A DNA stretch of 64,000 nt from contig CALMLO010000014.1 in assembly GCA_937868095.1 (NCBI GenBank), positions 124,001 to 188,000 of the forward strand, in the 5' to 3' direction. This document shows, in pieces, positions 1 to 64,000 of this stretch (the first letter of the stretch is position 1; each line of letters opens with the position of its first letter). The notes beneath the pieces are model-generated. The model searched no databases, had not been told where the DNA came from, and was given only the letters and a program-made list of their open reading frames with translations. Position numbers and translations under genes: made by a program. Source of the stretch: an uncultured Phycisphaerales bacterium (lineage in GTDB: Bacteria > Planctomycetota > Phycisphaerae > Sedimentisphaerales > Anaerohalosphaeraceae).

Positions 1-242
1 GGATGACCCGAGCGATGTGTTCGGTGGGCTGCATTGGGTGCGGTCTTTGTGCCAAACAGACTGACGTCTTTACGGTCAAGGACAATTTGGCACGGGTGGA
101 TTACGCTCGATATCAGCCGACTGAAGCGGCCGAAGCAGCCCGGCAGAAATGCCCAACCAAAGCGATTGTGTTTCGCGGGAAAGGGGCACCGGCGGACGAG
201 AAGGTTTCGAAGACAGCCGCGGGAGCTCCGGCGGCATCCTGA
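1..242 (+). CDS. rnfB: RnfB-like electron transport complex ferredoxin subunit, 3' end only
   Basis: Partial gene: the reading frame is open at the window edge, so only the last ~79 residues are present. The visible part has a CSVGCIGCGLC cluster motif followed by a second region with a single CP (KCPTKAIVF), as at the end of the ferredoxin domain of RnfB. RnfB is the iron-sulfur subunit of the membrane Rnf complex, which couples ferredoxin:NAD+ electron transfer to ion pumping. Two Cys positions of the second cluster appear replaced (KQTDVF and DYARYQ where CP or C-x2-C is usual), so cluster content is uncertain. The tail is Ala/Gly/Pro rich. It converges with the DUF4056 gene 14 bases downstream. 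The family is inferred from the end alone; another polyferredoxin is possible. Confidence 0.6.
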   Translation, partial: MTRAMCSVGCIGCGLCAKQTDVFTVKDNLARVDYARYQPTEAAEAARQKCPTKAIVFRGKGAPADEKVSKTAAGAPAAS

Positions 243-256
243 ACAGCAAACAGTGC

Positions 257-1315
257 TTAAAGAGTAGGAACGTCTGCCAGGGAAGAATACCGAGCCCGTG
301 CTTGGCTGCGGATTGCCTCGATTAAGGGGGGGAAATGAAGAATCGGGCGGATGGGCTGGTCAGGGTCAAGGTTGAGGATACGATAGATTTTCCAGCGTTC
401 GACTTCCACAGGGTAAATCAGCAGGTCGGCCTCAAATCCCTCCGGAGTAGGAGAAGGCAGCAAAGGAGCAGGCAGCGGTTTGGGAGTTGCGCCAGGGCAG
501 ATATCCGGGACCAGCCAAGGGATGACCGGCTGAAAGCCCAGACCGGTTGAAACATTTCTTTTTTTCATTTCGACGAAGAAATAAAAGCCGCCGGTGTACC
601 ATTTGCCTTCAATTTCTTTTGCAGCTTTTCGGGCGACCGCAGCCGGCTGAACTTCCAACTCAGCCAAGGCCTCATTGAGCCGCTGCGTCATTCCTTGATC
701 GTAAGACTTGTCATACCGGAGGACTTGGCCGGCGAGAGTGATGCCGAGAAGGTCAGAGTAAGTATCTTCCCAGGAGAATGCCGAAATCTGTTCAGGAAAC
801 AGCCCGCTGGAGGCAAAACCGAACCAGGTAAGGATTTCGTGCCAAACCAGACTCCAATGGGTAAAGGTCTGCGCCATTTGAATGGAGGTTTCAAAGGCAG
901 CTTCCTTTTTTTGTTCCTCCGGCAAAGTATGCCAGCCAGGGGGATAGGAAATCAGCACATAGTAGCGGGATGGTTCTATAATGCGATAGGAAATTTCCGG
1001 TTTTCCTTCGAGGATGCTGTTGTAGAGGAGTTTCTGGAGATAGGCGGTTCGGTCCGCGGCTTCGCGGACGTGGCCGATATCAATGAAACCGCCCCGGCAG
1101 GTATAGACCATGCCTAATTTTTCGCGGCAGGGTTTCCGATAGCAGTGTTTGCCAAGATTATCGGGCTCTGGAAAATAAATGCCGCCCGGAGCGCCGAAGA
1201 AGGCGCCGAGCCGACGGCGCGGCATATCCGGCTGGCCGCAGCCGACGAGGGCCAACAAAAGAACCAAAGACCCTGCCCAAAAGAACCGAAGGAGTTTAGG
1301 TCTGGTGATTTTCAT
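257..1315 (-). CDS. DUF4056 family lipoprotein
   Basis: A 352-residue protein with a lipoprotein signal peptide: a charged start (MKITRPK), a hydrophobic run and lipobox ALVGC with Cys26. The body matches what I know of the DUF4056 family: a GGIYFPEPDNLGKHCY segment near residue 44, VYTCRGGFIDIGHVREAADR near 70-90, and HWSLVWHEILTWFG near 153-166. The HxxxxxHE arrangement and nearby acidic residues (FSWEDTYSD) could bind metal, but the function of the family is unknown. It would sit in the outer or inner membrane facing the periplasm. It is a single gene, convergent with the Rnf end and divergent from the glycosyltransferase operon, with a good -35/-10 pair upstream. Confidence 0.75.
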   Translation of the reverse strand: MKITRPKLLRFFWAGSLVLLLALVGCGQPDMPRRRLGAFFGAPGGIYFPEPDNLGKHCYRKPCREKLGMVYTCRGGFIDIGHVREAADRTAYLQKLLYNSILEGKPEISYRIIEPSRYYVLISYPPGWHTLPEEQKKEAAFETSIQMAQTFTHWSLVWHEILTWFGFASSGLFPEQISAFSWEDTYSDLLGITLAGQVLRYDKSYDQGMTQRLNEALAELEVQPAAVARKAAKEIEGKWYTGGFYFFVEMKKRNVSTGLGFQPVIPWLVPDICPGATPKPLPAPLLPSPTPEGFEADLLIYPVEVERWKIYRILNLDPDQPIRPILHFPPLIEAIRSQARARYSSLADVPTL

Positions 1316-1343
1316 AAATTTATGTTCAGTTCAAAACGTTGTT

Positions 1344-1372
1344 ATCATACTTTAATGGAAATCAAAAATCAA
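1344..1372 (-). promoter_or_regulatory. Candidate sigma70 promoter of the DUF4056 gene
   Basis: On the minus strand TTGATT (1372-1367) and TATGAT (1349-1344) are separated by 17 bases and lie ~30 bases upstream of the ATG at 1315. This is close to the consensus spacing and sequence. Predicted by eye only. Confidence 0.5.
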
Positions 1373-1473
1373 ATCGGCTTTTTTCAATAGCCGATAAAGA
1401 GAAAGATTTTTGAAAAGCCGCCGGTCAGATAAAATGTTGGTTTAGATAGATGCTGGAAGGTATAATCGCTCCA

Positions 1474-2460
1474 ATGATGGAAGAACTAAGTTTGGATTTG
1501 TCGGTGGTGATTCCGGTATTTAACGAGGAATCAAGTCTGGAACCTCTTCATCAAGAACTGGAGACGGTGCTCTCCGGGCTTGGGCTAACCTATGAGATTA
1601 TCGCCGTTGATGACGGCAGTACCGATAAAAGTTTTGAAAAACTGAAGGAAATTCAGCAGCACCAGCCGCATCTTCGCATTATCCGCTTTCGCCGGAATTT
1701 CGGGCAGACCGCAGCCCTCAGCGCCGGCTTTCGCTATGCACGCGGCCGGGTGATTGTCCCGATGGATGCGGATGGACAGAATGACCCTGCGGATATTCCG
1801 CGCTTGCTTGAGAAACTGCAGGAGGGCTATGACATCGTCTCCGGCTGGCGAAAAGAGCGGAAAGACAATACGGTGACCCGTACGCTGCCCAGCCGAATTG
1901 CCAACTGGATGATTGGGCGGATTACGGGGGTTCGACTGCATGATTACGGCTGCACGCTGAAGGCGTATCGGGCCGAGTCGCTCAAGCCCATTCGTTTATA
2001 TGGGGAGATGCACCGGTTTATCCCGGCGCTGGCGCGTTGGGGCGGGGAAAAAGTGACTGAACTGGTAGTCAACCATCGGCCGCGTCAGCACGGAAAGACC
2101 AAGTACGGCTTGAACCGGATTTTTAAGGTACTGCTGGATTTGATTACGATTAAGTTTCTGGAGTCTTTTTCAACCAAGCCGATTTATGTATTTGGGGGTC
2201 TGGGGTTTCTGTGTCTGTTCGGGTCTTTTGTGGCGGGTGTGGTGGTTTTGTATATGAAGGCGGCTATGAATTTTTCGATGAACCGCAATCCGCTGCTGAT
2301 TGTCTCGACAATGCTGATGACAACGGCGGTCCAGTTTGTGCTGATGGGGCTTCTGGCGGAGATTCTGGTGCGAACCTATCACGAATCCCAGAATCGGCCG
2401 ACGTATGTGATTGAACAGATTGTGGAGCCGACAGCATCACCGAGGGAGCGGACGAGTTGA
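1474..2460 (+). CDS. Polyprenyl-phosphate sugar transferase-like GT2 (DPM1/ArnC/GtrB type)
   Basis: A glycosyltransferase of family 2 with the typical DPM1/ArnC layout: an N-terminal GT-A domain beginning LSVVIPVFNEE, the VDDGSTD motif, MDADGQNDP as the DxD nucleotide-sugar metal site, then two C-terminal membrane helices (about residues 235-260 and 270-300 of the longer form). Such enzymes load a sugar from a nucleotide donor onto a polyprenyl phosphate at the cytoplasmic membrane. The frame is open from ATG 1450. I prefer ATG 1474, which has GGAAGG upstream though at a long spacing of 13 bases; the N-terminal difference is only eight residues. It is the first gene of a plus-strand polysaccharide operon and overlaps the next gene by 4 bases (TTGA), so the GT39-like protein may use its lipid-linked sugar. 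Confidence 0.82.
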   Translation: MMEELSLDLSVVIPVFNEESSLEPLHQELETVLSGLGLTYEIIAVDDGSTDKSFEKLKEIQQHQPHLRIIRFRRNFGQTAALSAGFRYARGRVIVPMDADGQNDPADIPRLLEKLQEGYDIVSGWRKERKDNTVTRTLPSRIANWMIGRITGVRLHDYGCTLKAYRAESLKPIRLYGEMHRFIPALARWGGEKVTELVVNHRPRQHGKTKYGLNRIFKVLLDLITIKFLESFSTKPIYVFGGLGFLCLFGSFVAGVVVLYMKAAMNFSMNRNPLLIVSTMLMTTAVQFVLMGLLAEILVRTYHESQNRPTYVIEQIVEPTASPRERTS

Positions 2461-4595
2461 AGCCAAACAAGTCCAACCGCCGGCGGAAAAATTCTCCTCC
2501 TTCTGCGGCCGGCAAGACAGCGGGACAAAGTCAGCGGGGGCGGTATTGGTTTCTCCTGTGGCTGCTGCCGGCGGTGGTTTTTTTTGCAGCAGGCAAATAT
2601 CTCGAGTTTCGTCAGGACGATCCGTTTGACAGCGGGGCCTATGTATATTCGGCGATGCGTCTTCTGGAAGGCGGCCGGCTGGGAATTGATGAACAACCTT
2701 CGGCACAGCCGGGAACGCTGCTGGTAAATGTCCTGGGGGCTGCCTGTTTCGGGTTCAGCGAAACCGGCCCGCAGATAATTCAGACGCTTCTTCAGATTGC
2801 GGCACTGACAGCGATGTTCTTTGCGGTTGGCCGCCTGTACGGCAAGGCATCCGCCGTCTTTTCCGTGACGACGGCAGCGATGTATCTGTCGTCACCGCAT
2901 CTTGCCAAATTCGGCAACACCAAAGAGCAGTACATGATCGCATTTATGGTGCTGGCCGCGTCCTTTTGGATTTTTTATGAGCACAGCGGCAGAAAGCGAT
3001 GGCTTGTTTTAACGGGGGCCGCTCTGATTTGGCCGTATTACTTTAAGGCCACCGGATTGACAATTGATATTGCTTTTTCGGTTTATTTTCTGGTTCGCGG
3101 CTTGCGGGGCGGACTGGGATTTCGGCGTTTTCAGCAGGAACTTTGGCTGCTGATTGGCGGGGCGGCGGCGGGGCTGGTGCCGCTGGCGATCTTTTTTCTT
3201 TGGCAGCAGCAATGGGCGATGCTCTGGAACAGTTTTCCGGTGATGGTTCTGAAAGCCGTTATCCTGGCAGATGCGGTGGTGGTTTTGTTTTTCGGATTGC
3301 GGCATCTTCATCCGTTGCGGCATTTGTCCGCCTGGGCCGGCCGGGTGCGTGGAAGTGTGTGGATAGCAGGGGGGATTGTGCTGGTAGCGGCTTTGGCATT
3401 CGGCTGTGTGCGAGTATATCTTGAAGCTCGGCAGCCGGGTGATGTTTTGTCCTACCTGAACCGGCTTTTTTTCGTGAGGATTCCGTCGGAACTGTGGGCG
3501 TGGACGGCGGGGTTCCTGCGAATGATTGTGCGCTCTGCGGGAACTGATTCACCATATGTGGTCGACAGCCGGCGGATTTTCTCGTTTTCCCGCCAGGCGC
3601 CGATTGTTCTCCGGTATTATGCCTCGGTGAGTCTGCCGATCGCGGCGGCGTTGGCTTCTATCGGGACGGCCTTGGTTCGTCAGGTCTCTGCAAGACGAAG
3701 GAAGCAGGCCCTGCTGGAAGATAGAATAGTCTGGCTGCTGGGGATGTGGTGGGTACTCGATATGGCCTTTGTGTGGATAAGCCCCCATTCTTATGAGCAG
3801 TATTATCTGCCGCTGTGTGCGTCGGGAGCGATGACAGGGGCCTATGCTGTTTGGCGGTTTTTGCGGGGGCTGGAGCAAAGTGCCTTTCGAGCGCTCTATT
3901 GGCTCGGAGGAGCAATTGCTTCTATTGCGGCAATTGGAATGGTCTGGCCGCTGGTGTTCGGATTTTCCGCAAGCCCTTATTCCGGCCAGCCCTATCAGGA
4001 CCCTCAGACACGTCATCCTGTTCGCCAGCGCGGATACTGGCAGGCCCTCCAGCAGCCGCGTCGGACAGAGTTGTGGGAACGAATCGGCGATTATATTCGG
4101 GAACACACCCGCCAAGAAGACACCATTTATGTCTGGGGATGGTATCCAGGGATTTATGTGCGGGCGCAGCGGAAGGCGCCTATACCGAAGGCGTTTGAAT
4201 CGGAGATGCATACACAGCCGCCGCAGATACTGGCCGGCCAGGTGAAATATTTGATTGCGCAGTTTGAAAAAAAGCCGCCGGTGTATATTGTCGATACACG
4301 CAAGCGGCATTTTCCGTTTGACCGTCCGCCGCTCGAGTTGTGGCCGGTGGTGCAGACGCGGCAGGGCGGCAGCGTCCAGCTGGTTTTTGTGCCCAATGAA
4401 CCAACGGTGATTGAATCGTATGAACGCTCCTATCGGGCGTTTTTGGCCAAGCAGTATGGGCCCGAGGAGGCCGAGCGGTTTGATGCGTTCAAGCCCCTGC
4501 GGGAGTATGTGATGAACCATTACCGGATTGTGCCGGAACTGTCTTCCCCTTACAGTCATGTGCTCCTGGAGCGGGTGAACAAGGAAACAAACTGA
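2457..4595 (+). CDS. GT39/PMT-like multi-spanning membrane glycosyltransferase
   Basis: A 712-residue polytopic membrane protein. A basic cytoplasmic tail (~30 residues) is followed by the first helix (WFLLWLLPAVVFFAAG), then a luminal loop with QDDPFDSGAYVYSAMRLLEGG, which resembles the acidic first loop of ArnT/PMT-type GT-C enzymes. About ten further helices follow, and then a soluble C-terminal domain (from about residue 530) containing EHTRQEDTIYVWGWYPGIYV. Enzymes of this fold transfer sugar from a polyprenyl-phosphate donor outside the cytoplasmic membrane. The start is TTG 2457, overlapping the previous stop, with GAGGGAG just upstream. Pairing with the DPM1-like gene supports donor synthesis and use. 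The precise acceptor is unknown. Confidence 0.65.
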   Translation: MKPNKSNRRRKNSPPSAAGKTAGQSQRGRYWFLLWLLPAVVFFAAGKYLEFRQDDPFDSGAYVYSAMRLLEGGRLGIDEQPSAQPGTLLVNVLGAACFGFSETGPQIIQTLLQIAALTAMFFAVGRLYGKASAVFSVTTAAMYLSSPHLAKFGNTKEQYMIAFMVLAASFWIFYEHSGRKRWLVLTGAALIWPYYFKATGLTIDIAFSVYFLVRGLRGGLGFRRFQQELWLLIGGAAAGLVPLAIFFLWQQQWAMLWNSFPVMVLKAVILADAVVVLFFGLRHLHPLRHLSAWAGRVRGSVWIAGGIVLVAALAFGCVRVYLEARQPGDVLSYLNRLFFVRIPSELWAWTAGFLRMIVRSAGTDSPYVVDSRRIFSFSRQAPIVLRYYASVSLPIAAALASIGTALVRQVSARRRKQALLEDRIVWLLGMWWVLDMAFVWISPHSYEQYYLPLCASGAMTGAYAVWRFLRGLEQSAFRALYWLGGAIASIAAIGMVWPLVFGFSASPYSGQPYQDPQTRHPVRQRGYWQALQQPRRTELWERIGDYIREHTRQEDTIYVWGWYPGIYVRAQRKAPIPKAFESEMHTQPPQILAGQVKYLIAQFEKKPPVYIVDTRKRHFPFDRPPLELWPVVQTRQGGSVQLVFVPNEPTVIESYERSYRAFLAKQYGPEEAERFDAFKPLREYVMNHYRIVPELSSPYSHVLLERVNKETN

Positions 4596-4607
4596 ACTGT
4601 TGAATCG

Positions 4608-5756
4608 ATGAATATTTTAACGCTGAACCATGAATTTCCGCCGATTGGGGGCGGTGCCGCACCGGTAACGCTGCATTTAGCACGGCATCTGGTGCAGCTG
4701 GGCCACGAGGTGGATGTGGTTACAATGCATTTCGGAAATCTGCCCAAACAGGAGACGATAGAGGGCGTCCGGGTGTACAGGGTACCGGCCTTTCGCCGCC
4801 GGCCGGACTTATGCCGAATCCACGAAATGGCATCGTATCTGATAGGGGCTCGTTTTTTTTTGAGCGGCCTCCTGAAGCAGAAACAATATCATCTGATTCA
4901 TGCTCATTTCATTATTCCTGCCGGCCCGCTGGGGGTGCAGGTCAAGAACAAAACCGGCTGTCCGCTCGTGATTACGATGCATGGCAGCGATGTACCCGGC
5001 TACAATCCAGACCGTTTTCGGTTTGCTCACAAGTGCCTTCTGCCTGTCTGGAAGCGGCTGGTTCATCAAGTCGACCAGCTGGTCAGTCCGAGCGGCCATC
5101 TGAAAGAACTGGTCTGCCGGTGGTGTCCGACGGCTTCGGTCCGGATTATTCCGAATGGCTTTGATGAAAACCGGTTTGACAGCGGCGTACCCAAACGGCC
5201 TCAGATTCTTGCCTGCAGCCGGATTCTTCCCCGAAAAGGGTTTCAATATCTTGTGGAGGCGGCGAAAGGACTTCCTTCGGAATGGGAGATTCATATTGCA
5301 GGAGACGGGCCCTACCTGCCGACACTGAAAAAACAAGCCGAAAAAAGCGGCGTGAACATTCATTTTCACGGCTGGCTTTCCCCGAATGATCCGCTTCTTA
5401 AGCAGCTCTATGAATCGAGCTGGATTTTTGTTTTTCCGTCGGAGGAGGAGAATTTTCCAACGGTGCTGCTGGAGGCCTTGGGGGCCGGCTGTGCCATCAT
5501 CACCACCTTGGCCGGCGGCTGTCCGGAAGTGGCCGGGTCTGCGGCGCTGTACGTCAAACCGCGCGATGCCCAAGAACTGAAAGAAGCGTTGCTGCGTCTG
5601 ATTGCGGATGAATCACTGCGCTGCGAACTGTCGCAGAAAGCCCGCCGGCGGATTGAACATTTTTCCTGGCGCGGAGTGGCCCGGCAGTATGCAGAACTTT
5701 TTGAACAACTGGTCGATGCAGCTGCTGAAAAGCGCAGACAAGGACCCGCAGGATGA
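4608..5756 (+). CDS. Glycosyltransferase family 4
   Basis: A 382-residue GT-B fold enzyme. The N-terminal acceptor domain begins MNILTLNHEFPPIGGG (the glycine-rich loop typical of GT4), with TMHGSDV near residue 124. The C-terminal donor domain has ACSRILPRKGFQYL and the conserved EENFPTVLLEALGAGCAII block, equivalent to the E-x7-E motif binding the nucleotide sugar. It is cytoplasmic and probably adds one sugar to a lipid-linked glycan. The end overlaps the next gene by ATGA, so the two are translationally coupled. Substrate cannot be read from sequence. Confidence 0.85.
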   Translation: MNILTLNHEFPPIGGGAAPVTLHLARHLVQLGHEVDVVTMHFGNLPKQETIEGVRVYRVPAFRRRPDLCRIHEMASYLIGARFFLSGLLKQKQYHLIHAHFIIPAGPLGVQVKNKTGCPLVITMHGSDVPGYNPDRFRFAHKCLLPVWKRLVHQVDQLVSPSGHLKELVCRWCPTASVRIIPNGFDENRFDSGVPKRPQILACSRILPRKGFQYLVEAAKGLPSEWEIHIAGDGPYLPTLKKQAEKSGVNIHFHGWLSPNDPLLKQLYESSWIFVFPSEEENFPTVLLEALGAGCAIITTLAGGCPEVAGSAALYVKPRDAQELKEALLRLIADESLRCELSQKARRRIEHFSWRGVARQYAELFEQLVDAAAEKRRQGPAG

Positions 5757-6883
5757 AACCAGAGAAGGAAAAACTAATTTCGATTTGTTTTGTTTCGCCG
5801 AAGGCGTACGGGCTGTTTGAACCGACGGTCAAAACGAACTTCGGCGGGGCAGAGGTGGATATGTATATGCTGGCGACAGAACTGGCGAAGGATCCGGCCT
5901 TTGCCGTTACCTTTCTTGTTGCCGATTATGGACAGCCGGCTGAAGAGTTGCGGGAAAACGTGCGTCTTCTGAAGAGTCTGGATTGGAGGCAAAATCCGCT
6001 TTCGGGAGCCGCGAAAATCTGGAAAACTTTAAAACGAGCCGATACTCAATTTTACTTGTGCAAGACGGCTTCGCCGGGAGTGCTGCTGGTCTATACCTTC
6101 TGCCGGCTGCATCGCCGCAGATTTCTCTACCGGACGGCCCATCGGCATGAATGCGACGGCACCTATCGGGCGGAGCACCCGATTTGGGGTCGGCTTTTTT
6201 ATTGGGCACTGCGGGGGGCGGTGCGGGTGTTTGCTCAAAATGAAGAAGACAGCCGCCTGCTGAAAGAAACAGCACACGTAGAAGCGGAAGTGATTGCTAA
6301 CGGACATCGGCTGCGTCAGTGCTGGACGGAGCCGCGAAAATATATCCTTTGGGTAGGCCGTTCAGCCCAGTTCAAACATCCGGAGCGGTTTCTTGAATTG
6401 GCCCGGCGCTGTAGCCAGGAGCAGTTTGTGATGGTTTGCAGACCGGCAGCAGGTGACCGGAACTATGAAGTGCTTCAGAAGGAGGCGGCGACGATCGGCA
6501 ACCTGACTTTTTATTCAGACGTGGATTTTTTTGAACTGGATAGATTTTTTGCGGCGGCAAAGGTGTTTGTGAATACATCCGATGCAGAGGGCTTTCCCAA
6601 CACCTTTATTCAGGCAGCGGCAGCCGGAACGGCGATTTTATCCTGGCTGGTCAATCCAGATGGGTTCCTGACGCGCTGGCAGTGCGGGCTGGCCTGCGGA
6701 GGAACAATGGAACGGCTGACGGAAGGGCTGAGATTTCTCCTCGAGCAGGACCGATATATTGAAATCGGACAGAACGGTCTGCGGTACGTACGGCAGCATC
6801 ACGACATTTCTGTGCTGGTGGAGCGGTACAAAGAGTCGCTTCGAAAGTGTCTAAAAGAACCGTCGGTCAAAAAAGAGGCCTGA
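5753..6883 (+). CDS. Glycosyltransferase family 4 (GT-B)
   Basis: A 376-residue GT-B type transferase. The N-terminal half has TNFGGAEVDMYMLATELAKD, as in GT4 acceptor domains. The C-terminal half has ILWVGRSAQFKHPERFLELA and DAEGFPNTFIQAAAAGTAIL, matching the donor-site E-x7-E block (here the second Glu position reads Q/A, so the motif is somewhat degenerate). It lies in the polysaccharide operon, overlapping the upstream GT4 by 4 bases and 3 bases before asparagine synthase. Its role is inferred to be sugar addition to the same glycan. Confidence 0.78.
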   Translation: MKPEKEKLISICFVSPKAYGLFEPTVKTNFGGAEVDMYMLATELAKDPAFAVTFLVADYGQPAEELRENVRLLKSLDWRQNPLSGAAKIWKTLKRADTQFYLCKTASPGVLLVYTFCRLHRRRFLYRTAHRHECDGTYRAEHPIWGRLFYWALRGAVRVFAQNEEDSRLLKETAHVEAEVIANGHRLRQCWTEPRKYILWVGRSAQFKHPERFLELARRCSQEQFVMVCRPAAGDRNYEVLQKEAATIGNLTFYSDVDFFELDRFFAAAKVFVNTSDAEGFPNTFIQAAAAGTAILSWLVNPDGFLTRWQCGLACGGTMERLTEGLRFLLEQDRYIEIGQNGLRYVRQHHDISVLVERYKESLRKCLKEPSVKKEA

Positions 6884-6886
6884 CCT

Positions 6887-8710
6887 ATGTGCGGGATTGC
6901 CGGACTGAACTGGGAAGATCGAAAGCGTATCGAGGATATGACAGCCCTGCTGTCGCATCGCGGCCCGAATCAGGAAGGTTTTTTTGTGGGGGAAGGGGTC
7001 AGTCTGGGGCATAAGCGGCTGTCGATTCTGGATCTGAGCGAGCGAGGACGCCAGCCGATGTACAGCGAAGATGGTCAAATCGCGGTAATTTGCAATGGGG
7101 AGATTTTTAATTTTGAACTGCTCAAAAAAGAACTGGAGGCCTTTGGGCACCGCTTCCTCTCCCGCTCGGATACTGAAGTGCTTGTACACGGCTATGAACA
7201 GTGGGGTCAAGACCTGCTGAGCCGGCTGAACGGCCAGTTTGCCTTCTGCATCTGGGACCGGAGAAACCGAAAGTTTTTTCTTGCACGAGACCGATTCGGT
7301 ATTAAACCGCTTTATTATTGGCTGGAGGGCGGGCGGTTTGCCTTTGGTTCGGAGATAAAGATCCTTCCGGCTGCTGGAGCCGACAAGCGGCTGGATGGGG
7401 CCTCGCTGAACCATTATTGGTATTTTGGTTATATGCCGACAGGGCGGACGATTTTTGAGGGGATTTCGCCGCTGCCGCCGGCGTCTTATCTGGTGTTTGA
7501 CTTAGACCAATGTCGTCTGGAGCGGCTCGAGCGATACTGGCAAATTCCCTTTGCTCGCGGGTCCTGGCGGACGGAAGAAGAGATAGTCGAGCAGCTGCGA
7601 GAAAAACTGCAAGCCGGCGTGCGAATGCAAATGATCAGTGATGTGCCGCTGGGGGCGTTTTTGTCGGGCGGGCTGGACAGCTCAATTCTCGTGGGACTGA
7701 TGCGCCCGTATGTGCGCCAGCTGAAAACCTTTTCAATTCGCTTTGACCGGCCGGATTTCAATGAATCCCGCTATGCCCGGCTTGTCTCATCTCATTTCGG
7801 CACAGAGCATTATGAAATTGAATTTACAGCCCGTCATGTGCAGGAGTTGATGGAGCAGCTGCCCGTTCATTATGATGAGCCGTTTGCCGACCCGTCCATG
7901 ATTCCAACGTGGCTGGTATGTTCGGCGGCAAGCCGCCAGGTGACGGTGTGTCTGTCGGGCACCGGCGGCGATGAGCTGTTCGGCGGCTATCCGCGGTATC
8001 ACCAGTTTCAGATTCTGAAGCGGCTCAACCATCTTCCGGCGGCGGCTCGATGGCTGCTGGATAAAGCAGCAGCCGGCCTTGGGCGGCTGGGGAAGACGGA
8101 CCAGTGGAATAAACTTCGGTGTTTTCTCCAGAAAGAGCTGCCTGATTGGGCACTGTACCCGATGCTGCTCAGTTATCTGTTTCGAACGCCGCAAGAAGCA
8201 GCTTGTTCGGTGCTGGATTTTGCTGAGATGAAAAAATACTTTGTCGAAAATAATCAGCTGAATAATCTGCTGGCCTGCGATCTGCAGGAGTATCTGCCGA
8301 ATTGCCTGCTGCCCAAGGAAGACCGGGCTTCTATGGCCTTTGGGCTGGAAGTGCGGCTTCCGTATTTGGATCATGAGTTTGCCGAGTTCGCCTGCCGTAT
8401 CGACGAAAAGATGAAACTCCGGGGGCGTACCGCAAAATACATTTTAAAAAAGGCCTTTGCGCCGATGCTGCCGGCTGAAATTGTGCGGCGGAAAAAACAG
8501 GGCTTTGGGGTGCCCCTGGTCCATTATTTTCGAAAGGAACTCAAATCAGCAGCAGAGGAGATTCTTTTTTCATCTGAATGCCAGACCTGCTTTGATCGGC
8601 CTATGCTGGAGGAGATGTGGAAGCGGCATCAGGAAGGCGTCTCTGATTATTCGAGAATCATCTGGTCGGTGATGATGTTCAATCTGTGGTATCAGCGCTG
8701 GATGCGATGA
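6887..8710 (+). CDS. asnB: Asparagine synthase (glutamine-hydrolysing), polysaccharide-cluster type
   Basis: A 607-residue class II glutamine amidotransferase. Cys2 (MCGIAG) is the N-terminal nucleophile after Met removal. Glutaminase motifs SHRGPNQEG, GHKRLSILD and CNGEIFNF follow. The synthetase half has the ATP pyrophosphatase loop FLSGGLDSS near residue 260 and SGTGGDELFGGYPRY near 365. In AsnB, ammonia from glutamine is channelled to a beta-aspartyl-AMP. Family members embedded in glycan clusters may instead amidate another carboxylate, such as a uronic acid; that is inference here. It is the last gene of the plus-strand operon, and its last 32 bases overlap the end of an opposite-strand glycosyltransferase. 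Confidence 0.88.
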   Translation: MCGIAGLNWEDRKRIEDMTALLSHRGPNQEGFFVGEGVSLGHKRLSILDLSERGRQPMYSEDGQIAVICNGEIFNFELLKKELEAFGHRFLSRSDTEVLVHGYEQWGQDLLSRLNGQFAFCIWDRRNRKFFLARDRFGIKPLYYWLEGGRFAFGSEIKILPAAGADKRLDGASLNHYWYFGYMPTGRTIFEGISPLPPASYLVFDLDQCRLERLERYWQIPFARGSWRTEEEIVEQLREKLQAGVRMQMISDVPLGAFLSGGLDSSILVGLMRPYVRQLKTFSIRFDRPDFNESRYARLVSSHFGTEHYEIEFTARHVQELMEQLPVHYDEPFADPSMIPTWLVCSAASRQVTVCLSGTGGDELFGGYPRYHQFQILKRLNHLPAAARWLLDKAAAGLGRLGKTDQWNKLRCFLQKELPDWALYPMLLSYLFRTPQEAACSVLDFAEMKKYFVENNQLNNLLACDLQEYLPNCLLPKEDRASMAFGLEVRLPYLDHEFAEFACRIDEKMKLRGRTAKYILKKAFAPMLPAEIVRRKKQGFGVPLVHYFRKELKSAAEEILFSSECQTCFDRPMLEEMWKRHQEGVSDYSRIIWSVMMFNLWYQRWMR

Positions 8711-9728
8711 ACCGGAAAATTTCAGCCAGACGCCGACTGATTACTTCGACCGAGTAGAACTGCTCAGCGATTTTCCTGCCGGTTTGCCCCATCGTCCGGC
8801 GGAGAGAGCGATTTCGGCAGAGTGTATCAAGGGCCTGATACCATTCATCTCTTGTTGTCGCGGCCAGTCCGACAGGGCCTTTTTCGAGAATCTGCCGGTT
8901 CATCCCTACCGGCGAAACAACAACCGGAAGACCGGCGGCCATATACTGAAGCATCTTAAAGCTGCATTTGCCCCGCGTCCAGGCGGTGTCCGGCAGGGGC
9001 ATCAGCCCGACCGTCATTTCCGACAGAAGAGCGGCCTCCTGCTTCGGTGTCCACGGATGCCAGCAAATTCGCTCTGCCGGAATCAGCGACGACCGCCAGG
9101 GCCGATTCGAAATCAGCATCAGCCGGGCTTCGGCGTGGTCGTCTAAAAAATGCTTGAGGGCAGGTTCGATCATTTCGAGATATCGATAATTGGAGGATAA
9201 TCCTGTCCAGCCGATGACAAAGGACTCCGCTGATTCTGCGGAGTCTGCCTGCGACGGGCGGGGAACAAAGCGGCGAGTATCAATAGCAGTAGGCACGACA
9301 AAAATTGTGCGGCAGAAGCGGCTGTAATATTCGGCAAGGTAGTCATTGCCGGCAATCACCGCGTCCATTCCCTTTGCAATCCATGGCTGGGCCCATCGCC
9401 CGAAAGGCCGGCTCAGCCAGATGGCATCATCCACATCTAAAATTCGCGGCCGTTTAACCATCCGTTCGAAGGTAGCATAGCCCTGCACCAGGTCACGACT
9501 GAGCCAGACCAGATCGGCTTGGCGGCATCCAACCACACCCGGCAGACGAGAAACCATTTTGAAAGGACTGGGCAGCCCGCAGCTTTCACCCCAGCGGGGG
9601 ATATATTCCGTCACCTCCAGACCCTGCTCCCGGAGCGGCTCGATATGCTGCCGCACGCGAAAGCGGGTGGAAGGGGTATTTTGCCCGCCGGTCAATGCGG
9701 CGATTCGGATGATTGGTTTTGCGGACAT
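8679..9728 (-). CDS. GT4-like glycosyltransferase
   Basis: A 349-residue GT-B type protein. It starts ALTGGQNTPSTRFRVRQHIEPL, a pattern seen in a group of GT4-like transferases whose first loop binds the acceptor, and has DVDDAIWLSRPFGR near residue 98. The donor domain has VIGWTGLSSNYRYLEMIEPAL and GKCSFKMLQYMAAGLPVVVSPVG, a variant of the GT4 donor motif (K-x4-Y rather than E-x7-E). It is the last gene of the minus-strand GT group; its 5' end overlaps the upstream GT2 by 37 bases, indicating cotranscription. Its 3' end overlaps asnB on the other strand. Confidence 0.75.
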   Translation of the reverse strand: MSAKPIIRIAALTGGQNTPSTRFRVRQHIEPLREQGLEVTEYIPRWGESCGLPSPFKMVSRLPGVVGCRQADLVWLSRDLVQGYATFERMVKRPRILDVDDAIWLSRPFGRWAQPWIAKGMDAVIAGNDYLAEYYSRFCRTIFVVPTAIDTRRFVPRPSQADSAESAESFVIGWTGLSSNYRYLEMIEPALKHFLDDHAEARLMLISNRPWRSSLIPAERICWHPWTPKQEAALLSEMTVGLMPLPDTAWTRGKCSFKMLQYMAAGLPVVVSPVGMNRQILEKGPVGLAATTRDEWYQALDTLCRNRSLRRTMGQTGRKIAEQFYSVEVISRRLAEIFRFIASSADTTD

Positions 9729-10735
9729 AGGTTTCCACGTTCACAGAAAAGGGGGGCCGGTTTTCGCACGGCCCTTCGCCGCAACCTCAGCAGACGAATT
9801 GTTTTTGAGGCCGCGTGGCAAAGTGCTGCTGTAATGTGCGGAAAAGCCGTCAGCAAGCGGTATTGCCGCTGGGTCCAGATAGGCAGCAGCTCAGAGAACG
9901 TATTCAGTATGGTGCGAATGGCCGCGGCCTGGGCAGGGTCAAACAGCATTCCGCGCATCCAGCGGCGCAGCAGAAAGACCGCCAGCGGCTCAAAGGCATC
10001 CTGCCGCCTGAACTCGGAGGCCAGCTGCCGGTGCCGCTCGATCAACTCCAGGCAGACTTGAGAATTCTGATAGCGAACCGAGATATGCTCGCCTGCTTCC
10101 AGATGATGAATGGCCAGCGGCTGAGCCAGATATCCTATAGTCGGTTCCAAATAGGCAATTCGCAGCCACAAATCAAGGTCGTTGAATCGCTTCTGTTCAA
10201 GGCGAAACCCGCCGGTCTTTTCGAGCAGGTCCCGGCGAATCAGCATTGTGTCGGTATGACCAGTCAGTCCCTTTGCGTAGGTTCGCAGATAATCGTCCGA
10301 AACCTCTCGACAGCCCAACAGCTTTCGGCATTTGGATTTCGTCAGAGCGGGGGCCTGCCGGCCGCTTTGACAGAGACATTCGATATAATTGCCTGCCGTC
10401 CATCGCAGGTGAGAATGGCGGCCAAGATGCTCTGTCTGCAGTGCCAATTTTTCGGGCAGCCACTCATCGTCGGCGTCAAGGAAGGCGATCCAGTCACCGC
10501 CAGCGGCCCGAATACCGGTATTTCGTGCAGCACTGGGGCCGGCGTTGTTTTGGCGGATATAGCGGATTTGGCTGCCGTAGGCAGCGGCGGCCTGGCTGGT
10601 GCCGTCGGTGGAACCGTCATCGACAACAATAATTTCCTCGGCAGGACGACTTTGGGCCAGCACGCTGTCAATCGCCCGGCTAAGCCGGCGTTCATTGTTG
10701 TAGGCAGGAATTACGACACTGATTTTCATCGCCAA
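9692..10735 (-). CDS. Glycosyltransferase family 2
   Basis: A 347-residue GT-A enzyme. N-terminal motifs are ISVVIPAYNNERRL, VDDGSTDGT, GPSAARNTGI and AFLDADDEWLPEKL; the DADD is the DxD-type metal and nucleotide-sugar site. A helical C-terminal half has no membrane span. It closely resembles the GT2 gene two positions upstream (11748-12770), including FNDLDLWLRIAY versus INDVDLWLRIAY and the C-terminal RRWMRGM versus GWWLGQR region, so the two are likely duplicates with different acceptors. It starts 2 bases after the preceding stop. Confidence 0.85.
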   Translation of the reverse strand: MAMKISVVIPAYNNERRLSRAIDSVLAQSRPAEEIIVVDDGSTDGTSQAAAAYGSQIRYIRQNNAGPSAARNTGIRAAGGDWIAFLDADDEWLPEKLALQTEHLGRHSHLRWTAGNYIECLCQSGRQAPALTKSKCRKLLGCREVSDDYLRTYAKGLTGHTDTMLIRRDLLEKTGGFRLEQKRFNDLDLWLRIAYLEPTIGYLAQPLAIHHLEAGEHISVRYQNSQVCLELIERHRQLASEFRRQDAFEPLAVFLLRRWMRGMLFDPAQAAAIRTILNTFSELLPIWTQRQYRLLTAFPHITAALCHAASKTIRLLRLRRRAVRKPAPLFCERGNLCPQNQSSESPH

Positions 10736-10737
10736 TC

Positions 10738-11748
10738 CTAACCTTGGTCAGGGTCCCGGAGGGGGCGGCCGAGCACCCTGCGGAAAAACCGCTGAACGGG
10801 CGGTCGAATCTTCAAGCCCCCGTATCGCTTGAGAGCAACCCAGTATTTCAGCATGGGGCTGAGCACAATTTCAGCCCGACAGCGAAAATACAATCCTCGA
10901 AACCGGCGGGCATCCGGAAATCGCCTCAGCAGTTCTGCAGCTGTATGCGAAAAACCGTTGCGTGCCTGATGATGAGCCGTTCGCAGGGCCAGATACGACA
11001 ACACCCCCTTGGCCAGTTCCCTTTTTTCTTCCGGACAGAAGTCCAGAAGCAATTCCGGCTGCCAAAGAATGGGGGCAATCGCCTTGGCAGGATCATTGGA
11101 TAAGGAACTGTCCTCCCGATTATGCCGCACGGCCACCTCCGGCAGAATCAAAAACGGTTCGTTAAAGACAAGCCGGGCGAAAAAAACCGTATCTTCGCCG
11201 AATGTACACTTGTCAGCAGTATAAAAGCCCCCGTATCGGCGGGCAATCTCGGTTTGGATAATGGTGGTGCCGACGTGAAAGAAAAACAGCATGGCCTCGG
11301 CCAGGGGAACCGGCTCCCGGCCTGTCAGCCGATGCAGTCCAGGCCGGATGCCGCGGCGTTGCCAGTAGCCGGTCATTGCAATTTGCCGCGGCCACTCTTC
11401 ATACATAGTTCCTGCAAAGGCGGCCGGCTGATTTTTCAACGCTGTAATGCCGTTCTGCAGATAGGAAGGATACCACTGGTCATCGGCATCCAAAAAAGCC
11501 GTGTAGGGAGCCGTGGCGGCCTGAAGCCCTGTGTTTCGGGCGGCACCGGGTCCCTGATTGGATTGTCGAATAAGTTGGATTTTCGGATCTTTCAGCTCCG
11601 CTACCAAGTCCGGCCCCTTGTCTGTGGAACCGTCGTCCACCACAATCAGCCGCCAGTGGGGATACTCCTGCTGGCGGACGGAGCGGATGGCACGAAGAAT
11701 GGTTGTTTCCTTATTATATAAAGGAATAATGACATCCACCAGATTCAT
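10738..11748 (-). CDS. Glycosyltransferase family 2
   Basis: A 336-residue GT-A protein with VDVIIPLYNKETTI, VDDGSTDKGPD, GPGAARNTGLQAA and FLDADDQWYPSYL. It differs from its two GT2 neighbours after residue ~130 (GMTGYWQRRGIRPGLHRLTG, FGEDTVFFARLVF), suggesting a different acceptor. The ED in FGEDTVF fits the catalytic base of this family. Start and upstream stop share a base (TGATG), so it is translationally coupled to the GT2 before it. Soluble, cytoplasmic face of the membrane. Confidence 0.85.
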   Translation of the reverse strand: MNLVDVIIPLYNKETTILRAIRSVRQQEYPHWRLIVVDDGSTDKGPDLVAELKDPKIQLIRQSNQGPGAARNTGLQAATAPYTAFLDADDQWYPSYLQNGITALKNQPAAFAGTMYEEWPRQIAMTGYWQRRGIRPGLHRLTGREPVPLAEAMLFFFHVGTTIIQTEIARRYGGFYTADKCTFGEDTVFFARLVFNEPFLILPEVAVRHNREDSSLSNDPAKAIAPILWQPELLLDFCPEEKRELAKGVLSYLALRTAHHQARNGFSHTAAELLRRFPDARRFRGLYFRCRAEIVLSPMLKYWVALKRYGGLKIRPPVQRFFRRVLGRPLRDPDQG

Positions 11749-12770
11749 CAGGCATCTTTCTCCAGAAAGTCCTTCAGGTATTTTTGGAGACGATTATACA
11801 GCGCCGCAGTTCGAGGACAAAAGGACATAAGATACAGTTGCCGCCAGGAGGATGGAGAAAACAGGCCGCGATATTTTTTGAGCAGGAAGCGGATTTGTCT
11901 GCCATCGCCGTCTTCCATCCGTTGTCCCAGCCACCATCCGAACATGGCAGCCGCACAAGGTCGAAACTTTTCAAGCATGCCGGCTTGTTCAGCCAGCTCA
12001 AAATGACGCTGGAGAAACCCGTCGATATGCTCCCTCTGGCGATGGGACTTAAGAATGCTGCCTTCTACATCGAGATGATAAACAGCCAGTGGTTCGAATA
12101 CATAGCCGATCGGCACATCCCGATAAGCAATGCGAAGCCACAGGTCCACATCGTTGATGCGTTTTTGGCCGGGCAGAAACAGCCCCGCTTCCAGAAGAAG
12201 CCGGCGCCGAATCAGCATTGTATCCGTACAGCCCATTGCATTATACCGGTGAGCCGTAAAATAGCTGTCAAAAACCGGCTTGCCGTTGAGAAAATCGAGG
12301 GCTTTCTGCTTCTGCCGGCTGGTCATATCAGGGGTTTGTCGGTGCCCGCGGTGGCACAGACAGCGGTAGAAATTGCCGGTGACCCAGTTGAGTTCAGGAG
12401 ACTCTTCGAGCAGCTGCACCTGTCGAGAGAGCCGCTCAGGCAGCCATTCATCATCCGCATCAAGGAAGGCAATCCATTCACAGGAAGCAGCCAGAACACC
12501 CGTGTTTCGAGCAGTGCTGGCACCCTGGTTTTCTTGATGGAGATATCGCAGCCGGGGACCGTATTCCTCAACAATCTGGCGGGTGCCGTCGGTAGAGCCG
12601 TCATCAACGACGATAATTTCCTGCGGCGGCAGAGTTTGCCTCAGTACACTGTCAATCGCTCGCCGAAGAACATTTTGGGCCTGATAAGCAGGAATAACAA
12701 CGCTAATACCTCCGACGGCCCCGGAGCCGGCGTCTGCGATTGAAAACTCAGATGATTGACTGCTGTGCAC
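11748..12770 (-). CDS. Glycosyltransferase family 2
   Basis: A 340-residue GT-A enzyme with ISVVIPAYQAQNVL, VDDGSTDGT, GASTARNTGVLAA and FLDADDEWLPERL. About 22 residues precede the fold; the Ser/Gly-rich stretch (SSEFSIADAGSGAVGG) is probably a disordered tail, or the true start may be internal. It opens the minus-strand GT group, 27 bases after the rseP stop, so transcription may continue from the uvrA-dxr-rseP unit. It is a paralogue of the GT2 at 9692-10735. Confidence 0.84.
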   Translation of the reverse strand: MHSSQSSEFSIADAGSGAVGGISVVIPAYQAQNVLRRAIDSVLRQTLPPQEIIVVDDGSTDGTRQIVEEYGPRLRYLHQENQGASTARNTGVLAASCEWIAFLDADDEWLPERLSRQVQLLEESPELNWVTGNFYRCLCHRGHRQTPDMTSRQKQKALDFLNGKPVFDSYFTAHRYNAMGCTDTMLIRRRLLLEAGLFLPGQKRINDVDLWLRIAYRDVPIGYVFEPLAVYHLDVEGSILKSHRQREHIDGFLQRHFELAEQAGMLEKFRPCAAAMFGWWLGQRMEDGDGRQIRFLLKKYRGLFSPSSWRQLYLMSFCPRTAALYNRLQKYLKDFLEKDA

Positions 12771-12797
12771 CTTGTCGTTTGGTTCGGTATTCTTGTA

Positions 12798-15053
12798 TTA
12801 GGAACCGAAGAAAATGCGATAAATATCGTTATAGGTTATCCACAAAAAGACTGCCAGCAGGAAAGCCAGGCCGACATAAGTGATAACGGCCTGTATTTTT
12901 TCTGAGATAGGGCCGCCTTTAATTTTTTCAATCAGCAGCAGAACGATAACGCCGCCGTCAACAAGAGGGATAGGCAGCAGATTCATAACCGCAATACAGG
13001 CGCTGATTAACCCCATAAAGTAGAGAAATTTGATAAATGACTCACGGGCCACCTGATAGCTGATAGACAGAATCCCCACCGGCCCGCTGAGGGCGGAAGT
13101 CGGCACATCTCGTGTAAAGAGACCTTTGAGAGTCAAATAGGTTGTTGCGACAAAGTACCAGGTTTTCTTAGTCCCTAAGACAACCGCCTTGGCCGGATTG
13201 GAGGTTTTGACTGTTTCCTCCAGAATAACCAAAGGAATAGGATGAACGGTTTCAGACCACATATGCATCAGCCCTTCAATCTTCGGAATAAGCAGGGAAG
13301 TTGAACCGGCCTGTGTCTCCGAGAGACGATAATCAATTCCAATTCGCTGTCCGTTATTTTTGCTGAAGATTTCGGCGATGTCATAAAATGAGTTGACGGG
13401 CTGTCCGTCCACCCGCTCAATTCTGGCTCCGCGGGGGATGGGCAGGGCGTCAACGGATACGGTATCGATGGTCTGAGCAGCAACAGGATGGTTCATATCC
13501 AGACATAGCGAGATGCCCAGCCAAAGCCGGTTTTTGGTGCCGGGCTGGATGGAGGGGTGAACGCTGAAGGAAAGAATACGACTCTCGCCGTCGGCTTCCG
13601 TTCGGAGGACCATAACCTGCAAAGGTTTATCTTTATAGTTTTCGATGGCCTGTCTGTATTCGAGAAAAGTAGGAAAGGGCGCATCGCTTATCTGAAGGAG
13701 AATGTCCCCTTTTTGGAACGGGTTGGGCTGGGTTTCGTTCTGAACAGATTTACGGAGGATCACGGTAGAGAACCAATTCCTAATCTGTTGAATCAATCCT
13801 TCTGAGGAGTTTGTCTCAAAAACTTGCTCCACCTGAAGACGCGGAACAAGAGAGTACATATTAGCCAGGTCATATTCGACCCGAAAATTCGGATAAAGCA
13901 CTTTCGGCTGGAGGGCAGCGGCTACCGTAACCAGCTGCTCACCGGCAGGGTTGTTTTTTCGCCGTACGGTCAAATTCACTTCGGGTTTGATGCTTCGTCG
14001 AAGGGTTTCTTTCAGCTCCCAGGAGGTTCGAACGGTCTTCCCGTCCACAGCCGCAATGATATCCCCCGGCTTAAAGCCAATCTGAGCCAGCAATTGCTGA
14101 TACTTAGGATCCTCCCACACGGGAACCTCCAGAGTGGAGGCACTTTCGATGCCGAATTGGCGCAGTCGCTGCGGATCGCCGGCAGCAACCTCAGAAACGG
14201 CTTTGAGTTTTTCTACATTGCCGTCCTCCCGCCGTACGGTAAACACCGATGGTTTGCCTTTGGGTCCGAGCGCTCCAGCCAAAGAAATCATTGTAAAATC
14301 TACAAAGTCACCTACAAAGGATTTTCCATCGATAGCGATAATTCGGTCGCCGGCTCGCAGACCAGCGGCTTCTGCAGGAGAATTTGGGATAACGCCGCCA
14401 ACAACAGCCGGCTGCTGCTGGAGCCCGTAAAGATACAGGCCCATAAACAGGATAACAGCACTAAGAACATTAAAAATAACCCCCGCCGCTACCACACAAA
14501 TGCGTATCCAGATGGGACGGTTCGCAAAGGAACGAGGGTCGTCGGTTTTTTCAGCTGTACCGGAGTCGGACTGGCCGAGCATTTTTACAAAACCGCCGAA
14601 GGGTATCAGTCCCAGCCAGTATTCTGTTTCTGAGTCGCCCTCTTCCAGAGGTTCCTGGTCGCTGGGTCGGGGAAAGAGACGAACGCGAAAACCCTTGCGA
14701 AGTTTTCGAACGGCAAGAATGGTGGGTGGAAAGCCGATGGAAAAGGCCTCTACTTTAATGCCCCCCAGTTTGGCGGCAATGAAATGTCCCAATTCGTGAA
14801 CAAAAATCACAGCCCCGAAGCCTAGTACTACCAGTGCAGTTGTGCCAGCCACACCCGGCGCCAGCAGGATAAAGGCAATGACAGCGCTCACAAGGGCAAG
14901 GGCAATAACCAAATTCAGCATTTTGCTTAAAGGGCTTTGAGGCGGTGGAACCTGCGGGGCCCCAGGGTCGGAAGACGGCGACGCCGGAGCCGGCTGAAAG
15001 TCGGAAGGGGCAGGGGTAAAGGAATTGGAATCGGATAGCGGTTTGTCGGTCAT
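12798..15053 (-). CDS. rseP: RseP-family site-2 zinc metalloprotease with several PDZ domains
   Basis: A 751-residue M50 intramembrane protease, far longer than the ~450 residues of E. coli RseP. A Pro/Ser-rich cytosolic tail (~45 residues) precedes the first helix. The zinc motif VHELGHFIAAKLGG lies near residue 85, and the partner motif NLLPIPLVDGG near 700 supplies the third zinc ligand. Between them are at least two and perhaps four PDZ-like units: VVGGVIPNSPAEAAGLRAGDRI, IGFKPGDIIAAVDGK, PFQKGDILLQISD and ARIERVDGQPVNS. RseP cleaves membrane anti-sigma factors or leftover signal peptides. It sits 14 bases after dxr, a common pairing. AGGAAAG precedes the ATG. Confidence 0.9.
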   Translation of the reverse strand: MTDKPLSDSNSFTPAPSDFQPAPASPSSDPGAPQVPPPQSPLSKMLNLVIALALVSAVIAFILLAPGVAGTTALVVLGFGAVIFVHELGHFIAAKLGGIKVEAFSIGFPPTILAVRKLRKGFRVRLFPRPSDQEPLEEGDSETEYWLGLIPFGGFVKMLGQSDSGTAEKTDDPRSFANRPIWIRICVVAAGVIFNVLSAVILFMGLYLYGLQQQPAVVGGVIPNSPAEAAGLRAGDRIIAIDGKSFVGDFVDFTMISLAGALGPKGKPSVFTVRREDGNVEKLKAVSEVAAGDPQRLRQFGIESASTLEVPVWEDPKYQQLLAQIGFKPGDIIAAVDGKTVRTSWELKETLRRSIKPEVNLTVRRKNNPAGEQLVTVAAALQPKVLYPNFRVEYDLANMYSLVPRLQVEQVFETNSSEGLIQQIRNWFSTVILRKSVQNETQPNPFQKGDILLQISDAPFPTFLEYRQAIENYKDKPLQVMVLRTEADGESRILSFSVHPSIQPGTKNRLWLGISLCLDMNHPVAAQTIDTVSVDALPIPRGARIERVDGQPVNSFYDIAEIFSKNNGQRIGIDYRLSETQAGSTSLLIPKIEGLMHMWSETVHPIPLVILEETVKTSNPAKAVVLGTKKTWYFVATTYLTLKGLFTRDVPTSALSGPVGILSISYQVARESFIKFLYFMGLISACIAVMNLLPIPLVDGGVIVLLLIEKIKGGPISEKIQAVITYVGLAFLLAVFLWITYNDIYRIFFGS

Positions 15054-15067
15054 TATCGTCTTTCCTT

Positions 15068-16240
15068 TTAGGATTCAATTATGTTTGTACATTCCAAATA
15101 TCGATGGGCCTGCTCTCGTGCCCAGCGGTCAATCTCGAGGAGAGCTTCCAGCGACAAGTCTTTCTGAATGGAGTGTGCTTCCAGACACTGCTCAATCAGT
15201 TCAATAATTCTTCCGAAACGGATTTTGCCTTCAAGAAAGGCGGCTACGGCTTCTTCATTGGCTGCATTGAAAACCACCGGTGCAGAACCGCCGATCCGGG
15301 CGGCCTCATAACCGATTGCCAAAGCCCGAAAACGCTGCAAATCCGGCGCCTGAAAGGTCAGCCGTCCAAGAGATTCAAGTTTGAGACCCCTGCACAGCCC
15401 CTGTTTCCGATGCGGATAGGTAAGGGCGTATTGAATCGGTGTTTTCATATCCGGTGTGCCCATCTGGGCGATGACGGAGCCATCGATAAATTCAACCATA
15501 GAATGAATGACCGATTCCGGATGAATCAGAACATCAATCTTCTCAACGGGCAGTCCGAAAAGCCATCGGGCTTCGATTACTTCAAGGGCCTTATTAACCA
15601 TCGTGGCAGAATCTACTGTAATTTTAGGGCCCATCCGCCAGATGGGATGAGCAAGTGCCTGCTGGGCTGTTGCTTCTTCCATTACCTCCGGTCGGCTGTG
15701 GAGAAACGGCCCGCCTGAGGCCGTCAGGACAATGCGCCGGACTTCCTCGGGCTTTCCCGCCAGCAAGGCCTGAAAGACGGCGGAATGTTCGCTGTCGATA
15801 GGCAGAATTTCTGCGCCGCCGGCGGCGGCCTGATGGGTGAGCAGTTCTCCGGCGATAACCAAAGGTTCTTTATTAGCGATAGCCAGCCGTTTTCCGCTGC
15901 GGGCAGCGGCCAGAAGGGCCGGAAGACCGGCGGCTCCCACAACCGCGCAGAGAATAATATCAATATCATTACGTGAGGCAATTTCAATCAGAGCGTCAGG
16001 GCCGAAGAGAAGCTCACCCCGAAAGCCATCTGGAAGAGAGGTGTTTTGGGGTGTATGGTGAGGATGGGTGATAGCGGCAATTTTCGGCTGGAACCGGCGG
16101 AGTTGCTCCGCAAGCAGGTCTGTCCGGCTATGGGCAGTCAGCGCAGTCACTTCGTACTCCGGCCCCAGCGCTGCCAGAACCTGCAGGGCGTTTTGGCCGA
16201 TTGAACCGGTAGAACCAAGAATCGCAACGCGTTTTCCCAT
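15068..16240 (-). CDS. dxr: 1-deoxy-D-xylulose 5-phosphate reductoisomerase
   Basis: A 390-residue enzyme of the MEP isoprenoid pathway; it converts DXP to MEP using NADPH and a divalent metal. Visible motifs are the NADPH loop GSTGSIGQNAL at the N-terminus, LAIANKEPLVIAGE, the active-site region PIDSEHSAVFQALL, LTASGGPF, HPIWRMGPKITVDSATMVNKALEVIEA (in pieces) and HPESVIHSMVEF. Length agrees with the family (~400). The frame also allows TTG 16246, but a promoter-like pair just upstream favours ATG 16240. It supplies polyprenyl carriers that the neighbouring glycosyltransferase genes would use; co-location is suggestive only. Confidence 0.95.
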   Translation of the reverse strand: MGKRVAILGSTGSIGQNALQVLAALGPEYEVTALTAHSRTDLLAEQLRRFQPKIAAITHPHHTPQNTSLPDGFRGELLFGPDALIEIASRNDIDIILCAVVGAAGLPALLAAARSGKRLAIANKEPLVIAGELLTHQAAAGGAEILPIDSEHSAVFQALLAGKPEEVRRIVLTASGGPFLHSRPEVMEEATAQQALAHPIWRMGPKITVDSATMVNKALEVIEARWLFGLPVEKIDVLIHPESVIHSMVEFIDGSVIAQMGTPDMKTPIQYALTYPHRKQGLCRGLKLESLGRLTFQAPDLQRFRALAIGYEAARIGGSAPVVFNAANEEAVAAFLEGKIRFGRIIELIEQCLEAHSIQKDLSLEALLEIDRWAREQAHRYLECTNIIES

Positions 16241-16249
16241 AAGCAATTT

Positions 16250-16278
16250 AGTATCCCAGAATATCGGCTAAGCGTCAA
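16250..16278 (-). promoter_or_regulatory. Candidate sigma70 promoter immediately upstream of dxr
   Basis: Minus-strand TTGACG (16278-16273) and GATACT (16255-16250), 17 bases apart. The predicted transcription start falls about 2-3 bases before ATG 16240, which would make a nearly leaderless message. Predicted by eye. Confidence 0.35.
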
Positions 16279-16327
16279 GAAAACCTCGACTCATTTAACC
16301 AGACAAAACAGGGATTACAGGGACACA

Positions 16328-19201
16328 TTATCCGCTTTGGGGTTCAAGAGGAATTTCTTGAGTCAGTTTTTCTCGTAAATAACGGGCCGTATGAGAAGCG
16401 GTATTCTTAATGATTTCCTCCGGAGTTCCTTCGGCGATGACCCATCCGCCTTCGTCACCGCCTTCAGGGCCTAAGTCAATGATATAGTCGGCCATCTTGA
16501 TTACGTCGAGGTTGTGTTCGATGACAATAACCGTGTTGCCCATGTCGGTGAGTCGTCGGAGAACAGTTATCAGATTGTCAATATCGGAAAAATGCAGACC
16601 GGTGGTTGGTTCATCGAGGATATATAGAGTATGACCTGTACTGGGTTTGCCCAATTCCGCAGCCAGTTTGACCCGCTGGGCTTCACCGCCAGACATAGTT
16701 GTCGAGGACTGGCCGAGCGTCATATAACCCAACCCAACATCACAAAGGGCTTTGATAAGACGGAGAATCTTTGGAAAATTGGCAAAAAACTGGCGTGATT
16801 CGCCAATTTCCATATCCAAAACATCGGAAATATTTTTGCCTTTGTAGGTAATCTGGAGGGTTTCAGGGTTGTAGCGTTTGCCCTGGCAGGTCTGACAGGT
16901 TACATAAACATCGGGCAGAAAGTGCATTTCAATTCGACGGATGCCCTGGCCTTGGCAGGCCTCACACCGGCCGCCTTTTACATTAAAACTGAAGCGGCCG
17001 GGCTTGTAGCCGCGGAGACGGGCCTCGCGGGTCATCGCAAACAATTGGCGGATTAAGTCAAAAACGCCTGTGTATGTGGCCGGGTTGCTGCGAGGCGTCC
17101 GGCCGATCGGGCTTTGGTCAATTTCAATAACCTTGTCGATATGGGAAATCCCAAGGATGTTTTTGTGTTTGCCCGGCTTTTCGCGGGAACCATAGAGGCG
17201 GCGTTTCAGGCCTTTCAGAAGAATCTCGTTAATCAGGGTGCTTTTGCCGGAGCCGGAAACGCCGGTTACGCAGGTCATCACACCCAGAGGAAACTTGACG
17301 TTGATATCTTTGAGGTTATGCTCAGCGGCACCGCGGACTTCGAGGCAGTAGGACATTTTCACTTTGCGCCGCTGAGCCGGAAGCTCAATTCGTTTGGCTC
17401 CGGAGAGGTATTGGCCTGTGAGTGAGCGCGGGCATCGGCAGATATCTTCCACAGTGCCGGTTGCAACAACCTCACCGCCGTATCGGCCGGCACCCGGTCC
17501 GATGTCAACGATATAGTCGGCCTGGCGGATAATTTCTTCATCATGTTCAACCACCAGGACAGTATTGCCAATGTCGCGCAGCTGTTTCAGGATTTTCAGC
17601 AGGCGATCATTGTCTCGACGGTGAAGGCCGATGGTGGGCTCGTCGAGGACGTAGCAGCATCCGACCAGCCCGCTGCCGACCTGTGCGGCCAGATGAATCC
17701 GCTGGGCCTCACCGCCGGACAGGGTTCGGCTGGGACGGTCGAGCGTCAGGTACCCGAGCCCTACATCGAGAAGATACTGGAGACGACCGCGGATTTCTTG
17801 AAGCGGCTGTTCGGCAATAACGCTCTGTTCCGGATTCAGCGGAAGTTCGGAAAAAAACTTGCAGGCGTCCCGAACCGTCATACTGACAACTTCGCTGATG
17901 TTCTTGCCGTTCAATAAAACGGCGCTCGCTTCAGGACGCAGACGTGTGCCTTTGCAGACTTTGCAGGGCGACTCAGATAAATACCCGTGCAGGCGTTCCT
18001 TGACAAATTCGCTCTCCGTGTTTTCCCATCGCCGGCGGAGGTTGGGGATAACCCCTTCAAACGATATGCCGTATCGTGATTCATCTTCCGGCGTTGTTCC
18101 ATAAAGCAGGATTTGCCGGATAGGAGCCGGGATACTGCTGAACGGTTCGCTTTTGCTGATGCCGAATTGCCGGCAGAAGCGGCTGATGAGCCGGTTGTAG
18201 TAGATATTCATTCGCTTGCCGCCTTTGCGCCAGGCCTCGATGGCCCCTTTTTCAAGGGAGACATTTTTATCCGGTACAATCAGGTCCGGGTCAAACTCAG
18301 GGATTGTACCCAGGCCGTCGCAGGCGGGGCAGGCCCCATAAGGGCTGTTGAAGCTGAACAACCGCGGGGACAATTCCGGCAGAGAAACCCCCGGGTGTTC
18401 GGGGCAGGCGTATTTCTCGCTGTAAAGCACATCCCGCCACTGGCTTTCACCGCCGTTGCCCTTTTTCTCCTCGGGCGGCTGGACCATGACCAGAACCAGC
18501 CCGTCGCCGATTTTCAGGGCGGTTTCAATCGAATCGGCTAAACGAACCCGGATATTGTCTTTTAGAATGAGCCGATCAACAACCGCGGCAATATCGTGTT
18601 TCTTGTTTTTATCCAGCTTGGGGACATTTTTTATGTCGTAAATGACACCGTCCACGCGTGCCCGAACGAATCCTTGCCGCTGAATCTGGACAAAGATATC
18701 GCGATGTTCACCCTTTTGGCCGCGAATGACCGGGGCACAAATCTGGATGCGCGTATTCTCCGGCCAGGAAAGAATGGAGTCAACGATCTGGGTGGCGGGC
18801 TGCGAGACGATGGGGCGGCTGCATATCCAGCAGTGGGGGGTGCCGAGGCGGGAGAAGAGAAGACGGAGGAAGTCGTGCACCTCCGCCGAGGTCGAGACCG
18901 TCGATCGGGGATTGCTTGTGGGACGCCGCGGCTCGATGGCGATGGTGGGCGGCAGGCCCGTGATGTGCTCAATGTGCGGCTTGGGGAGCGGCTCAAGGTA
19001 CTGTCGGGCGTAAGGGCTCAGCGAGGCGACGTAGCGACGGCGGCCCTCTGCATAGATTGTGTCTATTGCAAGAGTGCTTTTGCCGCTGCCGCTCGGGCCC
19101 GTCAGTACAAGAAGACGGCCGCGAGGCAGCGACAGCGTCAGGTTTTTGAGATTGTGCTCGGCGACGCCGATAAGGCGTATATGGGCGGGCGGGCTGTCCA
19201 T
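16328..19201 (-). CDS. uvrA: Excinuclease ABC subunit A
   Basis: A 957-residue UvrA, the damage-recognition ATPase of nucleotide excision repair. It has two ABC modules: Walker A GPSGSGKST near residue 35 with signature TLSGGEAQRI near 505, and Walker A GVSGSGKST near 655 with signature TMSGGEAQRV near 845. Zinc modules include CPEHPGVSL-CPACDGLG in the first half and CEACQGQG with CQTCQGKRY in the second. Length is normal (E. coli 940). It is divergent from nfi, another DNA repair gene, with which it seems to share a symmetric promoter, and is followed after ~85 bases by dxr on the same strand. Confidence 0.97.
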   Translation of the reverse strand: MDSPPAHIRLIGVAEHNLKNLTLSLPRGRLLVLTGPSGSGKSTLAIDTIYAEGRRRYVASLSPYARQYLEPLPKPHIEHITGLPPTIAIEPRRPTSNPRSTVSTSAEVHDFLRLLFSRLGTPHCWICSRPIVSQPATQIVDSILSWPENTRIQICAPVIRGQKGEHRDIFVQIQRQGFVRARVDGVIYDIKNVPKLDKNKKHDIAAVVDRLILKDNIRVRLADSIETALKIGDGLVLVMVQPPEEKKGNGGESQWRDVLYSEKYACPEHPGVSLPELSPRLFSFNSPYGACPACDGLGTIPEFDPDLIVPDKNVSLEKGAIEAWRKGGKRMNIYYNRLISRFCRQFGISKSEPFSSIPAPIRQILLYGTTPEDESRYGISFEGVIPNLRRRWENTESEFVKERLHGYLSESPCKVCKGTRLRPEASAVLLNGKNISEVVSMTVRDACKFFSELPLNPEQSVIAEQPLQEIRGRLQYLLDVGLGYLTLDRPSRTLSGGEAQRIHLAAQVGSGLVGCCYVLDEPTIGLHRRDNDRLLKILKQLRDIGNTVLVVEHDEEIIRQADYIVDIGPGAGRYGGEVVATGTVEDICRCPRSLTGQYLSGAKRIELPAQRRKVKMSYCLEVRGAAEHNLKDINVKFPLGVMTCVTGVSGSGKSTLINEILLKGLKRRLYGSREKPGKHKNILGISHIDKVIEIDQSPIGRTPRSNPATYTGVFDLIRQLFAMTREARLRGYKPGRFSFNVKGGRCEACQGQGIRRIEMHFLPDVYVTCQTCQGKRYNPETLQITYKGKNISDVLDMEIGESRQFFANFPKILRLIKALCDVGLGYMTLGQSSTTMSGGEAQRVKLAAELGKPSTGHTLYILDEPTTGLHFSDIDNLITVLRRLTDMGNTVIVIEHNLDVIKMADYIIDLGPEGGDEGGWVIAEGTPEEIIKNTASHTARYLREKLTQEIPLEPQSG

Positions 19202-19275
19202 ACGGCGTTAATGACTCCTGGCGATGTTAGTCGTGTTATCTGTGTTTAAAAACGAAACAATATACCAAACTAAAC

Positions 19276-19305
19276 ATTGTACCAGATGAAGGGTACCGAT
19301 ACAAT
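19276..19305. promoter_or_regulatory. Overlapping divergent promoters for uvrA and nfi
   Basis: The segment begins ATTGTA and ends TACAAT, an inverted repeat. On the plus strand TTGTAC (19277-19282) and TACAAT (19300-19305) are 17 bases apart. On the minus strand TTGTAT (19304-19299) and TACAAT (19281-19276) are also 17 apart. The -35 of each strand is therefore the -10 of the other. It lies ~40 bases before the nfi ATG and ~75 before the uvrA ATG. Confidence 0.5.
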
Positions 19306-19345
19306 AGGGCGCAAGACCTTTTTTGGGGAAGCGTTAGGCAACTGG

Positions 19346-20023
19346 ATGGAAATCAAGCACTTACATTCATGGCACCTCAGCCCAAAAGAAGCGGCGGTCC
19401 TTCAAAAGGAACTGGCTGGGCAGATTGAGATTTGCCCGCTCCCGTCTCAAATTCAAACCATAGCCGGTCTGGATTGTGCCTTTAGCCGAGACGGCCGGCG
19501 CATTGCGGCGGTGATTGCAGTTCTCTCTTTTCCGACACTCGAAGTGGTGGAAATTGCGGAAGCGTCAGACAAAGTCCGGTTTCCGTATGTGCCGGGTCTT
19601 CTTTCCTTTCGGGAGGCGCCGGTGTGTCTGAAGGCAGCCGGTAAACTCCGTCAGATTCCCGATGTGTTTTTGGCGGATGGGCAGGGGATTGCACATCCGC
19701 GTCGGCTGGGGCTGGCGTCTCATCTGGGGCTTTTTCTGAATCGTCCGACCATCGGCTGTGCTAAAAGTCGTTTGTGCGGTGTGTTTGAAGAGCCGGCAGC
19801 CGCCAAAGGCAGCCGGAGTCTTCTTTGGGAAAATGGCGAAGTAGTGGGGATGGTCCTTCGCACCCGCTGTCAGGTACGGCCTTTATTTGTTTCCGTGGGC
19901 CATCGGGCTGTTTTGGAAGAAGCGGCTGAACTTGTCCTGCAGTGCTGTCGGCGCTATCGTCTGCCGGAGCCGACCCGTTTGGCCCATCAAAAGGTCAGCA
20001 TTCTGAAAACGGCCTTAGGATGA
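19346..20023 (+). CDS. nfi: Endonuclease V
   Basis: A 225-residue enzyme that nicks DNA near deaminated bases such as hypoxanthine. Motifs are IAGLDCAFSRDGRRIAAVIAVL (the first catalytic Asp), FPYVPGLLSFREAP (the wedge PYIPG and the catalytic Glu), LADGQGIAHPRRLGLASHLG (in two pieces; catalytic Asp and HPRR) and GCAKSRLCG. E. coli Nfi has 223 residues, so ATG 19346 gives the expected length. An upstream TTG at 19277 is also in frame but falls inside the promoter-like element. AGG lies 8 bases before the chosen start. Confidence 0.92.
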   Translation: MEIKHLHSWHLSPKEAAVLQKELAGQIEICPLPSQIQTIAGLDCAFSRDGRRIAAVIAVLSFPTLEVVEIAEASDKVRFPYVPGLLSFREAPVCLKAAGKLRQIPDVFLADGQGIAHPRRLGLASHLGLFLNRPTIGCAKSRLCGVFEEPAAAKGSRSLLWENGEVVGMVLRTRCQVRPLFVSVGHRAVLEEAAELVLQCCRRYRLPEPTRLAHQKVSILKTALG

Positions 20024-20139
20024 TATTCATTTTTGCATTTCATTTCGAAAGAATGGGAATGGATGCAATACAATTTGTACCGGGAATGTCTTTTCTGGAA
20101 AGAGAGAATCTTTTGCTTTTTTGTAAAGGAAGGAAACGG

Positions 20140-21897
20140 ATGAAGCAGATTGTGTTTGCGGGAATTGCCGCCCTGATTTTTTACGCGGGTACTGCAAAAG
20201 CGGCTCGCCGCCCGGCAGAGACGCTGGATCGGGGGTTCATTGCGGTGGTCAAGTCTTCTTCGCAGGTCTATCTGGGCTGGCGTCTGCTCAAGGATGATCC
20301 CGACGCGCTATCCTTCAATGTTTACCGGCTGACCGAAGGCGGCCAACCAGTCAAACTTAATTCGGAACCGATTGCTGACTCGACCAATTATATAGATCAG
20401 ACGGCGCCGCTGGATAAGTCCAATCAATGGCGGCTTCATGCAGTCGTTGCAGGAAAAGAACAGGCCGAATGGGTTAGTGTCGAATTGCCGGCCAATCCGC
20501 CGGTGCGTTCCTATTTTTCAATTCCATTCCAGGGAAACTATGTTTGCAGCAAGGTTGCGCTGGCAGACCTGAATGGCGATGGACGATACGATTTTGTCAT
20601 CAAGCAGCCGCATCAGGTGAGCGACCCGGGGGTGTGGCGCAAAAGCACAGACACATTTAAGGTGGAGGCCTATCTGAGTGACGGCACATTTTTATGGCGA
20701 AGGGACCTCGGCTGGAACATCGAGCAGGGGGTTTGGTGGTCGCCGATGGTGGTTTTTGATTTTGACGGAGACGGGCGGGCGGAGATAGCTCTCAAGACAG
20801 CGCCGACGGATGCGGATTACCGCAATCCCGATGACCATCCTTATCCCGGACGGGTAATGACGGGGCCGGAATATATTTCACTTCTGGACGGGCTGACAGG
20901 CCGGGAGCTGGACCGGGCGGATTGGCCGGCACGCGGGCGGGTGGAGGACTGGGGCGATGAGAAAAACAATCGCGCTTCGCGTCATCTGCTTGGCGTCGCC
21001 TATCTGGACGGTGTTCGCCCCAGTCTGCTGGTCCTGCGGGGCACCTACACGCGGATGCAGGTGGATGCCTATAATGTGGTCAATCGCAAACTCCAGAAGC
21101 TCTGGAGCTGGTGCGGCGATGATGAAACGCCTCCGGTACGCGGCCAGGGGATGCACGGGATGCATGCGGCGGATGTGGACGGAGACGGACGCGATGAAAT
21201 TATTCTTGGGGCGGCGGTTCTCGATGACGACGGAAAAATCCTCTGGAATACAGGACTGGGACATCCGGACGGCTGCTATGTGACGGATATTTACCCGCAG
21301 CGGCCGGGGCTGGAAATCATTTATGGAATTGAACCGCCGCAGCCCAAAAACGGCATCTGCGTTGTCGATGCACGAACCGGAGAAATCCTGTGGGGATGTT
21401 CTCATCCGACTGTGCATGTTCACAGCCAGGGTCTGTTTGGGGATTTTGCTCCGGACAATCCGGGTCTGGAGTATTATACCGGCGAGAAGGACCGCTCGGC
21501 CCACTGGACCTACAGCGTGGATGGGCGGCTGCTGTCTGAAGAACCGATGGAGTTGCTGGCGCCGACACCGCTGTACTGGCTGGACGGCTCGCTGAAGATG
21601 CTTGCCCACGGCGGACAGATTCGCCGCTATAAAGGGCCGGTGGTGGACGAATACGAAGGAAAAATTCTGGCCGCAGCCGATTGTTTGGGCGACTGGCGCG
21701 AGGAATTGATAACAACAGTGCCCGGCGAATTGCGAATTTATACAACCACTCACCCGGCCTCCAGCCGGCACTGCACGCTGATGCAGGATCCGATTTATCG
21801 GCTGGATGTGGCAATGGTTTCGATGGGCTATTTTTATCCGCCGCAGTTGAGTTATTTTTTCTCTTCCGAGCCGAAGGCAGCCGCGGAAGAAAGATAA
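20140..21897 (+). CDS. Rhamnogalacturonan lyase, PL11 family, secreted
   Basis: A 585-residue protein with signal peptide MKQIVFAGIAALIFYAGTAKA. The frame is open ~200 bases further upstream, but the signal peptide and AGGAAGGAAACGG before ATG 20140 fix the start. The mature protein begins with the PL11 N-terminal beta domain (ETLDRGFIAV, YLGWRLLKDDPDALSFNVYR). An eight-bladed propeller follows with repeated calcium-binding loops: DLNGDGRYD, DFDGDGRAE, DVDGDGRDE. LGDWREELI and MQDPIYRLDVA are hallmark C-terminal blocks. PL11 enzymes cleave the rhamnose-GalA backbone of RG-I by beta-elimination. A second PL11 gene follows 16 bases later. Confidence 0.93.
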   Translation: MKQIVFAGIAALIFYAGTAKAARRPAETLDRGFIAVVKSSSQVYLGWRLLKDDPDALSFNVYRLTEGGQPVKLNSEPIADSTNYIDQTAPLDKSNQWRLHAVVAGKEQAEWVSVELPANPPVRSYFSIPFQGNYVCSKVALADLNGDGRYDFVIKQPHQVSDPGVWRKSTDTFKVEAYLSDGTFLWRRDLGWNIEQGVWWSPMVVFDFDGDGRAEIALKTAPTDADYRNPDDHPYPGRVMTGPEYISLLDGLTGRELDRADWPARGRVEDWGDEKNNRASRHLLGVAYLDGVRPSLLVLRGTYTRMQVDAYNVVNRKLQKLWSWCGDDETPPVRGQGMHGMHAADVDGDGRDEIILGAAVLDDDGKILWNTGLGHPDGCYVTDIYPQRPGLEIIYGIEPPQPKNGICVVDARTGEILWGCSHPTVHVHSQGLFGDFAPDNPGLEYYTGEKDRSAHWTYSVDGRLLSEEPMELLAPTPLYWLDGSLKMLAHGGQIRRYKGPVVDEYEGKILAAADCLGDWREELITTVPGELRIYTTTHPASSRHCTLMQDPIYRLDVAMVSMGYFYPPQLSYFFSSEPKAAAEER

Positions 21898-21913
21898 TCT
21901 TTTTGAGGAAGAT

Positions 21914-23761
21914 ATGAATCGCAGATGGCTTTTTTTGGGGGTTATCTGGCTCTGGGGGGCGTCTTGTGTCTGGGGCTTGGAACGTCAGATGGAAACGCTG
22001 GATCGCGGACTGGTGGGAATTGTTGAAGCGCCGGGACGCGTGTTTCTCAGCTGGCGGCTTTTGGGAACCGAGCCGCTATCGACCGGATTTTATCTTTACC
22101 GCCGCTCAGGAGCGCAGGAGCCGGTCCGGTTAAACGAAAAACCATTGACGGGCGGGACCTGGTTCTTGGATGAAAAGGCCGATTTGTCTGTCGCCAATTC
22201 TTATTGTGTGCGGGCCGTCATCGATGGAAAAGAACAGCCGCCCAGCCGTCCCTTTGAATTGAAGGCCGCCGCCCCCGTCCAGCCCTATCTTTCTATACCG
22301 CTTCAGACACTGCCGGGACACCGGCCCTCGGATGCCGCAGTCGGTGATTTGGATGGGGATGGACGCTATGAAATTGTCATCAAACAGGAAATGCGCCCGC
22401 GGGATAACTCCCATCGAGGAATGACCGGCCAGACGAAATTGGAGGCCTATGATCTGGACGGCCGGTTTTTATGGCGAATCGATTTGGGAAAGAATATCCG
22501 CGAAGGGGCCCATTACACTCCTTTTATTGTGTATGATTTGGATGGAGATGGCCGGGCAGAGGTGGCCGTGCGGACCGCCGATGGTACGGTGGACGGCTGC
22601 GGCAAGGTCATCGGCGACCCGAATGCCGATTATCGCAATTCCGACGGAAGGATTCTGGAAGGGCCGGAATATCTGACTATTTTCGATGGACGGACGGGGG
22701 CCCAGCTGGCTGTGGCGGATTATGTTCCGCCGCGCGGGAATGCGGCAGACTGGGGCGATACGACCGGCAATCGGGCAGACCGTTTTCTGGCATGCGTGGC
22801 GTATCTGGACGGCAAGCGGCCTTCGCTGATAATGTGCCGCGGCTATTATACGCGAATGGTGCTGGCAGCGTGGAACTGGCGGGACGGAAAGCTTCCGCTG
22901 GTCTGGACATTCGATAGTGAGCAGGGGCCGGAAAGCAATCGCGCCTTTCGCGGACAGGGCAATCACAATCTGGCAGTCGGCGATGTGGACGGCGACGGCA
23001 AGGATGAAATTCTCTATGGCGCCTGTGCAATTGATGATGACGGCAAAGGATTGTATTCGACCGGCCTGGGACACGGAGATGCGATGCACCTGGCCGATAT
23101 TGACCCTGACCATCCTGGGCTGGAAATCTTTGCCATCCACGAAAATCCTCGTCATCCATACGGAGCCAATCTGCGGGAGGCAGCGACGGGCAAAGTGCTT
23201 TGGGGACTTCAGTCCGATGATGTGGTGCGCGGCGTTGCCATGGATATTGACCCGCGGCATCGAGGATATGAATGCTGGGCATTCGGCAGGGGATTGTGGG
23301 GGTTGTATAACTGCAAGGGGATTAAGATTGCTGAGCGAGCGCCCCGCTCCTGCAATATGGGGATTTGGTGGGACGGTGATTTACTCAGAGAACTGCTCAA
23401 TGGTGTGATTATCAGCAAGTGGGATTACCTGAACGAAACCGAAACAGTCCTGCTGGATGGCTGGGAATATGAGTGCATCCGCGTCAACGGCTCCAAGTCT
23501 ACGCCCTCCTTTTATGGGGATATTCTGGGCGACTGGCGCGAGGAAGTGATCTGGCCGACACGGGACGGAAGCCGGCTGCGTATTTTTGTATCTGCGATTC
23601 CTACGGACTATCGTTTTCCTACCCTGATGCACGATCCGATTTATCGTCTGAGTGCGGCCTGGCAGAACGTCGGCTATAACCAGCCGACCCAGACGGGATT
23701 TTATCTGGGGGAGGGGATGACCCTGCCGACCAGCCCGGAAACAAAAACCCCCAACCCATGA
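21914..23761 (+). CDS. Rhamnogalacturonan lyase, PL11 family, second copy, secreted
   Basis: A 615-residue PL11 paralogue with signal peptide (FLGVIWLWGASCVWG) and the same order of motifs: METLDRGLVGI, FLSWRLLGTEPLSTGFYLYR, DLDGDGRYE, DLDGDGRAE, DVDGDGKDE, LGDWREEVIWP and MHDPIYRLSAAWQ. It differs from the first copy in loops, for example an RTADGTVDGCGKVIGDPNADY segment and a longer region around residue 430. One copy may be endo-acting and the other exo-acting or on shorter products; this is a guess from known PL11 pairs. It forms an operon with the upstream PL11 and ends in a strong hairpin. Confidence 0.93.
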   Translation: MNRRWLFLGVIWLWGASCVWGLERQMETLDRGLVGIVEAPGRVFLSWRLLGTEPLSTGFYLYRRSGAQEPVRLNEKPLTGGTWFLDEKADLSVANSYCVRAVIDGKEQPPSRPFELKAAAPVQPYLSIPLQTLPGHRPSDAAVGDLDGDGRYEIVIKQEMRPRDNSHRGMTGQTKLEAYDLDGRFLWRIDLGKNIREGAHYTPFIVYDLDGDGRAEVAVRTADGTVDGCGKVIGDPNADYRNSDGRILEGPEYLTIFDGRTGAQLAVADYVPPRGNAADWGDTTGNRADRFLACVAYLDGKRPSLIMCRGYYTRMVLAAWNWRDGKLPLVWTFDSEQGPESNRAFRGQGNHNLAVGDVDGDGKDEILYGACAIDDDGKGLYSTGLGHGDAMHLADIDPDHPGLEIFAIHENPRHPYGANLREAATGKVLWGLQSDDVVRGVAMDIDPRHRGYECWAFGRGLWGLYNCKGIKIAERAPRSCNMGIWWDGDLLRELLNGVIISKWDYLNETETVLLDGWEYECIRVNGSKSTPSFYGDILGDWREEVIWPTRDGSRLRIFVSAIPTDYRFPTLMHDPIYRLSAAWQNVGYNQPTQTGFYLGEGMTLPTSPETKTPNP

Positions 23762-23776
23762 ATGGGTGGGGGTTTT
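23744..23776. terminator. Bidirectional rho-independent terminator
   Basis: AAAACCCCC and ACCCAT pair with ATGGGT and GGGGGTTTT, with one bulged A and a very small loop. The T-run in both directions suits termination of the PL11 operon and of the convergent E1 gene. It includes the PL11 stop codon. Confidence 0.8.
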
Positions 23777-23799
23777 GCGGAGAGTGTTGAAACTTATTT

Positions 23800-26271
23800 T
23801 CAGATGCCTTCGCGATTTTGCCGAAGCAGTTCTTCCCGATCGCAGGGCCGCTGAACTGTATGGCCCCGAAGGGGGATGATGTGCTCGTGAATTATATCCA
23901 GAAAGTCCGGCGGATAGGGGAAGAAGGCGTCTTCCAGTTCATCCGGCGGGGTAATCCAATTGCGTGCGCCGAGGACTGCCGGCGGGGCGTCCAGTTCGTC
24001 GAAGGCGAGTTGGGAAATCGTCGAGGCCATCGTATGGAGATAGCTGCCGCGCTGGCATGCGTCGGAGGCCAGCAGAATCTTGCGGGTTTTGCTGACGGAC
24101 TCGAGCACGAGGGTATAGTCGAAGGGGACCAGCGAGCGGGCATCGATAATTTCGCAGGTGAGCCCATGGCGGCTTTCGAGGATTTGGGCGGCTTCGATGG
24201 CGCGATAGAGTGTGGCGCCGATAGTCAGAATGGTCAGGTCTTTGCCTTGCTTGCGCAGGGCCGGCTGACCGATGGGGACCTCATAATAGCCCTCCGGGAC
24301 GCCGCCTGGGTGAAATTCTTCGGCGATGCCGTAAAGCCGCTGGCTTTCGAAAAAGACAACGGGGTCGGAGCCGGTCAGGGCCGAATACATCAGTCCTTTG
24401 GCGTCGTAGGGCGTGGCGGGAAAGACAACTTTCAGGCCGGGCAGATGGGTGCAAAGAGAGGTCCAGTCCTGGCTGTGCTGGGCGCCGTATTTGCTGCCGA
24501 CAGAGACACGGAGCACAACCGGCATCTTCAGCAGTCCCCCGCTCATGGCTTGCCATTTGCATAACTGATTGAATACTTCGTCGCCGGCACGGCCGAGAAA
24601 ATCGCAGTACATCAATTCCACCAGGGCCCGGCCGCCTTCGAGGGCATAGCCAACGGCGGAGCCGACGATGGCTCCTTCGGCAATGGGGGTATTGAAAAGT
24701 CGATGATACGGCAGGGCTTCCGTCAGACCGCGATAGACTCCGAATGCTCCGCCCCAGTCGCGGTTTTCCTCTCCGTAGGCCGCCAGCGTTGGGTCCACAT
24801 AGAAGCGGTCTAAAATGGCTTCAAAGAGGGCGTCACGAAAGACTACGCAGCGGCTGTCTTTGAGTCGGCGGCCGCCGGCATCGAAGGCGCTGCGGCTCTT
24901 GTCCCGCAGTCCCTGAAGACGCGGGTTTTCTTCTTTGGGCAGCAGCACTTCCGGTTTTCGGGAGGAGTCCAGCGATTCAATTTGCTGATTGGAAAACATA
25001 GTGCGGTCCAGCAGGCACAAATGCTGCTTGAGGTTGGCGCGGGGCGAGATAGTCAGGTCCACGGCCTTTCGGCAGGCCTTCAGAATCAAGTCTTCGGCTT
25101 TCTGTCGGATGGCGTCGATGGTTTCCTGGGAGCAAATTCCTGCCTCTACCAGCCCTTTGGGGTAATGAACGGTCGGGTCCTGCTCCAGCCAGGCCTGCAA
25201 TTCTTCCTTGTCGCGGTAGCTGCTCTGGTCAGAAGGAGAATGTCCGCTGTAGCGGTAGGTGACCGTGTCCAGCAGTACCGGCCCGCCGCCTTCGGCAAGG
25301 ACTTGCTTTTTTCGAAGGATGGCATCGGCCACAGCCAGGGGGTTGAAGCCGTCCACTCGTTCGGCGTGCATCTGTTCGGGGTTGACGCCGGCACCGAGGC
25401 GGGCGAGGATGCCGAAACCCATGGTCTCGCCCTGCGGCTGGCCGCCCATGCCGTAAAAATTGTTCATAAAGTTGAATATCATCGGTACGCCTCCGCGATA
25501 CGGCGGCTGCCAGAGGGTTTTGTATTGGTCCATTGCTGCCAGGCAAATCCCTTCCCAGACCGGCCCGCACGAGGAGGAACCATCACCGATGTTGACAATG
25601 ATAATGCCGGGCTTTTGGTTAATTTTTTTATAGAGCGCGGCGCCGACGGAAATATCACCGGAGCCGCCGACGATCGCATTGTTTGGATAGACGCCGAACG
25701 GCGGGAAAAAGGCGTGCATGGAGCCGCCCATGCCCTTGTTGAATCCGGCTTCTCGCCCGAAGATTTCGGCCAGGGTGCCGTAGATTAGGAAATCAACAGC
25801 CAGGTCTTTGACTGTGCCTTCGGCATCCTTTTCGACGATGCGCAGGCACTGCCCGTCAAAATAGGTTTCCATAATCCGCATCAGGGCCGACTCGTCCAGC
25901 CGGTCAATGGCGGAAAGACCCTTGGCGAGGATTTCGCCGTGGCTGCGGTGGCTGCCGTAAATATGGTCTTCGATTGTCAAATGGAAAGCCATCCCTACGG
26001 CGGCGGCTTCCTGCCCCAGGGACAGGTGGGCCGGGCCTCGGTGATTGTACTCGATGCCCTGATAGGAACCTCGAAGTTTGATTTCGTTGAGCATCGTTTC
26101 GAAGGTGCGGATGATCATCATATCCCGCTGAATCCGAATCAGCTGTTCTTTGCTGTATCGGCTCAGTTCTTCAGAGATGGTTTTACGGTATTGATTGAGC
26201 GGAATGGGCTGAAACTGAATCCAGCCGGGGGCTCGGTTTTGTTTGGGGCAGATACGAATTGATTTAGGCAT
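23800..26271 (-). CDS. Fused E1 alpha/beta subunit of a 2-oxoacid dehydrogenase complex
   Basis: An 823-residue thiamine diphosphate enzyme joining the alpha and beta chains usually made separately. The alpha part (~40-430) has [12 protein letters not shown], the ThDP motif [13 protein letters not shown]...[14 protein letters not shown], and [15 protein letters not shown] linker precedes the beta part (~480-800) with [65 protein letters not shown] and [11 protein letters not shown]. Such E1 proteins decarboxylate pyruvate, branched-chain or acetoin-type substrates; the substrate is not clear. It lies 15 bases after a DeoR regulator on the same strand, while E2 and E3 are on the other strand. 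Confidence 0.88.
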
Positions 26272-26286
26272 ACGTCCAGACCTCGT

Positions 26287-27051
26287 TTACAGTTTTGGAA
26301 ACAATACGTTTATGTGATGTTTAGAAAAAAAGTCTAACCAGTTTGGTTCCGGTTTTTTTTCGGTAATAACGGTGGAGAGCATCTGCAAATCGATGATTTT
26401 GTAAAGAGCCGGATGATCAAACTTGCTTGAGTCGGCCAGGAGGATGCATTCTCTCGCGTTTCGTGCGACCAGCCGCAGCAGATGGGCACTTTCAATATCG
26501 ACGGAGGTCAGACCGAAATCCTGGCTGATCCCATCAGTGCCGAGAAAGGCCCGATAGCCGCGCAGCCGCTCGATGGCCTCGGAAGCCAAGGGTCCGACGG
26601 TGTCCATCCGTTCAGGGCGGTACTGACCGCCCAGCAGCAGAACATGGATGCCCGGCGTCTGCAGTTCCAGGGCGGTACGGACGGAGTTGACGATAACCGA
26701 AAGGCCTTTGCGTCCGCGAAGGAAGCCGGCCATCCCGAAACAGGTTGTGCCGGAGCCGATAAAGATTTGATCCCCATTCTGAACGAGATTGGCCGCTAAC
26801 TGCGCAATGGCTCGCTTGGCTTCGACGTTGCGCATGGATTTGGACAGAAAGGAGTAGTCGGAGTTTCGAGCGACGGCTGCCCCGCCGCGTGACAGTTCGA
26901 GCAGACCCTCGGCGGCCAGGCCGTGCAGGTCTCGCCGGACTGTTGCTTCGGAAACTTTCAGGTGTTCGGATAACTGACGAATACTCGCATGACCCTCTCG
27001 AAAAACAAGGGTCAGAATGCCTTCTCGTCTTTGCTGAATGGTTGGAATCAT
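26287..27051 (-). CDS. DeoR-family transcriptional regulator
   Basis: A 254-residue regulator. The N-terminal DeoR helix-turn-helix reads QQRREGILTLVFREGHASIRQLSEHLKVSEATVRRDLHGL (in parts) and the sugar-phosphate sensor domain contains FIGSGTTCFGMAGFL, VIVNSVRTALEL, VLLLGGQYRPERMDTVGPLA and LADSSKFDHPAL. ATG 27051 starts right at MIPTIQQRREGIL; an in-frame extension to 27270 would overlap the divergent E2 gene and is AT-rich non-coding sequence. DeoR proteins usually repress sugar operons and respond to phosphorylated intermediates, here perhaps rhamnulose 1-phosphate or DHAP. It is placed to control both the E1 gene and the divergent rhamnose operon. Confidence 0.88.
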   Translation of the reverse strand: MIPTIQQRREGILTLVFREGHASIRQLSEHLKVSEATVRRDLHGLAAEGLLELSRGGAAVARNSDYSFLSKSMRNVEAKRAIAQLAANLVQNGDQIFIGSGTTCFGMAGFLRGRKGLSVIVNSVRTALELQTPGIHVLLLGGQYRPERMDTVGPLASEAIERLRGYRAFLGTDGISQDFGLTSVDIESAHLLRLVARNARECILLADSSKFDHPALYKIIDLQMLSTVITEKKPEPNWLDFFSKHHINVLFPKL

Positions 27052-27201
27052 TTTTTGCCTTGTTCGCAATAACACCGTTTTATTAGTATAATTAAACCAC
27101 ATTTTTTCATAAAAGCAACAGAAATTTGAAAGAATATGCTTGAAATATGATGGATTCTGATATATTCTTGCAAAATAATAAACTTTCGAAAAGGATATTG
27201 G
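27052..27201. promoter_or_regulatory. Divergent control region of deoR-E1 and the rhamnose/2-oxoacid operon
   Basis: A 150-base AT-rich intergenic region. An imperfect palindrome at 27077-27097 has 9-base arms (GTTTTATTA and TAATTAAAC, 8 of 9 complementary) around GTA and covers a TATACT -10 candidate for the regulator (27090-27085). Toward E2, TTGAAA (27140-27145) and TATATT (27161-27166) form a weak promoter with 15-base spacing. AAGGA at ~27191 is the E2 ribosome binding site. Confidence 0.4.
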
Positions 27202-28767
27202 ATGTTTTCGATAAAGATACCCCAGAAGATGAAGTCGCCGGAAGCCGTGATTGAGAAATGGGCTGTTCAAAAAGGGGAGCCGCTGAAAAAGGGCGATTTA
27301 CTGCTGGTTTTAAAGACTGCTGAAGAGTTTGTGGAGATCCAATGTCCTGAAGATGCTTTTCTTCTTCAGATTTCCAAGCCGGAGGGGGCAATTGTCAGCC
27401 GAGGGCAGGTTGCGGCAATTGTTGGGGCAAAAGGAGAGAGCGTTTCTTCGCCTCAGATGTTTCAGGACAAGGCGCCACAGCCGTCTTCTGAAAAAAAACA
27501 GGAGGTTGCAGAGGAGAAAAAACCCGTATCTATCCCCCCAAAAGAGGTTCAAATGGCTTCTGATTCAAAACCAACGACCTGTGCCGAGAAGGTTATTCCT
27601 ATTTTGATGCCGCAGGCCGGACAGACAATGGAGGAGGGGACACTGCTGGCCTGGAAGGTGAAAGAGGGCGACCGGATTGCCGTCGGGCAGGTTATTTTTG
27701 AGATGGAGACGGACAAGGCCGTAATGGAGGTAGAGGCGGTTGATGCGGGCCGACTGGCAAAAATTGTTGTCCGGGAGGGGCAAACCGTGCCGGTTAAGAC
27801 ACCGGTGGCCTACCTGGCGGAAAGTGATGCGGATGTGGAGGCCTATTTAACCGCCCACCCGATGACTTCCCAGGCCGCCCCGCCGGCGGAGGAAGAACAG
27901 CAGGCGACACAGAGCGGCGGCTATGAAGGCCTTCAGACTGCGCCAGCGCATACTCAGGCAGGGCGAATAAAGGCCTCGCCGGCAGCGAGGAAAATTGCTT
28001 CCGAGCGAGGAATTGACTTGGCGGCTGTGCCGTTTGGGTCGGGGCCGGGTGGACGAATTCTTTCTCAGGATGTGGAGAAAGTTCAACCGTCGACGGCAGG
28101 CGGCATTCGAAAGCCCCTGAGCAAGATGCGCAAGGCCATCGCCAACAATCTGCTTTATTCGAAGCAGCATATCCCCCATTTTTATACTAAACTCACGATT
28201 CATGCTCAGCCGTTGTTTGAGACTTACAAACAGACAAAGGAGAAGTTTCCCTGCAGCGTGAATGATTTTGTTGTGATGGCTTGCGCGAAGGCCATTCGGG
28301 AGTATCCGGCCTTTCGAAGTCAGTTGCGGGAGAACGAAATCATCGAGTTTGCGGATGTGAATATCGGAATTGCCGTTGGGACAGAGGAAGGACTGACGGT
28401 GCCGGTCCTGCTGAAGGCCGACCATTTGAGTCTGTCGGAGTTGGCAGAAAAAAGCCGTCGGCTGGCTGCTGCGGCGCGAGAGGGGAAATTGGAAGGGGTT
28501 GGACAGGGAATCTTTACCATCACCAATCTGGGGATGTTTGGAGTGGAGGAGTTTTCGGCGATTATCAATCCGCCGGAGTCGGCGATTCTGGCGGTGGGTG
28601 CGATTCGGGAAGGAGCGCTGGCGGAGAACGGTCAGCTCAAGCCGACGCGGCTGATGACGATGACACTCAGCAGTGATCATCGGATTATTGATGGGGTGCT
28701 GGCGGCCAGATTTTTGCAAACCCTTAAAGGGCTGCTCGAAAATCCGCGGCAGCTCCTGGAATCCTAA
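27202..28767 (+). CDS. Dihydrolipoamide acyltransferase (E2) with one degenerate lipoyl domain
   Basis: A 521-residue E2. Residues 1-75 form a lipoyl-like domain whose modification site reads KTAEEFVE, so the lipoyl lysine is replaced by Glu41. A charged linker follows, then a second, intact lipoyl domain (~132-210) with METDKAVMEVE. The peripheral subunit-binding domain (~253-290) reads ASPAARKIASERGIDL and GRILSQDV. The catalytic domain (~300-521) ends with TLSSDHRIIDGVLAARFL, carrying the catalytic His and Asp. It transfers the acyl group from E1 to CoA. It opens the plus-strand operon, 12 bases before E3. Confidence 0.92.
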   Translation: MFSIKIPQKMKSPEAVIEKWAVQKGEPLKKGDLLLVLKTAEEFVEIQCPEDAFLLQISKPEGAIVSRGQVAAIVGAKGESVSSPQMFQDKAPQPSSEKKQEVAEEKKPVSIPPKEVQMASDSKPTTCAEKVIPILMPQAGQTMEEGTLLAWKVKEGDRIAVGQVIFEMETDKAVMEVEAVDAGRLAKIVVREGQTVPVKTPVAYLAESDADVEAYLTAHPMTSQAAPPAEEEQQATQSGGYEGLQTAPAHTQAGRIKASPAARKIASERGIDLAAVPFGSGPGGRILSQDVEKVQPSTAGGIRKPLSKMRKAIANNLLYSKQHIPHFYTKLTIHAQPLFETYKQTKEKFPCSVNDFVVMACAKAIREYPAFRSQLRENEIIEFADVNIGIAVGTEEGLTVPVLLKADHLSLSELAEKSRRLAAAAREGKLEGVGQGIFTITNLGMFGVEEFSAIINPPESAILAVGAIREGALAENGQLKPTRLMTMTLSSDHRIIDGVLAARFLQTLKGLLENPRQLLES

Positions 28768-28779
28768 ACAGGAGAATCT

Positions 28780-30210
28780 ATGGCAGAGCATTTTACCGTA
28801 GCTGTGATTGGCTCAGGCCCGGGCGGGTATGTTGCGGCGCTGAAGGCCGCTCAGCTTGGGGCGAAGACAGCGGTGATTGAAAAGCACCTTCTCGGCGGCA
28901 CGTGTTTGAATTACGGCTGCATTCCCTCTAAGGCGCTGCTGGCCTCGGCTGAACTGCTGCATAAGATTCGCCGTTCGGAATCGCTGGGGGTGAAAGTGGA
29001 GGGAACCGTCTGTTTTGACTGGCCGGCTATTCAGAAACGCAAGGAGAAGGTGCTGGCTAAGTTGCGCGGGGGCATCAAAGGGCTTTTTGCCGCTCGGCAG
29101 GTGCATCTGTACGAAGGGAGGGGTGTGCTGGAAGGGCCGGGAAAGATCCGGATTACGGACGGGAAAGGGCAGACGCAGCAGATTACGGCCGAGCGGATTA
29201 TTCTGGCAACCGGCTCGTCGCCGGCCCGCATCAGCGGCTGGCCGGAGGATGTCCAGCGTGTCTGCACCTCGGATGAGGCCCTTCATTGGAAGGAACTTCC
29301 GCGACGGCTGCTGATTGTCGGGGGCGGGGTCATCGGCTGCGAGTTTGCCTGTATGATGAAAGAATACGGTGTCGATGTGGCCGTTGTGGAAATGATGGAG
29401 GAATTGCTGCCGGAGATGGAGGCGGATTTGGGAAGGGGGCTGCATCAGATTTTTGCCCAGCGCGGCATCCGAATTTTTACAGGCACAAAAGTGGAAGATT
29501 TATCTCTTCGAGATGGGGAGATTTCGGCCTTGCTGTCTAACGGTCAGACCATTGAAGTGGACAAAGTACTGGCGGCGACAGGTCGAAGGCCGAACACAAA
29601 AGACTTAGGGCTGGAGACGGTGGGACTGCAAACAGAGAGGGGATTTGTTCGAGTCAATGAGCGGATGGAAACCCAGGTAAAAGGGATTTACTGCATCGGG
29701 GATGCCAACGGGCGGTGTCTTTTGGCTCATGCAGCCAGTGCGCAGGCGGTTGTGGCGGCAGAAAATGCCCTTGGCAAGTCGGCCCAATATTCCCTGCCGG
29801 TTCCCAATGCTGTGTATACATTTCCGGAGATTGCCTCTGTGGGAATGACCACTCGACAGGCGCAGCGGGAGAATATTCCGGTGCGGCTGGGGCAGTTTCC
29901 AATCGGCTATCTGGGCAAGGCCATGGCAATCGGCGAAGAGAGCGGCTTTGTGAAGGTGATTTGCCGTCGGGACGATGGAAGATTGCTGGGGGTGCATATG
30001 CTTGGGCATAATGCCACCGAGGTGATCGAGAGTGCAGCGGCCATGCTTGGATTCAAAGCCAAAGCGGAGGATTTGGGAGAGATGATTTTTGCCCATCCGA
30101 CGATTGGTGAAGCCGTCAAGGAGGCCGCCGAAGATGTGTATGAGCGAGCGCTGCATCTTCCGCCGCGAAAGGTAGGGCAGATGGCGGCTCAAATCGAAGC
30201 GATTGTTTAA
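28780..30210 (+). CDS. lpdA: Dihydrolipoyl dehydrogenase (E3)
   Basis: A 476-residue flavoprotein disulfide reductase. It has FAD motif VIGSGPGGYVAALKAAQLG, redox disulfide GGTCLNYGCIPSKALL (Cys ~44 and 49), NAD motif LIVGGGVIGCEFACMMKEYG, second FAD motif GIYCIGDANG, and C-terminal HPTIGEAVKEAA carrying the active-site His-Glu. It reoxidises dihydrolipoamide with NAD+ in the E1-E2-E3 complex. Length is typical. It is cotranscribed with E2. Confidence 0.94.
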   Translation: MAEHFTVAVIGSGPGGYVAALKAAQLGAKTAVIEKHLLGGTCLNYGCIPSKALLASAELLHKIRRSESLGVKVEGTVCFDWPAIQKRKEKVLAKLRGGIKGLFAARQVHLYEGRGVLEGPGKIRITDGKGQTQQITAERIILATGSSPARISGWPEDVQRVCTSDEALHWKELPRRLLIVGGGVIGCEFACMMKEYGVDVAVVEMMEELLPEMEADLGRGLHQIFAQRGIRIFTGTKVEDLSLRDGEISALLSNGQTIEVDKVLAATGRRPNTKDLGLETVGLQTERGFVRVNERMETQVKGIYCIGDANGRCLLAHAASAQAVVAAENALGKSAQYSLPVPNAVYTFPEIASVGMTTRQAQRENIPVRLGQFPIGYLGKAMAIGEESGFVKVICRRDDGRLLGVHMLGHNATEVIESAAAMLGFKAKAEDLGEMIFAHPTIGEAVKEAAEDVYERALHLPPRKVGQMAAQIEAIV

Positions 30211-30223
30211 TGAGGCGGCCGTC

Positions 30224-31495
30224 GTGGACCCTTTGGAAATCATCCGGCAGATTGGTTCAGTAGAGGCATTGGAGCAAGCCGCCCGGCGGGGACAGACGCC
30301 GACGTGCATTCCTGCTTTGAATACGCATATTCATCTGCCGCCGAATTTCTCGGCCTTTGAAACGGTGCAGGAGGCCGTGGAGCGGGCGGCCGGCGAGAAT
30401 GTGCGGGTGTTGGGGGCAGGCAATTACTACGATTTCTCCATCTATGATGATTTTGCGAAGGCGTGCTGCAAGCATGGGATTTTTCCGCTGTTTAATACGG
30501 AGATTATTACGCTTGATGAGCCGCTTCGCCGGCAGGGGATTCGCATCAATGACCCGGGCAATCCGGGCAAGATGTATCTGTGCGGCAAGGGGATTTGCCG
30601 ATTGGCCGATCCTGGACCGGAGGGAAGGCGGCTGCTGGAAAAAATCCGCCTTAATGATGCTCAGCGGATGCGGCAGATGATCGAAAAGATGAGCCGCTAT
30701 TTTTGCGAGCGGGGAGTGCCGGTGCATCTGGATGACCAGGCGATTATCGCGCGCGTTGTCAAAAGGCATCGGTGCCGTCCGGAAACGGTTACGCTGCAGG
30801 AGCGGCACGCGGCGCAGGCATTTCAGGAGGTTTTTTTTGAGAAAGTCCCGTCTGGGCAGCGAACGGAAAAGCTGACAGCGCTGTTTGGGATGCCGCCGAA
30901 ATCCGGGCCGGAGGATGCCGTCGGGATTCAGAATGAAATTCGCTCGCATCTGATGAAGGCGGGCAAGCCCTGTTTTGTGCCGGAGACTTTTCTTTCACCC
31001 GCAGAAGCGGAGGAGTTGATCGAACATCTGGGCGGGATTGTCTGTTATCCGGTGCTGGCCGACGGGGCTCATCCGATTTGTGAGTTTGAAGCATCGCCGG
31101 AGCAGCTGGTGGAGACCCTGCGGCAGCGGCGATATCCAATGGTGGAGTTTATTTCTGTCCGCAATGATGCTCAAATACTGGCCCAATATGCAAAGGCCGT
31201 TCGTGCGGCGGGGATTGTGGTAACGGTAGGGACGGAACATAATACGCTTGAGATGCTGCCGCTTCAGCCGCGATGTCTGAACGGCGTGCCGCTTTCAGAA
31301 GAGTTGAAAAATCTGTTTTGGGAGGGTGCCTGTGTGCTGGCGGGGCATCAGTTTTTGTCAGCGCACAGGCGGGAGGGATTTGGAAGCCGGGGTGGTGATT
31401 TTACCGACCGCGAACGAGCGGCCCGGATTGAGCGGTTTGCGCGGCTGGGAGCGGCGGTGCTGGCGCAGTATTTTCAACGGTATAGTCAAGGTTAA
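30224..31495 (+). CDS. PHP-like putative metal-dependent hydrolase in the rhamnose operon
   Basis: A 423-residue soluble protein I recognise only in part. It has an HxH motif (ALNTHIHLPPNFSAF, residue ~35), a YYDFSIYDDF segment, FNTEI near residue 95 and VGTEHNTLEM near residue 340, an arrangement that suggests a PHP-type TIM-like barrel with metal ligands. A CEFEASPEQLVE region precedes the last third. No signal peptide or membrane span. GTG 30224 has GAGG 8 bases upstream; a TTG at 30203 is also in frame but would overlap the E3 gene. It overlaps the SDR start by one base. It may act on a rhamnose intermediate or a phosphate ester, but the reaction is unknown. Confidence 0.6.
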   Translation: MDPLEIIRQIGSVEALEQAARRGQTPTCIPALNTHIHLPPNFSAFETVQEAVERAAGENVRVLGAGNYYDFSIYDDFAKACCKHGIFPLFNTEIITLDEPLRRQGIRINDPGNPGKMYLCGKGICRLADPGPEGRRLLEKIRLNDAQRMRQMIEKMSRYFCERGVPVHLDDQAIIARVVKRHRCRPETVTLQERHAAQAFQEVFFEKVPSGQRTEKLTALFGMPPKSGPEDAVGIQNEIRSHLMKAGKPCFVPETFLSPAEAEELIEHLGGIVCYPVLADGAHPICEFEASPEQLVETLRQRRYPMVEFISVRNDAQILAQYAKAVRAAGIVVTVGTEHNTLEMLPLQPRCLNGVPLSEELKNLFWEGACVLAGHQFLSAHRREGFGSRGGDFTDRERAARIERFARLGAAVLAQYFQRYSQG

Positions 31496-32586
31496 TGATG
31501 GTTATGGATGCGAAAAAAATCAATCAGATTGCCCCTTTGCTTCGAATCATTCTTAAACAGGATGGACGGTATCCGCTGGTTCGTTATGCGGAAACCTGTC
31601 CTTCCTGTACACTTTCTGTGGAGATGAATCCGGACAGGCCCGAAGAAGCGGCCTCTCAAATTCGCAAGGCACTGGGGCGTGTCGGCTCCGGTGGTCTGGA
31701 GACGGTTTGCGTGCAGGGGGTCGGGTGTTTTCAGATTCTGCCATGGCCCCGGCCAAGCGAAGGACGAGTTGCCGGCAAGATTGTCTTGGTGACGGGGGCG
31801 GCCCAGGGCTTTGGGCTGGAAATTGCACAGGATTGTGCTGCCCAGGGGGCACTTGTGGTGATGATGGATATTAACGAGGAAGGAGTCCGGCGGGCTGCGG
31901 AGGAACTTCGCAGCCAATACGGTCCTGAAACGGCATTGCCGCTGAAGGTGGATGTGACCCATGAAGACTCGGTAATGGAGGCGATCCATCAGACGGTGCG
32001 GCACTTCGGCGGTTTTGATGTTTTGATTTCTAATGCGGGTGTGCTGAAGGCCGACAGTGTCAAGCGGCAGCCGGTAAAGGATTTTGATTTTGTCACAGCG
32101 GTCAATTATAAGGGGTATTTTCTTTGTGTGAAGGCGGCTTCGCCGGTTCTGGCAGCTCAGCATAAGGCCGACCCCTCTTATCGAAGCGACATCATTCAGA
32201 TTAATTCCAAATCGGGACTTCGCGGCTCCAACCGCAATTTTGCCTATGCAGGCAGCAAATTCGGCGGCATCGGATTGACTCAGTCCTTTGCGATGGAACT
32301 GGTAGAGGACGGCATCAAGGTCAATTCGGTTTGTCCGGGCAATTTTTTTGATGGGCCGCTGTGGTCCGACCCCAATAACGGTCTGTTTGTGCAGTATCTT
32401 CGAGCCGGCAAGGTGCGGGGAGCCAAGACGGTTGAAGATGTGCGGAAGGCCTATGAGGCGATGATTCCGATGGGCCGCGGCTGTACGGCAGCGGATGTGA
32501 TGAAGGCGATTTATTATTTGATCGAGCAGGAATACGAAACCGGCCAGGCCCTTCCGGTGACGGGCGGGCAGGTAATGCTTCATTAA
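31495..32586 (+). CDS. SDR-family dehydrogenase, resembling the C-terminal half of RhaD/RhaW fusions
   Basis: A 363-residue protein. The first ~90 residues are an extension containing TVCVQGVGCFQILPWP. The short-chain dehydrogenase domain then has the NAD loop VTGAAQGFGLEIA, MMDINEE, ISNAGVLKA and the catalytic set with NSKSGLRG and YAGSK. In many bacteria a bifunctional rhamnulose-1-phosphate aldolase/lactaldehyde dehydrogenase carries an SDR of this type after a VPGVGLF-like linker, and the extension here looks like that linker. The likely substrate is L-lactaldehyde, or a sugar alcohol phosphate as in SrlD. The aldolase is a separate gene 3 kb downstream. Confidence 0.75.
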   Translation: MMVMDAKKINQIAPLLRIILKQDGRYPLVRYAETCPSCTLSVEMNPDRPEEAASQIRKALGRVGSGGLETVCVQGVGCFQILPWPRPSEGRVAGKIVLVTGAAQGFGLEIAQDCAAQGALVVMMDINEEGVRRAAEELRSQYGPETALPLKVDVTHEDSVMEAIHQTVRHFGGFDVLISNAGVLKADSVKRQPVKDFDFVTAVNYKGYFLCVKAASPVLAAQHKADPSYRSDIIQINSKSGLRGSNRNFAYAGSKFGGIGLTQSFAMELVEDGIKVNSVCPGNFFDGPLWSDPNNGLFVQYLRAGKVRGAKTVEDVRKAYEAMIPMGRGCTAADVMKAIYYLIEQEYETGQALPVTGGQVMLH

Positions 32587-32602
32587 AGAAAGGCGGCAGA
32601 CA

Positions 32603-34270
32603 ATGGCAATACCGACACATCAGCAGGCCGTGGAGCTGATTGGACCGGACCAGCTTCGTCTCAATCCGGCCAAGTCCGTTTATCCGCCAGGCCCGTATCA
32701 GGTTTTGGCGCGTGTGGAGGCGGTGGGGCTTTGCTTTTCAGATTTGAAACTGCTTTCGCAGTTTGACAAGCACCCGCGAAAAGGGGAGATTTTGTCAGGG
32801 ATTGACCGGTCTATTTTGTCGGAGATTCCCAGTTATTGCCCCGGCAGCCGGCCGACAGTGCCCGGACATGAGATTTCGTGTGTGATTGAAGCCGTCGGCG
32901 AGAAGGTGCGCCGCTGCCGGCCCGGCCAAAGGGTTCTGGTGCAGACGGATTACCGCTGGCTCAAAACCGCCGGTTCCAATGCGGCTGTCGGATATAACTT
33001 TGAAGGGGCTCTTCAGCAGTATGTTCTGTTTGATGAACGGGTCTATGTGGATCCGGAAAGCGGCGAGAGTTTTCTGATTCCGGTTAAAGCGGATGTTTCT
33101 GCTTCTGCTGTGGCGCTGGTGGAGCCGTGGGCGTGCGTGGAAAGTTCGTATGTAACCGAGGAGCGGCGGACGATTCGGCCGGGCGGTCGGCTGCTGGTGG
33201 TTGCCGATGAGGGAGGGACGGTTCGCGGTATTCGGGAAAGTTTCGGTGCTGAGCCGCCGGCTCAGATTTTTATCCTGGGTGCCGAGCGGCAGCCGTCAGC
33301 ATGGGCGGGAGGGGTTCCCTTGCGGACGGTCCAGGGGCTGCACGAACTGGAAGACGGGGCGTATGATGATATTGTGTATTTCGGCTGCCGCAGGGAGATG
33401 ATTGAGCGGCTCAATGACAAACTGGCCGCCGGCGGAATTGTGAATATTGTCCTGGACAGCCGGCGGATTGGACAGCCGGTCTCTATCGGTGTGGGGCGGA
33501 TTCATTACGGGATGACCCGATGGATTGGGACAACCGGACCGGATGCGCGGGAGAGTTATCAAGCCATCCCGGCGACCGGCGAGATTCGCGACGGCGAGCG
33601 GGCGGTGGTCGTCGGGGCCGGCGGGCCGATGGGTCAGATGCATGTGATTCGGATGATTTGCTCCGGCTGCAGGGATTTGTCGGTGACGGCAACGGATTTG
33701 GATGAAGGGCGGCTGGCGGCACTGGAAAGGAAGGTGCGAGCGCTGCTGAAGTCGCATACGGTCCGGTACCGGTCGGTGCTCACCCGCGAAAAGCCGGACA
33801 GCGAGACGTACAGTTATTTTGCTCTGATGGCGCCGATTGGGGCGCTGGCGGCGGATGCTGTGGCCCGCAGCCGGCCGGGGACACGGATAAATGTTTTTGC
33901 CGGCATTCCCGCGGCGGTTCGGCAGGAAATCGACCTGGATCGGTATATTGCCAACCAGTGCTATCTGTTCGGTACCAGCGGCTCCCGTCTGCGGGATATG
34001 CAGATTGTTCTGGACAAACTGCTTTCAGGACGGTTGGATACCAATTGTTCGGTCGATGCCGTCAGCGGAATGGCCGGGGCCATTGATGGAATCCTGGCAG
34101 TCAAAAACCGTACCCTGTCGGGAAAGATTGTTGTCTATCCATCGCTGGAGAAGATGCCTTTGCTGACCCTGTCGCAGGTGTGTCGGCTGTACCCGGATAT
34201 AGCAGAGAAGATGCCGGAGGGTATCTGGACAAAAGAAGCGGAACGTCAATTGTTAAAATCAGCTTGTTAG
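32603..34270 (+). CDS. Zinc-type MDR alcohol dehydrogenase homologue with an apparent extra Rossmann-like unit
   Basis: A 555-residue protein, about 200 residues longer than usual MDR dehydrogenases. The GroES-like catalytic domain has VEAVGLCFSDLK (zinc Cys), TVPGHEISCVIEAVGEKV and LVEPWACVESSY. Two nucleotide-binding-like stretches follow: a weak one (GRLLVVADEGGTVRGIRESF, ~195) and a good one (RAVVVGAGGPMGQMHVIRM, ~335). The structural zinc cysteine cluster of long-chain ADHs is not evident. Possible roles are reduction of L-lactaldehyde to 1,2-propanediol or oxidation of a sugar; both are inferences from the operon. It starts 16 bases after the SDR and ends 10 before rhaB. Confidence 0.72.
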   Translation: MAIPTHQQAVELIGPDQLRLNPAKSVYPPGPYQVLARVEAVGLCFSDLKLLSQFDKHPRKGEILSGIDRSILSEIPSYCPGSRPTVPGHEISCVIEAVGEKVRRCRPGQRVLVQTDYRWLKTAGSNAAVGYNFEGALQQYVLFDERVYVDPESGESFLIPVKADVSASAVALVEPWACVESSYVTEERRTIRPGGRLLVVADEGGTVRGIRESFGAEPPAQIFILGAERQPSAWAGGVPLRTVQGLHELEDGAYDDIVYFGCRREMIERLNDKLAAGGIVNIVLDSRRIGQPVSIGVGRIHYGMTRWIGTTGPDARESYQAIPATGEIRDGERAVVVGAGGPMGQMHVIRMICSGCRDLSVTATDLDEGRLAALERKVRALLKSHTVRYRSVLTREKPDSETYSYFALMAPIGALAADAVARSRPGTRINVFAGIPAAVRQEIDLDRYIANQCYLFGTSGSRLRDMQIVLDKLLSGRLDTNCSVDAVSGMAGAIDGILAVKNRTLSGKIVVYPSLEKMPLLTLSQVCRLYPDIAEKMPEGIWTKEAERQLLKSAC

Positions 34271-34280
34271 GAGGCCCCAG

Positions 34281-35759
34281 ATGCGCAAAACACATTATGC
34301 GGCGGTGGACTTGGGCGCTTCAAGCGGTCGTGTCATGCTGGCGACGCTCGAAGCAGGCCGGATAACCATTCAGGAAGTTCATCGGTTTGAAAACGGCCCC
34401 ATAGAAGAAAGGGGCTCACTGCGATGGGATTTTCAGCGTTTGTTTGAGCAGGTCAAAGAAGGTATCCGCAAAGCCCTGCGGACAGAGCCGAAGCTGAAGA
34501 GCATCGGCGTGGACACGTGGGGGGTGGATTTCGGGCTTTTGGATGAGGCAGGCAATTTGCTTGAAAATCCCTATCATTACCGGGACCGCCGGACGGAAGG
34601 GATGGTTGAAAAAGCCGCCGAGATTCTGCCGAAGAAGGAAATTTATTTCCATTCGGGCATCCAGTTTATGCCGATTAACAGTCTCTATCAGCTGCTGGCC
34701 TATCGGGAGCAAAGCAGCGATGTCTTTGAAAAAGCCCGGCGTCTGCTGTTTATGCCCAATCTGGTTATGTATTTTCTGACGGGGCAAGGCGATGCAGAAT
34801 ATACTATCGCCAGCACATCGCAATTGATGAATATGAAGACGGGCCGCTGGTCGCAGCGGATTCTGGAGGCCTTTGACCTGCCGGCGGCTCTCCTGCCCGA
34901 GATTGTTCAGCCGGGTACACATGCCGGTGTGCTGGAAAAATCGCTTCAGCAGGCCTGGGGGTGCGGGCCGATTCCGGTGATTGCTGTCGGTACACATGAT
35001 ACGGCCTCAGCGGTGGCAGCCGTGCCGGCGACAACGGGCCGGCCGTGGGCGTATCTGTCGAGTGGTACCTGGAGCTTGATGGGGGTGGAGATTCCCGAGG
35101 CGATTATCGATGAGCGCACCTTTGAGCTGAGTTTTACTAATGAGGGCGGTGTGGAAAACACCATACGGCTTCTGAAGAATATTATGGGGTTGTGGCTGGT
35201 GCAGGAGTGCCGGCGGCAGTGGGCTTTGCAGGGAGAATCGCTCAGTTTTGCGGAACTGACAAAAATGGCTTCGGCGGCCCGTCCCTTTACGGCATTTGTG
35301 GATCCGGATGATATTCGATTTCTGGCGCCGCAGGATATGCCGGCGGCTGTCCAGCAGTATTTGTCGTCCACCGGGCAGCGGTCTATCGAGGACAAAGGAC
35401 AGATGATTCGGGTGATTCTGGAGAGTTTGGCGGCTCGCTATCGGCAGGTGCTGGATTGTCTGGAAGAACTGACCGGCCAATCCGTCGAGGTGCTGCATCT
35501 GGTCGGCGGCGGCACGCAAAATGAACTGCTGAATCAGCTGACGGCGGATGCTACCAACAGGCGGGTGCTGGCCGGGCCGGTGGAGGCGACGGTGCTGGGC
35601 AATGTGCTGATGCAGGCCAAGGCCGGCGGACAAATTCATTCTCTGGCCGAAGGAAGGGAAATCATCGGCCGGTCTTTCGAGATTCAAGAATACCTGCCGA
35701 AAGACGCCGACAGATGGCAGACGTTCTTGAAGGGTTTTCCCGGCGGAGGAAAAATCTGA
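34281..35759 (+). CDS. rhaB: Rhamnulokinase
   Basis: A 492-residue FGGY-family kinase that phosphorylates L-rhamnulose to L-rhamnulose 1-phosphate with ATP. N-terminal YAAVDLGASSGRVMLATLE is typical of rhamnulokinases rather than xylulokinases. GVDTWGVDFGLLD, YHYRDRRTEGM and VGTHDTASAVAAVP follow, with the catalytic Asp in GTHDTAS. The second ATPase domain has YLSSGTWSLMGVE and LVGGGTQNELLNQLTADAT. Length is as expected (E. coli 489). It is separated by one base from the aldolase gene. Confidence 0.95.
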   Translation: MRKTHYAAVDLGASSGRVMLATLEAGRITIQEVHRFENGPIEERGSLRWDFQRLFEQVKEGIRKALRTEPKLKSIGVDTWGVDFGLLDEAGNLLENPYHYRDRRTEGMVEKAAEILPKKEIYFHSGIQFMPINSLYQLLAYREQSSDVFEKARRLLFMPNLVMYFLTGQGDAEYTIASTSQLMNMKTGRWSQRILEAFDLPAALLPEIVQPGTHAGVLEKSLQQAWGCGPIPVIAVGTHDTASAVAAVPATTGRPWAYLSSGTWSLMGVEIPEAIIDERTFELSFTNEGGVENTIRLLKNIMGLWLVQECRRQWALQGESLSFAELTKMASAARPFTAFVDPDDIRFLAPQDMPAAVQQYLSSTGQRSIEDKGQMIRVILESLAARYRQVLDCLEELTGQSVEVLHLVGGGTQNELLNQLTADATNRRVLAGPVEATVLGNVLMQAKAGGQIHSLAEGREIIGRSFEIQEYLPKDADRWQTFLKGFPGGGKI

Positions 35760-35760
35760 C

Positions 35761-36843
35761 GTGACCGAAACAGAATCTATCTTGCTGGAGGAGATTACAA
35801 AACTCTCCCACGCGTTTGGAGGCCCTGTGTATGTTTGCGGGGGGGGCGGCAATACGTCGGTCAAGACCGAGACAACGCTGTGGGTGAAGCCCTCCGGTAC
35901 GGCACTGGCGGGATTGAAGGGCGACTCATTTGTGCCCCTTTCCCGCAGCAAACTGGCGATGCTTTATACAGCCGAGCCGCCGCCGGATGCCTCTGCCCGC
36001 GAGCAGCTGGTCAAAGAAATTATGACGGCGGCGATGATGCCGGGGGCGAAGGGGCGCCCTTCGGTGGAATCCCCCCTGCATGATTCCCTTTCGGCACGGT
36101 ATGTGGTGCATACGCATCCGGCTGTGGTGAACGGGATGACGTGCGCCAGAGACGGCAGGGCAGTCTGCCGGCGCCTGTTTCCAGAGGCGCTTTGGATGGA
36201 TTATGTGGACCCGGGTTATACGCTTTGTCTGGCGGTCAGAAGGCAGGTAGAGCAGTTTGAAAAAATGCATGGGCGCCAGCCGGAGATGATTTTTTTGAAA
36301 AATCACGGGGTTTTTGTCGCCGCAGATGCGCCGGAACGAATACACCACTTGTATCGGGAGATTTTTGAACGGCTTGAAGCGGAATATCGCCGAGCGGGCC
36401 TTTCGACACAGTTTGAGATTCCTCCTGTGCCGGCGGAACTGGACCAGGAGGCGGCCTTTGCGAAGATTCGGGCGGTTTTGGGGCAGGATGCGGCGGGCAT
36501 TGTCGCGGCGGGCTTTTTTGAAGTGCCCAAAGGGCCGCTGACGCCGGACCATATTGTTTATGCCCGTTCCTATCCCTTCATCGGCGAGCCGACGCCGCAG
36601 GCCGTCGCTGATTACCGGCAGCGGTATCGATGCAGTCCGCAGATTCTTGTGTGGGGCCCGGCGGTGTTTGGTGTGGGTTCTTCGGACAAAAAGGCATCGC
36701 TGGCTCTGGAACTGGCGGCCAATGGGGCCCTGATTGTGCGGCTGGCCGAGGCCTTCGGCGGCGTGGAGTATATGAGTGAGGCAGCCCGGCGGTTTATCGA
36801 GGGCTGGGAAGTGGAAACCTATCGAAGTCGGCAGATACAGTGA
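35761..36843 (+). CDS. Class II aldolase, probable rhamnulose-1-phosphate aldolase
   Basis: A 360-residue class II aldolase/adducin-fold enzyme. GGGGNTSVKTETTLWVKPSGTAL binds the phosphate. HTHPAVVNGM and KNHGVFV carry the zinc histidines, and the C-terminal part (WGPAVFGVGSSDKKASLALEL) resembles the aldolase half of bifunctional RhaE/RhaW-type proteins. It should cleave rhamnulose 1-phosphate to DHAP and L-lactaldehyde. It starts with GTG one base after the rhaB stop and precedes rhaA by 15 bases. Unlike the fused enzymes it carries no SDR domain. Confidence 0.86.
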   Translation: MTETESILLEEITKLSHAFGGPVYVCGGGGNTSVKTETTLWVKPSGTALAGLKGDSFVPLSRSKLAMLYTAEPPPDASAREQLVKEIMTAAMMPGAKGRPSVESPLHDSLSARYVVHTHPAVVNGMTCARDGRAVCRRLFPEALWMDYVDPGYTLCLAVRRQVEQFEKMHGRQPEMIFLKNHGVFVAADAPERIHHLYREIFERLEAEYRRAGLSTQFEIPPVPAELDQEAAFAKIRAVLGQDAAGIVAAGFFEVPKGPLTPDHIVYARSYPFIGEPTPQAVADYRQRYRCSPQILVWGPAVFGVGSSDKKASLALELAANGALIVRLAEAFGGVEYMSEAARRFIEGWEVETYRSRQIQ

Positions 36844-36858
36844 AAAAGGGAGCGGTTT

Positions 36859-38127
36859 ATGAAAGCACAAAAACGAATTGAACAGGCCTATGAAATTGCT
36901 AAACAAATCTATGCCGAAGCCGGGGTGGATGCGGAAAAGGCCCTTCAGCAGTTAGCCAAGATTCCGATTTCGCTGCACTGCTGGCAGGGAGATGATGTCG
37001 GCGGATTTGAAAGGGCTGGTGCCCAGCTTTCCGGCGGCGGCATTCAGGCGACGGGAAACTATCCCGGCAAGGCCCGCACGATTGAAGAGCTTCGGATGGA
37101 TTTGGATAAGGCCCTTTCGCTGATTCCGGGCAAACACCGGCTGAACCTGCACGCATGCTATCTGGACCACGGCGGAAAACCTGTTGACCGCGACCAGATT
37201 GAGGCGCGGCATTTTCAAAGCTGGATCGATTGGGCCAAAGAGCGGAAGATGGGAATGGATTTTAACCCGACCTTCTTTTCGCATCCGAAGGCAAATGACG
37301 GTTTTACCCTGACTCATCCGGATGAGGCAATCCGGCGGTTCTGGATTCAGCATGGGATTTTGTGCCGGCGGATTGGTGCTGAAATGGGCCGTCAATTGGG
37401 CACGCCGACGGTGACCAATGTCTGGATTCCCGACGGTTATAAGGATATTCCGGCGGACCGCCGCGGTCCGCGCGAGCGTCTGGCTGACGCCCTCGATGCC
37501 GTCTTCAAGGAATCGCTCGAACCGCAATACCATCTGGATGCGGTAGAATCGAAACTGTTCGGCATTGGTGCCGAAAGTTATACCGCCGGTTCGCACGAGT
37601 TTTATCTGGGTTATGCCGTCTCACGGCAGAAACTGCTTTGTCTGGATGCCGGTCACTTTCACCCGACGGAAGTGATTTCCGATAAAATTTCTTCGGTGCT
37701 GTTTTTTGTGCCCGGGCTGCTTCTGCATGTGAGCCGGCCGGTGCGGTGGGACAGCGACCATGTGGTGATTCTGGATGATGAATTGCAGAATATTGCCAAG
37801 GAAATCGTGCGCAGCGGTCAGCTGAACCGCATTCATATCGGTCTGGACTTCTTCGATGCCAGCATCAACCGCATTGCCGCCTGGGTCATCGGCACACGCA
37901 ATATGCTTAAGGCCCTGCTGCTGGCTCTGCTCGAACCGACCGGCACCCTTCAGGCGATGGAACAGAAGATGGACTTTACCCAGCGGCTGGCGATGATGGA
38001 AGAACTTAAAACGCTTCCCTGGACAGCCGTATGGGATTACTATTGTCTCCAGAAGAATGTACCTGCAGGAATGGCCTGGTTTGAGGAAGTCAAACAATAC
38101 GAAAAGGATGTCTTGTCCAAACGCTAA
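36859..38127 (+). CDS. rhaA: L-rhamnose isomerase
   Basis: A 422-residue metal-dependent TIM-barrel isomerase converting L-rhamnose to L-rhamnulose. Family blocks are [14 protein letters not shown] near residue 35, [35 protein letters not shown] (in parts), [29 protein letters not shown] and [11 protein letters not shown]. The His, Asp and Glu metal ligands lie in these segments. Length matches E. coli RhaA (419). It lies between the aldolase and the rhamnose transporter. Confidence 0.97.
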
Positions 38128-38154
38128 TCCATCGTATTCTGAAAGGAGAGTCCT

Positions 38155-39288
38155 ATGAACGCTGTGCTTGCTGATGTCGGCCAGCCGGCCGTTGGAATTG
38201 TGCTTTTTATGCTGGGTGGTCTGGCCGGGTCTGTGTTCTACCTGCCTTTCAAAAAGGTAGCCCAGTGGGCCTGGGAAAGTTACTGGCTGGTTTATGCCCT
38301 TTTCGGCCTTCTGATTGTGCCGTGGGTGCTGGCTTTTGCCGTCTGTCCCAATGTGGTTGACATCATCCAGGCCGCTCCAAAACAGGAGTTGTGGTACTGC
38401 TATTTGTGCGGGGCCGCCTGGGGGGTGGGAGGACTGACGTGGGGGCTGATGATCCGCTATCTCGGCGTCGGGCTGGGGCTGGCCATGGGCTGCGGGCTGT
38501 GCTCGGCGGCCGGCACGCTGATTCCTCCGATGCTCAAGGGCAAAGAAGCCATTGAGGCGATGTTTACGACGCCGGCCGGTCGTGTCTCTGTCCTTGCCGC
38601 TTGTCTGTCGGTCATCGGCATTATTTTTGTCGGTCTGGCAGGAATGTCCAAAGAAAGGGAATTGTCTGAGGAACAGAAGAAAAAAGCGGTAGCCGAGTTC
38701 AATTTCAAGAAAGGAATCCTGGCGGCTCTGTTCTCCGGCCTGATGAGCTCTGCGATGAGTTTCGGTCTTCAGGGCGGAGCCCGCATCGAAGAGCTGGCTT
38801 TGACTATGTCGCCGTCTGCTTCTGTAATTTGGAAAGGGATGCCCGTCCTTGTGGTTGTGCTGCTGGGCGGCTTTACTATTAATTTTATCTGGTGCGTCCT
38901 GCTGAATCTCAAAAACAAAACCGCCGGCGATTACATCCGGCCTGAGGGGCATGTTCTGCTGGCCAATTTTGTGTTTGCCGGCCTGGCGGGAGCGATTTGG
39001 TGTTCTCAGTTTATCTGCTTCAAAACCGGCGAGCCGCGGATGGGAGAGACCTCCTATGTCGGTTGGGCTGTGCTGATGGCCAGTCAGATTCTTTTCAGCC
39101 AATTGCTGGGTCTTCTGCTGGGCGAATGGAAGGGCACCAGTTCCAAAACCGCGGGGCTTTTGGCCGCTGGCCTGGTCTTGCTGATTGTCTCTGCTGCGGC
39201 GGCCGGTTACGGCGGTTATCTCGGCCAGCAGAAAAAAACGCCTGCCGAACCTCAGGCGGCTGTGGTGCAGATGATTTTACCCTCCTGA
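38155..39288 (+). CDS. rhaT: L-rhamnose/proton symporter RhaT
   Basis: A 377-residue inner-membrane protein with ~10 hydrophobic helices of the drug/metabolite transporter fold. GSVFYLPFKKVAQWAWESYWLV (in parts), CGAAWGVGGLTWGLMIRYLGVGLG and a C-terminal QILFSQLLGLLLGEWKG are characteristic of RhaT. It imports L-rhamnose with H+ (or Na+). It lies downstream of rhaA in the same operon, with AAAGGAGAG before the start. Confidence 0.93.
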   Translation: MNAVLADVGQPAVGIVLFMLGGLAGSVFYLPFKKVAQWAWESYWLVYALFGLLIVPWVLAFAVCPNVVDIIQAAPKQELWYCYLCGAAWGVGGLTWGLMIRYLGVGLGLAMGCGLCSAAGTLIPPMLKGKEAIEAMFTTPAGRVSVLAACLSVIGIIFVGLAGMSKERELSEEQKKKAVAEFNFKKGILAALFSGLMSSAMSFGLQGGARIEELALTMSPSASVIWKGMPVLVVVLLGGFTINFIWCVLLNLKNKTAGDYIRPEGHVLLANFVFAGLAGAIWCSQFICFKTGEPRMGETSYVGWAVLMASQILFSQLLGLLLGEWKGTSSKTAGLLAAGLVLLIVSAAAAGYGGYLGQQKKTPAEPQAAVVQMILPS

Positions 39289-39300
39289 GAGGAGATTCCA

Positions 39301-40767
39301 ATGGAGCTGAGCCAGCCAGACTCTGCTGTTTCGCCGCCCGCGGAGCAGGGCGGTTTTCATCCGGCTGATGAATTTGAGCGCCGGCCCGTGCCCGAAAGTG
39401 CGCTGCTTGGATTTAAGAGTTTTCTTGGGATGTATGCCGGCGAGCATACGGCGGGCACAGAACTGATGCTTGGGCCGCTGTTTGTGGCTCATGGGGCGGG
39501 GGCCTTTGACCTGATTGTCGGTCTGCTTGTCGGCAATGCTCTGGCTGTTCTCAGCTGGATGCTCTTTTGTGCTCCCATTGCAACGCGGGCCCGGCTGACG
39601 CTGTATTATCAACTTGAGAAAATCTGCGGTCGAAAACTTGTTACTGCCTATAATCTGGCCAACGGCACGATGTTCACCATTCTTGCCGGTGCCATGATAA
39701 CTGTTTCGGCGACTGCCTTGGGTGTCTGGTTCCGGTTTGAGATGCCCGGCCTTAACGACACCACGCCGACCAGTTGGGGGTGGGTTGCCGCCGTTGTGGT
39801 GACGGGGCTTTTGTTTGCTGTCTGTGCCGCCTTCGGCTTCAAGGCCATCAGCCGATTTGCTGATATCGCCACCCCGTGGATGGTGCTGGTTTTTCTGGTT
39901 TTCGGCATCGTTACCTTCCGCCGTTTTGTTGATGCCACCCAGGCGGAAATCCATTCCCTTGCCAACGTCTGGACCTTGTGCAAGACCTCTATCTGGAAGG
40001 GCGGGGCGCCCCTCGAAGGGCTGGTCAAGTTCAACTTTTGGCACATTATGTTTTTTGCGTGGTTCTGCAATATGGCCTGGCACATTGGTCTCAGCGATCT
40101 GTCGGTCCTTCGCTATGCCAGGAAGTCCTGGTATGCAGCGGCCTCGGCGGCGGGGATGTATATCGGCCATTTCGCGGCCTGGATATGTGCTGCGCTGCTG
40201 TATGCGTATCAACTTCATCAGAATCCGGCCTACAGCGATGTGCACCCGGGTCCGATGACTTATGAGGCGGTCGGTCTGACGGGTCTGCTGTGTGTGGTGA
40301 TTGCCGGATGGACGACGGCGAACCCCACCATTTACCGGGCCGGACTGGCTTTTCAATCTGTTATCCCGAAGTGGAGCCGCTTTTCTGTAACGCTCGGCAT
40401 CGGTCTTGTGGCTACACTAGCCGCTGCGGTCTATCCCAAAGTTACTATGCGTCTGCTGGATTTTGTGGCCATTTGGGGTTTGATTCTTATGCCGATGGGG
40501 GCGGTTATCTTTGTCGATTTCTGGCTGATGAAAAAGTTCGGGCTGGAAAGCGATTATGCCGAAAAGCATCAATTGTCTTTTCATTGGGCGGCTGCTCTGG
40601 CTTGGTTTGTTACCCTGGCCGTTTGCACCTGGCTGGTGCTGAGCGGACGCATAGAGATTTATTTTGTTTCGCTGCCCGGCTGGTTCATGGCTGCGCTGCT
40701 TTATATCATTTGCAGTGCAGTCATTCAGAAAAAAGCAGGTCCTATCACCCTTGCCCGAGGAAAGTAA
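39301..40767 (+). CDS. NCS1-like (purine-cytosine permease family) transporter
   Basis: A 488-residue polytopic protein with ~12 helices. The N-terminal PESALLGFKSFLGMYAGEHTAGTELMLGPLFVAHG (in parts) resembles the first helix region of NCS1 permeases. Its substrate is not evident. Being in the rhamnose operon after RhaT, it may carry a sugar, an oligosaccharide-derived product or an excreted acid rather than a nucleobase. A two-TM small protein follows after 2 bases. Confidence 0.75.
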   Translation: MELSQPDSAVSPPAEQGGFHPADEFERRPVPESALLGFKSFLGMYAGEHTAGTELMLGPLFVAHGAGAFDLIVGLLVGNALAVLSWMLFCAPIATRARLTLYYQLEKICGRKLVTAYNLANGTMFTILAGAMITVSATALGVWFRFEMPGLNDTTPTSWGWVAAVVVTGLLFAVCAAFGFKAISRFADIATPWMVLVFLVFGIVTFRRFVDATQAEIHSLANVWTLCKTSIWKGGAPLEGLVKFNFWHIMFFAWFCNMAWHIGLSDLSVLRYARKSWYAAASAAGMYIGHFAAWICAALLYAYQLHQNPAYSDVHPGPMTYEAVGLTGLLCVVIAGWTTANPTIYRAGLAFQSVIPKWSRFSVTLGIGLVATLAAAVYPKVTMRLLDFVAIWGLILMPMGAVIFVDFWLMKKFGLESDYAEKHQLSFHWAAALAWFVTLAVCTWLVLSGRIEIYFVSLPGWFMAALLYIICSAVIQKKAGPITLARGK

Positions 40768-40769
40768 GT

Positions 40770-40955
40770 ATGAGAGCCGTATTAAAAATCATATCCTGGT
40801 TTTCTCTGATTCTGCTGACGGCCCCGTCAATTTTATTTTTGGCGGGGGCGATGGACCTGCCCGCTGTCAAAAGGATAATGCTGCTGGCCACTCTTCTGTG
40901 GTTTGCCTCTGCTATCCCTTCAGGGAAGGGAGCAAAACCGACTAAAGCGGTTTGA
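40770..40955 (+). CDS. 61-residue two-TM membrane protein following the NCS1-like transporter
   Basis: Starts ATG 40770 with GAGGAAAG ~6 bases upstream, two bases after the transporter stop. The protein has two hydrophobic segments, VLKIISWFSLILLTAPSILFL and KRIMLLATLLWFASAI, joined by a short loop (AGAMDLPAV), and a basic tail. Size and place recall small accessory subunits that are encoded after some transporters, so a role in assembly or regulation of the NCS1-like protein is likely but unproven. The last 14 bases overlap the end of the GH2 gene on the other strand. Confidence 0.68.
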   Translation: MRAVLKIISWFSLILLTAPSILFLAGAMDLPAVKRIMLLATLLWFASAIPSGKGAKPTKAV

Positions 40956-43512
40956 CCAGAACGACATAATCCAATGTTTGACCGGCGATTGTCAGGGTCT
41001 GGCCGGCCTGCATCTGCCGGCTCATCAGAGCACAGTCTGCCAGCCAAAGGTCATGCCCACGCCAGGTGGTGCGGATGCCGGTATCGGCAAACCCTTCCGC
41101 CCGCAGGGCCTGTTCCAGTTCGGCTGCCGCTGCCTTTGCTTTTTCATCAGGTTTTTTCAGTGTGTGCTTCGGGAATGTGCCGAGGGAGTACATCACATAA
41201 ACCGCCGCCGGCCTGGTAACCCGGAAGGACAAGTCGGTCTTGTTTTGTTCCTGGCTGAGCCGTTTGGCGGCAATCCAGCAAGCCCCCTCCACTTCTTTGG
41301 GCAATTCATCAAAAGTGTTGTCCGACTGGCCGCTGACCTCATAATAGAACGGTCCCTGACTTTCGGCGGGCCGGTCAATGAAGATTGCCGGGTTGTCCGG
41401 ATTGGAACTTTTCAAATCGCTCACCAGTGCATCCGGTGCCGCCGGCAGCGTCCGGCCGTCTGCCGCCTTTTGATAAATGACCATGGAGCGGCTCAGGCCG
41501 CGGTTGTCCCTCGCGTCAATGATATTTTTGCCGGGCTGAAGAGGGGCCTTCCAGAAGAAAACATTGTTGACGGCAATCCCTGGGACGGGAATGGTTTTGC
41601 CGCCTTCCTTTTTTGTGGAGTCCGGTTGTGTATAGAGGCCGTTTTGGCGGGTTCCCTGTGAGACGCCGTTAATAAACAGCTCAACCTGCTCGGCATTCGA
41701 GAAAACCTTGACGCCGTTATCCGGTTCAAACTGGCGGTAAAAATGATGGCGTCCGCACAGATGAAGCACTGGCTCATCCGGACGCAGGAACGAACGAAAC
41801 AGATAATAAAAATCCTTCGGTATTCCAGCCAGGGTGAGGATGCCCTTCGTGTTGCGGTTGCCTTTGAATTTTTTGTTGTAAAATTCACGGAAGTTCCACC
41901 ATAGGAACATTTTGTGTGCATTTGGATTGCTGCGGAAAATCGTCTGGAAGCGGAATTCGGCAAACAGTTCGTTGTATTCTTCCGGCTCGAATTTATCGAC
42001 ATCCCAGCGGATGGTGCCGTAGGGGACATGATGAGTCAGCCAGGAGCCGGCGCCGGTTTCAGAAACATAGGCATTGTCCGGGATTTTTGCAAAGTCTGTA
42101 TAATGGCCGCCGTACCAGCCCTGGTAGGTATTGCCCGCTACAAAATCCACGTTGGCGGGTTTTTCGCCTGCGGAGGCGTAGGTGATCAGACGCGTGGAGT
42201 CCTCCTGACGGATAATGTCGGCGTAATGGGAGGCCACTTCCTGATAGGTCTCATTGCCGCTGCTCCAGAAAAGGATACTCGGATGGTTCCAGTTCTGGCG
42301 GACCATTTCACGAGTGACTCGCTCGCCGTCTTCGTTGGGGGTTGTTTCGTATTTGACGCCTCGGTCCCATTTCTGTCCGGCCAGTCCGTTTTCCGCCCAG
42401 ACGGCGAAGCCGCCTTCGTCGGCCAGATGATATTCAAATCGCCGATGGGGATAATGAGCCAGCCGAACGGTATTGCAGCCCAAATCCTTGATGGCTTCCC
42501 ATTCCTGGCGGAGCTGGCTGTCGGTCATTGCGTTCCAGGTGTGTTCATCCTGATGATGCTTGCAGACGCCGCGAACGAGCAGTTCTTTTCCATTCAGCAG
42601 AAAGCAGCCGTCTTTCATCTGGATGGTGCGAAAGCCGGTTCGTTCTGTGATTTCATCAATTACTTTTCCATTCAGCAGAATCTCTGTGCGGACAGTGTAA
42701 AGATTGGGTTTGCCGATGTCCCATCGCCGGGGAGAGGGAATGTCCGTTTCGGCCAGGACTTTCTGGACGGAGTTTGCAGGCAGTTCGGCCGAGGTCTGGA
42801 ATTGGCCGGAGGGCTTGCCGTCCGGTGCAAAGACCAGATGGCGGATGTGAAGCTGGACCGGTTCGCCGGAAGCATTGCGGAGAACAGTTTCCGCCTGCAG
42901 ACGGGCCTTTTCATCGGTGATATCTTTGGGAGTCAGATATACCCCTGTCGAACCCATGTCCGGGAATATGTGAACCGGATGAGTCTTGATGAGCCAGGCC
43001 GGCCGGTAGAGTCCGCCGTTGGTGTAGTACAGATTGGAATGAGACAAACAATTGGCGGCCTCCGAAAGGCGGTTATTGACTCGGACCAGAAGTTCGTTGT
43101 CTGTGCCGAATTGCAGAGAATCCGTGAGGTCAAAGGCAGCCGCAGTAAAGCCCCCGCGATGACGGCCTATGAAAGTGCCGTTCACAAAGACTTCTGCCAC
43201 TGAGCCGGCCCCTTCGAGAAAAAGGTAAAATCGATTGTTCTGCTCTTCCTTCGAAGGACTCAGGGTGCAGCGGTACCAGCCGGAGGAATGTTCATTCAGA
43301 CCCGACAGGCGGAAGGCATGCGGGAGAGTGACAGTTTCCCAGACGGCTTCTTTGGGGAAGACCGGCTCTGCTCCTTCCGGCGTCTGGTCGGGACAAAACT
43401 CCCATTGTCCAAGGGCTGTTTTTTGTCGAGCGTCTGCTTCCGCATTCTTTCCGCAGCCGCTGGTCACAGCCGCCGCAATCAGCATCACCTTCACGAACCA
43501 TTTGGCTTTCAT
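40942..43512 (-). CDS. GH2 glycoside hydrolase lipoprotein, beta-galactosidase-like
   Basis: An 856-residue lipoprotein (lipobox AAVTSGC, Cys20). The GH2 order is visible: a sugar-binding jelly roll (GSVAEVFVNGTFIGRHRGGF), an immunoglobulin-like domain, and the TIM barrel with VRLAHYPH, acid/base Glu in FWSSGNETYQ (~420) and nucleophile Glu in AYVSETGAG (~484). A further beta domain carries VEVFINGVSQG-like sequence (VELFINGVSQGTRQNG). The last ~120 residues (AAVYVMYSLGTFPK ... TLDYVVLVKPL) form an added beta-rich domain. It probably removes beta-galactosyl side chains of RG-I. It is downstream of a second GH2 on the same strand. Confidence 0.87.
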   Translation of the reverse strand: MKAKWFVKVMLIAAAVTSGCGKNAEADARQKTALGQWEFCPDQTPEGAEPVFPKEAVWETVTLPHAFRLSGLNEHSSGWYRCTLSPSKEEQNNRFYLFLEGAGSVAEVFVNGTFIGRHRGGFTAAAFDLTDSLQFGTDNELLVRVNNRLSEAANCLSHSNLYYTNGGLYRPAWLIKTHPVHIFPDMGSTGVYLTPKDITDEKARLQAETVLRNASGEPVQLHIRHLVFAPDGKPSGQFQTSAELPANSVQKVLAETDIPSPRRWDIGKPNLYTVRTEILLNGKVIDEITERTGFRTIQMKDGCFLLNGKELLVRGVCKHHQDEHTWNAMTDSQLRQEWEAIKDLGCNTVRLAHYPHRRFEYHLADEGGFAVWAENGLAGQKWDRGVKYETTPNEDGERVTREMVRQNWNHPSILFWSSGNETYQEVASHYADIIRQEDSTRLITYASAGEKPANVDFVAGNTYQGWYGGHYTDFAKIPDNAYVSETGAGSWLTHHVPYGTIRWDVDKFEPEEYNELFAEFRFQTIFRSNPNAHKMFLWWNFREFYNKKFKGNRNTKGILTLAGIPKDFYYLFRSFLRPDEPVLHLCGRHHFYRQFEPDNGVKVFSNAEQVELFINGVSQGTRQNGLYTQPDSTKKEGGKTIPVPGIAVNNVFFWKAPLQPGKNIIDARDNRGLSRSMVIYQKAADGRTLPAAPDALVSDLKSSNPDNPAIFIDRPAESQGPFYYEVSGQSDNTFDELPKEVEGACWIAAKRLSQEQNKTDLSFRVTRPAAVYVMYSLGTFPKHTLKKPDEKAKAAAAELEQALRAEGFADTGIRTTWRGHDLWLADCALMSRQMQAGQTLTIAGQTLDYVVLVKPL

Positions 43513-43576
43513 TTTTCTTCCTTATCTGCTTGGTTGTTAGGGGGTTAACTTCTTTCGCAGCCGGCCTGAGGTGCTC

Positions 43577-46756
<3,180 letters not shown>

Positions 46757-46799
46757 TCAAACCCCATTTTTTCAGTTTAACCCACATAACAGTAAATGG

Positions 46800-46829
46800 A
46801 CTATACCGAATGAAAGGGGGAAATGTCAA
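46800..46829 (-). promoter_or_regulatory. Sigma70 promoter of the LacZ-type gene
   Basis: Minus-strand TTGACA (46829-46824) and TATAGT (46805-46800) with 18-base spacing; the -35 is a perfect consensus. The predicted start is ~70 bases before the ATG at 46720, which has GGGAG 7 bases upstream. Confidence 0.65.
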
Positions 46830-46836
46830 CAACGGG

Positions 46837-48195
46837 TTATTTTGTTTTGACGATCAGGTCATAATCCTTCCGGCCGATTACGCGGGCTTGGATGAATTGT
46901 CCGGGCTCAATAGAAGGGCTTTGAATTAGGCAGACACTGTCGATTTGAGGGGCCTGACCGTAATAACGTCCAATCAGATTGCCGTTTTCATCTCTTCCAT
47001 CTGCCAAAACGGTTATCTCCTGTCCGACCAACTGCTGTGCCTTCTGGAAGGCGATTTGCTGCTGAGTGAGCATCAACGTATCCAATCGCTGTTGTTTGAC
47101 CGGCTGGGGTACTTGCTGCGGCAATTCCGCAGCCGGCGTTCCTGCTTCTGCAAAATAAGGAAAAGCACCCAGGGCGTCGAATTTGGCCCATTGGATAAAA
47201 TCGAGCAATTCTTGAAATTGAGCATCGGTTTCCCCGGGAAATCCAACAATTACGGTGGTCCGCAGAACAATATCCGGGATTTTTTTCCGAAGCAGGGTTA
47301 TCAAATCGGCCGTATGTTCTTTTGTATCAGACCGATGCATTGCCCGAAGGATTGTATTGTTGACATGCTGTATCGGAATGTCGATATAATGAACGACCTT
47401 GGGGCCGGCGGCAATGGCGTCTATTAATGGCTCATCCACAGCGGCAGGATAAAGGTACATCAGTCGTATCCAGCAAAGTTTGTCTATCTTTCCAAGTTCG
47501 TTTATCAGTGTTATCAGGCCGTTTTTTATGCCAAGGTCTCGGCCGTAGGAGGTGGTGTCCTGGGCAATCAAATTCAGTTCGAGAACGTCATGCTCAGCGA
47601 GCTGCTGGGCTTCCGACAAAACCCAATCGAGCGGTTTACTCCGGAATTTTCCTCGTATCGAGGGAATTGTACAAAACGAGCAATGTCGGCTGCATCCTTC
47701 ACTGATGCGCAGATAGGCCCAATGAGAGGGACTGATAAGAAGACGCTCTCTATCGTCAAAGATAGGGCTGTCGGCTTGCTGGAGAAAAGTTCGCCCAGCC
47801 GGCTTTTTATCGGACGATTCAAGCAGGGTTTGGATGATGGAGACGATGCGGTCTCTTTGACCAAGTCCTATAATGGCGTCAATTTGAGGGACTTCCTCAA
47901 GCAGGGCGGTTCCCATTCGCTCCGGCAGGCAGCCAGCGACAATAAGTTTGCCAAGTCGGCCTTTTTTCTTCTGTTTGACGGCCTGCCGAATCACCTCAAG
48001 GGCCTCTTGTTTGGCCGGTTCGATGAATCCGCAAGTATTAACAATCACAATGTCGGCCTGAAGGTCGCCGGTGAGGATAAAGCCGGCCTGCCCTATTTGC
48101 GCAAGCATCGCCTCGCTGTCCACGGTGTTTTTGGGGCAGCCCAGCGACACCAAGCCGACGGTTTTGGGTCTGTTTGAAATCGAACGATTGTTCAT
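46837..48195 (-). CDS. rimO: Ribosomal protein S12 methylthiotransferase RimO
   Basis: A 452-residue radical SAM methylthiotransferase. The N-terminal UPF0004 domain has VSLGCPKNTVDSEAML, VNTCGFI and AGCLPERMG, whose cysteines bind the auxiliary cluster. The radical SAM motif is CSRHCSFCTIPSIRGKFRS near residue 175. NLIAQDTTSYGRDLG and LRTTVIVGFPGETDAQF are RimO/MiaB blocks, and a C-terminal TRAM domain ends the protein (VIGRKDYDLIVKTK). SLGCPKN and the Q-D-T sequence favour RimO over MiaB. It modifies an Asp of S12 in the ribosome. Single gene, divergent from the secretin pair. Confidence 0.93.
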   Translation of the reverse strand: MNNRSISNRPKTVGLVSLGCPKNTVDSEAMLAQIGQAGFILTGDLQADIVIVNTCGFIEPAKQEALEVIRQAVKQKKKGRLGKLIVAGCLPERMGTALLEEVPQIDAIIGLGQRDRIVSIIQTLLESSDKKPAGRTFLQQADSPIFDDRERLLISPSHWAYLRISEGCSRHCSFCTIPSIRGKFRSKPLDWVLSEAQQLAEHDVLELNLIAQDTTSYGRDLGIKNGLITLINELGKIDKLCWIRLMYLYPAAVDEPLIDAIAAGPKVVHYIDIPIQHVNNTILRAMHRSDTKEHTADLITLLRKKIPDIVLRTTVIVGFPGETDAQFQELLDFIQWAKFDALGAFPYFAEAGTPAAELPQQVPQPVKQQRLDTLMLTQQQIAFQKAQQLVGQEITVLADGRDENGNLIGRYYGQAPQIDSVCLIQSPSIEPGQFIQARVIGRKDYDLIVKTK

Positions 48196-48351
48196 TTCAA
48201 ACAGGGTATCATATCTTTCCTTTGTTTCCTATGGTCATTTTCCTAAAAAGATTTTCTGCAAAAAGATTTTTAATTTTATAGAAAAAATGTTTTTACCGCC
48301 GATAAAAGAAGCGTTGAAACAGTGAAATAATGACAGAACAAATCACCGTGA

Positions 48352-50307
48352 GTGGGGATGACGTTTTTCGAAAAATATCGGAACACTTTTCGAAAAAACA
48401 GTTTGAGAAACGTCCCAAAAAGGATGTCTTTCATTGTTTGGCTGGGGTTGCTCTGTCTGGAGATGGGATGTGCCCGTGAAGAATCAGCCGACCAGAAAAT
48501 TCGGACATTCCTGGAGCGAAAATCAACAGAAATTGAATCCCGCCTTATTTTAAACGAACTTTCACAGGTCCGTGAAAATCCCCATATTGCCAACCCTCTG
48601 CCGGCGATGTATCGTCAGCCCCCTGTTCGGCTGAAGGTTCCCGATGGGATAAAACTTTTTTATTTTACCAAATACCACTCCTCCGGCGACCTTTCCTTCA
48701 AGAGTCAGGATAAGGTCAAAGAAAAGGAAGTTCACGCACTTGCCGGAGCTCTGCGAGACCTGGGCTTTAAAGTGAGCTCCAATCTCATGACCAATCAGCT
48801 GATTATCCATTGTGCGGATGATGCTGAATGTGATCAGGTTCTTGAATTTCTTGAACGCCTGGATGTGCCCCCTATTCAGGTCCATATTGACTGCCTCATT
48901 CTCGAACGATTCGGGGATATTACCATGGATTGGGAGACCTCCATGCTGATAGAGAATCTTTTTGGCGAGGAAGTGACCCTTGGGGCTTCCAAATATCCCC
49001 GTCCGGCTTTTCCAGGTGCTTCCCTTCGGGAGAGCCGCCGCTCGGAGTTTGGGATGGATTTCGGGTATTGGCATAAGAAAGGGGTCGATGGCCACCAGAT
49101 TCGTCTGATGGTGGATTTGCTTGAATCCCGCGGGTATTTGAAAATTCTGCTGAATCCTTCTCTTGAAACAGTAAACGGAAAAGGTGCTACAATCACCATT
49201 AGGGATAACGCTCCAATCGAACTGCAGGTTACAGCCAAGGGTGCCTCAGAACAGAACAACACGATTACCTATACGCTGACCGATTACAAATGGGTAGCCG
49301 ATTCTTTGACGGTCACCCCGCAAGTCTATGCAGACGGTTCTATCGGCCTGAAAACTTCTATTACCATCGGCTCAAAATCCAAGCCCGAAGGGGTTGTGCA
49401 AACCTCTATTATTACAGAACGCAAGATTGATGTGGAGGAAAACCGCATCGAACCTGGCAAAAGTTTGGTTATTGGCGGTATGCGCAAGAGCGAAAACCGT
49501 TCTGTTATCCGCGGCATTCCAGGTTTGAAAGACCTGCCGATTGTGGGGATCCTGTTTTCGAGCAAGGATTACGAAGAAAAAGCGACCGAAATCATTTATA
49601 TTTTGACGCCGAGTATCTCCTCGGGCAGCATTCCTTATGCCGAAGCTGCCCAGATTGTTCGCAGCAAATATGAAGCTCCCCAGCGAGGACAGACTCTCGA
49701 GGAAATTGTCGGCGACCTGATGGGTTCTGAAATGTACACCAATCTGCTCGAGAAGCAGGCGGCCGAGGCAAGGGCCTCTCTCGTTCGAGCTCAGCGGGAG
49801 GCTGCCCAAGCTCAGCGTCTGGCGGAAGAGTATCGCCAGCAAGCCCAGACGGCTCGTCAAAAGGCGGAGGAGTTCGAAACTTTGCGGAAACAGGCACAGG
49901 AGCAAATTGAAAAAGCCCGTCAGCAAATTGAGGAAACCCTTCGCAAAGCCCGCTCACAGCAGATGACAACAGAGGAGCAGCAGGCGCTTCGCCAGCAGCT
50001 GGAGCAGCAGATCGAACAGGCCAGACAGCAGGCCCAAGCAGCGGAAGCAGCAGCTCAGCAAGCCCAAAGACGAGCGGCGGAAATGGAACAGCAGGCCGCC
50101 CAGGCCGCTGAACAGGCCGCCAAGATGCGCCAGGAACAGGAACGGATTCAAGAAGAGCAGAAACAACTCCAGCAGAAGCAGGAACAGCAGCAGAGGCAAG
50201 CGGAGCAGAAAAAAGAGGAACAATCTCTCAAGCCGCCGACGGAAACGGAGACGGCTCCTACTGAATTTATTGAAAAGGAAGAACAAGGAACGGATGAACA
50301 GTCCTGA
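48352..50307 (+). CDS. Mini-secretin lipoprotein with C-terminal coiled coil (copy 1)
   Basis: A 651-residue protein (start GTG 48352; ATG 48358 is equally good). A basic N-terminus and LGLLCLEMGC form a lipoprotein signal (Cys40). One secretin N-domain-like unit ends NQLIIHCADDAECDQVLEFLERLDVPPIQVHIDCLI (in parts). The secretin domain follows with SRGYLKILLNPSLETVNGKGATI, ITERKIDVEENRIEPGKSLVIGGMR and PGLKDLPIVGILFSSKDYEEKATE. Secretins form outer-membrane rings. Residues ~450-620 are a long Gln/Ala/Glu/Arg-rich coiled coil. No ATPase, pilin or other secretion gene is nearby. A paralogue overlaps its end. Confidence 0.8.
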   Translation: MGMTFFEKYRNTFRKNSLRNVPKRMSFIVWLGLLCLEMGCAREESADQKIRTFLERKSTEIESRLILNELSQVRENPHIANPLPAMYRQPPVRLKVPDGIKLFYFTKYHSSGDLSFKSQDKVKEKEVHALAGALRDLGFKVSSNLMTNQLIIHCADDAECDQVLEFLERLDVPPIQVHIDCLILERFGDITMDWETSMLIENLFGEEVTLGASKYPRPAFPGASLRESRRSEFGMDFGYWHKKGVDGHQIRLMVDLLESRGYLKILLNPSLETVNGKGATITIRDNAPIELQVTAKGASEQNNTITYTLTDYKWVADSLTVTPQVYADGSIGLKTSITIGSKSKPEGVVQTSIITERKIDVEENRIEPGKSLVIGGMRKSENRSVIRGIPGLKDLPIVGILFSSKDYEEKATEIIYILTPSISSGSIPYAEAAQIVRSKYEAPQRGQTLEEIVGDLMGSEMYTNLLEKQAAEARASLVRAQREAAQAQRLAEEYRQQAQTARQKAEEFETLRKQAQEQIEKARQQIEETLRKARSQQMTTEEQQALRQQLEQQIEQARQQAQAAEAAAQQAQRRAAEMEQQAAQAAEQAAKMRQEQERIQEEQKQLQQKQEQQQRQAEQKKEEQSLKPPTETETAPTEFIEKEEQGTDEQS

Positions 50308-52198
50308 GATAAATAGGACGGCCATTGCTTTTCAGAAATATCGGCCTTTTGAATCCATTCACCGGTTCCGAAGGGCAATCCGAACGATTGCGCTTTTGAT
50401 AATTTTGGGATGTGCCGGCTGCGGCGGTTTTTTTGAGAAGCGCAGTACTGAAATGGAAGCGGCTCGTGTTCTCAAAGAACTGCGTGAAATTCAGGCGAAG
50501 CCCCAAATGGACAATCCGATTCCGGATCTTTATCTGCAGCCGCCCAGCCGCCTGGAGATTAAGGAGGGCGTGAAGGTCTTTTATTTTACTCATCATCATT
50601 CAGCTGACTATCTGGCGCAGCTGGTTCGCGAGCAGATGGATATCCAGGCCTTACCGCACGGGGCAACCAACCAGTTGATACTGTACTGCGGCGATCATTC
50701 GCAGGCCGATGCTGTCCTGGCCTATCTGGAAAAAGTGGATGTGCCTCCGGTTCAGGTGAATGTGGATTGTCTGATTCTCGAGCGATTCGGTGATGTCACG
50801 ATGGACTGGGAAACTTCTGTGTTTATTGAGAACTTTCTTGGGGAAAATCTGACCCTTGGCGAGAAGCTGGCAACTTTTTACGAAGGACAAAGCGGCGGCA
50901 AGCATTATGCTGTTCGAAATGGTCAACTTTTTGAAATTGACCCTGCGCAATACCCCGGCCTTCACTATCAGCCGGGAGAACTGATTGCCCTGGAACCGGC
51001 GTTTCCGGGGGCTTCGCTTCGAGAAACCGAACGAGCCAATTTTGGCGGGGATTTTGGCTATTGGATCAACCGAGGAAAGCCCGGTCATCAGGTCCGGGCA
51101 GTTTTGGATGTCTTGGTTTCTCGCGGCTATTTGAAGATTCTGCTCAATCCAACACTGGAAACTGTCAACGGCAAGCAGGCCACCGTAATGATTCGCGATT
51201 ATACCCCTGTCGAAAAGGTGAAAACCGGACTTGGGGGCGCCAGTGATGCGTATAATATCACGGAGTATGTTTGGGTAGAGGATACCCTTACGGTTACCCC
51301 CACGGTTTACTCGGATGGCTCGGTCGGACTGGCGACTTCAATTAAAATCGGTTCCCGCTCAAAACCAGAAGGGGTGGTCCAGCGTTCGATTATTACGGAA
51401 CGTTCCATTGAGATTGCGGAAAACCGGGTTCGCCCGGGCGAGAGTCTGATTATCGGCGGAATGCGGAAAACCGAGAAACGCTCCGTAGTGCGCGGAGTTC
51501 CCTTTTTTAAGGATTTGCCTCTTATCGGCTATCTGTTTTCGAGCAAGGATTTTGAGGAGAAAGGAACGGAGATTTTCTTTATTCTCACACCAAGTATCTC
51601 CAGCGGCGGCAAGCCCTTTGAGGTGGCTACAGAGGACATCCGCAGAAAATTTGAAAAGCCAACTCTGGAGTCTGCTCAGGAGTGGAATCTTTTGGAACCG
51701 TTCGAGGAGGGCTCTTACCGGCAGGTCATCGAAAAACGCGCTGCTGAACTTGAGACCCGCCGCGTGAAGGCAGAAGCACAGCGGGAAGAAGCATTGCAGC
51801 GATTGCAGGAGGAAAAACGTCATTTCCAAACTGCGGTAGAAGAAGCCAGGAAACTGCGTCAGGAAGCCATGACTTTGCAGGAGCAGGCTGCCAAGGCCCA
51901 GCAGGAAGCTCAGCAGGCAATAGAGGCAGCTGCGGCAGCAGAACAGCAGCAAAAAGCCCAGCAGGAGCAGACGACGGACCTTTCCGAAGCAGTTCAAAAG
52001 GCACTTGACGAAGCTCGCCTCAAACAGGCCCAGCTCCAGCAGGCCCAACAGCGAGCGGCGGAAGCCGAAGAAAAGGCCCGCCAGGAAGAGGAAGCCGTCC
52101 GTCAGATTCAGGGGGAATTGAAGCAGTTTGAACAGCAGGAAAAAGAATCACCGCCGCCTGGACCGGAAACAGCGCCTTCGCCATCGCTGGATAACTAA
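50294..52198 (+). CDS. Mini-secretin lipoprotein with C-terminal coiled coil (copy 2)
   Basis: A 634-residue paralogue of the upstream gene. ATG 50294 has AAGGAA just upstream and overlaps the preceding stop by 14 bases. Lipobox LIILGCAGC. Motifs run parallel to copy 1: PPVQVNVDCLILERFGDVTMDWETS (in parts), GYLKILLNPTLETVNGKQATV, VRPGESLIIGGMRKTEKRSVVRGVPFFKDLPLIGYLFSSKDFEEKGTE (in parts). It has an added ~45-residue segment (KLATFYEGQSGGKHYAVRN onward) before PAFPGASLRE that copy 1 lacks. The tail is again a Gln/Ala/Glu-rich coiled coil. Its stop touches the stop of the convergent glycosylase gene. The pair could form a hetero-oligomeric outer-membrane ring. Confidence 0.8.
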   Translation: MNSPEINRTAIAFQKYRPFESIHRFRRAIRTIALLIILGCAGCGGFFEKRSTEMEAARVLKELREIQAKPQMDNPIPDLYLQPPSRLEIKEGVKVFYFTHHHSADYLAQLVREQMDIQALPHGATNQLILYCGDHSQADAVLAYLEKVDVPPVQVNVDCLILERFGDVTMDWETSVFIENFLGENLTLGEKLATFYEGQSGGKHYAVRNGQLFEIDPAQYPGLHYQPGELIALEPAFPGASLRETERANFGGDFGYWINRGKPGHQVRAVLDVLVSRGYLKILLNPTLETVNGKQATVMIRDYTPVEKVKTGLGGASDAYNITEYVWVEDTLTVTPTVYSDGSVGLATSIKIGSRSKPEGVVQRSIITERSIEIAENRVRPGESLIIGGMRKTEKRSVVRGVPFFKDLPLIGYLFSSKDFEEKGTEIFFILTPSISSGGKPFEVATEDIRRKFEKPTLESAQEWNLLEPFEEGSYRQVIEKRAAELETRRVKAEAQREEALQRLQEEKRHFQTAVEEARKLRQEAMTLQEQAAKAQQEAQQAIEAAAAAEQQQKAQQEQTTDLSEAVQKALDEARLKQAQLQQAQQRAAEAEEKARQEEEAVRQIQGELKQFEQQEKESPPPGPETAPSPSLDN

Positions 52199-52864
52199 TC
52201 AAAAAGTATCCGCTCCGCTCTCGTGGGGCATCTCCTCCAGCGGACAGCCCCGGCAGGACGGCTTGGGCTTGCAGAACTCCTTGCCGCATCGCACCAGCAG
52301 GGCATGGTATTCATTGTAAAGGGCGACTTCTTTGGGCAGAGCGCTTTCAAAGAGGGATTGTATTTCAGCATAACCGTCCCCTTCGGCTATCAGATGATGG
52401 CGTCCGAGGATTCGGGCCGTATAGGCATCAACAACAAAGACGGGTTTTTCGATTGCATAAAGAAGAATGGAATCAGCCGTTTCAGGTCCGATTCCGCTGA
52501 TAGACAGAAGTTCTTCCCGCAGCTGCTCGGTTGGCTGGGTTTTCAGAGTCTGAATATTTCCGTCATATTTTTCCCACAGCCAAGTGATGAGATTTTTCAA
52601 TCGTTTGGCTTTGATATTGAAATAACCGGCCGGTCGAATCATCTCAGCCAGCTGTTCTTCCGGCACCTGATAAAGCCGCCGGACATCCAGTAGCCCGGCT
52701 GCTTTCAGATTGTCGATGGCTTTTTCTACATTCTTCCAGTTGGTATTCTGGGTTAAAACCGCCCCAATCATAATCTCCAGCGGGGTCTGCCCCGGCCACC
52801 AATACTGGGGGCCAAAGCAGGCATACAGTCGATTATAAAGGTCCATCAGAGTCTCGCTGCGCAT
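52199..52864 (-). CDS. Endonuclease III-like HhH-GPD DNA glycosylase, Lys-less type
   Basis: A 221-residue base-excision repair protein. PLEIMIGAVLTQNTNWKNVEKAI is the start of the HhH-GPD fold. The hairpin reads SISGIGPETADSILLYA, where endonuclease III has G-V-G-R-K-T-A, so the lyase lysine is replaced by Glu. The catalytic Asp is kept in VFVVDAYTARIL. A C-terminal CGKEFCKPKPSCRGC contains four Cys compatible with a 4Fe-4S cluster. This pattern fits monofunctional glycosylases related to MagIII (3-methyladenine). Convergent with the secretin gene without any gap. Confidence 0.82.
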   Translation of the reverse strand: MRSETLMDLYNRLYACFGPQYWWPGQTPLEIMIGAVLTQNTNWKNVEKAIDNLKAAGLLDVRRLYQVPEEQLAEMIRPAGYFNIKAKRLKNLITWLWEKYDGNIQTLKTQPTEQLREELLSISGIGPETADSILLYAIEKPVFVVDAYTARILGRHHLIAEGDGYAEIQSLFESALPKEVALYNEYHALLVRCGKEFCKPKPSCRGCPLEEMPHESGADTF

Positions 52865-52968
52865 TGATTTTCCTTTCCTGTGCGGATAAATTATCTTTAC
52901 TTTTCAGCAAGCGGATTTTACTGTTTTTCAGTTTTTGTGAAAAGGAAGAAGCCCTCACGGAACCTGAA

Positions 52969-53817
52969 ATGACGCGCCAAAAGCGAAAACGCCCGGATTC
53001 ATTTCGACAGCTGATGTCGTTCGTTCCTGATACCTATCTGGATCGGACCAGCCGGCCGATTTATGCTCTGGTATATCTGCTTGGGTTTATTCTGCTTTAT
53101 GAAGTCGGCACATATCTGATTGACCCCCAGGCCCTTTCCGAACGGCTGGCTCAGCCTCAGACGCGGGTTGTAGCGTTTTTGTGGGTGCAAAATGCCCTGG
53201 AATATCTGGGGTTTTCTCCCCGGATGATTTGGGTGGCGACCCCGCTGGTGCCCTTGGTGATTCTTCTGATTTGTCAGGCGACCTCCCGAAGTTCATGGCG
53301 GATTCACTGGCCTGATTTTCTGCCGATGACGGTAGAATGTTTGCTGCTGTCGGTGCCGCTGATTGTGCTCAGTCTTCTGCTCAACCGCTCGGCGGGAGTT
53401 GCGGCCAATGCGGCCTCGCTTTGGGGGACGGCGGGCAGCACCCTCAGGCAGGAACTCTGGCTGCAGATAATTACCGGCATTGGAGCAGGGATTTATGAAG
53501 AACTGGTGTTTCGTCTGATTCTGATTGGAATTTTGATGCTTCTTTTGCAGGATATTCTCGGTCTTGGCCGTCGGTTTTCGATTGCCGCCGCCGTCCTTTT
53601 GTCTGCCTTTCTGTTCAGCGTTCATCACCATATTTTTTTCGTGAATGGCCAGCTGGGTACTGGAGAGGCCTTCGGATTGAGCAAGTTTCTATTCCGGATG
53701 CTGGCAGGAGTTTATTTCGCAGTCCTCTATGCCCTTCGGGGCTTTGGGATCGCAGCGGGCACGCACGCCTTTTATGATATTTTAGCGGCGATGCTCAATC
53801 TGCTGGTGTTCAGTTGA
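52969..53817 (+). CDS. CPBP family intramembrane protease
   Basis: A 282-residue membrane protein with ~7-8 helices. The CPBP (CaaX protease and bacteriocin-processing) motifs are visible: GIYEELVFRLILIG (EExxxR), FLFSVHHHIFF (HxxxH-type), and GTHAFYDIL (His). An extension from TTG 52864 is in frame, but the basic start MTRQKRKRPDSFRQ at ATG 52969 looks natural. Bacterial CPBP proteins process peptides or serve in membrane quality control; the substrate is unknown. It lies head-to-head with the glycosylase. Confidence 0.85.
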   Translation: MTRQKRKRPDSFRQLMSFVPDTYLDRTSRPIYALVYLLGFILLYEVGTYLIDPQALSERLAQPQTRVVAFLWVQNALEYLGFSPRMIWVATPLVPLVILLICQATSRSSWRIHWPDFLPMTVECLLLSVPLIVLSLLLNRSAGVAANAASLWGTAGSTLRQELWLQIITGIGAGIYEELVFRLILIGILMLLLQDILGLGRRFSIAAAVLLSAFLFSVHHHIFFVNGQLGTGEAFGLSKFLFRMLAGVYFAVLYALRGFGIAAGTHAFYDILAAMLNLLVFS

Positions 53818-53943
53818 TCCTCTCGGAAAAATAAAAAATTTTTTCAATTTTTCTGCACTTCTTTACTTGTTGTTTCGTACAGACTTGCAAAAATTTGGTC
53901 CGATAAGGCAGGTTAAACCGCTTTTTCAGTATTGATAAGGCCC

Positions 53944-53973
53944 TTGATTTGTTTTTGCAGATTGGAGTATAAT
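53944..53973 (+). promoter_or_regulatory. Sigma70 promoter of the DUF2617-like gene
   Basis: TTGATT (53944-53949) and a perfect TATAAT (53968-53973), 18 bases apart, ~43 bases before ATG 54016. The rest of the 198-base gap (53818-54015) is AT-rich with no gene seen. Confidence 0.55.
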
Positions 53974-54015
53974 AGAGGCAACAAACAGGGATTTGCACAG
54001 AAAGGCAGGAAAACA

Positions 54016-54564
54016 ATGGATGCCCCGAAAACCAATCTGGCGGTGAGTGAATTAACATTTTCCCTCTTTCAGCGTCCGCTTCATCCAGAACTCTTTCGGA
54101 TTTATGCCCGCCGACATCTGAAAACCGAAGGGTATGAAATGCTCCTGTGGGCGACGGGTTGCTCTCACGTAGTGAGCGTTTTTGCGGCGGATGCATGCCT
54201 GACAGAATTGATTAGCGGTCCGGGACAGCCCCTCCCGCGCCGCGGTTTGATTGAGCGGTTTCCTTTTCGAGGTCCACGCACGCATAAGTGCACATTAAGC
54301 CGCGGGTTGAGTTATATGACCGATTTTCAGGTCGAAAAGATGAGTGCCAATCTTTATCGGCAGAGCCATCTGGATTTGCAGCGGTTCGCCCGAAATCGGG
54401 GGTTGTTTGTCGCTTTTGGAGGTGCCTCGGCAGAGGGGCTCGAACCATTCAGTTATATCGATTTTGAAGCACGCCGGGAAGAACTTCATATTCATGCCTT
54501 TCATGCCTTCCCGGAGCAGTTGACTATTATTAAGACCCAGTCCCTTTTCGATATGCACGGCTGA
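54016..54564 (+). CDS. DUF2617-like protein
   Basis: A 182-residue soluble protein. ATG 54016 has AGGA 6 bases upstream and follows a TATAAT promoter, so the longer frame from 53932 is rejected. It has LSRGLSYMTDFQVEKMS in the middle and a C-terminal ELHIHAFHAFPEQLTIIKTQSLFD, similar to the histidine- and proline-containing end I associate with DUF2617, a family of unknown function found in actinobacteria and planctomycetes. HIHAFHAF might bind metal. It has no evident operon partner. Confidence 0.6.
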   Translation: MDAPKTNLAVSELTFSLFQRPLHPELFRIYARRHLKTEGYEMLLWATGCSHVVSVFAADACLTELISGPGQPLPRRGLIERFPFRGPRTHKCTLSRGLSYMTDFQVEKMSANLYRQSHLDLQRFARNRGLFVAFGGASAEGLEPFSYIDFEARREELHIHAFHAFPEQLTIIKTQSLFDMHG

Positions 54565-54614
54565 GAAGCATTTGCTTTCACCAATGCACTGCCCGAATGT
54601 GTGCAGTGAGAGGG

Positions 54615-55622
54615 TTAAGAAGTGGGGGTGGCGGATGCACTTTGGCGAGCGAGTTCCTGAAGGACATCCATCTTGCTTCTGATTTCTGCGGCCATTCGGC
54701 TGTTGGGAAATTGGTTGACAATCTTTCGGCCGGCTTGCAGAGCGGCCTCCCAATTCTTTTCGGTAACCGCCATCTGAAATTCGACGCCAAGATTATGCAG
54801 TTTGGTTTTAAAGACGGTGCTGGCTGATTCCTGAAGTGCCAGCGCTTCAGCAGGTGTCAGGTAGGCATCCAGCTCTTTGAGAATTTCCAGACTCCGGTCG
54901 GTCTCCTTGTTTTTGACGGCTTTATCCCACTCGGCCAGCAGTTTGCGCTTGTACTCATTTTTCTTCTCTTGAAGTTTAGCCGGCATTTGGCGGGCCTTTT
55001 CAGAAAAAGAAAAAAGTGTCAGAAGATTTTCAATCTGGGCGGCTGCCTGGGCCCACAAATGCCGGTCCATCAGCTCATTGATGTGGCTGATAATTTGATT
55101 AATCCGCCCTTCTTCGGTTGCCTTGCGATACTTTGCAGCCATCTGCCGCAGGCGGGCTTCAATTTCTTTATAGCGGGGTTCTTTGGCCATTTCGTCGAGC
55201 ATCGCTTCGGCTGCTTCAAAGTCATGCTGGTGGACTTTGCTCAAAACCGCCTCACTCAGATCGATTTGTTCGGCATCGCGGAAAATAATTTCTTTGGCCC
55301 GGTCGCTCACGCGAACCGCCTGCGAGATTTTTAACAAAAGGGTTTGATGGCGTCCAAGGGATTCGAGGATTTGATCCATTTTCTCGATCGTGCTGTGAAG
55401 ACAGATGGTGAACTCATTCAGATACAACAGGGTTGCGATGACCCCAACACCGGCGGTGCTCAAAAACAGGAGAACGGAGGGAAATAGCAGAAAACTGAGC
55501 AGTTCAAAAATCTGGCTGGCGGCATAGCATAAAAGCGAAATGATAAACAAACTTATAAAAATTAAAAGCCACAGAAACCCTTTCCGATGAGCCGGCTGTT
55601 TCGTAGACAGTATAAAGTCCAT
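54615..55622 (-). CDS. Two-TM membrane protein with cytoplasmic helical (TPR-like) repeats
   Basis: A 335-residue protein of unknown function. GGAGAGGGAAA precedes ATG 55622; the frame runs further up but without a credible start. Two adjacent membrane helices (about residues 17-40 and 44-68: FLWLLIFISLFIISLL, LLSFLLFPSVLLFL) anchor an all-helical soluble domain with repeated units such as HQHDFEAAEAMLDEMAKEP, HLWAQAAAQIENLLTLF and KNWEAALQAGRKIVNQFP, spaced like TPR or SEL-type repeats. It may be a scaffold in the envelope. Convergent with the DUF2617-like gene. Confidence 0.72.
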   Translation of the reverse strand: MDFILSTKQPAHRKGFLWLLIFISLFIISLLCYAASQIFELLSFLLFPSVLLFLSTAGVGVIATLLYLNEFTICLHSTIEKMDQILESLGRHQTLLLKISQAVRVSDRAKEIIFRDAEQIDLSEAVLSKVHQHDFEAAEAMLDEMAKEPRYKEIEARLRQMAAKYRKATEEGRINQIISHINELMDRHLWAQAAAQIENLLTLFSFSEKARQMPAKLQEKKNEYKRKLLAEWDKAVKNKETDRSLEILKELDAYLTPAEALALQESASTVFKTKLHNLGVEFQMAVTEKNWEAALQAGRKIVNQFPNSRMAAEIRSKMDVLQELARQSASATPTS

Positions 55623-55779
55623 TTTCCCTCTCCTTGGAGGTGTTTTTCGGTTCCCTTTTGCACAGAGACCCCAATTTCCAAAGGGGATCCATCTAAAAAG
55701 AGTGTAGCCCAAGGGATAGTTTTTGTCAATCTTTCCTTCGAATAACCTCTCCAGCAGCCGGAGGGACCGGCAAAAAGAG

Positions 55780-56712
55780 TTAGGGACGGGGATGGTATTT
55801 TCGGTGAATAGCTTTCAGGCGGTTGTGGTCTACATGGGTGTAAATCTGGGTAGTTCGAATGTCGGCATGACCGAGCATTTCCTGGAGGGAGCGCAGGTCG
55901 GCGCCGCCGGCCAGCAAATGGCTGGCAAAACAGTGCCGCAGGGTGTGGACGGTTAATTTCTTCGGCAGGCCGGCCCGGCAGGCATATTTTTTTACAATTC
56001 GCCACAATTCGATGCGGTCCAGAGGCCGGCCGGTTCGTGAGAGAAACAGGGCCGACCCGCTGAATGGTTTCGCCAGAAGAGGCCGCAAGTCGCGGAGGTA
56101 ATCCTGGACGGCTTTGGCCGCCGCTCGGCCCAGCGGGACGATTCGTTCCTTGCGCCCCTTGCCGAAGCAGCGAACATACCCCACGGACAGGTTCACATCT
56201 TTGATAGTAAGAGCCGCCGTCTCGGCTGCACGGGCACCGGTGGCATACAGCAGTTCAAGAATGGCCTTGTCCCGCAGATGGTAAGGGTCCTGCGGATTAG
56301 GTGCCTCCAGCAGGGCGAAGATTTGTTCCGGCGAGCATACCGAGGGAAGTTTTTGCCATTGTTTGGGGCTTTCGAGGGTATCAGTGAAATTTTCTTTCAA
56401 AAGGCCCGTCAGCACGGCAAACCGAAGCAGCATTTTGACGGCCACCAATTGGCGGCTGAGGGTGGCCTCGGAGAGACCTCGGCGGCTTTGCAGATATTGA
56501 TGGATTACGGAGGGCTGAACCTCCTGGAGCTGCCGGATGTTCCGACTTCGGCAAAACAGTGTAAACTCAAGTAAATCCCGCCCATAGGCAAGCACGGTGT
56601 TGGCGGACAGACCCGCCTCGACAGTCAGATAGTCAAGAAAGTCCTCAGCTGTTTTCCCAAGCGGCTGCTCGGCCAGACGCTGCCTAAGATTTTGAATTTG
56701 GACATTCAGCAT
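55780..56712 (-). CDS. xerD: Tyrosine recombinase XerC/XerD
   Basis: A 310-residue integrase. The N-terminal SAM-like domain has DFLDYLTVEAGLSANTVLAYGRDLLEF (in parts). Catalytic residues are visible: Arg in YATGARAAETAAL (~165), HTLRHCFASHLL (His and Arg), LGHADIRTTQIYTHV (His and nucleophile Tyr). C-terminal RLKAIHRKYHPR is XerD-like. It resolves chromosome dimers at dif. No integrase-associated cargo or att repeats were seen next to it, so it is a housekeeping gene rather than an element integrase. C or D type is tentative. Confidence 0.88.
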   Translation of the reverse strand: MLNVQIQNLRQRLAEQPLGKTAEDFLDYLTVEAGLSANTVLAYGRDLLEFTLFCRSRNIRQLQEVQPSVIHQYLQSRRGLSEATLSRQLVAVKMLLRFAVLTGLLKENFTDTLESPKQWQKLPSVCSPEQIFALLEAPNPQDPYHLRDKAILELLYATGARAAETAALTIKDVNLSVGYVRCFGKGRKERIVPLGRAAAKAVQDYLRDLRPLLAKPFSGSALFLSRTGRPLDRIELWRIVKKYACRAGLPKKLTVHTLRHCFASHLLAGGADLRSLQEMLGHADIRTTQIYTHVDHNRLKAIHRKYHPRP

Positions 56713-56795
56713 AACGGCTCCTCTTTTTTATCGGCATCGCTTGGCCGGGGGGTTGAATGCAGATTGTCGGGGCAGGAAAATCAGCAAGAGCATAC

Positions 56796-56824
56796 TTGAG
56801 GGAAAAGAGGATTTTGGATACAAT
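56796..56824 (+). promoter_or_regulatory. Sigma70 promoter of the lipoprotein-galE-hexokinase operon
   Basis: TTGAGG (56796-56801) and TACAAT (56819-56824) with 17-base spacing, ~27 bases before the ATG at 56852, which has AAGGGAG upstream. Confidence 0.5.
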
Positions 56825-56851
56825 TCCGCATTAACTTGAAGGGAGATAGGT

Positions 56852-57424
56852 ATGAGGTCTTTTTGGTTTGGGATTGGGCTGGGGTGGATGATGTTTGCAG
56901 GCGGCTGCGCCTCCCGCCAGCAGATAGAACCTGCGAAGCCGATTTGTCTGAAATCGGTCTCGATGGATCAGGTTTTTTCGGCAGCGGAGAGAACTCTTGT
57001 CAAAATGCAGTTTTCCATCGAAAAAGCCGACCCTAAGGTGGGGCAAATCATCACTTTCCCGCTTCGAGGGGCACAGTTTTTTGAGTTTTGGCGGGCGGAT
57101 AACGCCGATGCTTTGGATACGGCCGAGGCCAGCATTCACAGTCTGCAGCGGATCGCGGAGGTTCGTCTCGAATCGGAAGGTGAGCAGGTCTGTCTGAATT
57201 GTCGGGTGCTGGTTCGGCGTCTGAGTCTGCCGAATCGTCCTCTGGAGGGAATGAGCCGAGCGGGCGGGCTTTTTACAGACAGCGGGACGCGCAGCCAATC
57301 GCTTCAGATGCGCAAGGATGTTCTGGCGCAGGCCGAGTGGATTTATCTCGGGACAGACCCCGCGCTGGAGGCAAAAATCCTGCGTGCAATTCAAGAAACA
57401 GTTCAGCGAGGAGAAACAGGATGA
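56852..57424 (+). CDS. Lipoprotein of unknown function
   Basis: A 190-residue lipoprotein: lipobox MMFAGGC (Cys19) and then SRQQIEP. The mature part has KSVSMDQVFSAAERTLVKMQFSIEKADPKVG (in parts), a pattern of periplasmic small lipoproteins with an alpha-beta fold, and a Cys pair (VCLNC). I do not recognise a family with confidence. It overlaps the galE start by ATGA, so it is translationally coupled. Confidence 0.72.
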   Translation: MRSFWFGIGLGWMMFAGGCASRQQIEPAKPICLKSVSMDQVFSAAERTLVKMQFSIEKADPKVGQIITFPLRGAQFFEFWRADNADALDTAEASIHSLQRIAEVRLESEGEQVCLNCRVLVRRLSLPNRPLEGMSRAGGLFTDSGTRSQSLQMRKDVLAQAEWIYLGTDPALEAKILRAIQETVQRGETG

Positions 57425-58404
57425 ATATTTTGGTTTGCGGAGGGGCTGGGTATATCGGCAGCAATATGACGGAAATGCTTGTACGGGCCGGACATCATCC
57501 GGTGGTGCTTGACAACCTTAGCAAAGGCCATCAAGCTGCTGTTCGCCATGCCGAGTTGGTCCGCGGAGATTTCGGCAATCTTGATTTTACCATAGGCGTT
57601 CTTCGGCAATATCGGATTGAAGCGGTGATGCATTTTGCCGCCTTTATTGAGGTTGGGGAATCGGTGGAAGTTCCGCTTCGCTATTATGACAACAATGTCT
57701 GCCGCACCCGTACTTTGCTGGAGGCGATGGAGAAGACAGGTGTCGAAAAGTTTGTCTTCAGCAGTACGGCGGCTGTTTATGGGATGCCCTCCATAATTCC
57801 TATCCGCGAAGACCTTCCCAAAAACCCCATCAATCCATACGGCGAGACCAAATGGGCAGTCGAGCGGATGTGCCATTTTCAATCACAAACGGGCCGACTT
57901 CGCTATGCCGCCCTTCGCTATTTTAACGCCTGCGGGGCCGGATTTGATGCCCAGTTTGGAGAAGACCATCGACCTGAATCGCATCTGATCCCTTTAATTA
58001 TCCAGGCCGCAATGGGCAGGCGTCCATCTGTTAAGATATTTGGTACAGATTATCCCACCCCGGACGGCACCTGCATCCGCGATTATATTCATGTGGAGGA
58101 TTTGTGTTCGGCCCACTTGCTGGCCCTTGAACAGTTGGCTAACCACAGGGAACAGGTCTACAATCTTGGCAACGGCACTGGTTATTCAGTTCGGCAGGTG
58201 ATTGATACGGTTCGCAGGGTCTCCGGTCGTTCTTTCCGCGTCGAAGAGGCCCCGCGTCGTCCCGGAGACCCGCCGGTTTTGACAGCCGACGCCTCGAAGG
58301 CCGTTCGGGAGTTAGGTTGGAAGACTCGATATTCGGATTTGGAAACGATTGTAGAAAGCGCCTGGAAGTTTCATACCGCACACCCCGACGGCTATCCGGG
58401 GTAA
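57421..58404 (+). CDS. galE: UDP-glucose 4-epimerase
   Basis: A 327-residue extended SDR. It has NAD loop CGGAGYIGSNMTEML at the N-terminus, VLDNLSKGHQAAV, MHFAAFIEVGESV, FSSTAAVYGMP, and the catalytic NPYGETKWAVE (Tyr-x3-Lys). DGTCIRDYIHVEDL and YNLGNGTGYSVRQVI are GalE blocks. It interconverts UDP-glucose and UDP-galactose. The longer frame from 57199 is shadow; ATG 57421 begins the Rossmann strand directly. It is followed by hexokinase. Confidence 0.95.
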   Translation: MNILVCGGAGYIGSNMTEMLVRAGHHPVVLDNLSKGHQAAVRHAELVRGDFGNLDFTIGVLRQYRIEAVMHFAAFIEVGESVEVPLRYYDNNVCRTRTLLEAMEKTGVEKFVFSSTAAVYGMPSIIPIREDLPKNPINPYGETKWAVERMCHFQSQTGRLRYAALRYFNACGAGFDAQFGEDHRPESHLIPLIIQAAMGRRPSVKIFGTDYPTPDGTCIRDYIHVEDLCSAHLLALEQLANHREQVYNLGNGTGYSVRQVIDTVRRVSGRSFRVEEAPRRPGDPPVLTADASKAVRELGWKTRYSDLETIVESAWKFHTAHPDGYPG

Positions 58405-58440
58405 ACAAAATATCTGTTTCGTGAATTGGGAGGCACAAAA

Positions 58441-59787
58441 TTGGCGGCAAAAACAAAATCCGCAGCGTTAAAACCGACAAACCCAAAATCCATACGGCAA
58501 AAGGTCATTCGATACCTGCAGGAATATCAAATGGATGTTTTTGATGTGGATTTTGACGCCAATGTACATCTGTTTTTAGAGGAAATGCGAAAGGGGCTTG
58601 CCGGACGCAAAAGTACCCTGGAGATGATCCCGACTTATTTGGAGGTGGAAGCAGATGTTCCGGTAGGTCAGCGGGTAATTGTTGCCGACGCCGGGGGGAC
58701 GAACTTCCGAGCGGCAACGGTTATCTTTGATGAGCAAAAGCAGCCCATTATCGAAAATCTGAAGATTTACCCTATGCCCGGTGTTGAACGTGAAGTCTCT
58801 GCGGACGAATTTTTTCGGGTCATGGCCGGCTATTTACAGGAGATTGGAACTGCCTCAGACCGGCTGGGGTTCTGCTTTTCCTATCCTGTGGAGATGTTCC
58901 CGAATAAAGATGGACGGCTTCTGCGTTTTTCCAAAGAAATTAAAGCCCCTTCGGTTATCGCCTGCATGATTGGTCGTCGGCTGAATGAGGCATTGGTTGC
59001 GGCAGGGGTAGGAGAAAAACATATTGTCCTTCTTAACGATACCGTGGCGACACTGTTAGCCGGACGGGGCTATAAAAATCGAATTTTCGAGGGCATTATC
59101 GGTTTTATTCTTGGGACAGGGACAAACTGCTGTTATATCGAAAAAAACTCTAATATCTTGAAGAAAAAGGATTTAGACCCCGATCGAAGCCAGATTGTCA
59201 ACACAGAATCCGGCGGCTTTGGGCGGTGCCATCGCGGCAAAATCGATATCCGATTTGATAAATCCACAATCAATCCGGGCTCTCAGAAGTTTGAAAAGAT
59301 GATTTCCGGTGCTTATTTAGGTCCGCTGCTGGGAATGGTTGTTCAGCAGGCCTGTGAGGATGGGCTTTTCAGTCCGCCCGCCTCTGCCGGGCTGGCAAGG
59401 GTGGAAAATCTTACCACAACGGAGATGAATCATTTTCTGGAGCATCCGTACGGTTCGGGACGGCTGGCCGAGGCCGTTCGGGAAGGTACAGCCGAAGATG
59501 TACAAATTTTGTATGGACTGTCTGACCGTTTGACGGAGCGGGCTGCCAAACTGTCGGCTGTGAATCTCTCCAGTGCGGCTCTGCAATCCGGTCAGGGGAA
59601 AGACCCCACCCGGCCGATTTGCATTGTGGCGGAGGGTACAACATTCTATAAAATGAAGACCCTGAAAAGCCGCATTGAGTTTTATTTGAAAGATTACCTC
59701 GAAGATAAAAAGTATATTTATACCGAAATTGTCAGGGTTGAAAATGCCACGCTGGTTGGGGCGGCTATCGCCGGCTTGACCAATTAG
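58441..59787 (+). CDS. Hexokinase, eukaryotic-type family
   Basis: A 448-residue sugar kinase. The N-terminal half has EVEADVPVGQRVIVADAGGTNFRAATVIF (in parts; phosphate-1 loop) and FCFSYPVEMFPNKDGRLLRFSKEIKAP (in parts), matching hexokinase family patterns. The catalytic Asp lies in VLLNDTVATLLAGRG, and IIGFILGTGTNCCYIE and GGFGRC follow in the large domain. It is distinct from bacterial glucokinase or ROK kinases. TTG 58441 has GGGAGG 7 bases upstream; an in-frame TTG at 58426 is less good. It follows galE by 36 bases. Confidence 0.87.
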   Translation: MAAKTKSAALKPTNPKSIRQKVIRYLQEYQMDVFDVDFDANVHLFLEEMRKGLAGRKSTLEMIPTYLEVEADVPVGQRVIVADAGGTNFRAATVIFDEQKQPIIENLKIYPMPGVEREVSADEFFRVMAGYLQEIGTASDRLGFCFSYPVEMFPNKDGRLLRFSKEIKAPSVIACMIGRRLNEALVAAGVGEKHIVLLNDTVATLLAGRGYKNRIFEGIIGFILGTGTNCCYIEKNSNILKKKDLDPDRSQIVNTESGGFGRCHRGKIDIRFDKSTINPGSQKFEKMISGAYLGPLLGMVVQQACEDGLFSPPASAGLARVENLTTTEMNHFLEHPYGSGRLAEAVREGTAEDVQILYGLSDRLTERAAKLSAVNLSSAALQSGQGKDPTRPICIVAEGTTFYKMKTLKSRIEFYLKDYLEDKKYIYTEIVRVENATLVGAAIAGLTN

Positions 59788-59887
59788 ATGGTAAAGGGGG
59801 TTGCTGCTTTTGTGTGATTTATAGGCGGCTGCTCGCAGCATTTTTAAAGGAACTCCCAGCCGGCAGGACGGGAGCAATCCGCAATAA

Positions 59888-59914
59888 AAAACCCCGGCCG
59901 GCTGCCGGGGTTTT
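59888..59914. terminator. Bidirectional rho-independent terminator
   Basis: A perfect 11-base-pair stem (AAAACCCCGGC with GCCGGGGTTTT) and a 5-base loop (CGGCT), with A and T runs on both sides. It stands between the convergent hexokinase and hydrogenase operons. Confidence 0.88.
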
Positions 59915-59934
59915 AGAAAAGCCATTTTCAATCT

Positions 59935-61248
59935 TCATTTGACAAACTGGACATTCAGCATATGAGTTGAACAGGAGATGCAGGGGTCGTAAGAGCGTAC
60001 GAGCATTTCCAATCCCTGCCGCAGCCCCTCTTCGCCGAGGTGCATAAACTCCGGCACGAACTTTTCAAAATCTTTTTGAATATTGGCGTGGTTCTGATTG
60101 GTCGGGATGCAGATATTGGCCGCAATGCATTCCCCTTTTTTGTTGAACTCATAAGTGTGGAAAAGGATGCCTCGCGGGGCTTCGACGCAGCCGCTGCCGC
60201 GGCCGGCCTTGGGAGAGACCTTGCCTTTTTCCTCGCGAAGGCCCTTGGTAAGCAGTTTGTCAATCAGTTCGATAGCGGTCTCTACAACATGGGCGACCTC
60301 GGCCAGCTGGGCGATACTGTTCATAAACGGATTGCAGCAGCCCTTTTTGAGGCCGAACATCTGGGTGACTTTCTGTCCCAGCGGGCTGAGCAGGTGGCCG
60401 TTGTTGTTGAAGCGGGCCAGAGCGCCGACTGCGTACGAATCGCGATGCCAGCGGCACCATTTGGCGGTCGATTGCGGAGTAACGTATTCATTGGCCACGC
60501 TTTCCCACTGCTGAACAGGCACAGGCGGCTGGTCGATGCAGTCGTTGGAAGTGATGCCGCCGTGGTAGAAGGTATAAGTCGGCGGGTTGTCCTGGCGGAG
60601 CGAGATATATTCGGTCGGCCGCTCGAAGGAAGGCAGGCGATCAGCAACGCTGAGAACCGCTTCGCAGACGGCCAGAAGGTCCGGGATGGCTTCCTTCAGG
60701 GTTTTCTGGAGGTCTTTGAGTTCTTTCTCCGTAGGGATTTTGGTCATTCCGCCCGGTGTCAGGGTAACCGGATGAGTAGTCCTGCCTGCCAGTAAATCCG
60801 ACCATTGATTAGCAATGCGGTGGGCCTTGATTATCTTTTTGACAATGTCCGGCGCCTTGGCAACCAGGGGGATGACAGACTTTTCGCCGAAGAGGTCCGG
60901 GGCGACCAGGTAGCCGACGTGAAGCGTATGGCTTTGCATCTGCTCGGAGTAGTGCATAAGAATGCGGAGCATGTCGGTCTGTTCGGATACGTGGAGTCCA
61001 AGGGCGTCTTCGACGGCCTTGGTGGAGGCCAGGGAATGGGTAATGGAGCAGATACCGCAAATGCGGCTGACGATGGTTTGGATATCATCGTATCGCCGCC
61101 CTCGAACCATAGCTTCAAAAAAACGCGGAGCTTCAGGAACCTGCCACTGGCATTGCTCGATCGTTCCGTTGCGGATATTGACAACGATATTGCCGTGTCC
61201 TTCAACCCGCGTGATGTGATGAACGTGAATATGGATGTTTGCACTCAT
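59935..61248 (-). CDS. hydA: [NiFe] hydrogenase large subunit, group 3b-like (HydA)
   Basis: A 437-residue catalytic subunit. The nickel-iron site is given by the L1 motif SRICGICSITHS (Cys64, Cys67) and the L2 motif DPCISCSTH (Cys423, Cys426, His429), after which eight residues (MLNVQFVK) remain as the peptide removed during maturation. ITRVEGHGNI near the start is also typical. It evolves or consumes H2 and, with its partners, exchanges electrons with NAD(P)H. No maturation (hyp) genes or endopeptidase are in the window. It overlaps the small subunit by 4 bases. Confidence 0.94.
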   Translation of the reverse strand: MSANIHIHVHHITRVEGHGNIVVNIRNGTIEQCQWQVPEAPRFFEAMVRGRRYDDIQTIVSRICGICSITHSLASTKAVEDALGLHVSEQTDMLRILMHYSEQMQSHTLHVGYLVAPDLFGEKSVIPLVAKAPDIVKKIIKAHRIANQWSDLLAGRTTHPVTLTPGGMTKIPTEKELKDLQKTLKEAIPDLLAVCEAVLSVADRLPSFERPTEYISLRQDNPPTYTFYHGGITSNDCIDQPPVPVQQWESVANEYVTPQSTAKWCRWHRDSYAVGALARFNNNGHLLSPLGQKVTQMFGLKKGCCNPFMNSIAQLAEVAHVVETAIELIDKLLTKGLREEKGKVSPKAGRGSGCVEAPRGILFHTYEFNKKGECIAANICIPTNQNHANIQKDFEKFVPEFMHLGEEGLRQGLEMLVRSYDPCISCSTHMLNVQFVK

Positions 61249-61991
61249 AATGTGTATCCTTGTTTGCTTCCGAACAAAATCATTTTCTGTTTGAGGTCTT
61301 CGACGGTCAGTCCGTATTTTTCCATCACTTCCGCGGCGGCCTGAACATTCGGATTGTCAACGTAGCCGCGGCAGCCGAAGCAGCGGAATTTATTGGTTGG
61401 ACATCGGGCGCCGCAGCCGGCCCGGATAATCGGTCCCAGGCAGATTTCATTGTACTCATAGCGGCAGATGTTTTCATTGGCTTTACATTCCACACAGACC
61501 GGATAGTCCGGAATGGGCGGTTTTTTGTCCAGCAGCAGGGCCCGGATAACCGCGCCGAATTCTTTCCGGTCAATGGGACAGCCGGGAATGCAGACATCAA
61601 CCGGAACCACTTCACCGACCGCTTTGGTCATCGCCGTATTCAGATGGGGCATCGTGGCGTCTTTGCCGTAAACACATTGCTTAACCTCTTCAAGGTCGAA
61701 GTTGTTTTTCATTTTGTTAACGCCCCCGATAGCAGCGCAGGCCCCCAGTGCAATCACCACCTTGGCACGGCTGCGGATGGTTTTGAGGCGGGTTTCATCT
61801 TCGGGACGCGTGATGGAGCCCTCGATGACGGCAATGTCATACTCGGAACTTTGCTCGCTCATCGCTTCGCGCCACTCGACGACATCCACCAGGTTAATCA
61901 AATCGAGAATTTCTTCTTCGAGGTTGACAATCTGCAGCTGACATCCTTCGCAGCAGGCGAAATCAAAAATAGCAACACGTGGTTTACTCAT
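61245..61991 (-). CDS. hydD: [NiFe] hydrogenase small subunit (HydD)
   Basis: A 248-residue electron-transfer subunit. The proximal 4Fe-4S ligands are DFACCEGCQ (Cys14, Cys17), GACAAIGG and IPGCPID. Further cysteines near 180-215 (VCVECKANENICRYEYNEICLGP in part, GCGARCP, RCFGCRG) suit the medial and distal clusters. It has no Tat signal, as expected for the cytoplasmic group 3 enzymes. It overlaps hydG by one base and hydA by four. Confidence 0.93.
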   Translation of the reverse strand: MSKPRVAIFDFACCEGCQLQIVNLEEEILDLINLVDVVEWREAMSEQSSEYDIAVIEGSITRPEDETRLKTIRSRAKVVIALGACAAIGGVNKMKNNFDLEEVKQCVYGKDATMPHLNTAMTKAVGEVVPVDVCIPGCPIDRKEFGAVIRALLLDKKPPIPDYPVCVECKANENICRYEYNEICLGPIIRAGCGARCPTNKFRCFGCRGYVDNPNVQAAAEVMEKYGLTVEDLKQKMILFGSKQGYTL

Positions 61992-62827
61992 TAGATGGCC
62001 TCCGGTACAAGAGCCAGCTCGCTGAAGCGGAAGACCGGCCCGTCTTGACAGACGTATTTGTCGTTAATCTGGCAATGGCCGCACTTGCCGACGCCGCATT
62101 TCATCCGCCGTTCAAGGTTGACATAAATGTTTTCCTTCGATACGTGGGCGTCGGCCAGGGAAATCAGCACAAATTTATACATAATCGGCGGGCCGCAGAC
62201 AAGAACAAGACTGCCGGCCAGCTCGTTTTCAATCTTGGGAATTAGGGTGGTGACAACGCCGACATTGCCGTGCCACTGTTCGTGGGCCTCGTCGATAGTT
62301 TCCAGCACCTTCATATCTGTGCGCTTGTGCCACAGAGCAATTTCATCGCAGAAGAGCCGCATACTGTAAGTTTTGGTGCCGATCAGAACAATAATTTTGC
62401 CGTAGTTACCTCGGTGATCCAGGGCATAGCGGATGAAAGACCGCTGGGGCACAAGACCGATACCGCCGCAGATAAAGACCAGATTTCTGCCCTTGGCCTC
62501 TTCGATGGGATAGGTAGCGCCGTAAGGTCCGCGAATGCCCAGTTTATCCCCTGGCTGGAGTTTGTGAATAGCCCGCGTCAAACTGCCGACATTTCGCACC
62601 ACCAGTTCGAGACCTTTTTGTGTAGGCGAAGAGGAAATGGAGATGGGGGCCTCTCCGATACCTGCCAGCGAAACCTCCACAAACTGTCCCGGCTGGTAGG
62701 CAAGGTCTTGGCCGCAGTCCATTTCCAGGTGCATATACACTTCTGTGTCAGTCAGCATTTTCCGTTTGGTAATCGTGGCCATCTGCGGCAGGTAAATATC
62801 CGTTTGACCGTTGCAGCATTCACACAT
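61991..62827 (-). CDS. hydG: Hydrogenase diaphorase subunit, FAD/NAD(P)-binding (HydG)
   Basis: A 278-residue ferredoxin-reductase-like subunit. YQPGQFVEVSLAGIGEAPISISSSP binds FAD (in parts), FICGGIGLVPQRSFIRYALDHRG binds NAD(P) (in parts), and KCGVGKCGHCQINDKYVCQDGPVF (in parts) is the C-terminal 2Fe-2S site. An N-terminal CECCNG could bind an extra cluster. It passes electrons between NAD(P)H and the hydrogenase core. It follows hydB by 33 bases. Confidence 0.92.
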   Translation of the reverse strand: MCECCNGQTDIYLPQMATITKRKMLTDTEVYMHLEMDCGQDLAYQPGQFVEVSLAGIGEAPISISSSPTQKGLELVVRNVGSLTRAIHKLQPGDKLGIRGPYGATYPIEEAKGRNLVFICGGIGLVPQRSFIRYALDHRGNYGKIIVLIGTKTYSMRLFCDEIALWHKRTDMKVLETIDEAHEQWHGNVGVVTTLIPKIENELAGSLVLVCGPPIMYKFVLISLADAHVSKENIYVNLERRMKCGVGKCGHCQINDKYVCQDGPVFRFSELALVPEAI

Positions 62828-62860
62828 ACTGAAATCTCCTCAGTTAAGTCGGTCGGCAGA

Positions 62861-63913
62861 TTAGCCGAGCTGGGTATCCTGGATTAAACGATTATACACA
62901 TCGACAGGGTTGGCGATTTTGGCCGTACAGGCCGTAATGCACCGTCCGCAGCCGACACAGGCGATTTCCCCTCCGATTTTTGCCGGTACATATTTGCCTT
63001 TGCGGTACAGCCGATGGCGAAAACGGGCGGACCGTTCTTTGCGGAAATTGTGATTGCCGGCAACAACGGCGAAGTGTTCGAGCAGACAGCCGTCCCAGCA
63101 GCGGGCGCGCTGTCCGTTTTTCAAGTTCCAATCGACCTGATCCTGAACATCGAAGCAGTAGCAGGTGGGGCAGACCATATTGCACGAGCCGCAGGAGTAG
63201 CACAGACGTGCCTTTTCTTCCCAGACGGGGTGGTTGTAATGCTGTTCAAGAAGTTTAGGAAGAAAGGAGGGCTTGCACAGAAGCACATGCTTGTTGAGCC
63301 CGGCGGCGTTATAGTCCCAAACGGCTTTTCGGGCTTTCAGGTCTGCTTCAGAAGCAGGGGCCGACGCTCCGGCCAGCCGGAGAAGCTCCTGCCCCTTGTC
63401 GGTAGCGGCATCGGCCAGGATGGAGCCGTCTTTGAGAACCGTCAGGAGAATATCATACCCCTTGCTGATGGTGGCCGTACCCATGGAAGAAGCAAAAACA
63501 TTGATGCTTGGCCTAACCACATCGAGAGCAATGATGGTGATTTGTTTGCGGCGGTCCATGTAGTGCTTATCGTAATAACCTTGCCTGAACAGTTCGTCCG
63601 TCTGAAGAATGGCGGCCAGGTCATAGGGGTGTACCCCCAGCAAAATCATCGGTTTGCCTTCGTAAACACTTTGATAAGGGCCGAAGACCTCAAACTCGAG
63701 AAGAGGTTCGACCTGCGGGAGGACATACTTTTTCGGAGGGAGAATGGTGACATCGTAATCGAGCCGCAGGTCGGCGGGGCTGCTCAGAGGGCCGAAGGCG
63801 AAGCGGTCGTCTTTTGCTTGAGGGGCTATTACGGGCCGGCCGGTCTTCAGCATCGCTGAGACAAATTCATCGAACTGCTGTGAGGTGAATTTCCGTACAC
63901 TCATGGTTTTCAA
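62861..63913 (-). CDS. hydB: Hydrogenase 4Fe-4S subunit (HydB)
   Basis: A 350-residue iron-sulfur subunit. Two cluster motifs are visible: CYSCGSCNMVCPTCYCFDV near residue 225 and CVGCGRCITACTAKIANPVDV near residue 318 (the fourth Cys-Pro is altered to Cys-Thr and Ala). The N-terminal region (ITIIALDVVRPS, VLLGVHPYDLAAIL) is like the anaerobic sulfite reductase A/HydB family. First gene of hydBGDA, the standard group 3b order. In the 87 bases after it, toward the window edge, a TTGACT element at 63983-63978 may be part of its promoter but no good -10 was found. Confidence 0.9.
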   Translation of the reverse strand: MKTMSVRKFTSQQFDEFVSAMLKTGRPVIAPQAKDDRFAFGPLSSPADLRLDYDVTILPPKKYVLPQVEPLLEFEVFGPYQSVYEGKPMILLGVHPYDLAAILQTDELFRQGYYDKHYMDRRKQITIIALDVVRPSINVFASSMGTATISKGYDILLTVLKDGSILADAATDKGQELLRLAGASAPASEADLKARKAVWDYNAAGLNKHVLLCKPSFLPKLLEQHYNHPVWEEKARLCYSCGSCNMVCPTCYCFDVQDQVDWNLKNGQRARCWDGCLLEHFAVVAGNHNFRKERSARFRHRLYRKGKYVPAKIGGEIACVGCGRCITACTAKIANPVDVYNRLIQDTQLG

Positions 63914-64000
63914 TTCCTATGGTTCTATGATTTTCTTGTTTATAAGTAATAAGGCAAAATTCCGAGTTGAGAAGCCAAGTCAATATCTATTTTTTTCACA

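What the first reader, a model, noticed from the sequence alone, without database searches (positions are those of the whole stretch)
48352..52198. Tandem lipoprotein mini-secretins with long coiled-coil tails and no secretion system around them
Both genes have a lipobox, a single N-domain-like unit, a secretin core, then a Gln/Ala/Glu-rich coiled coil of ~170 residues (copy 1) or shorter (copy 2). Secretins of known systems carry several N-domains and sit beside ATPases, pseudopilins or inner-membrane platforms; none of these is here. A lipid anchor plus a coiled coil could make a self-anchored, two-component outer-membrane portal. Seen: sequence layout. Known: secretin function. Inferred: the portal.
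Basis: partly seen in the sequence, partly recalled or inferred. Interest (0 to 1): 0.75.

Follow-up and report, generated by a model that had tools for sequence, protein, structure and literature searches.

The report
N0-less liposecretin pair with coiled-coil tails
Two neighbouring genes encode stripped-down outer-membrane channel proteins (secretins) with a probable fat anchor and a long rod-like tail, a family confined to one order of planctomycete bacteria that is kept and repeatedly duplicated in place but precisely missing from some relatives, so it looks like an accessory channel that is not tied to any one secretion machine.

Summary
Window 48358-50307 and 50294-52198 encode two overlapping, 42% identical secretins (Pfam Secretin E 7e-29 and 1e-27). 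AlphaFold2 shows one N3-like domain, the secretin beta-domain and two long helices, but no N0 domain. The tails carry a 3.5-residue coiled-coil period (z 15.7). The lipobox cysteine is present in 66 of 76 relatives; copy 1's lipobox is degenerate. No T2SS/T4P ATPase lies on the 265-kb contig, but the genome holds five other secretins and at least ten GspE/PilB-type ATPases elsewhere.

The family is confined to one planctomycete order (65 of 397 genomes of the class, all in that order). It sits beside rimO among housekeeping genes, as a tandem pair in 21 of 32 loci and singly in 11. Tandem copies arose at least four times, or were converted. Cores evolve under strong purifying selection (dN/dS 0.02-0.07). 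The genes are cleanly missing in G017, G052 and G056, which keep their secretion ATPases and other secretins. Presence does not track a T4P operon within families, flagella, ATPase number or other secretins.

Best reading: an accessory, self-piloting outer-membrane secretin channel without a dedicated machine, with a coiled-coil skirt. Export through it is inferred. New variant of a known kind.

The parts
48358..50307 (+). Copy 1: liposecretin gene (ORF from GTG 48352; likely ATG 48358 or 48424)
   Evidence: core dN/dS 0.018-0.034 against same-genus orthologues
48469..48471 (+). Codon of the family's conserved lipobox Cys (Cys40) of copy 1; lipobox LEMGC is degenerate here
48622..48861 (+). 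Copy 1 single N3-like (KH-type) N-domain; no N0 domain precedes it
   Evidence: AlphaFold2; no N0/STN/Secretin_N Pfam hit, whereas secretins elsewhere in the genome have them
48877..49620 (+). Copy 1 secretin beta-domain (Pfam match 49120-49617)
49726..50226 (+). Copy 1 C-terminal coiled-coil tail, two helices of 78 and 86 residues
50294..52198 (+). Copy 2: liposecretin gene (ORF from TTG 50270; likely ATG 50294), overlapping copy 1 by 14 bases
   Evidence: core dN/dS 0.044-0.067
50420..50422 (+). Codon of the family's lipobox Cys (Cys51) of copy 2; Cys48 (ILGC) is an alternative
50546..50737 (+). Copy 2 single N3-like N-domain
50753..51601 (+). Copy 2 secretin beta-domain (Pfam match 51113-51598)
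50870..50992 (+). About 40-residue insertion in the loop before PAFPGASLRE, shared by the aligned same-genus second copy, absent from copy 1 (boundaries approximate)
   Evidence: alignments
51713..52147 (+). Copy 2 C-terminal coiled-coil tail, two helices of 79 and 59 residues
46837..48195 (-). rimO-like radical-SAM gene, conserved divergent neighbour
52199..52864 (-). Endonuclease III-like gene (HhH-GPD), conserved neighbour in part of the family
   Evidence: directly follows rimO in G017, which lacks the pair
52864..54564 (+). CAAX protease and DUF2617 genes, conserved neighbours in part of the family

Best explanation
These are accessory outer-membrane secretin channels that are not the dedicated exit pore of any one T2SS or type IV pilus machine in the genome. 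Shown: a conserved secretin core, a single N3-like domain, a conserved lipobox cysteine in most members, a coiled-coil tail, purifying selection, repeated tandem duplication (or conversion), and clean absence from relatives that keep their secretion ATPases. Inferred: the N-terminal lipid carries the protein to the outer membrane by the Lol route without a pilotin, as in HxcQ and BfpB; 12-17 subunits form a gated ring (mixed rings where two copies exist); the C-terminal helices, which leave the core where the S-domain of GspD lies, hang into the periplasm as a skirt of up to about 12 nm if folded back or 25 nm if extended. That skirt would do the docking or spacing done by N0-N2 in other secretins. 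Cargo and driving force are unknown.
For: Secretin core by sequence and by fold (all 40 best hits are secretins). No N0 in sequence or model. Positive control: N0 or Secretin_N domains are detected in four other secretins of the same genome. No T2SS ATPase on the contig. Conserved position beside rimO with housekeeping neighbours. Precise absence between rimO and nth in G017, and between rimO and the next gene in G052 and G056, with 13-14 ATPase hits and 5-7 secretin matches kept there. ATPase counts and other-secretin counts do not rise with the family (Mann-Whitney p 0.09, lower in carriers, and 0.38). Core dN/dS 0.02-0.07 in both copies. Heptad period z 15.7.
Against: No experiment shows ring assembly, outer-membrane location or transport. 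Absence of a dedicated machine is argued from gene neighbourhoods and presence patterns, mostly in draft genomes, and cannot exclude a shared machine. The model is a monomer with pTM 0.49, so the direction of the tail is an analogy with the GspD S-domain. About 10 of 76 relatives lack the lipobox cysteine.
Confidence: 0.5

Rival explanations
1. The pair is the trans-encoded exit channel of one of the genome's T2SS/T4P-type machines, for example the GspE-PilT-GspE-GspF-pseudopilin locus on contig C32 or the PilM-N-O-B-T-C operon on C60, which have no secretin beside them.
For: Several ATPase loci lack an adjacent secretin. Overall presence of the family is mildly associated with the C60-type PilM (Fisher p 0.012). 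Secretins have been recruited between systems before (PMC3459982).
Against: The PilM association vanishes within the own family (p 1.0) and within the other families (p 0.40). Three complete genomes (G037, G042, G046) have the secretin family but no C60-type PilM; G017, G020 and G056 have PilM but not the secretin family. Clusters matching the C32-type layout also occur in genomes that lack the secretin family. There is no N0 domain to meet a GspC/PilP-type partner.
Confidence: 0.3
2. The secretin fold is kept but the protein is mainly structural: a lipid-anchored ring whose coiled coils tether or space the outer membrane from the cell wall or inner membrane.
For: The tail is long and helical in nearly all members scored. 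Some tails (L082, L157, L159) end in hydrophobic stretches, one like an inner-membrane helix.
Against: The secretin core is the most conserved part while the tail evolves faster. No cell-wall-binding domain was found.
Confidence: 0.12
3. It is an outer-membrane partner of TolC/HlyD-type tripartite exporters.
For: Dispersed paralogues in genomes of one genus lie next to MacB/FtsX permease and OEP genes, and another in G676 next to a TetR-OEP-HlyD-RND-like set.
Against: Those paralogues lack the long coiled-coil tail or have a proline-rich one, and lie on the opposite strand from the pump genes; the related genomes may reflect one event. No such genes lie beside the main locus.
Confidence: 0.06

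Closest known systems
Lipoprotein secretins HxcQ (Pseudomonas Hxc T2SS) and BfpB (EPEC bundle-forming pilus, PDB 9u5s)
   Same: Secretin core; N-terminal lipobox Cys, in BfpB followed by a helix as here; need no pilotin to reach the outer membrane (PMC4604470, PMC12114550).
   Different: BfpB has N0 plus N3 and belongs to a pilus system, HxcQ to a T2SS. Here there is no N0, a coiled-coil tail is added, and no machine genes lie nearby.
GspD of T2SS (best NCBIfam and PDB profile match: TIGR02517, 5wq7)
   Same: Core and one N-domain align over about 335 profile positions.
   Different: 106.9 and 79 bits against a cut-off of 351; GspD has N0-N3 and a C-terminal S-domain instead of a coiled coil.
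Filamentous phage secretin pIV (7ofh; phrog_1012)
   Same: Best fold match by target-normalised score (TM 0.68 and 0.67).
   Different: No phage genes nearby; only two distant relatives (24-25% identity) among IMG/VR contigs.
Tad/RcpA-CpaC and RhcC2 secretins
   Same: Secretins that lack the usual platform-binding N-terminal domain (PMC3459982).
   Different: They carry a BON domain and serve Tad or T3SS machines; no BON domain was found here.

Membership tests
Secretin superfamily | Secretin beta-domain (PF00263) | tested here: met
   100.9 and 96.9 bits against cut-off 27.5; fold matches
Secretin superfamily | N3-type KH-like domain before the core | tested here: met
   AlphaFold2 mature residues 52-131 and 45-108; below the Pfam threshold by sequence
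Secretin superfamily | N0 domain (reported in every secretin seen so far, PMC12114550) | tested here: not met
   About 50 mostly helical residues precede the N-domain; no N0/STN match; control secretins in the same genome match
Secretin superfamily | Multimeric gated outer-membrane ring | not testable with these tools
   No multimer prediction or experiment available
T2SS GspD | TIGR02517 score above cut-off | tested here: not met
   106.9 and 79 against 351.35
T2SS GspD | Encoded with GspE/F/G genes | tested here: not met
   No T2SSE hit on the 265-kb contig; neighbourhoods
T4P PilQ | TIGR02515 score above cut-off; pilMNOP neighbours | tested here: not met
   72.9 and 69.3 against 284.35
Liposecretin (HxcQ/BfpB type) | Lipobox with conserved Cys | tested here: met
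   Cys in 66 of 76 relatives; copy 2 fits well, copy 1 is degenerate
Liposecretin (HxcQ/BfpB type) | Member of a T2SS or T4bP gene cluster | tested here: not met
Tad secretin (CpaC/RcpA) | BON domain before the secretin core | tested here: not met
   No BON match in Pfam

The most novel reading that the evidence does not exclude
A class of autonomous secretins in which the N0-N2 ring stack has been replaced by a C-terminal coiled-coil skirt, so that a lipid-anchored ring, in several lineages built from two paralogues, forms a trans-periplasmic conduit without any GspE/PilB-driven machine.
Probability: 0.2. Interest if true: 0.75.

Novelty: new variant of a known kind. Interest (0 to 1): 0.55.

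Why it matters
Secretins are usually seen as the outer half of a driven machine, with their N-terminal domains as the contact to the inner membrane. A conserved, order-wide family that lacks N0, adds a coiled-coil tail, sits among housekeeping genes and is duplicated again and again would show that the ring can evolve as a separate part. It could be tested in cultured members of the order, since the gene is dispensable in nature.

Tried and rejected
Dedicated secretin of the C60 pilus operon: the PilM profile shows exceptions both ways and no association within families. Flagellar outer-membrane ring substitute: FlgH is present in most flagellated relatives, and the family is present in genomes without flagellin. 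Conserved small downstream gene as partner: absent from the own genome and present in genomes without the family. Phage origin: only two distant relatives among viral contigs. Single old duplication: tree rejected (AU p 1.6e-57), with the caveat that gene conversion can mimic repeated duplication. Plasmid spread: only distant generic secretins.

Full report
Observation. Two overlapping genes on the + strand (likely 48358-50307 and 50294-52198, overlap 14 bases) encode proteins 42% identical to each other. Both match Pfam Secretin well above cut-off. The next best models are GspD and PilQ, far below their cut-offs. Profile search of the PDB finds 22 distinct sequences, GspD and PilQ first.

Architecture. 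AlphaFold2 on a 78-sequence alignment gives copy 1 a helix after the lipobox Cys, one N3-like domain, the secretin beta-domain and two helices of 78 and 86 residues. Copy 2, on 40 sequences, shows the same with helices of 79 and 59 residues. All 40 best Foldseek hits for each are secretins. No N0 is present; the same Pfam scan finds N0 in the secretins on contigs C69 and C33 (and, below cut-off, C38) of the same genome. [quoted passage not shown] The paper on type III secretins notes that Tad and RhcC2 secretins lack the usual platform-binding domain (PMC3459982), so a missing N0 is rare rather than without parallel. Tail hydrophobics repeat every 3.5 residues across 73 members (z 15.7), the mark of a coiled coil. 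Both cores evolve at dN/dS 0.02-0.07; where it could be estimated the tail was at 0.13-0.15, with synonymous sites near or at saturation.

Lipid anchor. The cysteine is conserved in 34 of 35 and 66 of 76 relatives. Copy 1's own lipobox is degenerate (LEMGC). Second copies in L125, L134 and L137, and a sub-lineage (L147, L151, L153, L161, L162, L165, L166), have lost it. Anchoring is therefore typical, not universal.

Distribution. In 392 genomes of the phylum 9 match, all in the own order. In 397 genomes of the class 65 match, all in the own order. Named records are Planctomycetota, Phycisphaerae or Sedimentisphaerales, apart from a few odd MAG titles. Within the order the family is patchy.

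Locus. The usual order is pgsA-like, rimO divergent, then one or two secretins, then nth, CAAX protease and DUF2617, or in deeper lineages a small gene and rpsB-tsf-pyrH-frr. In G017 the rimO and nth reading frames touch and both secretins are gone; in G052 and G056 rimO is followed directly by the small gene. These relatives keep 13-14 ATPase hits and 5-7 secretin matches, so the family is a dispensable module.

Pairs. 21 of 32 loci have tandem copies and 11 a single one. On the tree the copies group by lineage: own genus with g12 and g13, a second clade of f1 genera, G010, G037, and G042/G046. One old duplication is rejected (AU p 1.6e-57). Gene conversion is the alternative. Either way two copies are kept in several lineages, which fits dosage or a mixed ring. 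The second copy in the own genus carries a loop insertion of about 40 residues in the pore domain.

Relation to secretion machines. The genome has five other secretins, four of them beside GspE/F/pseudopilin or PilM-N-O type genes and one among chaperonin genes, and 16 T2SSE-domain hits. The C65 secretin has a TPR lipoprotein next to it that could be its pilotin. None of these is on the contig of the pair. Association with the C60-type PilM is p 0.012 overall but absent within the own family and within the rest, with exceptions both ways in complete or near-complete genomes. ATPase and other-secretin counts do not rise in carriers. Flagella are excluded as an explanation.

Mechanism. Best supported is an accessory, self-piloting secretin channel with a periplasmic coiled-coil skirt; transport, ring formation and partners are inferred. 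HxcQ and BfpB give the precedent for lipid self-piloting (PMC4604470, PMC12114550). The position of the tail follows from the S-domain lying directly after the secretin domain in GspD (PMC3542185).

Limits. No multimer modelling, no expression data, mostly draft metagenome bins. The genomes searched are one per species and unnamed. The literature searched is open-access only; no description of this family was found in it.

Noticed in passing
L258, L259, L260 (genomes G559, G585, G676), probably L262 (G679); L261:9305-14704: Dispersed paralogues without the long coiled-coil tail lie next to MacB/FtsX permeases and OEP (TolC-type) genes; another lies next to a TetR-OEP-HlyD-RND-like set. In L262 the secretin itself was hidden by a longer overlapping ORF in the listing.
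   Followed up: partly
L263:6830-10468 and L265:9289-11256: Secretin domains related to this family occur in other protein contexts: fused to a BlaR1-type M56 peptidase (two secretin stretches) and to DUF6807.
   Followed up: no
L151:2808-3218, L162:5363-5779 and similar (alignment A5): A small conserved protein without Pfam match (C-terminal motif VKTFFTKLHPGA...TEPNIIITVWY) follows the secretin gene in deeper lineages, before rpsB; it also occurs without the secretin.
   Followed up: yes
L108:9920-10396, L109:2016-2486, L110:9746-10216, L111:5771-6280: A probably secreted protein of about 160 residues (motif VHDGGxPGRLVDQLWWEW) follows the secretin gene in four loci; possible cargo or partner.
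   Followed up: no
L082:9392-12244; L157:5511-8066; L159:4105-6729: Very long tails (over 390 residues) ending in a hydrophobic stretch, in L082 resembling an inner-membrane helix.
   Followed up: no
G000 contig C32:64500-75000 (L026): GspE-PilT-GspE-GspF followed by four large pseudopilin-like genes without an adjacent secretin; the GspE-PilT-GspE pattern recurs across the order.
   Followed up: partly
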